Source of the DNA: Lagopus muta
Lineage: Eukaryota; Chordata; Aves; Galliformes; Phasianidae
Assembly: GCF_023343835.1 (NCBI RefSeq)
Contig: NC_064435.1
Span: forward strand, 86,522,788 to 86,586,787
Reading direction: 5' to 3'
DNA length: 64,000 bases
The notes under the pieces were generated by a model. The model was not told the origin of the DNA. It did not search any database and saw nothing but the letters and a program-made list of their open reading frames with translations. This document shows positions 1-64,000 of this stretch, piece after piece. The position numbers and the translations under genes are program-made. The first letter of the stretch is position 1; every line of letters begins with the position of its first letter.

Positions 1-3000
1 CCTCCTTTGCCCTTGACAGGGGAGTTGGGGTTTAAATGACTTAGTTTGTGTGTGCTTTTACCTTTAACGGTGTGGTATGTCTGTACAGACACTAGGTAAT
101 TTTTCAAAAGTGTTTAGGATGTGCAGCTGATGAACTTACTTCTGTAGTGCATTTCATACATGTCTTTTCATACATGCTCTATTAATTTTAAAAAGTAAAA
201 TTATCCTTAAAGCTACTTTTTATTCTGCAGTTATAAGAGTACGGGGGGGTGCTCTGAGTGGATATCTGGGAATTTGTCACTGTAGAAAGAATGAGATTGA
301 GTGAATGAGTACAGCTGGTATTGTGAAGGAATATTTTGAAAAGCTGGCCTCTCAGTATTGCTGTTGCCTTTGAAGGCTGTGGTAGTTTGTTATCAATTCT
401 GTTCTCAAAAGTTCTCTCTGGGAGACTTCTTTGCTATCAGAATCTTGCACCTGCAGTTGCTGTTGTCATATTGTGAAGACCTAAGTATCTTTAAGTTAAG
501 ACAGTAGTAATTAGTGTTTCTGGTAATGATTTGCTATCAATTTTTTTTTTTTTACTTAAACACTTGAAAAAAATCTGCCCTTTTGCTGGCAGTTAAATAG
601 AGTACTGTGATTTGCTAGCAATGCTATGCCTTTTCCTGAAATACATTTGTGCCTGTTAAGGTTGGAAGTTGTTTTCCTCTTTCTTATTTAAATGGTGGAC
701 TTTAAAATGCTGCCAATGTGTATGAAGGACAGAGTGTTGTTTTACCAAACCTCACACTTAACCCTTTGCTGCCTTTTAGTCGCTTCTAGTGCAGAAGGTT
801 GTTTGGGGCAGTCTACAAAAGTGGAAGCCGCCTTCAAGAATTTCAAGAGTTGTGAGCTGTCTGTAACTAAGACTTGTGAATTAACCAGTGAGCTGTTTGT
901 TTTCTTCGTGTAGTTTCTTAGTGTAATACAGCATGGGTGCACAGAGCCAAGGCCAAATCTAGCTTTAGTTGCTGAAGAGCAGGAACTGGCGTGGGGCCTC
1001 AGTGGACGTTTCCATCTCTAGACCCTGCCTTCAGTACCAAGAGACTTTTGACAAGATGCAGTGTGAATCTCACAGTTCTGTGTTTTCCTGTGTTCAAAAT
1101 AATAACTTACTTTCAAATTATTAAACTGGGGAATATAATGCAGAGACATACAAGTAGGTCTACAGAGAACAGTCTTATGGGCTTTATTAGTTCTTTCTCA
1201 TTCCCTGTTGTTTCAGCTGGCTGGCTCCACACGCAGTCTTAACATTTTTTTTTCTTTCTTCCTGGCATCTGGTAATGGGAAAAGAGTTCATGAAGACTAT
1301 GACTGTAGGGGACCAGCATGCAACTAATATGATCAATTAGTTGGAATGCCTTACTGTTGCAAAAGAATGTACTTTCAAGTCTGAGCCTGGCTGTGGAAGC
1401 ACAACAGCCCTTATTTTATGGTGCTGTTTAAAATAAAATCCTGGACTATTAGAGGCAGCTTGACTATCTGTCTGCAAGATTAAGTACAGCTTGCAGCCTT
1501 CATAAATGCCAATGGAGAATATAATGCTGTTTGCAATTCCCTTTGGTAGTGGCCTTTACTTTTAGTGTTTGTTTCTTATAAATGTGCAGCTTAAAGTATT
1601 TAATCAATGAATTAAATTATATGAGCAAGTCTATCTGCATTCATGTTTGTGTACTCTAGCATAGTGTGGCTTGCCTCAAATCATCAAAACCTCTTACTAA
1701 AAACCTTGTCTAGGAGATCTGATTTTTTTGTCACCTGAGAACTTGGTGGTCCTGTTCCTGGACTTTGATCTTGTTTATCTCAAGGTTCCTGAGCAATCAC
1801 AAAGCTGATTTTGCCACCTGCAAAGTTGGAGCACAGCTCCTTTTTGTATAGGGTGTAGATCTGACAGGGCTTCCACTATGGTTTGTTGTTCTGTCTGGGA
1901 AGCAGAATTGATTTTGTTGCTCTGGTGACCTAGGCCACTAAATTCTGTATGTATCTGGGGGATCGTAGTCTTGAGTAGGAATTTGAAAGTGCATAATATA
2001 TTCATTTTGCATAGTAACCAACTTGTAGGATACCGAAGAAACCACAAAAGCAGGCTTACTAGGAAATAAGAAATAGATACGGAGGTTAGTGTTGCAGAAC
2101 AGATGAAGAGTAAAGTTGTTTTTTGATAATAAGTGAGAAATGATGATAGGGCCGTGCAACAACTGGTGGTAACAGATGAGAAAAAGGGAAGTGAGAATGA
2201 AGTTTAGTAAAAGTAGTAAGGTTGAAATATCTTTCAAACAACAACTGTTTTGGCATTTGTATAGCACTTGGCATGAAGAGCCATAATGTCCTTTATGTGC
2301 TGCTGTAGTACAGATATGTGAATAATTCTTATCCAACTTTAAATGTTCTCGTTAGAAGCTGTCATACTGTTTTGTAAGTATTTTCTGTTCTGCATTTCTT
2401 CAGTTTTTTTTTTTTTTAATTTCATGCCTCCTTTTGCAGTCTGAGGACCTCTTTCTGTTCTCCTTTTTACTTTTGCTTTGTTTTGCTTGGCCTCACATGG
2501 AACGTTGTGGACAGGGATGTGAGTGGTCAGAGATAATAGCAATAGGTGAGTAATGGATGTAGGATGGGGAAGAGTACAAAGGTGATCATTACAGTCGTTA
2601 CAGGACATGTTAGGAAGGAGACTATTAATGTCAATAAGCTATATCTGGATAACTACTGAAATCTCCAGTTAATAGAAATTTATTTCAAAACAAAAAACCT
2701 AGTAAATATGTAAGTCAGATCTGAGAGTGTTGCAGCAATTGATTGCAAAATATGATATGGTAGAGGAGGCTAAACATAGTTGTAGCTTTAAGTTAAGTTT
2801 TAAGTTCATAACAGTTCTCAGTGTGAAATTGCTCTGTCAGAGAACTAGAAATAACAAATGAAGTTTTACTGTAATTTCTTACAACTATGGTTTTAGTGTC
2901 ATCTAAGTTTCTAGAGTAAGGGCTTAATTATACCAGCATACATCGATGGTCTGGGAATGGAAATGAACAAGGATGTGCAAAGTCCTGTTCTTGTGACTTG

Positions 3001-6000
3001 GGAATCAATTACAGTCCCCTTACTTTCTGGAAGTGACCCCCATGTGTCTGTTCTCTTTGCTAGGCTGGTATGTGCAAATGAGAATATATCCACTCTCAAT
3101 TCTTGATTTCACTTTCCTCATGCTGGCTTTCACTGAGCCATGCTAATCTTTTGCACATGTAGCTCCTCTGGCTTCGTGTAAAGGAGAAATGCATCTGCCT
3201 TACAGCGCAGCATTTTATTTTAGATAGCAGCAAATCCCACCCTCTTTTTGCAACTGGAAGTTCCTTGCATGATGCTGTCATGGTTTATGTAAGCTCTAGT
3301 GGTCTGTGGGCATTCTTCTTTAGTGAACAAGAGTCATCTGTATCCTCTCTGTTAGGAGTCCATGAGCTTTACTGTACCCTTTGGTTGCTCTCTTTGGGCA
3401 CTCTAGGCTTAAATATACTCCAGTTTCACTTTCCTAAGGGCTGTCTGAAGGGTGTCCAGTGGCTACCAGAAGCCAAATGCTGTCCTGTCATTCTGTGTTA
3501 TAAATAGCTTGTGTGTGTATCGCAGGGCGATCATTCATTTCTACACGAGTTTCAGACCTAGGCTTGTTGATATGTGCAGTGAATCTCCTCTTTTCCAGTC
3601 AGAGCAAGTTTTTTGTTGTGTTTACGGTTTTTATTCTAAGCTGTGGTTTGAATGCTTTGTGGTGATTCAGCCATGAAAAGCAGCAGTCTCTGAACGCTCA
3701 CTGAGGTCTCTTGCCCTGTCCCAGTTTGTAGCTGTTTGTGTTAGCTACACGATAAACTTGAGTGGGTAGCTTGTTCTCCAGAAGCTGACCTCAAGACTGA
3801 GTTGTTTTTTAGCCTAATTAGTTCCCAGTATGTCTGTTTATATGGCAGCGTACAGAGAGAGGGCTTCTTGGAGCAGAAATGAGCATCTGCCCCCTGGCAG
3901 GGAGGGAATGCCATTTCTGGTTTTAGAACCAGCTCATGCCCACCTAATGTTAGTTCAAATGCAGGATTTAATGGTTGTCAAGTCTTTCACTTGGAGAGTG
4001 TGGGTTTTTTTTGTTTGTTTGTTTTTGGTCAGTTTCCTTCCCTGGGCAAGTAAATTTTTGGGGAAAATGCATTTATACTCAATGTCTTTAATGCTGCCCA
4101 TTCTTTATCTCGTGCATTGGTTTGTAAGCCCAATTTTGAACAGTGGGCAACTGATACCATTGCCGTTTATTTCTGGGCAATTTTTTGTACTTTTAGAACA
4201 GCTGAGGAAGATAAATGCTTAATTATATCCACTTAGAGGATTTTATCATCTTCTTTTAAGAAGAATGAAATCAGGAATTGGAATTACGAAGTTGCCCAGA
4301 AGAAGGAAAAAAAACCAAAGAACACGGAGGTTGGAAAGGCTGCAGTGTTTTTAGCAGATAGCACAGAGCTAACACCTCTATGGGAGCTACTGGTCTGTAG
4401 TGGGTTGTACTGATGCAAATATTTACAGACAAGCTTTGTATTGCACTTGTAAGATCTGCTAAACGTCCTGTACCAAAATCAAATGTTACAACAACTCACA
4501 GGTGTATCAGTGTGGGTTTTAGTAGCGTTGGCTTATGGCTGTTTTTAAACACTGTCCAATACAACTAGGTTTCTGTTTTGGCTATGTTTTGCAGTATGCA
4601 TGGTGTATGCGGTGAGGTGAGTGAAGAAATAAGTACCAACTATCCCAAAACATCCTGGTGAATTACATTTCATTTTCCATGGCACCCATGCCTGTGGTTT
4701 AGGCAGAATTTTAGCGTGTTTGAGTGATGCTTGTGACATCCAGCATTGTGCTGTCCTTTAAAGTATGTGTGTAAATCTTTAAGCAGAAACAATGCTTTCT
4801 TGCAAAAAATATTGCTGATGCAATAAGCTGTCTTTTCCTTTTTGGCACCCAGTGTACCTGTTTTCTTGTAAACAAACCACAGAAAAATCTTCAGTTGCTG
4901 TTTTCTTTGTGTTTGTTTTGTATGCTACTAACCTAACAGAAAAACTTCATGTGGTCTATTTTTGTCCTTCTGTTGTGTCCTCAGAAAGCAATTATTTATT
5001 GCAATAACAGTCATCTGTTACCACAACGTGCAATCTTCTCTTACTCTCTGTTTACATGTTATTAGCATTCGTTAGCAGAGTACTTGTTTTAATTCTACTT
5101 CATACACAAGAAAAGTCTGAAGTAGCTTTATTATCTTAATGCTCTGACTTAATGCAGGAGGAGATTGGATTGTGAAATAGCAAGTGTATTTCCTCTATAA
5201 CTATAGCACTACTTCGTTTTCTATCCATGCAGGTGACAATTGTAGTTCTTTCCCGCTCGTCAGATGTTTGAAAGTGCAGGAGGATTATTGAGTTGGTCAG
5301 AGATACCTGTAGCTGGAACAAGGAGGGGTTTTGTTTGTTGATGTTTTCTAGAAATTTAGAAAGAAAGTGTAGAGACTGACTCATTTCTTGATTTCTGCTT
5401 CTTACAGAATTGTAAGTTATTCCTTTCTTACAAGGTTCAGCCACGTAAATAAACTGCACGGATGACACTCTCACTGTCTTGCGTTATCTTATTGTCTGTG
5501 CAGCTGTTCTTTTTTTGGCTGCAGTGTCACCAGAAAGGCTTTTGTTCTCAAGAAGTGTCACTAGACAGAAATGGTGCAATCTCAGAGAGTGAGAGGGCTA
5601 TCTGAAGGTTGGAACAGTAAATAGCTATCTCTAGGATCATTACAGGAAAATGGTATAGGAGTAAGTTTCACGCGCTGCCAAAGATGACTGTCTGATTTTT
5701 CTTTTCCTCTCCATGTAGAACTAGATCCATCTAGTCAGGTTTATCATGTTCAAAATACTGTTTCCTTGGCAACATTTCACAAAATTAAACTTGTTTTCAG
5801 TTTGGTATGAAAGACTCAAACTGTCTATGGCATATTTTGAAACACTTAAATAGAGAGAAGTTTAACAGCTCGTATCTTATTGTGAATGTGCAGACAATAA
5901 GAGTCTCAGATGAGCACATTCCTACAAAATTTTAATGCAGACTAGCTCTGTGAAAGATGAAATCTGAGTACCTTCTTGGTATGCTGTATTTCTGTGCACT

Positions 6001-9000
6001 GCCAGTAAAGACAGTGTAGAAAATAACAGGAAGATGTGATTTGGACTTTGTATATCCTTCCAGTCAGTCGGTTGCATAGCCTCTTAAGTTCAGTATTAAG
6101 ATTCTTAAAGATGTTGTGTTTTTTCCCTTCTTGTACCCTTTTGTAAGATAATAACTTGACAGTAAAACAAACTCCACCTGTTTTATGACTGAATTTTTTC
6201 AGCACGTGTGAAAATTGAGGATCTTTCAGTTGCCTTATTTATGAATTTAAGGTCACGTAGTGCTTGGACTACTTAGGTCATTTTGTTACACAAATTACAG
6301 AAACTCTGGTTTTACTACTGTATGGTGTTAAGTTGCTTTCTTCATAGCCTGGAGCTGCTGTAAACCTACATGCTATAAAACTTTAGTCTCCAGCAAAAAT
6401 GTAAGTTCAGCTCGTTGTATGGAAAGGCTCTTGAAGAAGAAAGAGTTATTGTGAGCTTAATGCTTCTCATGCATTTCACTGGAAGAAAGCCCAAGTTTTT
6501 TTGTATTAGTGGAGAATAAAAGTACTTAGCATAATACCTGCATTTTTGATGTTTGCTTTTCCATTACTTTGTGGAAAACAGTTGAATCTTAATTTGGGTA
6601 ATTCTTGTCACTGAAGCAAGTCTTATTGCAGGTAATGACTATGGGCTTAAATATGAACTAAACTGGTTTATAAAGCAAACAAAAATCTTTCTCAAATTAT
6701 GAAGCTTAGAGTTGCCGGGAAAAGAAATTAAACAGTTGCATGTAGCAGTTTGCATCAGTACAACTTGTGTTGATGTATTTTATGACATCTAAAACCTGTA
6801 CATCATGATACCATTTCACCCCTCAATTTACAGTTGTTTACCTAGTTGACTAACTACACATCAACCAGAACAGATGGTGTTAGCCAAATTTTGCTCATTT
6901 CTCAACTGTAAATGGTAGCCATCCCTATCTCCTTCTGAAGGGTGTCTGCAGTAGACGTGTCAATTATTTAAAATGTTTTAATCTGATTTTAGTTGAATTT
7001 CAATTCATGCCGTGTCCCTTTGGTGCAGTGTTGTTACCATTCAGCAGTCCTAAGTGAATCCCAGAGAAAAATACATCCTCTAGACATCCATCTCCTTGCC
7101 AATCTGGTGTCAGCATTGCTTTAGTCACCACCAATGGCAGAATCCTTGTTCCTGACTGTATAGAGTCTGCTGGATATCTTAGTCAGTGACTGCACCTTTA
7201 CCATTGTTAGCAAGCTAAAGAGAAAACTCAGAAGTTGCAGAGTGTGTTATGAGGACATGGGCTAGTGAAGAAACTGAGTAGATGAGGTTGGTGGGTGGAT
7301 TTGATGATCTTTTATGTGTTTTCCAGCCTGTATGATTCTGTGTTCATCTAAGGGAAGCATAGGTAGTACCAAAGTGTTTCCTAGGTGATCATTTTCTATC
7401 AATTATCTTCTTTCTTCTGTATAACCTAAATCTTGTCTCTGTAAGAATACTGAAATGTACCTTAGGTTGCTTGAACGTTTTTTAAATTTTTTAAATGACT
7501 TGATTTGAAAGGCTTCCAGCAGTTGATGGTTATCTAAAAATAAAAAATGTTTTGAATTGACCAAGAGGAGGCTTTACAAGAATGGATTTTCAGTCTTTAC
7601 GTGAGAATTCTTCATGCATCAAGCTCTACTGTGCTTACTTTTTAATACAAAATCAATGGTTTTCCACTTGTTGCTTTCATTTATGGTTGTTGTCTCTGCT
7701 GTAGTGGTGTCTTAGTGATGTAATTCACAATGAGGAAAAGACTGATGCTTTGGTTTGTTGCCTTTTTTGCTTCAGCTCTTCAGTATCCCTAAATGTGATA
7801 TAAGCAGTACATATGTTTGTGAGGTTCCATTTCATGAGTTGGAGGGTAAGGAAGATTGATACCGTAATTAATAGTAGCAGAGGAGGGCTGATGTAGAATG
7901 TCAAACATAGAAGCAGATAAGGTTACTATTGGAGATGATCATTACAAAAAGCAGAAACCCCTTTATGCAGTTAAATATGACTCGTGTTTTCCTGCTCAGT
8001 TTCATTCTATGTGGAACATATTTTAAATAGATCAATTTGTGTTTTCTAGTAGATCAGTTCCATTAAAAAACTGCATTTTACTAAATGAGAATACAAAGGT
8101 TATGCTTGTTGTCGTGAGCTATTTTCAAATTGGTACAGGGAAATATATTTTGTTAATATGGCTTATCCAGTATTTCATGGTAAACTTATGCTAATTAGTT
8201 TGAACTGTTGTCAAAAGAATTTGTTGTGCTGTGATAATCTAAGAAATGTGAAGTTTAGGTGATGCCTGCTTTGGCTGGTTCTGTTTGCTTTTGGTTTTTT
8301 TGTTTTGGTGTGCTGGTAAAAGCTGAGCTTTTCATTGTGTTTTTCTTTCTGATTTCCCGCCATCGTGGTTGTGAAGTAACTTTTGCTTAACAAACAGAAG
8401 TCAAATTGATTTCACTCGCTTGAAATACTGTTGTTGGGAGGGTGGAACTGGGTGATTATTCGTTTTGAGTTTCCTTTATTTGCTATTAAATGGCTAAAAA
8501 TTGTATCGGACACTGAATATCAAAACTTTTTGTAGAGCTGGCTCTGGAGCCTGATTGACCTAGCAATAACTTGCTTAGACTTAGGATTACTGGTCAGCAA
8601 AATAGAAAAAAAAAAATAATTAAAAAATAATTTTTAAAAAATTCCCCCTTTCCTTTGCCAACAGATTCCTAACAGCTAAGTAATATTACTGTTAAATGTC
8701 TTAAGGTAGCATTCTGCTCTGTGATCCAGGCCTTTCATGTTTTAGTTTGATCTTCCTGTGAGTGTCACGCGAGGATGCGCTTTGCTCCTGAAAATATGCA
8801 GTTTTCCATGCATTTCACAAAATCACTCAATCCAGACTGCAAAACAGGATTGCACGCATTGAATAAAAATGTGATTAGGCCACTTTCTACATCCATGCTC
8901 TGAACTTTTAAGTACTGTCTGTATTCTCTATGAGTAACCTAAGATGCCTGGAAGAGAAGAATGTTATCCATCCTGACAGAGACTGTCTATACTAAACAGT

Positions 9001-9175
9001 GTATAGCAGGAATGACTTTTCTGTTGAGTTCTCTTGCTGTGGTACCAGTTTTAAAGCACATCTTGTTGGCTTAATTGGTGTATGATTAATGCATACAGTG
9101 TTTCTTGACAACATCCCCCATGTATACATATTTTCGTAAGAGACATAAATTTCTTCTCTTATTTCACTTTTACAG
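1..9175 (+). other. RANBP9: RANBP9 intron, upstream part
   Basis: No exon found. I looked for the preceding SPRY exon (the stretch ending EVKIVSKGRDG in the human protein) and did not find it. The sequence is AT-rich and CpG-poor, with short T runs, a TTTG-rich stretch near 4000-4030, an A/T-rich patch at 8608-8645 and a CR1 tail near 7271-7342. The open frames here are short and look like chance. Confidence 0.75.
7271..7342 (+). repeat. CR1 LINE 3' tail fragment
   Basis: The stretch ending in TCCAGCCTGTATGATTCTGTG matches the CR1 3' end, which closes with ATTCTRTG octamers. It is in forward orientation, short and diverged. Confidence 0.5.
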
Positions 9176-27731
<18,556 letters not shown>

Positions 27732-28545
27732 CTATGCATTTGAAGATCTGTGAAATGGTGTGGTGTATTCACTATGGAAAGTAGACCAGCTCTGCTGACT
27801 GGAATTTGGAATTTTAATTATGTACTAAGGACAAGTCTGTCGCTTTATGTTGCTTCCTAGTTTACAGCATGATGCAAACGATTTCTAACTTAGTGTTAGA
27901 GAATTTCCATCTTTAAACCTCTTAGACAACTAAGAGTGGAAAGTATCACCGATAATGTCAGACATCCAAATTGACAAATACAAATCCTCTCAACGATTGT
28001 CTAAAACAAACCAAAAATCCTGCTGCCTTGTGGTGGGACAGAAGAGCAGAAACGTGGACGTATCAGCATGTGGGTGATGTATGTGTCAAGCAGGATGACT
28101 TGCCAACGGCCACCCCCATTGTTACATAGTTCAATCAATGTAATTTGCAAAATGCATAAACACCTGATGGTTTGGATATAGTGTTGATGGGAAGAAATGA
28201 TATTTTTTAATGTGTACTGTAAAACTTGAATTACTCAGGAGCTGAGTGAATATGTTTGTTGCTACTTACAATCCCAACCTGTTGATCTTAGTAGTTTTTG
28301 TTTTAACATGGTCTTTTCAACTTTGTTTCCTTGTTTAACTACAGACAGCTTCTGTTGTGTAGACTCACCAGTTTAACTGTTGTATGATAACAGTATTACA
28401 TGTCAACACAGTGTGGTTATGACCTATTTATATAAAAACCAAATATTTAGTCAATTTACAGTCTTAATTTAATCTTTGTACACCTTGCATTTTTAAAAGT
28501 GCTTAAATAGTACTATATTGCAATAAAATGTAGTGATACCATAAT
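27732..28545 (+). other. RANBP9: RANBP9 3' untranslated region
   Basis: AT-rich, no open frame. It ends shortly after the AATAAA at 28522-28527. The exact cleavage point is inferred. Confidence 0.75.
28522..28527 (+). terminator. RANBP9 poly(A) signal
   Basis: Canonical AATAAA, about 790 nt after the stop. A second AATAAA at 28774-28779 could serve a longer transcript. Confidence 0.7.
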
Positions 28546-28940
28546 TAACCAGTCATTAAAAACTTACTTCTACATACGTGGTAGCATGGGCTTGTATGCT
28601 ACATTTTCTTTGTTCTAGTTTTATCCTAGAACGGTGGTTCACTGCTGGACCCTACGATACCACCTCCCTTGTCAGAGCTGCTGAAAATTAAAGGGTGTGT
28701 TCTTACCATGAGCTAGCACTGCTAAGTCAAGGCAGCAAGTTGAACACTCCCTGAAGGTAGGGGGAAAAGAAATAATAAATTACATTCCTCGAAAGTAATC
28801 AAGCCTGGCTAGAAGCGGCCCTGCTGTGTGAAGTGATGTAAGGACTCTAATACTAGCCTACAGCCTCTCCCAAGTGATGTGGGTACTGAAAAGGCAGGAA
28901 CAATAGATGGTTTTAGGAAGCACAGCATCCACAAGAGTAA
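28546..28940. other. Convergent intergenic gap RANBP9/NOL7
   Basis: About 400 bp between the two facing 3' ends. Apart from a possible distal RANBP9 poly(A) signal at 28774, nothing is recognised. Confidence 0.7.
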
Positions 28941-29280
28941 GTATGAAATCATTCATCTTTATTCTTTGCAGTTGAGCTGCCTCGTGGAACAAAGTCCAGC
29001 TCTGTGAGATGAGCTTATAAGAGCCCCTGAAGGATATGCCATCATGACTGTGACCAGCAGTGTGTCAGCTTCCCTAACAACTTCTGCCAGGGGAGGTAAG
29101 AATGCAGAGGGCAACCAGGACCGCTTTGTGAAACTGTCCATTGCCTGAAGCTGAAAGAGAGGAGTAATGATGGAGAAGGGGGTGGAGGGTATATGGCACC
29201 TGTTCACCTGTTACGTGTAAGTGAGGAGAAATTAACTCTCAGTACATGTCCACTGATAGCATCTTCTGAAAAAGCTGTCT
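28940..29280 (-). other. NOL7: NOL7 3' untranslated region
   Basis: Lies between the TGA at 29281-29283 and the AATAAA at 28958-28963. No conserved frame. Confidence 0.65.
28958..28963 (-). terminator. NOL7 poly(A) signal
   Basis: TTTATT on the plus strand, so AATAAA on the NOL7 strand, about 320 nt after the NOL7 stop. Confidence 0.65.
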
Positions 29281-29348
29281 TCAAAGTGTACTTGTCACCT
29301 TTCTTGCGACCCAGTATTTTGTGAACTTTGTTGCTCTTTGCTTTTTTT
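29281..29348 (-). CDS. NOL7: NOL7 exon 8, basic C-terminus
   Basis: Encodes [20 protein letters not shown] plus Leu, then TGA. Acceptor reads AAGGGCTAG. The spacing of KKQ, KF, W and V-RK matches the human tail. Confidence 0.88.
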
Positions 29349-32028
29349 CTAGCCCTTAAACAAAAAACAAAACCAGTAAGCCTATAAGCATGTTCTTAGC
29401 TCAGCTGTGTGACTAGCAGCAATTCATTCCATTACTGCAGCATTTCAAGCTTGGGCAGAAGCACAAAAGGGAAAGCTGAAACTTCCTCTTAGTCATGTTT
29501 CATAGAGGACAGAAGGCTTCCACTGGCACATGCTGGTGCCACTGGCCAGCCTCCTGCAGGATGGGGTGCAGTAGTGCTTTCACTTTTAAAGCACAAGTGG
29601 AAAAAGCAAATTGATATCTAATCTTTTTTGACCATAGAATCAAGCCAGTTTGGAAGGGGGTGAGGTTTCCATCCACAAGCTCAGGCTGCCCAGGATCCCA
29701 TCCAACCTGGCCTTGAACATGTCCGGAGATGGGCAGCCACAGGTTTGAGCAGCCTGTGCCAGTGCCTCACCACAGCAAGCAAATAATTATTTAGTCTAAA
29801 CTTAATCTTTTCTTAGTTTAAAGCCATTCTCCCTTGTCCTACCACTACAATGGGATACCAGACCTATGATCCACACAGAATCTGTTTCTGTGGCTGAGCG
29901 GCAGCGTAGGGCTAGAACTGATGTTAAGTCTGTTTTTGTTCATTTTTTAACATCACTTTTTAACAGAGCAAAGGTACAACTTCCCTCTGCTTTAAGATCT
30001 TACAAAGATCGTAGTGACTTTGGCAGCTCAGGCCATAAGCCTTATAATGGTTAGTTTAGGAAGTGAACACAGCTCTGGACCAAGACACTGTTTGTAACTG
30101 TATAAAAAAGGAGCTAACACGTCATTCCATATTCTCCCCAGCAAGTATTCATTATGCATCCTGCTCTGCTCCCTTGCTACATGTTCTAAAGTAAAGTAAA
30201 CTAAAGCCCTGTAACATACAGAAAAGCATTAAAAATGAAAAAAGAACCCTAAAATTAAACACTAATTTAGGCATATAAGCATGGAGTAGTGCCAACTGCA
30301 TTTTTTTTTTCTCTTTTACTTACCCCAAGATTTGTCCACAAACTGAACTGCAGCTTTTTTAACTGGGTCTTTCTTGTTTGCAATGGAAAAAAATTCATTT
30401 GCTGTAACGAGATGAATATTAATTATGAAGATTAATACAGACAAATGCAGATGCAGATCTAAGGAAAACTGCCTACCGCTTGTGCGGTTGGTGCCGGGGC
30501 CGTAGAGCTGACTGTGTATGAAGTCTTTTGCTGTTTGTTGGTGGAGGCCTGTTAAGTTCTCATCTTTCAAGTGCACAGCAATATAGTTTCCTTTTGACCT
30601 AGTTAGAAATGCAAATCCATGGCAAAGTTACAGAACCCAAAACATTGTGTGCTAGTCAATATTTTGATACTTGAGCTGTCAGTGCTGGTTTGATGATCAG
30701 CCAAGAGCTGAAGCAGCTTGCCCTGACTGGTGGGAGTCACAAACTCCTCTTAGAGGAGGCTAGTGCTACTTTCCCATACGCAATCATTGTGATGAGGGCA
30801 GAAGCACAGTGAAGAAGACTTAAGTCACGCACACTTGTTTCAATTAGAGCAAGAGCAGGGCTAGCATCAAGTGAAAAACAGATCCTGGAGATCCAGCTGC
30901 AGGCTGCCTCCCTCAACCTCAGGCTGGAGGAAACAGCGCTGCAGCACTGAACTGATGCCCCACATCTGCTCCTGCTGTACCTGGTGCCTCCTGCTTTGCC
31001 TTTCTTGACCTGTCCTGGGATGCGGTCTTCACTCTGTTTTGCAGACTCCCCTTCAGGGCGTTTATCTAAGGAAAATTCAACAGAAGAAAAATATCCCAAA
31101 AACGCAATCTAGAACTGTAAGTAAGAGGAACAGAAATGAAGCAACACAAGCTGTGAACGAGCATCCATCTTTAAGTGCAAAAGGCACTTTCCAGCTGCTC
31201 TGATTGATTGGTCAAAACTAGCAGTGCTGCTCTCCAAGGAGGGCTGTTGAAGAGGAGGGCTTAAATCTCAGGGGAGCCCTCCAAAAAGTAACAGTGCTTT
31301 GCTGTTCCTTGCCATCAGTCCCAAATCGATGGGATTCAACACAGGACAAAAAATCAGTGCAATAGAACAGCCGTGCACTGCTGGAAATGGGGGGGTACCA
31401 TCCCACCTTTATTCTCTGCAAACTGAGCTATGGAAATGAAGCTTTCTGCGTACCTGGTGCAGCCGCGGGGCTCGGCTCTTCTGCTCTGCGAGAGAAGGGA
31501 AAAGCACGTTGCAGCCCCAGCCCGGCTTTGCACAGCCACGTGCCCCCGAAAAACCACCAGTGGCCTCCCGCCTTCCATCCTCACCGAGCAAGCGGCGCGG
31601 CGGCCAGCTCCTGCAGGAGGGCTTCGGGCAGCAGCTTCCTTCTCTACGGAGAAACGGTGATGAGGGCGCGGGGCCCGGCCTGCCGGGCTCGCGGCGGGCT
31701 GCGGGGCGACCGCGGTACCTTCTGCTCCGTGAACAGCTCCTGCCGCCGCCGCCGCTTCTCCTTCAGCAGCTCCCGGTGCCTGCGGGGGGGGGGGGGGAGG
31801 AAGGGAGCGGGAGCCGCCGTGAGCGCAGCGCAGGGTGAGAGGGGGAGCGGAAAGGGGAGAGGGGACGCCGTACCTCCGAGCCGCCTCCCCCACCAGCTTC
31901 CTCTTGGCCTCGGCCTCTGCTCTCGCCGTGCCGAAGGACAGCTCCTCGGGGGCTTCGTCATCCTCGGACGAGAGCGGCGCGGCGGCCGGGCCCGCGGGGA
32001 CCGCCGCCTCCTCGTGCCGCCGCACCAT
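29281..32028 (-). CDS. NOL7: NOL7 (nucleolar protein 7), complete, 8 coding exons
   Basis: Nucleolar protein linked to small-subunit rRNA processing (family knowledge). Exons in reading order: 32028-31874, 31779-31719, 31643-31585, 31485-31454, 31065-30981, 30598-30477, 30401-30324, 29348-29281. They join in phase to 219 codons plus TGA; human NOL7 is 257. Matches to human: acidic [20 protein letters not shown], basic [33 protein letters not shown], and the conserved C-terminal block [46 protein letters not shown] and the basic [16 protein letters not shown] tail. The middle (exons 4-5) is poorly conserved and rests on splice phase. Start chosen at 32028: the first ATG in the open frame, giving MVRRHEEA. 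It sits in a CpG island just behind SIRT5 on the same strand. Confidence 0.93.
29349..30323 (-). other. NOL7: NOL7 intron 7 with CR1
   Basis: 975 bp, including the CR1 fragment at 29632-29856. No exon. Confidence 0.85.
29632..29856 (-). mobile_element. CR1 LINE fragment in NOL7 intron
   Basis: Begins CCATAGAATCAAGCCAGTTTG and continues GCTGCCCAGGATCCCATCCA, a reversed CR1 3' end, 5'-truncated near 29856. Sense to NOL7. Confidence 0.87.
30324..30401 (-). CDS. NOL7: NOL7 exon 7
   Basis: Encodes [20 protein letters not shown] to DKSW. Acceptor ctcgttacag, donor GTAAGT. Confidence 0.95.
30477..30598 (-). CDS. NOL7: NOL7 exon 6
   Basis: Encodes [20 protein letters not shown] to [10 protein letters not shown], the best-conserved part of NOL7. 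Acceptor tttctaactag, donor GTAGGC. Confidence 0.96.
30981..31065 (-). CDS. NOL7: NOL7 exon 5, divergent linker
   Basis: Encodes [20 protein letters not shown] to KAGGT, charged and low-complexity. Called from acceptor attttccttag, donor GTACAG and matching phases on both sides; sequence similarity to human is weak. Confidence 0.82.
31066..31453 (-). other. NOL7: NOL7 intron 4
   Basis: 388 bp between exons 4 and 5. Nothing recognised. Confidence 0.75.
31454..31485 (-). CDS. NOL7: NOL7 exon 4, 32-nt Ala/Pro-rich
   Basis: Encodes [10 protein letters not shown]. Very short; supported by acceptor cttctctcgcag, donor GTACGC and by being the only piece seen that restores phase between exons 3 and 5. 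Confidence 0.75.
31585..31643 (-). CDS. NOL7: NOL7 exon 3
   Basis: Encodes [19 protein letters not shown], matching the human KRKLLPDTILEKL block. Acceptor gtttctccgtag, donor GTGAGG. Confidence 0.9.
31719..31779 (-). CDS. NOL7: NOL7 exon 2, basic helix
   Basis: Encodes [20 protein letters not shown], a likely nuclear or nucleolar targeting stretch (inference). The acceptor GCAG follows an unbroken run of 14 C on this strand; donor GTACCG. Confidence 0.94.
31874..32028 (-). CDS. NOL7: NOL7 exon 1
   Basis: Encodes [20 protein letters not shown] and the acidic [14 protein letters not shown] block. Donor GTACGG. The upstream frame is open for a few codons but has no ATG. Confidence 0.9.
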
Positions 32029-32060
32029 GACCACGCTCCTCAACCGGCCTCAGCGCGACC

Positions 32061-32126
32061 CGGAAGCGCTCCGCTAACTTCCGGAACCCGCCCGCCAACT
32101 TCCGGAAACGCTCTGCCGACTTCCGG
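32061..32126. promoter_or_regulatory. Cluster of four ETS/GABP-like sites upstream of NOL7
   Basis: CGGAAG at 32061-32066 and CTTCCGG at 32078-32084, 32099-32105 and 32120-32126. The last three repeat at an exact 21-bp spacing. ETS sites are typical of TATA-less housekeeping promoters. Confidence 0.65.
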
Positions 32127-32214
32127 CCTCGCCCCCTCATCGCCCAGCTGTTCACAACCCACCGCCCCCGGCGCTGGCAGTCAGACGCGGACACGGGAGC
32201 GGCTGGCTGCAGGC

Positions 32215-32220
32215 TTTATT
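32215..32220 (-). terminator. SIRT5 poly(A) signal
   Basis: TTTATT on the plus strand, AATAAA on the SIRT5 strand, only about 45 nt after the SIRT5 stop and about 190 bp before the NOL7 ATG. Confidence 0.75.
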
Positions 32221-32263
32221 GGCGCGATCAGGGCCCGCCGCCTCGCCCCGCCCCCGCCCCGCT

Positions 32264-32339
32264 TCAGGCGATGATCTCGGACTCGTGCCGGGCCAGCGCA
32301 GGCGGCAGCGTGGTCCCGCAGGGGCCCTGGAAGTGGAAC
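32264..32339 (-). CDS. SIRT5: SIRT5 terminal coding exon
   Basis: Encodes [20 protein letters not shown] to EIIA, stop TGA at 32264-32266. Acceptor ctctccttccag. Confidence 0.96.
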
Positions 32340-35300
32340 CTGGAAGGAGAGACCGTGTGAAGGGCGGGGAGCGGGAGGGGAAGAAATGGTGGGGGAGGTT
32401 CGCTTTTCTCTAGGCAGCGCAACCGCTCAGAACAGGACGGTGAAGATGGAGGGGTCAGACTGCAGAGCGGCCTTACCTGAACCTGTCTGTTGCAGGAGTG
32501 GCTTCCATGTTGAATTCCGCCACCGGCACTCCTCTGGAGGACACCTGGGGGGCGAACATGGCAGCAGGGTACACCACGGAGGAGGTTCCCACCTGCAAAG
32601 CCAGCAGCATAGGGTAAAGCAAATAAAGACCTGACAGAAAGGAAAATACATCCAGAGCTGTGTTTTGTGTCACTGTGGAGGGAGGTGGCATGCATCAGAA
32701 TTTTGTCTGCTGCAATCTAAAGAAGCCTGTTTGCATTTCTGGGACTTTTTTGTTTTGTTTACATTTTTGTGGTTATAAACTACAAAAGACAGGAAAAGAA
32801 GACAAAACATCCAATTGTATTGGTCAGTGATGCGGAATGCACATGGCAAGGAAATAAATAACCCCACAGAAGCAGCTCCTGACGATGCCGACCTGCCATC
32901 CCACAAAGCAACACAAACGTCCTCACCACCAAGCAGAGGTCGCATAGTTCGAGTTCCTTCTCCACCGCTGTGAGAATATCTGGATCCAGGGCTTCACCAA
33001 ACCACACAACGTGGGGACGAAGAAGGCCGTGACAGCCATCTTCCTCGCACCTATTGAAAAATTGCAGAGGGACAACGTTGTATTTCTGACATGAACACCT
33101 CCACCTGCACAGTGGCACAGCAGCTCTCATTTAGGATTGGACACGGCTTCCTCCCTTCTTTCACTGCTCACATTCACAGCACTCCTCCTGCTCTCCCGAG
33201 CACAGGTTGTTGAACAGTCATTCAATTCAGAATCTTAACTGCTGTGTCTTAACTCCTGAAATGCATCCAAGAACTTGATACGTGCTATGATTTTCACTGA
33301 CTTCAACAGACACAGTCTAGCAGGTTTTTAAGAAGAAAGTGGCCTGGGCAGAAGCATCACAGCAGCCCCACAGCAGCCTCGTTTCCTTAGGAACAAGATA
33401 AAAAAAGCAGTAGCTCCTTGCACCTGCAGCTAGCCAAGCTAAAGCTTTAGCCACTACAAAAAGCACCCTGGCTTATTTAGAGCCTGTAGGAAACTTCTCC
33501 ATGGCTGCACACCAGCACCCTATCACATGCTGACCACCAGCAGAAAAGCAGAGCAGTAGAAAAGTAACAGCTTACTGTGCAGTAGTTTCGCAGTGCAATT
33601 CTACTGCTCACTACCAAACCCACAAACTTTAGCATGTTTTGAGTTTGAAGCTCAAGTACACAAACATGCAGTTCCTTTAGCACTGTGATAAACTTGTACA
33701 CACTCCTACTGTCTGGTGCCTCCCAAGCACTAAGTTTAGATATGAACTCTGTTCCCAGGTGTTCTACTCCCATTGAATGTGTATGTGTCCTTCCAAAACT
33801 ATAGGAACAGTCATGAAGGAATTGAGATGGATGAAATTCTAAAAAGCTAGCAGCAAAAAAAAAAAAAAGTGGATACATACTGAGGAAGTTCTTCAACTGG
33901 AATTGTGGCATCTTCTGTTTCTGGATCTGGAGCCCTGAATTTACAAAATTGAAATACATATTCAAACATACAGATGAAGTGCATTTTACAGATGGCCAAA
34001 AACTTCGTATTTTTTCCAGTCAAGAATCTTTGCAACTTCAGTCAACTCTACTAAAGCCCCCCCCTTAGCACACAGAGGGCAGGCAGGCTTCTATACAGCA
34101 TTATCCCAGAGCTAAGCAACAGCAATTAGCTTGTCAAAGTCCAACAAAGACACAATGAGTATTTACAAAGCTATCTAAAGATCTGGGATTAAAACTTTTA
34201 AGTATAAGCAGGTGCCTGTCCTCCCCTCCTTTTCTTTTTTTCCTTCCTTCAACAATGCAAGGGAAAAAAAAGAAAGATAACTAAAATGAGGCCAAAGGGC
34301 TCTTCTGCAACTTGAAAAGAAATCCTGAAAACTGATTTTCCTGCATTTCAAGACTTGCAATGAGAGTCTCACTGATGAGTTGAAGCACAAGAGCAACGTG
34401 GTGCTCATGAGATTCAGAACAGGAGAACCCAAGACCTGAATATTATTAAAGAAAAATGAAGTGCTTGGCTAGAACTGCTCTGTGCTCCTGTAACAGCTCC
34501 TGTCCTACTGAAGAGCAGACTGAGCAGAACATATTGGGAGTTTGCAAGGAGATGGATTTACCCTTTCCCAGCCAACGCTGGGCAGATCGGACTCTTGTAA
34601 TTCGCAGTCACATTTCCACAGTTGGTGCATCGAGTTTTAAATAAGCTTCCTGAAAAGCAGAAAGAGGAAACGTTATGGATCAAGTAATTGCTCCAGGGCA
34701 TGACTGTACAAGCAAATGGTTATGTTTATAAAGACAGCTTTTATTTGACTTGTGGGTTGACAGCTACAAATTGGGTATTGAAACCTGCCATCATTACGGT
34801 TGAGATGTTATTTACAGAGTGCATCCACACATTTGTTTAGCAACCAAACACAGCCAGGGTCAGAGTAAAGCACAGCACGAGCAGAGCCAGAAGCACCCTT
34901 TTACCTAAGCGGCCACAGAGAACAGCAGCAGCTGTGCCTTTGAGCTACGCTTTACGACCTTCTGCCATGAACTATAGGGAATGGGAGAGAAGCACCACAG
35001 AGCATGGAAGAGAAGTGGAAGCATCACGTGTTTCTAGATCCTCCTTCCTCCTGCACTGAGGGGCTGCCACTGCTGGGGCCATGAAGGAAAGGCCAGGACA
35101 TGACAAATGGAAAGCACCAGGCTGGAAAGACCTCTCTTGCCCACATGCCTTTTGTTTGTGGCAGTAGCAGTGTGATGCTGTCACATTGCTGAAACCCTGA
35201 ATTCCACGCATTCAAGTGGCAAAACTGAGCAGGTGGGAATGAAGAACCAACTCCTATGCGCTGTTCACTATGTGCTGTTCAGATGACACATAAAAGGAGG

Positions 35301-38300
35301 CTATGAAGTGTCCAAAACATCTTCCAAAAGGGAACAGGGTGACACTGTAAATAACCTCCTGTGAGTGATTATCACTTTTAAGACAAGTTCCATTTGTTCT
35401 GCCTATCGTCCTGCTCTCTCCTCTCCCCAGTTTTGCTGCCCAGCAGCAGACAGGGAAGCAGAACCTTACCATGAATCTCCAGGAGGTGCTTTGTGCCCGC
35501 CTTCCTGTGCAGTTCATCGATATTCTGGGTGATGACCACCACGCTCCTGCCTTGCTTTCTCAGTCGCTTTTCACACTCAGCAATGGCGATATGAGCAGCG
35601 TTGGGATGTTTGCTCAGCATGACCTCGCGGCGGTAATGATAGAATTCCCACACGCGAGAAGGGTTGCGTGCAAACGCCCCGGGAGTGGCCAACTCCTGAA
35701 AGAGATGCAACGCTTCATTCTGCTGATGGAAGTGAAAGAGAACCCCTTTTTCAGGTGAGGGCCAACAGCACACTGCCAGTCTGACAACAGGATAACCAGA
35801 AGTAGATTATTACAGCCAGATGCAGCTGACAGGAACACAGCTCAGTAGCCCATCTTTTATGAGGATGACAACTCAAAATAGCTTGTGGAATGAAGAGATA
35901 GCTTGAAACCAGTAGAAGTTCAGCGCAGTACAAAGGAAGATGAGATGTTTCAATGCACGCAATTTTTACCATTCAGGACTCATTTACAGAGCAGCCATAA
36001 AACTCAGCAGTGTGTGGATTTTCCCTTCGCTAGCAATTTCTTATCTGACTTAGTTTAACTGTAATGCTAACCAAATTACAGTCCCTGTCAAAACCAAAGC
36101 CTAACGTCACCTTTATACACCATCCTCAAGAACAACAAAAACAAAGAGAGCAGACAGGGCTGCAGTGTTTGGGTAACAGTTACTGATGGTGACCTTGAAA
36201 TGTGCAGTACCAGAGTCTCGAGGCACCTGCACTACAGTATTTTATTGCTCGCTACTGCACCACTGTACCTCAGAAATCAGGATTAAAAGAAAACCAGGTT
36301 CTATCTTTGCAACAGTCCTTTATTATTTTTGTAACATTTTCCTAAGAGTTTAAACCAGGAAAGGCCTCAGGAGATACAAACACAGTGAGGGTGTCCAAAG
36401 AGGAGCGAGCAGTTGGGTGACCAGGCAGCAGAGCGGCACAGCAGAAAGACAGAGCTGTCTGCATACACATCAGCTTTCTGAAGGAGCTGATCAACCCAAC
36501 AACAGAAAACTCTCACACACATCCCTGGCTGACAGAAGAGCACAGCAGTGCCATGGTACACACCTGTGCTTGCCACTTTCTCCAAAAGCCTCCGGCCCCT
36601 CTGAAGGTAGGAACGCCGCTCTCGGCACTCACACCGGCTCCGGTAATGATGGCGATATGCTTTGCTTTGGCAAACACTTCTCGGAAATCAGCCATGTCTG
36701 TTTGTGGGATGAAAAGATGAGCACTTTCATGATGAAAGGTGAACTGCTCAAACAGTTGCATTTTTACATAAGATTCCATACTATGCTGCCAAACGCACAT
36801 GCAGAAAGGGCATTCGCATGCGCCCAGAACTGGCTTCCCTGGCTTCCACATACACCCACCATGACTTCTATTTCAGAGTACTTTGTTTTTTTTTTCCCCT
36901 CCTGTTTCTGTATGTTGGAATTTGAAGGGCAGTTCTTGGAGACTTTCAAAAATAACGTATGAGCAAACCCAGTAGGACAACAAATATTCAACTATGGGTA
37001 TATGCAGTATTTTAAAGACAAGATGCCTTAAACTAAAACCGTAGTTAGATGCTACCATAATAGCAATGCCACCACCATTCAGGAATAGGTTGCTTCCTAC
37101 CTGTAAGAATCAAAACGAGATTATAAAGGAAACTCTTTACCTCAGATATTAATTTTAAAGCAACATATTTTAGAATCACAGAATGGCAGAGGTAAGAAGG
37201 GACTTCTATAGAACATCAGGTCTAAGGCTCCTCAAAGCAGGGGAAAACTCGAGGGTTCCCAAGCCTGTGTCTAGGCAGTTTTTGGAGATCTCCAAAGAGG
37301 AGATCCCACAGCCCCTGGGCAGCAAGTGCCAGTACGCCATCACTTGCACAGCACAGAATTGCTGCTTTGTCAGCGCTCACTGACTCATCATGGTGCTGGG
37401 CACCTCTGAAAAAAGCCCAGCTGTGATTTATCACTCCAAACCAGAGGCATATATACACTAGTAAGAAACCCTTGAGCCTCCTCTCCTGCAGGCTGCACAG
37501 CCCCAATCCCTCTCAGCCCCTCCTTATACATCAATCACTCCCAGCTCCTTATCACTTCTGTGACCAGACCCACCCCAGCAGGTCCTGCAGTGGGGAGCCT
37601 GAAGCTGAACCCAAGTCCCCAGGCGTGCATCACCAGCGCTGGGCAGAGGGAAGGACCACAACCACCTCCCTCCACCTGCTGGAAGCGCTCTGCCTGGTGC
37701 AGCCCAGGGGGCCGTTGGCCCTCTTCAGCAGGAGGGCCCATCCCTGGCTCCTGGTTACCCAGCTGTCCACCAGAAGAATGCTCAGGGCTTTTCCTGCAGA
37801 GCTGCTTTGCGGCAGGTCGGCCCCAGTGTGCCCTGGTGCCAGGGGTTATTTCAAGTTAAGGCACATCCTCAGGCTTAAAAATAAATATGCACATGTATGT
37901 CTGCTAGACTAAATAAGGGTTCATCTTACTTAATATGCAGCTCCCAAACTACCACAAATGCTTGAGGTCCCCCGTAATTCTTGCACAAACAAATCAGGAT
38001 GAGTGTTATTGCTCCTTAGAAGCATGAAGAGGAAACGCAGCTAACTAGCTGTGTAAATTATCTGCATAATCTGCATAAATTGTAAGTACTAAAACCACGT
38101 CGGCAGGAAACCACAGCGACAGCAGCTACTTTCGGAACCACACAGTGAAGAGGCACAGCAGATACGTTTTAACAGCTAACAGACAAGTCAGCGTCACGCT
38201 CTTCCAATCGTTATGAACAACACTGGGGATTTCGCCCATTCCACGAACTACTCTGAGTTTCCAACCCAGCTCAACCACCGCCCGGCAGACTAAAGCGAAC

Positions 38301-38427
38301 GAACGCGTGTCTCACTCGAACTGGGCCGAGCCATTTCCCAGCAGAAGCTGAGTTTCTTGGAAGCAGCTTTGGGAGCACCGTGCACCTGGGCGAGCAGCCT
38401 CCGGGCGGCGCGTCCAGCGAGACTCAT
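32264..38427 (-). CDS. SIRT5: SIRT5 (NAD-dependent lysine deacylase, mitochondrial), complete, 8 coding exons
   Basis: Removes succinyl, malonyl and glutaryl groups from lysines, using NAD+, mainly in mitochondria (family knowledge). Exons in reading order: 38427-38316, 36697-36564, 35695-35470, 34649-34562, 33934-33881, 33050-32927, 32592-32477, 32339-32264. All phases agree: 309 codons plus TGA, against 310 in human. Seen: an Arg-rich, acid-free N-terminus ([20 protein letters not shown]) like a mitochondrial presequence; NAD-binding [27 protein letters not shown]; catalytic His157 in LEIHG; Tyr101 and Arg104 in EFYHYRRE, the pair that reads acidic acyl groups; zinc cysteines 165, 168, 206 and 211; and [14 protein letters not shown]. 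All key residues are intact. The start is the ATG whose frame leads in phase to exon 2; Met32 and Met39 are later in-frame candidates. Confidence 0.97.
32477..32592 (-). CDS. SIRT5: SIRT5 exon 7
   Basis: Encodes [20 protein letters not shown] to [13 protein letters not shown], part of the Rossmann fold that contacts NAD+. Acceptor gctttgcag, donor GTAAGG. Confidence 0.97.
32593..32926 (-). other. SIRT5: SIRT5 intron 7
   Basis: 334 bp; nothing recognised. Confidence 0.85.
32927..33050 (-). CDS. SIRT5: SIRT5 exon 6, zinc cysteines 206 and 211
   Basis: Encodes [20 protein letters not shown] to CDLCLV. Holds the second zinc-binding pair and the HVVWFGE substrate-groove motif. Acceptor tttcaatag, donor GTGAGG. 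Confidence 0.97.
33051..33880 (-). other. SIRT5: SIRT5 intron 6
   Basis: 830 bp; an A run near 33856. Nothing else recognised. Confidence 0.85.
33881..33934 (-). CDS. SIRT5: SIRT5 exon 5
   Basis: Encodes [17 protein letters not shown], the loop between the zinc pairs. Acceptor tgtaaattcag, donor GTATGT. Confidence 0.94.
33935..34561 (-). other. SIRT5: SIRT5 intron 5
   Basis: 627 bp; nothing recognised. Confidence 0.85.
34562..34649 (-). CDS. SIRT5: SIRT5 exon 4, zinc cysteines 165 and 168
   Basis: Encodes [20 protein letters not shown] to CPALAGK. Acceptor ctgcttttcag, donor GTAAAT. Confidence 0.97.
34650..35469 (-). other. SIRT5: SIRT5 intron 4
   Basis: 820 bp; nothing recognised. Confidence 0.85.
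35470..35695 (-). CDS. SIRT5: SIRT5 exon 3, catalytic core
   Basis: Encodes [20 protein letters not shown] to LLEIH. Carries Tyr101/Arg104 and catalytic His157. Acceptor atctctttcag, donor GTAAGG. Confidence 0.98.
35696..36563 (-). other. SIRT5: SIRT5 intron 3
   Basis: 868 bp; nothing recognised. Confidence 0.85.
36564..36697 (-). CDS. SIRT5: SIRT5 exon 2, NAD-binding GAG motif
   Basis: Encodes [20 protein letters not shown] to FWRKWQAQ. Acceptor atcccacaaacag, donor GTGTGT. Confidence 0.97.
36698..38315 (-). other. SIRT5: SIRT5 intron 1 (first coding intron) with CR1
   Basis: 1.6 kb; holds the CR1 copy at 37171-37874. No exon seen. Confidence 0.85.
37171..37874 (-). mobile_element. CR1 LINE fragment in SIRT5 intron
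   Basis: Begins TAGAATCACAGAATGGCAGA, a reversed CR1 3' end, and extends about 700 bp into the CR1 ORF2 region (GCAGAGCTGCTTTGCGGCAG, GTGCCAGGGGTTATTTC). Frames are broken. Sense to SIRT5. Confidence 0.85.
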
Positions 38428-38930
38428 CAGCGGCGCTTCGACGCCTCGTCCTGAGGAGACACACGGGAAACGAGCGGATCGCCGAGCGAACGGAACGCAC
38501 CGCTCGCAGCTCCCCGACGGAGCTCATTTCTGCCGGGAGCGGCCCCGAGCCGCCGGGCCGGGCTGCAGCCGACGGAAGGAACCGCGAGCGGAAAGCAGCG
38601 CGGCGCTCTCGCCAGCTGGGCCCGGCCCCGCTCCCGGCCCTGCCGCGTACCCACCTGAGGGCAGGCGGTGCGCGGGCCGCTCTTCCGCAGCTCCGAGCCC
38701 TGCCGTGCGGCGCCGCACGTCCTCGGCCCGCCTTCAGCCCCGCCTCCCCTGCGCGGCTGTTCCTTTGCTGCGGCAGGGGGCGGCGCGGCTCCTGGCTGAA
38801 CGCCGCTGCGCTGCTCGGCTTCACTGTGTGGCGGAGCAGCCGGGTGCCGCCGCAGGGCCGGCAGGACGGGGCGCTGCTGCAGCGCGGGGCACCTCGTCCG
38901 CGAGTGAAGCCCCCGCACTTAGTTTTACTC
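38270..38930. promoter_or_regulatory. CpG island, SIRT5 promoter
   Basis: CpG-dense block around the first coding exon. A strong donor (CCTCAG|GTGGGT, exon end at 38655) and an acceptor (TCTCCTCAG, exon start 38450) suggest a noncoding first exon upstream of 38655 on the minus strand. Transcription start is not visible. Confidence 0.7.
38316..38427 (-). CDS. SIRT5: SIRT5 first coding exon
   Basis: Encodes [20 protein letters not shown] to MARPSS. Donor GTGAGA. MARPSS just before MADF matches human SIRT5 and confirms the exon; the presequence itself is divergent. Confidence 0.94.
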
Positions 38931-38933
38931 GGA

Positions 38934-39200
38934 CATAGAATCATAGAATGGCCTGGGTTGAAATGTTCATCCAGTTCCAACCCCCTGCTGTGTGCAGGGT
39001 CACCAACCAGCAGACCAGGCTGCCCAGAGCCACATCCAGCCTGGCCTTGAATGCCTCCAGGGATGGGGCATCCATAACCTCCTTGGGCAACCTGTTCCAG
39101 TGCTTCACCACCCTGTGTGAAAAAATTCCTCCTGCTATCTAACCTAAATCTCCCATCTCAGTTTAAAACCCCTTGTCCTATCACTATCCAACCCACACAA
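38934..39200 (-). mobile_element. CR1 LINE fragment upstream of SIRT5
   Basis: Begins CATAGAATCATAGAATGGCC, a reversed CR1 3' end with two octamers, followed by GAGCCACATCCAGCCTGGCC. The 5' limit is approximate. Confidence 0.9.
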
Positions 39201-42200
39201 CGTCCATGCACAAACAGCACTCAGACCCCTCACAGCTCCCACAGTTTTGTGAGGAAAGCTTGTTTTCTGTAGAACAAGCTCACTCACTGCTTTCACAGGG
39301 CCTCACCCTCCTCCCTGCCCTTCCTCAGCAACTTTAAACCCCTTCTTGCTCAGTTTGAGATTTCACACTTTTCAAATATTTCAGTTTTTCTTTTCCATGG
39401 GAATTCTAAGAGATGAAGAGTTTCCTTTTGTAGGGGAGTATTGGAAAGGCTGAGGGGCACTGAGCCCAGGCTGCCTGTGCTTCTGCCTGCAGCACACCAG
39501 GTGTGCCAGTTCCAGAGGGCTCTGGTTGAACCTTCATAAAGGGTTTTGGAAAAAAACCAATAGCTAACACACAGAGAACACAAGGCAAGGGCCATTGGAC
39601 CAACTTAGCACTGCAGCCATCCTGATAATTTAAGCGATATCATTCCAGGAGGTGAGCTCCTGCACAATGCATGCCAGCAGCTCAGATTAGAAGCAGCCAC
39701 TCATTAGTCAGCATTACAGTTGGGGCTGGTTTGCTTTTTAATATCAGTCTCATTGTGGGTCATAGATCCTGCTTCTTGGGTTGTTTCTTTTAAATGCTGG
39801 TTAAGACAATATTTAGGAAAGAGGAATGCCAGCTTGCAACTGAACAGTCACCACTGCCCTTTCTACTGGTTAAAAAGCTCAGGACAGCCACTGCTGCTCT
39901 GGCACTACCAACAGAAAGCCTACTGCTCACTGTGTGTAGCAGAGTTAGAGGTGCACACCAATGCCTGCAGTTCCACATTACTTCACTGCACTCATGACAT
40001 ACGTTGCTTCCAACACTTACCTGCAACAAGATGTGTTAATATGCTGAGTTTGCAAAAGAAAACATGGGATAGCATGGGTTAAGTCAAATGTTCATGCCAA
40101 CAGCTTGGCTTCTGTAGGTTTCTCTGCCATTCATAGACTGTACACTGCAGGAAGCACTCGAGTGTTTCTGAACCAACCATGTGTTCTGTATTCCTAAGGG
40201 TAGCTGATGCTAACCTGGTACAAGTTCTGTAAGAAAAGGGCCATATTAACTTCCAAAACTGTTGTCCTCGTCCACTACAAACAACTTATGCAAATGTTCA
40301 TGCACACACATATATATTTTCAAAAGCTTTATAAAAAGGTTAAAGTGACATCTAAAATTAACTTCAAGATACTTGACAGTGTTTTAGGATCATCTGTGCC
40401 TGATAAAATACTTCTGTGTAAACAAGTTTTTCCATTATGGTAAATTTTTTTCCAGCAACAATCGTCGTTAATGCACCAAAAGCAACTCCGAGTGGACTCC
40501 GAAAGCATGAGAAAGATGTCTTCTGCAAAGCCCTTCATTCCACCAGAATCAACCAACACAAGCACATCGGTATCCTGTTTCAGTGCTGGCAAAAGCCACA
40601 TCAAGGGCCAGCACAACGCTCTGCGCCTGCCCCCTTGGCACAGCACCTCCCAGCTGCCTGGATGAGGGTTGTACGTCTTTAGCAGTGCATCTGCCTTCCA
40701 GGAACTTGCCCGCTCTCCCCTGTCCACAAGCTCTCGGTGCCCGTGTCGTTCTCTGGCAGGAGTCACCCAGCTCTGCTCCCCTAAGAAGGGAAGGGAGGGC
40801 AGCAGATGAGGAAGGTGTATCCACACAGGCTGCGCTCATCTTATGCCACAGGAATCAGCCAGTGTTCATACAGGTTAACATCATCAGGTGCTCCACTCCC
40901 ATTGCAGTCCTTCAGCATTCTTACAAAGTATTTTGCATCTGAGCACCATCAGCTAGTAATGGCATTAAGCTTATTATGTGACCATGGAACCTAAATGTAT
41001 CAAATATAAGCAAAACGATGTCTTTAAAATCCCAAGTCAACAGTCTGTATTCTAACACACAATAGGTCTGTACCAATTAAATACAGGATTGGCAGTACAT
41101 AAATTACAGTTCTTTACAGCAAATAGTAACACACTAGAGTCCGCTTACTGTACACAACAATCAGAGAAAGAACAGCAGCTTGTCAGTAAGGTCCCAGGTA
41201 TCGCAGTCACTCACTTGCTCAGAACAAAGAACAGGTACAGCAGGCCACTCACGTCACTCATTTTTCACCATGTTACTTTACAAACATCCAAACACTTGTA
41301 CAGGCATCTACAGTATCTACACGCGGAACAACCTTCGTAGGAATTCATGAGCACCAGACACAAATCCCTCCATCATTCCCCTTATTAACATAAACTTTAC
41401 AGATTAAAATTACTTTCGCAGGTTCTATTTCATCTTGATAATAACCAGCAAGTAACAAGTGCAAAGTCTGCAGTCACAATCCATCTACTGTGTCTCGTTT
41501 CCCCACTCCCCCCCCACACCCCAAAACCCCCCCAGACAAACCCCAAAGCGTTGTCCTATCACATCCTTGCAGTAATACTGTTTCTGCAGTCAAACTGCCC
41601 GGCTGGTTTATGGGAACACACAAAATACCAGACTAACAGCTTCGGGCATTGTCAGTCACCTCAGTACAATGCCAGTTCATCAGCACAGTGGCAGGCCTCT
41701 AGGAAGACAAGAAATATGAAGCAGTTGGATATTTCAGTGTGCTTAAACACAGAACATAAGGCTGCTTGGTGCCCCGTGACTGAAAGGAAAATGGCACCAC
41801 GTTATCAGTTAAAACATTTACAATAGAAAGATAAAAACAGCAAAATGTGTCAGTCTGAAACGAGTTCTTTGGTAATGAAAAACAGCAAACCGTAGTCTTT
41901 TTCCAAACACGGATTTACAGCCTGCTTGTCCACAATAAAATATTTCTACTTGTTTAAAATATATCTCCCATGTTGGTGCATAACAAATAGTCCAGTACCT
42001 CAATTATCTACACATCAGCTTTAACTGTATTTTAGTGTGCAGCCGTATCTGCCCACTGGCAGACAAACTATAGATACACATTCATATATATATAATATAT
42101 ATTATTTATAAAAAAAATTAGAGAAGTCAAGGACCCTAGGGAATACGCATTCTGTATGGACAGATTTAAATGTACAATACCTTCCAAAGTTTTCCACACA

Positions 42201-42235
42201 CTGATATGTGTAGTAAGTGCAAAAAATACCGCGGT
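39201..42235 (-). other. SIRT5-KIF13A spacer and probable KIF13A 3' untranslated region
   Basis: No coding exon seen. The part next to 42235 should be KIF13A 3' UTR, but I found no canonical AATAAA on the minus strand. Variants exist (ATTAAA near 39737, TATAAA near 40330), so the 3' end is undetermined. A C-rich block lies at 41501-41544 and an AT microsatellite at 42084-42110. Confidence 0.6.
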
Positions 42236-42519
42236 TCAGTTAATCCACGATTTCCTGTTTTCTTGTTTCCTAGAAAAAGCAGAGGCCGCCGCATCTCCTG
42301 AATGACAGAGGCCTTCTCCTGCTTTAGGAGTGGATGGAGAGCCCTGAAGTACAGAACTCCTCCGTTTCTCTGAAGTGGAAGATGCCTGAGACCGCCAAGT
42401 GCTGCTGCATTTCCTCGTGGATGCTGGTGCTTTACTGAGGCGCCCGGGGCGAACAAACACCCCGTGCCGTGGTTTGCAGTGGAAGTACTCTCTGCCTTTG
42501 ACAGTCCCGTCGTGTTTCC
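42236..42519 (-). CDS. KIF13A: KIF13A last coding exon, second half of CAP-Gly and tail
   Basis: Encodes [31 protein letters not shown], a Ser-rich stretch and the end QENRKSWIN, stop at 42236-42238. Acceptor tttcattgaag. The CAP-Gly signature GKNDG reads GKHDG here. Confidence 0.92.
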
Positions 42520-45500
42520 CTTCAATGAAAATAAAGGCACAGAATTAATTGTTGGGATGTTCACACGTTCATTAGACGTGTAATTCTGGTACTGAAGTGC
42601 AAATCTCTCTGACTATCTGTGAAAGAATCAAGATCTGTAGCTGTGAGTGCTGAAATCAGATGCCAAGCACAAGGATGAGCACAACCTGGAAAGGAAGCCT
42701 TGAACTGTGACCAAAGAAAGATGTCCTAAAATATTATTCCAATAACAAACAGTTTAAAAAGCCACACGTCTGCTCTTTTTCAAAACAAATAACTCTCAAT
42801 TACTTATGAAGTTTAGTACTTACCTGTCAAAGAAATTTGTAGTATAAGTGCTAGTATCTATTAAGCTGCTAAAAAAGCCATCTTTTCAAAATACCTGAAG
42901 CCATTCTCTGTAAGAATCCCTTAGCATTTACAGAACACAGGCTCTTTTTCAGACCTCGCCAAACAGAAGTCAAAGAAAAGCTGTGCACTGTAATTAAGTC
43001 TTTACCTAGTAGAAAAATAAGTCTCTCTGAAAGCTACAGGCAGCAAACTCATCTGACAAGTGAAGTCCATGGCTAGCACTGCCCATGAACCTGGAAGTTG
43101 AAATATATCTGCTGATTTTAGGCTTTGCTTGTTTTGGTTTTTTTTTTTTTACCTATAAACAGACGGGTACCAATGGGAACTACTAGGACATGCAAAGCAT
43201 TATTTTGCATTAAGTAAAAGAACAGGGCTTTGAGACAGCTAACGATCTTTATCAAAGCATCTCTATAAACAGAAAGCCTAGAATGCTGCGTTTCAGATGT
43301 CAAGTGATTACAAAATTGCAAGTTTTTCCCCAAGGGTGAACAGAGTATGGTTATAATGCAACTTTAAACAGATCATAGTAACAGCACAGATAATCCAGAG
43401 CATAGTCAGCCTTACCTAACTGAACGTTTAGTTCAACTCCAACCCAGATGCCAGCTGAAAAATCCACCGTTCCAACATATCTCACTGTGCCCACCTTATT
43501 GCTTCCAACACAGACTTGCTCACCCACTGCCACCCAGCTAGGCAAGACATGGGTTTGATCTGCAGAAGCACCGTCTTCACAGTCAGACCCATCCAAGTGG
43601 TCCTTCCCAGTAAAATCATCTATGGAGATATCAGGATAAGTCTCACAGTCTGAAGTCTCTTTTACTACCAAAGGCCTTCCCGCAGCATTTGCAAGCTGAC
43701 TGCCTGCTGTTGCAGAGCCCAGCTGGGTCCCACACGTGTCCTGCTCCTTGCCAGTTCCTGGGGATAACTCCGAGGTGCTCACTCCATTGGAGGACGCAAC
43801 AGAACAGGGCTGTGGAGATGCTGAGTGGTCAAAGTCTTTTCCATCTTCGACACCCATGAACTCTGTAAATGAGTGATCTTCAACAATCTCCATTGTGTGC
43901 TCAACGGTAGCTTCACGTGCAGAAAATTCAACTGGATGACAAGCATTTCTGCCATCTGAGGAGCTTAGAGCTGAAAGTGATCCAACTCTGGGTAACTGCT
44001 GAGAGCCTGTGTCAGCGGCACTGAGGGACAGTGGAACTCGTTCTGTTAAGGCACTGTTTTCTTTGAGTGGTAACACAGGTAACTTTTCTCTCGCTAACTC
44101 CTTTTCTGCCTCACAAGATTCCTTGTTCAAGGATCTTGTATCATGTGCAAGGGATGATCCTGAAGGGTCATTAGAGTCCAGTTCCTTTGTGTGACAGGCT
44201 AGCTGGTCTGTGCTATCACTAGAGGGAATAAGCATGTCAGACAGAGTAGCATTAGAGGCACTGTGGGAAAAATAGCCACTAGTGATACTGCTAGTGGTGG
44301 GGCTGCGGGATACCTCTTTCTCAAGAGCACGTGAACTCATGAAGTCTGATTTAGAAGAAAACCACTCCCTGTTTTCCAGGCTAGCATTGTAAACACTGAA
44401 GTCAGCAAATTCCTCTGGTACGTAAGGTCGGAAAGTTTTAAAACTTTGTGGGCTTATCAGTTTCTTATGAATGGCCTCCAACTCACTGTCCTCCTCCTCA
44501 GAATCCTGCAAAAGAGAGTCAAGTGGCATTAGCAGCCTACAACAGTTCTCAAGAAAATTAACTGCACTTGATTTTTCTCTTCTGAATATGAAGAAACGTG
44601 CATTTAGTATTCCTCAGCTGAAGAAGAGAAGCTCCCTCTGACAAGAACTGTTGGCAACGTAACCCTATCCACATTATTTTGTAAAAATTGAATGGCTCAG
44701 ATAAAGATTCCATCCAAATAGTCCAGAAAATATAAAGCAATATAGTTGGGCATAAGAAAAGTTTGCATTAAAAAGTTAGGTATTCTCATATTTTCATCAC
44801 ATTCTGCTTTTGAAAGCCACGTATTACAAAACAATTCTGCTCATTATTTGGGCTTATTAAACCTACTGAAGATATCTGATAGAACCACTTGACTATCTAA
44901 CAAAATGGATACACAGCAACAGAGAAGGGCTGAAAGGGGCTCCGCTGCAATGCTGATTATTAATCATTCTGCACAATAGGATTTTCTATTCATCTCACAC
45001 CACTAAGGCAAAATAGTGTTGCTTACTCCTAGCTATCACACTTGAACACATTCACAATGCTTGAAAACAAAGGCAAAAAAAAAAATCAAGGAAGCATTTA
45101 CGTGCATTCATGTACTTGTTTGGAGGGAAATACATGACTCCAGTTAACCTGACAGAATTTGGAAGCAGCTCCCCCAGTTTCACAATGGGAAAGAGCAATG
45201 ATATGTGGTGAAAAGTCCAAATGTGGCTTTCACAGAATGCATAGGAAGCTGAGAACAAGGGGTTTGAGGACGTCAGTTTGTCAGGATGCATCTGAGCAAC
45301 ACCCCAGCAACACGGCCATGCAGCTCTCCTGAGGATGAAATACAGTAGGCATGACTCCACATCCAGGCTTTTCAAACACTTCATTTCTTCATTTAAAGAC
45401 ATGTGTTTGTATGCATGTGTATGAACACATGTATATCTCATGTGTGCACACATAGATACACACATGCATGTATTAAATGATTCATTTATGATAAAGTCCC

Positions 45501-48500
45501 AAGAGTATAATATTAAAAAAAAAACCCAACCCAAAAAGCCTGTTGAAATATATAAAAGTTTAGAAGAACTTAAGTGCCTATTATTTCTTTATGTTCAATA
45601 TGTATTTCAAATACTAATCAGTGCAAGTCTCAAAGACTGATCCTGCATGATAACCAAAGCAGTTTCACACTTTCTCCTCTTCCATGATTCATGGCAGGTT
45701 TCTGAAACACAATACTTAACCAGATGATCAAAGCACTGAGAACCAACATGTTTAAAGACAAAAATACTTAAGAGAAATTTTGCTGTATTTCATAATAGCC
45801 AGGACAAAAAGTTTCAGCATGATTCATCTTAATGACATTCTCTTGACCTTTACAATATTATACTTTCTATCAGCTTTCTTTTCTACCTCAAGTCACTTAA
45901 TCCCCTGCTGAAGCTACCTCTAACACAGTAATAGATAGAATATATATCAAATGTCTCTACTTACATAGGCCCATCATTCCTAGAAATTTCAGATCTTACC
46001 TTTTACCACTTAAGGCATTTTTGCCCATCTGTGATGATCTAATACAAGCAAGACAAGGCATGCAGGTGAAGACAATACCTCTTCACTAGACTGTTTTAAC
46101 CAACTGGACAAACCCCACTGGCTTTCAGACTTAAGGAAGACATGACCTCTGGATATCAGCCTCATTTTGGGTACACAATTAAAAACAGCATGAAATTAGC
46201 ATGTGATTTAGCAATTATCTTAGGATTACTGCCTAAAGTTCTTTCTGCTTACATCAGGACTACAACAAGTGCTTCAAATTCACTTGCTGATCTCATCTAC
46301 ACTTCTCAAAGTTTTATCAAAGGGAAGAAACTGAATCACGCCCCTCTCTATCTTTAATACAATACTGTATTCTGTACTGATTGCATCTTCTCAGTGCCCC
46401 ACTAAACGCCCCACTGAGTGTAACAAGTATTCTTAATACACCTTAAATTAAACAAATGTTTAAAATATTTGACAGATGAGGACAGAAAGTCAGACTCCTA
46501 CAGAAACTGATCACATGCAGGGAAAGAACTCTTGCTACCATATTCTTCTAGTAAATCTTCTACCCTCCCTTCAATTTTCACTTCCAGGTCTTACAGTACT
46601 TATATTTTGCAGCCTGAAAAATCAGAACTCAGAAAATTGTCACCTGCTGTAACAGAAAACATACCTAGATACTTACACACTGCCTGTCATTGCTGAACCC
46701 GAACTCTGAACACTGCAGACATGTCTGTATGACATCTCTCTTCTGCTTAAACAGCCTTGTATAACAAAGCCTCTAATATATAGGCAAATAGATTCGTTCA
46801 GCTTGCTTATGTCAGAGTGTTCACAGCATTGTTTATGATGGAAGGCATCTTAAGACCGCTGAGTCCAATCCTCTCACCCAGTCTGGGTCACTAGAGCAAA
46901 CTGTCCAGGGCAGTGTCCATGTGGGTGAATTTTGAGCTTCTCCAAGGATGGAGGCTCCACACTCTGCACAATCCGTTTCAGCATTTGACTGTTCTCACAG
47001 TGAAAAAAGTATTTTCTTATGTTCAAGTGAAATCTCTTATTTCAGTTTGTGCCCACTGCCTCTCCTGCCACTTGTACTACTGAGAATCGTATTATCAAGG
47101 TTGGAAAAGACCTCCAAAATCATCCAGTCCAACCACCCACCTACCACCAATTTTGCCCCACTAAACCATGTCCCTTAGTACGACCTCTAAACATTTCTTG
47201 AACGCTTCCAGTGATGGTGACTTCACCAGCTCCCTGGACAACTTGTTCAATATCTCACCACTCTTGGGAAAGAAATTTTTCCTAACATCCAACCTGAATC
47301 TCCCCTGGTTCTACTTGAGGCCATTATCTGTTGCCCTATCACTAGTTAGTAGGGAGAACAGGCTGACCCCAACCTTGCCACAGCCTGCCTTCAGGAAGCT
47401 GTACAGAATGATAAGGTCACCCCTGAGCCTCCCCTTCTGCAGATTGAACAATCCCAGTTCTCTCAGATGCTCATCATAAGACCTGTGCTCCAGACTCTTC
47501 ACCAACTTCATCGCCCTTCTCTGAGCATGCTTCAGGGCCTTGATGTCTTTCCTGTACTGACGAGAAGGATCTGCCCTTTTTTGACTCCCTCCCATTAAGT
47601 ATTTTTTATGCATTAAGATTCCCTAAGAGCCTTTTCTCCTCCAGGATGTACAGTCCCAGCTCTCAGCCTCTCTCTCCTCAAATGCCAGCTGCACCAAGTG
47701 CAGTAGTGACCTTTGTAGCCATGCAATGAGACTCACGTCAGTAAGCCCTAATCTTCTCTGCACTGCAGAGCCCAGAACTGAACACAGTATTTCAGACACA
47801 GGCTCAGCAGAGCTGAATAGAGAGCAGGAATCTCTTCACTCAGCCTGCTGATGATGCCCAGTGTAACTGTTGGTTTTCTCTGTAGCAAGGATATGTTCAG
47901 ATTGCCACAGGCAATCATGGCTCATGGCCAGCTTGCTGTCCATAAGGATTTCAGTGTCCTTTCAGCCTTGGTCCTGGTGATATTCCTCCCCAGATGTAGT
48001 GTTTCATATTTCTACTTGTTGAACATGACAATATTCCTCTCTGCCAAGTTCTCCAGCTTGTTGAAGACCCTCTGAATGGCAACACAACTTTTTGGTCTAC
48101 CAGTTGCTTCTCCCAGTTTTGCATCACCTGCAAACTTGCTGACTGTGTATTCTGTCCAGGTCATTACTAAAGATGCTGAGCAGCACTGAACACCGGTATT
48201 TCAGACAGAGACTAAGCCACTTGTTACACGCCTCCAAGAAGTTTCTGTGCTTCTGACAGCTCTCTCGGCCCAAGCATGCAGCCAGTTTTTACTTTACCTC
48301 AGCATCCACTTATTCAATCTATACATGCTGGCCTGTCTACGATGATGTTATAGGACATGGTGCCAAAGGCTCTGCGAGCATCAAGTTAAATAACACTACT
48401 CTCCCCTCATCCACTAAGCTAGTCACTGTAGTGTAGAAGGTGACTCATAAATCCATGATGATGACCTGATCACATTCTTGTCCTTCAAGTGTTTAGAAAT

Positions 48501-51500
48501 GCAGATTGAGGATTTTCTCCATCACCTTCTCACGAATGGAACTGAGGCTGACCAGTCTGTAGTGTGCTGAATCTTCCTGCTCTCTCCCAGTTTCCGTGAC
48601 CATTCAGAGGTAACTGAGAGCAGCCTCACAACAACACCAGCTAGCTTCCTCTGCACTCATGCTGGATATGCATATACAGTAAAAGTGCTGCTCAAACTGG
48701 TGGCCCTCTGCCAAGGGCAAATCTAACTTGTTCCAAACTTTTCCTTGAGTCTCGGGGCCTGAAGTTCCTGCACGCTGGTTTTGCAGGTAAATATGGAATA
48801 AAGACAACATTGTGTACCTCTGCTTTCTCCAAGACATCTGTGACAAGCTCCCTTGTTCCATTCAGGAGCACAATTAACTGAAATGTCCACATAGGCAACA
48901 TGTGTCTATGTGACAAGATCTCTATTCTAACTTGGAGATTTTTCTTTTTCCCCCATTTTCTCCCCCAAAACAAAACAAACAGAAGGGTGTGCTAGCTGAC
49001 CTCATTTTTCTTTTATCCTACATTTTTGAAGTGATCACTACTCACTGACCCTTATCTGTAACAAGGCCTTATTTTCATTTCTGTAACATTCAATTTGTAT
49101 TAGAAGCTTTTAGTAGATATAAGTCAGTCTCACTATCCATACAAGACAGCCTCTTAAGTTGAACAAAGGTTTCCAATCACATTAAATCTTTGTTAGCAGG
49201 GCAATCAGTATCTGAAGATGTCTAAGTTGTCTAAATCTGACAAGTCCAACCAGATTTCAGACTATCTGCTCAAGTAATGGCTTGGCAGCTTTTGCTTGCA
49301 ACTTTTTATGTATATAATTTGGATTTAATTTGAAACTATTTATTTCTCTAGGGAGGATTGATAGTGCTATGAAATGGTACACAATAGCTTTTAAAGTCAT
49401 TTACATTATTGAAAACTCTTATTTTGGTCTGAAATTTTTAGGTAGTCCCTTAAAAGGAAAGTGCAGAATTCATATCCACTTTGAGACCATCCAAATATGA
49501 AAGCATTGTGCAAAATCATCTTTTTGCATATTGAAGTTCACCTAATACTCATCTCTGATGGATATTTTCCCAATTAATCTGCTTACTCCTCCTCTTTCAG
49601 CCTTACCTTGCAATTTTCTGCATTGAACAAAAGCTTTCTAAGTGGGTTTCAAAACACTACGGACTGTCACTTATCAAATATGCTGCTTTTTCAGATGTTA
49701 CAAGAACTCTCCAAATAGTTACATACTTTGCAAAGGAAGTACTGTGTCTGGTGGACAGTAAGCAAACACCCACTTGAGACCAAGAGGCATTTTCTTAACA
49801 GTTTTCTGTTTCACCACAGAATCCTGCAAGATGCCTCATCTAACTGGACAAGAATTTCAGGGGACACAGGGACCATGCTTAGAATCCACCTGGATAAAAG
49901 TCAGTGTAAATGAGAAATGGTTTTGCAGACACACAGACATCAACAACACGATCAGGAGATTAATAAAGTCACATTGCCAGTAATCAACAGTTTGGGGGTT
50001 ATCTAACATCAGAAATCCCAAACCTAAGTTACAGAGATGCAGTCTCATTCCTAGATTATGGCATTTCCTTTCAAAGCACCTCTTGAGCCTCCTGATGGAG
50101 AAATTCTAAAAGTAAAGCAATTTCAGGGCCATTTAAATTCCTGAGCATTTCAGATGTGGGGAAAAAAGAAGGAAGCCTTCTTGTACTGCTCAGGCTGCTG
50201 GAATAACCAAAGTATAAAATCTTTGAAAAGCTGATAAATTGCAAGCACCCTCCTGGGAGATAACAGAAAAAACTGTTATATAAAACAGATCTAAGAACTG
50301 GTTACAGAAGGAATGCCCCAGAAAGAACTAAGGACATAAGATGACAAATCAAGATTTACTAATAACAGAAGCAAAGTAAGCAAGAACAAAAAGCAGTTTC
50401 CAAACACCTGCTTAGTAACAGTAAGTTACTGAGTAGTAACCTAGTTTGTTACTACTTAAAAAGTACTTAAGTTTTCATATCCCTGAATTATAGCTCTGAA
50501 GGAACCTCAAAGATGCCCGTTTCAGTTTTTAATTTGAAGTTAATAACACTTATTTGGTGGTTGCACCACAGTTGCTTCGACATTAAGTTTATTGCCCACT
50601 GACAGGATTTGCTCCTACACACACAAAAAAAACCAAAACCCAATCCTGAGACATATAATTACAGGCAGTATGCAAATACAATCAGTATAAAGACATTACT
50701 CTGCCCTTGGCATATTTCACTGTACTCATTTTATAGAGGGCACACGCTTGTGTCAGACTGCTTTGGAACACAGGTGGAAGTGCCACCTGAAATTTCAGGT
50801 TCAAAGCTGCATTTAAGGCCAAGTAAAGAAAAGCCTTTTCTAAGCCACTTAAGCCCTCTGCCTTTGACAGATGCTTTGAATATTCAAGAAAATGTTAACA
50901 TCATGGCCAAACATGTGAAAAAGGTCAAATATTACTCTTATGTCTACTTAGATGCAAAATACAAGTCCCATTAAAATTATGGACTTCTGTATGTTTGGTC
51001 ACTTTGTTGTTATAATACATTTTATATACAGTACAATTTAGAAGATGCAAGAAAGAATCGCACTTGAAGCTACATCAATCCTCCAGTGATTAGTTAGGAG
51101 TAAGAGGCTCTGTGCTCTGCAGCAATCGTTCAGAGTACAGATAAATAACGTGAAACCTTCGCTTGCAATCAGAGAGGAGCAGACTGCTGAAGTTTCATGT
51201 GGAGGCACGATGCTGCCCAACTCATCTGAACTGCCCTCAACTCATACTGAGGACACTGTTCTTCCACATGCAAGAAACACTTACTCCAGCAGCCTAGGTA
51301 ACACACAGACTTGTTCCAGCTCTGAAAAACACAGAGTAGCCTGGGAAGCCTTACAAAGGCTTCCTTTCTAAGAGATTAAAAAAACTCAACCAATAATCAA
51401 AAAATAAAAGCACACACAAAAAACAAGCCAGAAACCATCATTTGCTGAACTCAATGCAAAAAGCTTCTCAATATCCTCCCTAGGATAGGGAGCAGCTGCT

Positions 51501-54500
51501 AGTTCTTACCTGTCTCCTCTGTACTCATTCCAGCAATCAGACAGAAGAGCAGATCCAGCTGAAACATAACTAGCTCTATGCATAGTTTTTCACCTAGGTG
51601 GATCAGTCCCCTTAATATGACTTAACTATGCAACCAAAGAAAAACCTACACTGAAGCAAGACAAGTCAGTGCAAGGGCATGAGCAAGCATCCGGGAACTG
51701 AAAGTACAGCTCTTTCCAGTGCCTCGTAGGCTACAGTGAGTCTGAAGCATTCAGTGAGTTAGTTTCAGTCTAATTGGAAATGTCTGATGCAGGAGACTGC
51801 CCTTTTCCAGCTCCAAAAGCTCCTGCTTATCTTTGGAAAACACCACAGGCAAATATCCACGTTAATTCACAGCATGCATGGGCTGCTTTGACTGAAGGGA
51901 TCACAATTGCCCTGATGTTGCTATGGAAGATTTTCTAACAGATTATGTTCTATGGGATGTTTTTCAACTCAGTGGAAGATTTTGCCTTCCAAATACCTTT
52001 CATGCTATTTGTGTCCGTGACTCAGCTGACATACTGACTCACACCTCCTTATGGAAAAGTAACACGATGGAGACGAAAACAGCTGCAACACAGGAACAGC
52101 AGCCAAGCTTCTAAAGCATGCACCAGAACTCTCCCAGGAGACTTTAGTGCAACAATCTACATTAGAAATAACCAAAAGTGATTTTTCTCACAGCATGGCT
52201 AAGTGGCAGGAAACGAAAATGCTGAACAGGAATCCCTCACTAGAACCTTGAATAACTGCTCATAGTACTATTCAAAGAAATAAATTCAAGGTTCCAAATG
52301 CTAAATCTAAAGCTCTGATTAGAGCAAATATTCACAGCCATCTTCCACAGCTCAAAAACCAAGTTCTTCATAAAGCAGAAATGATACATGTTTTGTTGAA
52401 GCAGCAGTGAGAAAACAACAATTTGACAGCTGAATAGAAAAATAAAAACCCTCCACCTAATTGCACCACCTGAATTATGATGAAGAGAGGCTGCAGGTTA
52501 ATTAAGAGCAGCAACCTTATTTTAGTGATATTAATCCCACACCAGGCAATTAGATAAAGCTTTTATAGCGTACCCACACCTAAATGCAGTTACTTACACC
52601 AAATGGGATCATTCCATTTACTCTGGGGTATAGTCACAAAATCTGGATAACATACAAGGCATATTAGAGTGACAACAACGTGATCCACTAAGCTACACTT
52701 TACTTGATTATTTGTGCCCTGTAAAAACTGAAGCCTCCCATTTTCCACCCTCCCCACGAGAGGAATCACATAAATTAAAAAAAAACAAACAAAAACCCAC
52801 CAACAATTATTTCCAATTGAAGACTGCATTTGTAAGCCAAGCAAGCAAGTGCTCATTATAATTATTAGTTATAATCACAAGTGATTGTATCCACATTACT
52901 CCTTCTTTTCCTGCTGCAGTAGCATGAAGTACCTAAAGCCCACCACCAAAGGGCCCTAAGCCCACCACCAGGCCTCGTAACAGAAGCTGGTACAGAACTT
53001 ACAATCTTTTCCTCATGTATGCTATTGCTTTCTACAGGCATGCTGTTGGCATTACTTCCTGAAGGCACAACACAGCCAGCACAATGCACCTGAGATGAAG
53101 GCATACTCTGCAAAGGTTAAGACACACAACACATCACACAAACCACGAAGGCTAAATATGCATGTGAGGCAGAAAAGCATTAAGACACAACGAAAGCCAA
53201 ACGCTCATAGTGGCCACATGTGTCACCAAATCTCAAGTTAACAGGCAGAAAGACTCATGTGTTTGCACTCTTCTCAACAGTGTTTTATGATGAAGAATAA
53301 AAGTCAGGCTTCTAACCACCACAGAATTACTAGAATCACTAGAACTAGATAGAATTAATTTAAAAAAAAAAAAAAAAAAAAGGGGAGGGAGGTTATTGTT
53401 ACTTTTAAGTAGAAATACGCAGTAAAGGAGAATACTTACCAAGAAGTGAAACAAACCCAATACTTTAGGTAAAAAAAATAAACAATGAAAAACCCACCAA
53501 ATATAATGAATTTTAACCAAATAATTACAAAACTGTACTGGAACAGAAGCATGTGGCAATCAGTTTGCCAAGAATGCAAAATTAGTTGATTCCACAAAGA
53601 ACAAGGTAGCTTGCACATATTACCTCCTGACTAAGCAGAGGTCGACTTTCAAGTGGGGTCTTCCTTTTATGCTCCTCTTTCACTGGCATTAAGGGCTTGA
53701 AAAACTTGGGTGGCTGAGGAGAAAATGCTTTAAAGGGGCTGGCCATTAAAGCATGAGAATTCTCTGACGTGATACCTAAGGGGCAAAAAAAAAAAGTTCT
53801 ACTTTGGTTCTTCATATCTTAACTGCAAGAGCAAACATTCAAAACAACAGAAGGTTAAGCTGCGCATTTGGCAAATTGATGGCTGCAGAAAGAATGGCAG
53901 TATTTTAGTATTTAACCACTGACTCAAGCATGAGATAGTGCAGAGCTCTACAAAGGCAGATTGTTTTCCTCTGAGCTGTCTAGAAAGAGAAGGAAAGTGG
54001 AGAACAGCAGTATCTGCCCTTTCCATTCTGAGGCTCCGGTTTTTTTTCTTTTTATCTCAGTCATAAAAAGTGGGAACATCCCTGAAACTCAAACTGACAG
54101 CTTTTTGCTTCCTGTGCCTCATCTTTCTCTGTCCACAACACTGCAATTCTGCACAGGAGCCAAGCCAGTGTAACTAGGCTGATGAAAAAGAAAGTTATGG
54201 GCAAGGAAGCACTGGCTCTACCAATGCTTCCTGTCCAAGAAGAGCAGGTTACAACTCAACCTAAAGAAAATAAGACATCTATGATTGCTGACATGGAAGA
54301 ACAAATATCCAAACAATGCAAAGAACATGCAAAAGGAGTCTTCCCACTTTCACACAAGCCTCTTCATTGTCAAATTCATAAATCCGCAGCAGCTTTCCCT
54401 TTTCTCTCCTCCCTGTTTTGATCCATGTTTATCTTGTCTTGTATTTGATTCTGAGCACTCTCAATTTCTTACATTTTCCTGAATATCTTCATACATTTCT

Positions 54501-57500
54501 CTCCCCCCCATTCACAGATTATGTTAAGCTGCTAAAGCAAGAAGCTGGATAAAGCATTTAAGTAGGAGAAAAGAACTGAGAATTTAATAGGAAGAAATTT
54601 TTATCTGTTTTTTATCTGACTTCCAATCTAGCACAGTGATTAAAACCACAAGCAAAATCATTACACATATACTTTAGAGTCTCACCGCTGCCCTCTTTGC
54701 TCTTGCGTGGTGACTCCCTGGGTAAAGTACCATAGCATGATACATCCTGATAACTGGAAGAACAGTCAGACATATCTAGGTGACTTTCAGACCAACCCTA
54801 AGAAACAAAAATACATAAATATACATGCTGATACAGGAAAACATGGAGAAGTTAATAGGTAAACTCAAAAGCTCATTTTATTCTTTTTTTAAAATCTCAA
54901 ATATATCAATTTTATGACTTCAAGATATTTTTCTGTCTTGAAAATGATGGATAATTCAGAAGCAACTAGATTTTCTTTGAAAATGAGAGATGGTCCAAAA
55001 GTAATCCCTATTTTATTATGCTGGCCCACGACAGAGGCAGATGATAACAGTATGGCAGTGGATGTTGAACTTTCCCATCAATACTCTGTTTTCTCTAAGG
55101 TTTTCTCTATCTTTCTCCTTCTTAAATATCATTTTCTATAATTTTAATATAAAAAGCAGAGGTGAACAAGAGTTTAATTCAAAATAGGATGTAATTAGCA
55201 TTTGTTACATATATTATGTAAACATACTTTTTTTTAACTTCACACTTACATACCTTATCATCTTCATCACAGGCAGAAAGATCTAGTCGGCTACAGGACA
55301 CCTACAAGACACCAAGAGGCAGAATGACAAAATGCATTCCTTTTATTTATAAGATACCTTAAGGAGACACCGAACATTTAGTCCTAACTTTTCAGATAAG
55401 ATTACTTAGAAGGACAGCTACATTTGCTCTGAGTGGGTGATACAATAATGCATAAAATGCACACAAAATGGAAACTACCCCTTCCACCATGAAAAGCAGT
55501 AAAAGAGACTTTTACATCAAAGTGAAAAACAAAAAGTAATGTGAATAACTGCAGCCATCATTCTACAGTTCTTCTCAGACTATTACCTTTATACAAGGAG
55601 GAAAGTTCTGACCAACTCTCCCTCTGCCCTTGCTTTCTTCCAGAAAGGAAAACTGTGAGCAGGGATTTCTATTGGATGACTGACTTTTTCATGCATGCCA
55701 ACCTTCCTACAGGTTGACTAGCTCTATTTCAGAATAATCATTACCATATCACATTGTGCAAGTATTCCATCAGTACACAGACAACACCATTCCACCCAGT
55801 TCACACAAATTTACCAGAGGAGAAAGGTTCTTACATTGTGGACATTTGGTGTGCTCATGCTTCTGCGGATGTTTCTTGCTTTGGTAGAGAGTGCTTCTTT
55901 GACTGTAACTGCCTATGTAGAAGAACAGATCCCACTTAAATAGTGCTGTTATCAATGATAAACAACGTCCTCATGAGAAGCAATCAAACAGGACAGAATC
56001 ACGGAATCATTGAGGTCAGAAGAGATCTCTGGTGATTTTATGGTTCAACCTCTCTGGGTTCAAGTAGTTCAAGTGGCTGCCTACCTACAGCCACTTACCT
56101 AAGGGAACATCCAAAAGCCTTTTAACTATCTCCACAGGAGGAAACTCTTCAAATCCATTCCATGGCTCAGGCACTCACACAGCAAAGAACTGCTGCATTG
56201 CTTCCTGATGTACAGACAGAACATCCATTGCCTCTTATCCTGTCACTTGGCACCATTGAAAAGAGTCTGCTTCTGCTGTGTTTGAACCCTCGTTCTAGTT
56301 ACTGAAATGATTGAAATAGAATGAAATGATCTACCACCCCACCCTCCAGCCTTCCTTCTGCAGTCTGAGACGTCCTAACTTTGTCTTTTCCTCACAGGAG
56401 AGATGTTGCAGTTCCTTCATTAACATTTTGGCCCTTTGCTGTATTCACTCCAGTATGTCTGGGTTTCTCGTGCACAGGGGAGCCAAGAACTGGACACAGC
56501 ACTCCAGATGTGGCTTCACCAGTGCTGAGTAGAAGAGAAGGATCACCTCCATTGACTTGCTGGCAATACCTAGTGCCTAATGCAACTCAGGATACTACTA
56601 TCCTTCTTTGCTGCAAAGGCACTTTGGTGGCTCATGATCAACTTGGTGTCCATGAGGGAACTCCAGGTTCTTTCCTGTCAAACTGTTTTCCAGCTGGATG
56701 CCCCCAGCACGTCCTGGTGCTTTGTCCCTCTCCAGGAGCAGAACTTTGCACTTCTCCTTGTTGAACTTCATGAGATTCCTGTTACTCATTTCTCCATCAC
56801 GTCAAAGTCCCTCTGGATGGCAGCATAACCCTTTGGTATAATCAACACTCCCTGTAGTTTTGTGTCATCTGCAAAATTCCTGAGGGTTCGCTCCATTCAG
56901 ATCATTAATACAGATGTTAAACAGAACTAGGCCCAGTACCAATCTGTAGGGTAACTGCTAGTTACTGGCCTGCAAGCAGGCCTTGTGCCACTGATCACCA
57001 CACACTGGGCCCTGAAATTCAGCCAGAATCTTTTTTTCCCCCAGTGTGCCTAATGACAACAAACAGGGCCTGCATTTGCAAATCTTAATTTGCACACACA
57101 ATCACCAAAACTTCTATCTGGAATCCAAATCCATACTTTGGCTTTTGCCTGTTCAGCTTCTGACTATGACACCACTAACATACTCTACTTAATCCACCTC
57201 TGCTGCAATCCTGTATTTCACACGAGTATCTCAGTCTTACATTTATCCCACATTGTTCAGTGTTCTCACTTCAGTTGAAAAACAAGCAACTCTTATTTTA
57301 AAACAAAAACCACCCACATCCTTTACTTAAATTGTAATTTAAAAAGTTCAAAAAATGCCCTAAGTGCCTTTTCCTTACCTGCCTTAGTCGTTCAAGACTC
57401 AAAATGTTCTCCACTTGCAGTACTCCACGTGTGTATTTCTCAATGTAAGTTTCCCCATCAGATGTACCCTCATTTTCACTCCTTGCAGCCATCAGAGCTA

Positions 57501-60500
57501 AGGTCTCACGATCCTCAATTTCTTCTGTAGCCTAAATTGCAAGTTATACTGTTTAGCTTTTCAAATTGAAGTGTGTTGTTTCTAAGGTGTTGACTCCCAT
57601 AATCTCAATTCAGAAATTAATCTTAATCAGTAATCGTAACGATAATCAACAATCCAAGACTTTTCAACACGTGTAAATGATGCTGAAAAGAAGTAAATGC
57701 AACTTCCTTCTTGAACCTCAGACTCTCTGCATAACTTCTCTAGAACTTAAATTCTAAGTATTATCATACAAAACAATTACACGGTGACTACACTATTTGT
57801 TTTCATTTGTCCAGTTTACCTTTAAAATCAATTTTAGAATATATTTTCAATTTCTACAAGTTTGTAATATAAAAACCAGTTTATATTCCTGTTGAAATAA
57901 ATTTCTCAGCTGTTTCTGTTTTCATTGACATGAATTCCCTTTCGAGTAGCCTCTGTATTTCCCTGTAGTGGCTAATACAATTTCATAATGCAAAAACACA
58001 GTTTACACAGTAAGAAAATAAAATCCTCAGTTTTCTACTGTTGATAGGTAGAAATGATCTCACTATTGAGATACAGGGTATGCACTTTGGCAAGCTGCCT
58101 CATATCAATAAAGCAGGGCTCACTGCAATAGGTCATTCTGTTACTTTCAGTGAATTTGCCAGAGAAACATGGTGCAATTTACCTTTGGTATATTAGATAC
58201 TATTTCATAGGTTACTCCACAGGCATAGTATATATTTTTCAAGGATATTCTTCTTTTCAGGCTCTGGGTAAAACTCTAGAAATAAAGTAATTTTCAGTTA
58301 CTTCTTTGATAATGATTACTTACAGTGCTTTAAGACCAAAAAAAAAAGTTGCAGTGCAAAAATTTAATTTACCACATAAGCACAATTTTCAGGACAATGA
58401 TTTAGAAAGTTCCTTTTCAGTATTCACAGTCCTTAAAAGTACTTGACACAGCCCTGTGCTCAGTATAAAATGCTGCAAAGTTCAAATAGTAACAGCTTAC
58501 TCCTGTTTTTCACTGAAGCTCAGTTCCTGTGTTATAACCTGTAACTGAGAAACTGTGGCTGTAGGAAGTCTCTAATATGCTAACACTCATTTTGCCAGCC
58601 ACCTGTTAAAAAAGCAGAAAATTCCTTTTGCTATAGCAAAGCACAGCTCTGATTTCTAGCCACAGCTGGGACAGTGACCACAGCTTTCACGGTTATAGTC
58701 ACAGACTTGGTATGCTTCATTATCAGATTAGTTAGCCTTTATGTCATGAACTGTAAACTTAACTTCCACCTCATAAGGCATTTTAGACAAATGAAAGTAG
58801 CAAGGGAAAATATCTCAAATACAAAAAGGCGAGGAATTCAGCTATTAGTAAGTTATTTAGTAGCACAACAGCTGCTTGGTGTCCCAACTCCACTTCCCCT
58901 TCCCACTGCAAAATCTGAAGCATTTCTGACATATGCTCTTGGTCTCAGTTGCCTGGGAAATAGAAAGCAATGCAATTTTAGAGAGCATCTCATTGTCTAA
59001 GCTACTTTTTTTGTTGTTTTTGTAAAAGTAGCATCTGCCATGCTGTGAACCAAATCAGGTTGGAAAAACAAACAGCTCAAAGGGCTGTACCAGACAAACA
59101 CAGCATCACTGCAACCCGTGCTAATCTGTTTTTCATTTGTCTTTCATAAGAACAGGAGACATGCAAAACAAAGCAAGCAGCTAGGAAAACATTCATAAAA
59201 TCAGGGATATAAAACAAAATTAGTAATAACATATGAACTTATTACCTGCTTGTTATAAATATTGGCTGCAATCCTTTTCCGTAAGACCAGTTCCATTGCA
59301 GCAGGATGGCTGAGCTGCACAGTAGTCTTCACTATTAAGTAAATCCTCTCATTTTGAGGAGTTACTCTATTCAGATGCACTGAATCATGGACAGAAGAGT
59401 CCCAGGCAGCAGTGGCTGAAACCTACACAGAGAAATCACACGGAAAAAGGAAAATCACAGCCTCAATTACTTTGACAAGTAATTTGCAATGATTTCACAT
59501 GGCGTAAAACAATACTTCTGTGAAAGGACAGTGAGTATTCATTGAGCAAAATTAAGTAAAATGACCCTTTCATAGGAATAAATCAGAAGGACCATAAAAA
59601 TAGGTGTTAAGATATCACAGAACATGATGGAACACAAAATCCTTGCCCAAAAAGAAAGTTTACAACCAGAGGAACACAGAGGGGAAAACTGAAGGAAGAA
59701 AAACAAACCATTATTGACAGTTTATTGAATTCAATGACAATGCTTCCACTTGTTAGATTAAGTTACAATTTTCTATACAGGATAAACTTGTTCCCATATT
59801 GCAGAAAATCTTTTTCCTTCCCTGTCTCCTGCATCTCAGCACGCCATTTATTCTGCAAATGATCTGTTAAGTATTGGCTTGAGAAGGCACAGAAAGTGGA
59901 AGACACACATGTTGACTGATTCCAGGTATGTTTTGGAATTTCTTATTTACAACAATTCCCAATTTATTGCACTTAAGAAGGAATCATGTACTACAAAAGA
60001 AAAAGCTTTATTTAATCACTAAGCTTTGCCTGGTGAAGACAAAGGAAGCAGTTTCCTCTGAAAAAAAATCAAAGAGCCCACAAGAGAAAGGACGAAGGGA
60101 GGAGAGAAGAAATTTAATTTACCTCATCATCACTGTGTTTTATGATTGGCAGATAAAAGAATGGACTCCCATGCTCCTTTGGTAGGATTGAGTTAACTCC
60201 TGATGCGTGGGGACCTATAAGTTGTTCATTGGCACTGAGGTCATCAGCTAACGAAACAAATGTGCGAAGAAGGAAACAGGTTTGCACCAAAGGATATTAA
60301 TATACAGAGGCAAAGTTGTAATAATTTCATAATACATTTAGTCCTGATTAATCTTACCATGCATTAGCTCAAAAATAATTCAAGCATACAAAATAGGAAG
60401 TAAAACTGAGTTAAGATTCCTTCTGAACATGTCCTCACATGGCCTAAACAGAATTCCAATCTATTTCTCAGTATTCATGAAAGGAACTTACCCAGCCAGA

Positions 60501-62809
60501 AAGTTCCTAATTTACCTAAACAACTCATCTTTATTTAAATCAGCTCTGATGTATCCAGATTGAGAACAGCAGTATTGATAAAGTTAGGTTTTTTATAATA
60601 CAAAAAAACCTGTTGTGCAATGATCCATGTGTTCTATTGGCCTTCTGTCTGCTAAACTCTGCTTACAATGGAAAACAAAAACATTTCTTGTGAGCACTGA
60701 TGAAGGAATTTTTCAAAAGCAGTGTTCAAAGAAGATATTAGTGTGTTGCCTTTATAAACATGTCTAGGAGCACAATGATGTGCTGGATGTAACAGGGCTT
60801 GTGGATCCTTCTCTACTTCATGTCTAAGAGTTTATACTTACAGACTTACTCCCTAATCAGTCCTTAAATATGGTGCAAACTCCAGTCTCTTGCTGCTTAA
60901 GTGTGTCTGTGTTCTGAGAACAAATATCAATAGCCTTCTCAAAGTTAAAACTAAGTGCTTTCAAAGGGAGAACACTTAGATATTCTAGCACACTCCTCAT
61001 CAAACCATCTGTTTAAACTTCTACAGATACCTCAGATCTGGAACAGCTGGGAGATTCCCCAATGTTCTTATGACCTGTGGATTTGTACATTGAAATGCAC
61101 ACAAAATGTTTCTTTCTTTTCTTCCATTCAAACTAAGCTTGCTCTTTCTCAGCTTCTTTTGTTGAAAAAACAATCCTTGTACTCATATGCTCCCTGATGT
61201 GCACCTTAATTTTAAAATAATTGTGCTTAATTATTCCAACATATGTAATCAGAAGAAAGAACATTCTGCAATCTATACCAGACACTGCCATTGACAGAAC
61301 TCTCTCAGATATTTAAGATGAACTATTCCACCTATCAGTGCATCATTAGAAACTAAATTTTATTATTTTCCCAAGTATCTTAAATCTGTCATTACAGCAT
61401 ACCATTCAAATCAAGGAAGAGGACAGGTATATGTGTTTCCATCCCAGCAGGTGGAATCCTGGAACAAAACAAACTGCTATCAACAAGGAAGACAAACACA
61501 TGTCAAAACTAATTAGGGCAAACCAATCTCTGTGCAAGATTCATTAACTGTAATCAGTGACTAAAGCAGTCAACATTTTGATGGCGAATCTGATTGACTG
61601 TGTTGCACAGACAGTGTTTTGCCTATCTCCACATGTAACTAAACCTAATGCTTTACCAAAACTTAAAGCACACACTTCAGTGCATTTCAATTGTTACAAT
61701 GGTGACAGTTCTAAACATCCCACTGTTTCTTATACAATTAACTGGCTGCAGTCATCTTACACATAAAGGTTAGCAACCTTTCAAACAAATGAATAGGTAA
61801 CTGCTGACAAGACAGTCTTTATAAGAATACATGCATTTCTAGCTACATGACCACAGTATACTTCAGGTGAATAAGGGAAAAAAAAATATCTTAAGTTTGA
61901 GAGGAAAAAATACCATTACATTATTCACCCAGTGAATAAGAGAGTTAGGTATTATCAGGGACATCAGCGTAGACTTGATTAGATTTGTTATTTCTTGTCC
62001 ACACTTTCCCAAATTTAACCTGATGCATTCTTAGTTTTTCCAAGGTTAGTTCCAATGATCTTATTTAAAACACAAATTCAAGTGAAAGATACATTAGTAG
62101 AAATTTGAATCAAATAAGAGAACAATCTTTTACATTAGAATATCTCCCTTCCACACCCTGAACTCAATGAAATCATGTTCTGTAGTTCATTTTAGACACA
62201 TTCCTTTTTTTTTTTTTTTTTTGCTGAAGGGAGTCAACTTTCAGAATTTAAAACAACAAAGAAGTAAAATACTTTTAAATTCAGAGGTGATGTTCAAACC
62301 TTCAGAGCTATCTCAAAACTACTTCATGTAGTAAGTTAACCAGCATCAGAGCTCATGCCAGCTCTGTGTAATTTGTGGCAGTACAGGGAAACGTAGGAAG
62401 CTATAAAACATCCTGAGACTTTGACCCTGTAAGTTCACAATGTTCCTACAGAAGCAGCTCACCACTCCAACGTTTCTTTCTGAACATACCAATTTGCAGG
62501 TGCACCGGGGATCCCACTGCCTGGTGCTGGAACAAACACTGCATTCCTTTCTTCTGTCAGCCCGACCCACTGTTCTACGAGCCGAGCTTCTCGTTCGATA
62601 TCATCCTCAGATTTTTCTACAGAGGAAGAGGTTATATGATGTAAGACACTTCTTGTTGTTGATGAAACAGGGACTAAAGTACTTATGAGTGAGTTTTTAA
62701 GCTTCAAACCTTGTTTATTGCTGATCTTTTGAATCTGCTCATCTAAGTATTCTCTGCGTTTTATCAGTGCATCAGACCATCTTTCTCGTACACAGTTTAA
62801 GTCTTCTTC
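42236..62809 (-). CDS. KIF13A: KIF13A (kinesin-3 motor), C-terminal 899 codons, 14 exons, ends in CAP-Gly
   Basis: Plus-end kinesin-3 that moves mannose-6-phosphate-receptor vesicles and recycling endosomes (family knowledge). Exons in reading order: 62809-62710, 62616-62490, 61458-61403, 60247-60123, 59422-59246, 58275-58183, 57531-57379, 55912-55835, 55301-55254, 54797-54686, 53775-53624, 53107-53003, 44505-43416, 42519-42236. All phases agree. Motor, FHA and coiled-coil parts lie outside the window. The tail matches human KIF13[119 protein letters not shown]. The last two exons then encode a full CAP-Gly domain, present in KIF13B but absent from human KIF13A. KIF13B was rejected because of the KIF13A-specific tail. 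Confidence 0.93.
42520..43415 (-). other. KIF13A: KIF13A intron splitting the CAP-Gly domain
   Basis: 896 bp. It falls after VELNVQLG, splitting the Gly codon of GKHDG. Nothing else recognised. Confidence 0.85.
43416..44505 (-). CDS. KIF13A: KIF13A large tail exon (1090 nt), first half of CAP-Gly
   Basis: Encodes [34 protein letters not shown], the Ser-rich KIF13A tail, [18 protein letters not shown], and finally [19 protein letters not shown] to [11 protein letters not shown]. Acceptor ctcttttgcag, donor GTAAGG. Without splicing, translation runs past the donor to a stop at 43351. Confidence 0.96.
46836..47083 (-). mobile_element. CR1 LINE, 3' part of interrupted element
   Basis: Diverged CR1 3' region in reverse orientation, without clear terminal octamers. 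It stops near 47083 where a second CR1 begins. Confidence 0.75.
47085..47590 (-). mobile_element. CR1 LINE inserted within another CR1
   Basis: Begins GAATCGTATTATCAAGGTTG, a reversed CR1 3' end, and runs into ORF2. The minus strand reads [20 protein letters not shown] and [17 protein letters not shown]1 reverse-transcriptase C-terminal motifs. Truncated dead copy. Confidence 0.87.
47610..48690 (-). mobile_element. CR1 LINE, 5' continuation of interrupted element
   Basis: Diverged CR1 ORF2 sequence continuing further 5' in the element (AGAGCCTTTTCTCCTCCAGG, CCCAGAACTGAACACAGTAT). It is most simply the rest of the copy at 46836-47083; about 100 nt appears lost at the join. Confidence 0.78.
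53003..53107 (-). CDS. KIF13A: KIF13A 105-nt exon
   Basis: Encodes [20 protein letters not shown] to HEEKI: 35 codons, phase 0 at both ends, so it can be skipped without breaking the frame. I recall the human equivalent as alternatively spliced. Acceptor acctttgcag, donor GTAAGT. Confidence 0.93.
53108..53623 (-). other. KIF13A: KIF13A intron
   Basis: 516 bp, with an A run on the plus strand near 53361-53381. Confidence 0.85.
53624..53775 (-). CDS. KIF13A: KIF13A exon, Pro-rich tail segment
   Basis: Encodes [20 protein letters not shown] to RPLLSQE. Acceptor ttttgccccttag, donor GTAATA. Confidence 0.95.
53776..54685 (-). other. KIF13A: KIF13A intron
   Basis: 910 bp; nothing recognised. Confidence 0.85.
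54686..54797 (-). CDS. KIF13A: KIF13A exon
   Basis: Encodes [20 protein letters not shown] to SPRKSKEGS. Acceptor gtttcttag, donor GTGAGA. Confidence 0.95.
54798..55253 (-). other. KIF13A: KIF13A intron with mariner-like fragment
   Basis: 456 bp; holds the transposon fragment at 54990-55090. Confidence 0.85.
54990..55090 (+). mobile_element. Fragment of the mariner-like element, opposite orientation
   Basis: ATGGTCCAAAAGTAATCCC, then CAGAGGCAGATG and TATGGCAGTGGATGTTGAAC. This is the reverse complement of the right end of the element at 11278-11812, about 100 bp, diverged. Confidence 0.5.
55254..55301 (-). CDS. KIF13A: KIF13A 48-nt exon
   Basis: Encodes [16 protein letters not shown]: 16 codons, symmetric phase 0. 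Acceptor gtgtcttgtag, donor GTATGT. Confidence 0.94.
55302..55834 (-). other. KIF13A: KIF13A intron
   Basis: 533 bp; nothing recognised. Confidence 0.85.
55835..55912 (-). CDS. KIF13A: KIF13A exon, basic segment
   Basis: Encodes [20 protein letters not shown] to TPNVHN: 26 codons, symmetric phase 0. Acceptor ctacatag, donor GTAAGA. Confidence 0.95.
55913..57378 (-). other. KIF13A: KIF13A intron with CR1
   Basis: 1.5 kb, mostly the CR1 copy at 55994-57025. Confidence 0.85.
55994..57025 (-). mobile_element. CR1 LINE, about 1 kb, in KIF13A intron
   Basis: Begins AGAATCACGGAATCATTGAG, a reversed CR1 3' end, and extends into ORF2. The minus strand reads [20 protein letters not shown], a CR1 reverse-transcriptase motif. 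Frameshifted and 5'-truncated, sense to KIF13A. The longest single copy here. Confidence 0.9.
57379..57531 (-). CDS. KIF13A: KIF13A exon
   Basis: Encodes [20 protein letters not shown] to LSLERLRQ: 51 codons, phase 0 at both ends. Acceptor ttgcaatttag, donor GTAAGG. Confidence 0.97.
57532..58182 (-). other. KIF13A: KIF13A intron
   Basis: 651 bp; nothing recognised. Confidence 0.85.
58183..58275 (-). CDS. KIF13A: KIF13A exon
   Basis: Encodes [20 protein letters not shown] to IVSNIPK: 31 codons, phase 0. Acceptor tttatttctag, donor GTAAAT. Confidence 0.96.
58276..59245 (-). other. KIF13A: KIF13A intron
   Basis: 970 bp; nothing recognised. Confidence 0.85.
59246..59422 (-). CDS. KIF13A: KIF13A exon
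   Basis: Encodes [20 protein letters not shown] to IAANIYNKQ: 59 codons, phase 0. Acceptor tctctgtgtag, donor GTAATA. Confidence 0.97.
59423..60122 (-). other. KIF13A: KIF13A intron
   Basis: 700 bp; nothing recognised. Confidence 0.85.
60123..60247 (-). CDS. KIF13A: KIF13A exon
   Basis: Encodes [20 protein letters not shown] to PIIKHSDDE. Acceptor gtttcgttag, donor GTAAAT. Confidence 0.96.
60248..61402 (-). other. KIF13A: KIF13A intron
   Basis: 1.2 kb; nothing recognised. Confidence 0.85.
61403..61458 (-). CDS. KIF13A: KIF13A 56-nt exon
   Basis: Encodes [18 protein letters not shown]. Acceptor gttttgttccag, donor GTATGC. Confidence 0.95.
61459..62489 (-). other. KIF13A: KIF13A intron
   Basis: 1.0 kb; a T run at about 62205-62222 on the plus strand. 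Nothing else recognised. Confidence 0.85.
62490..62616 (-). CDS. KIF13A: KIF13A exon
   Basis: Encodes [20 protein letters not shown] to IPGAPAN. Acceptor cttcctctgtag, donor GTATGT. Confidence 0.97.
62710..62809 (-). CDS. KIF13A: KIF13A exon, first seen in window
   Basis: Encodes [20 protein letters not shown] to QKISNKQ. Acceptor ttccatgttag, donor GTTTGA, a weaker site. It starts in phase 0. The next exon is only 93 nt away. Confidence 0.95.
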
Positions 62810-64000
62810 CTAACATGGAAGAAAAAAGGAAGTTATTACACTTTGTGGTTAAGACCAAATGGCAGTGAATCTTGTGATAATTTCATCAGAACTGATATTA
62901 AACAGCTTGCATGATGCAGAAAACTTTTTTCCCCCAAATAACATGCATGCTAATTAAGTACCTCATCACCCATGAATGGAAATTTGCTTTCAGATCTCAA
63001 GTTCCAAAAGGAGAAAAAGAAAATATGATAATTTCAGTTATTGAACAGGATTATACACCATAGGCTTATTATTCACAGAAGTGGCAATTAAACCTTGTAA
63101 TAGTGCATGGAATATGAAAACAGGTATAATGAGTTGATTGTAAGTTCTCCTGAAGATTAGATAGGTCAGTATACCCTCAAATCTGCACGAAATTCCACTG
63201 CTAGTAGTTGCTATCAGCGCAATTAAAAGGTTTCTCATGCAAACAAAACCCATCATGCAATCATGCTTTGTGGTATCACAGAAAATCTGGCTCATTCTTC
63301 TCTGTGATTTGTCAGGAAGCACATAAACAGCCCGCAAGAAGTTAGTGCCTAATTGGTACTTCTGAGGTTGCTGTAAAGTCTAACACATTATCTTATGGGA
63401 TGTCAGCATTCTCACCAAACTATTTTACCTCTGTAAAGCTGCCTACTAAAAATAAGACTTCTATGTAAAATCTCTTCTGTGCTTTAGATTTTTAGACATT
63501 TCTTCTGGCCTTTGCCATCTTTTGAACAATTCTTCTTTCAAGCTTTCTTAACTTCGACTGCCTTACATTCACTTATCACAGAAGAGCCACATTCAAGGTT
63601 TCTAAGCTTGAAAATAGAAAGTTTGCTTCACTGAACTTCTGTACTCCTCAGACTCTCACCCTCCACTTGCTCTCAGAAGCATTTCAGAAAACTGCACAAC
63701 TCAAGAGGTTAAGATGCTTTCTTTATAAAACAAAATTAAAAAGCCATTTGTTGTGCAATTTGGTTGAGAAGAATTTCTGTACCTGCAGGGTTTTTTTTTC
63801 CCCCCTTATGATACTCAATAGAAACTATTTTCATTTTAAATTCAAGTTTAAGTTTTTATTCACATAGCAATTCCTGTAGCCCATTAGGAGAGCTGACTGC
63901 CAATAGAGAAAAGAACACACTGCAAGAGTGTAAAGTCATTAGATGAACTGAAATAGCAGTGTTTTATAGCCCAGGTAGCCTCTTAAATGCATAGCATATA
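62810..64000 (-). other. KIF13A: KIF13A intron running to window edge
   Basis: No further upstream KIF13A exon recognised in the last 1.2 kb. Confidence 0.75.

Follow-up and report, generated by a model that had tools for sequence, protein, structure and literature searches.

Drosophila Khc-73, the product of a single gene from before the duplication into KIF13A and KIF13B, has a CAP-Gly domain, a microtubule-binding module. It is reported as a KIF13 relative in the available text of PMC8576264 and PMC9081326, and in the former the protein bearing the CAP-Gly is called Khc73. According to the same part of PMC8576264, the relatives detected in species other than mouse, frog, and zebrafish have KIF13A as their best match in reciprocal searches, although the CAP-Gly is conserved in them, with the exception of C. 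elegans. The kinesin-3 motor KIF13B (GAKIN) has a C-terminal CAP-Gly, and this domain is given as its difference from KIF13A both in the accessible sections of PMC9081326, which describe none of five human KIF13A isoforms with it, and in those of PMC8576264, though there it is placed as N-terminal. The portion of PMC10404244 available states that the KIF13B CAP-Gly contacts the tyrosinated alpha-tubulin end, above all in the weak ADP state of the motor, and that on tyrosinated microtubules it increases both the landing rate and the run length. No report of a KIF13A with a CAP-Gly was found in the literature naming both, some of it covered in part; likewise, neither the tail peptides described below, searched as text, nor GKHDG together with CAP-Gly were found in papers. 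Annotated bird KIF13A entries in databases may already include the domain.

The window analyzed here (the whole stretch of 64,000 nucleotides from Lagopus muta, located on contig C3) is quite probably best explained as holding the 3' end of a bird KIF13A in which the ancestral CAP-Gly was kept, with a contact to tyrosinated tubulin proposed. All window features given below lie on the minus strand. The gene has 13 readable exons in the window, and 12 of 12 introns are GT-AG with fitting phases; from position 62809 to the stop codon, 864 residues were counted instead of the 899-residue tail given in the first-pass annotation. Eleven of the coding exons (62809-62710, 62616-62490, 61458-61403, 60247-60123, 59422-59246, 58275-58183, 57531-57379, 55912-55835, 55301-55254, 54797-54686, and 53775-53624) were found by tblastn with an approximate human KIF13A probe, and their splice sites and phases were checked. 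The gene continues outside the window on the same contig, with the start codon near C3:86675160. The segment 62709-62617 (93 bases) was counted as an intron in the 864-residue tally; it is GT-AG and comprises 31 codons open in the frame of the exon. If it were retained, KIF13A would be longer, with its frame intact. Within 6000 bases past the stop codon, three AATAAA/ATTAAA motifs occur, including a candidate poly(A) signal ATTAAA (39737..39742), about 2.5 kb past the stop and assigned by motif; the other two (36324 and 36246) are among the SIRT5 exons. Open frames at 47311-47622 and 16218-16559 resemble the end of a CR1-type LINE reverse transcriptase; the 47314-47622 frame gave no Pfam match.

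The CAP-Gly is encoded by the last two coding exons. The large penultimate exon (43416..44505) is an open frame with an AG acceptor and a GT donor, entered in phase 0 and left in phase 1, and includes the tail, a 25-letter motif, and the first CAP-Gly part (VGEQVCVG...ELNVQLG, 43416..43527). It is followed by a GT-AG intron of 896 bases (42520..43415) with the donor TTAG/gtaagg and the acceptor ttgaag. The last coding exon (42236..42519), with an AG acceptor and phase 1, contains the second CAP-Gly part (...FVRPGR, 42440..42519) and ends in the stop TGA; its product reads FVRPGRL...ENRKSWIN. The joined exons 44505-43416 and 42519-42236 form one open frame across a phase 1 junction, and the peptides, the coordinates, and the in-phase splice from 43416 to 42519 were found as the first-pass annotation had described them. 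Retention of this intron would add 20 codons up to a stop (43351-43415), and the shorter protein that might result would lack the second part of the CAP-Gly. The joined 457-residue tail matched Pfam CAP_GLY (PF01302) with 87.4 bits (E 6e-25; the curated cut-off is 26.5 bits) over profile positions 1-64 of 65, that is, over the whole model. The match spans tail residues 327-390, from which the coordinates of the first part were computed. The large exon by itself scored 34.6 bits, and a six-frame genome search recovered both parts (43.1 bits and, for the second one, 43 bits). Among 34 PDB sequences matched by the joined tail, the top one was the KIF13B CAP-Gly 2cow (E 1.8e-23). The CAP-Gly signature GKNDG reads GKHDG in L. 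muta KIF13A, as it does in the PDB match CLIPR-59 1whh, and the W and F positions common with a dynactin-like CAP-Gly (row L001) are kept. By its sequence, the domain is confirmed as intact and complete.

The assignment of the gene to KIF13A was based on the FHA region, the gene body, and the neighbouring genes. We take the PDB entry 5djo, labelled only as a kinesin-like protein, to be KIF13A, in line with its use in a published study. That study, PMC9314371, discusses the KIF13A CC1-FHA dimer in its available part, citing Ren 2016, and uses 5DJO. The FHA region of the window gene is identical to 5djo at 128/133 positions and to KIF13B 3fm8 at 78/106; for a gene on contig C2, the corresponding values are 90/127 and 100/106. 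The NC-CC1-FHA part of the window gene scored 373 bits against 5djo and 172 bits against 3fm8. A four-row FHA tree without an outgroup supported the KIF13A/KIF13B split with 100/100 and did not join the window gene to KIF13B, the outcome named in the first-pass annotation as contrary to its claim; with a very long KIF1A row added, the fork was open and weak, and the KIF13B pair received 82/76. The top PDB match of the motor domain is KIF13B, but this domain cannot discriminate between the paralogues, since none of its 25 matches is labelled KIF13A. With approximate human KIF13A and KIF13B probes, the KIF13A probe was closer in all eight body stretches matched by both (e.g., 98.0 vs. 61.7% and 93.2 vs. 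41.9%; the narrowest was 63.6 vs. 55.3%). The large tail exon aligned to the KIF13A probe over 228 columns (62.7%), and to the KIF13B probe only in a 27-residue motif (63.0%) and the CAP-Gly. Upstream of KIF13A, beyond its start codon, lie NHLRC1 (C3:86740317-86741477; tblastn E 1e-120) and TPMT (86743424-86752084; eight tblastn pieces, E 4e-11 to 0.004), both detected with approximate probes; this corresponds to the order of human 6p22.3. A genome search with the body gave 10 matches, seven at the window gene and three at C2:4.77 Mb, with no third KIF13 locus among them, and eight of nine FHA matches fell at the window gene and the C2 KIF13B. The ninth FHA match (C2:68311185-68311379; 39% identity, one internal stop) is perhaps another, more distant kinesin-3 gene. 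A scan of the genome contigs for stray vertebrate relatives yielded 19 pattern stretches, none of which was confirmed. Thus the identity proposed in the first-pass annotation held in the four-row FHA tree and the NHLRC1/TPMT neighbours, and it is nearly certain that the gene is KIF13A and has retained a CAP-Gly.

By FHA and gene body, the window gene does not group with KIF13B, which is the C2 gene. Of the 18 matches in the six-frame CAP-Gly genome search, a split pair lies on C2 (4798948-4799061 and 4801774-4801860), and this CAP-Gly is identical to human KIF13B 2cow at 58/67 positions; on these identities, the C2 gene is a KIF13B with its own CAP-Gly, separate from the window gene. In both genes, as read from the DNA, a phase-1 intron interrupts the CAP-Gly at the identical codon. 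The last window exon aligns to the end of the C2 gene, where KIF13B reads AENRKSWAS and KIF13A reads QENRKSWIN (ENRKSW, 6/6). Because the two genes have this intron and the ENRKSW end in common, the CAP-Gly most likely existed before KIF13A and KIF13B separated, and the ancestral domain claimed in the first-pass annotation was most likely kept in this bird. In view of the same codon, phase, and C-terminal end, assignment of the CAP-Gly exon to a neighbouring gene was rejected. Between KIF13A and KIF13B, the CAP-Gly pieces are identical at 23/39 and 14/28 positions (35/65 without the double-counted junction GK), compared with 44/219 in the preceding linker and 16/58 from the domain to the end; judged by these values, the CAP-Gly is held while the flanking tail drifted. 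The window CAP-Gly agrees with KIF13B at 36/67 positions (52-54% to the KIF13B CAP-Gly overall) and with CLIP4 1whk at 35/65. In a CAP-Gly-only tree of 13 rows, it fell into a weak, open group of six rows (76/93) with KIF13B, CLIP4, and the dynactin-like row; as this tree does not place the domain, its descent rests on the intron, the end, and the position. The KIF13B CAP-Gly (L009 3027-5778) is close to the human one (58/67) and that of KIF13A is far from both (36/67 and 35/67), and the two domains may be under different constraint.

Compared with the described systems, the gene is like KIF13B in the place of its C-terminal CAP-Gly, the same-codon phase-1 intron, and the ENRKSW end, and unlike it in the body and FHA, which are those of KIF13A, in the 36/67 identity of the CAP-Gly, and in GKHDG for GKNDG. 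It is like human KIF13A in the nearly identical FHA (5djo) and in tail motifs and flanking genes that agree with approximate human sequences, and unlike it in that human KIF13A is reported without the CAP-Gly. It is an unusual retention of a known domain and not a new kind of system, and the distinction that textbooks draw between KIF13A and KIF13B fails here. Taken as a rule, the CAP-Gly criterion in the available part of PMC8576264 would misname KIF13A in this genome, where the gene has an intact CAP-Gly; we take the fault to lie with the criterion, because the FHA and the neighbours point to KIF13A.

In the proposed mechanism, the CAP-Gly of the ancestral KIF13/Khc-73 kinesin would have been kept at the C-terminus of bird KIF13A, presumably maintained by selection ever since KIF13A and KIF13B arose by duplication, and would have disappeared in the human lineage. 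As in KIF13B, the tail domain would contact the tyrosinated alpha-tubulin end, and bird KIF13A could favour tyrosinated tracks, while this sensor would be missing from human KIF13A. This binding mechanism, drawn by analogy, is somewhat favoured; the second microtubule or EB contact suggested in the first-pass annotation is a conjecture. In CLIP-170, K and N of GKNDG facilitate EEY/F binding, according to the part of PMC9062740 available; as GKNDG is GKHDG in the bird domain, its contact could be weaker or altered. A kinesin that has a sensor of the microtubule state in some vertebrates and lacks it in others offers a natural comparison, and removing or swapping the domain could thus show what the sensor is worth to recycling endosomes.

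Several other readings of the locus were weighed. The replacement of GKNDG, together with an identity of 52-54% to the KIF13B CAP-Gly while the C2 and human KIF13B domains agree at 58/67, could mean that the CAP-Gly is ancestral and intact with its job changed, GKHDG no longer binding tyrosinated tubulin and the domain having another partner or folding back on the motor; given the 87.4 bits against Pfam and the kept W and F positions, this appears rather unlikely, though it deserves some weight. A relic is far less probable: the large exon is indeed open for 20 codons beyond its donor (frame 43351-44613), and the gene could usually end earlier, for example by intron retention with a stop 20 codons beyond the split codon for glycine, but the frame and splice sites are intact, the CAP-Gly is better conserved than the flanking tail, and ENRKSW is unchanged. 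Assigning the gene to KIF13B, or to a third paralogue of the family, with nothing unusual retained, has scarcely any chance of being right. Although the CAP-Gly, a KIF13B mark in the portion of PMC8576264 available, is present and the top PDB matches of this and the motor domain are KIF13B, such an identity was rejected on the FHA identities, the four-row tree, the body probes, the neighbours, the separate KIF13B on C2, and the body and FHA searches, which placed no match at a third locus among the 10 of the body and eight of the nine of the FHA at KIF13A and KIF13B.

The remaining readings concern human KIF13A. From papers on human KIF13A, we infer a loss of the CAP-Gly in the human lineage. 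Of the loss in the mammalian paralogue claimed in the first-pass annotation, the part that agrees with the available text of PMC9081326 and PMC8576264 is the absence in human KIF13A. In the human isoform d, residues 1792-1797 change from VIIPEA to GGTTSR, according to the accessible text of PMC9081326. The bird CAP-Gly exon, if joined to an earlier phase-0 donor, would read GNTTGL, which agrees with GGTTSR at 3/6 positions; it is the sole one of 327 AG-preceded starts at 39000-43600 with this score, and one of eight among 4593 such starts on the minus strand of 100-63000, the match of six residues having been spotted before the counting. This likeness is a hint of the route of loss. A tentative explanation is that birds kept the KIF13A CAP-Gly and mammals lost it by a splice-donor change, the phase-0 donor of isoform d putting the CAP-Gly exon out of frame with a stop after six residues. 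If so, mammalian KIF13A would thereby be without sensitivity to tubulin tyrosination, and birds would have two tyrosination-sensing KIF13 motors. Because the end of isoform d resembles the CAP-Gly exon out of frame, the exon may still exist in human; it is nevertheless improbable that human KIF13A, too, has an unannotated CAP-Gly isoform and that nothing was lost, as PMC9081326 separates KIF13B by the CAP-Gly and, in the part available, describes none of the five human KIF13A isoforms with it. A decayed CAP-Gly start in the end of human isoform a (VIIPEA and eight further residues), suggested by aligning it by eye with the bird exon, was given no weight.

Downstream of KIF13A, SIRT5 exons were found at 32786..36872, three of seven frames matching Pfam SIR2, the ones assigned to SIRT5, and the best PDB matches of one being sirtuin-5. 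Two frames from the next region (30322-31962) had no Pfam match; NOL7-like exons were located there (30322..31962) by tblastn with an approximate human NOL7 probe (E 2.5e-18 and 1.3e-9). Human SIRT5 and NOL7 are on 6p and several megabases from KIF13A, and the gene order directly downstream of KIF13A (30322-36872) in L. muta differs from the human one.
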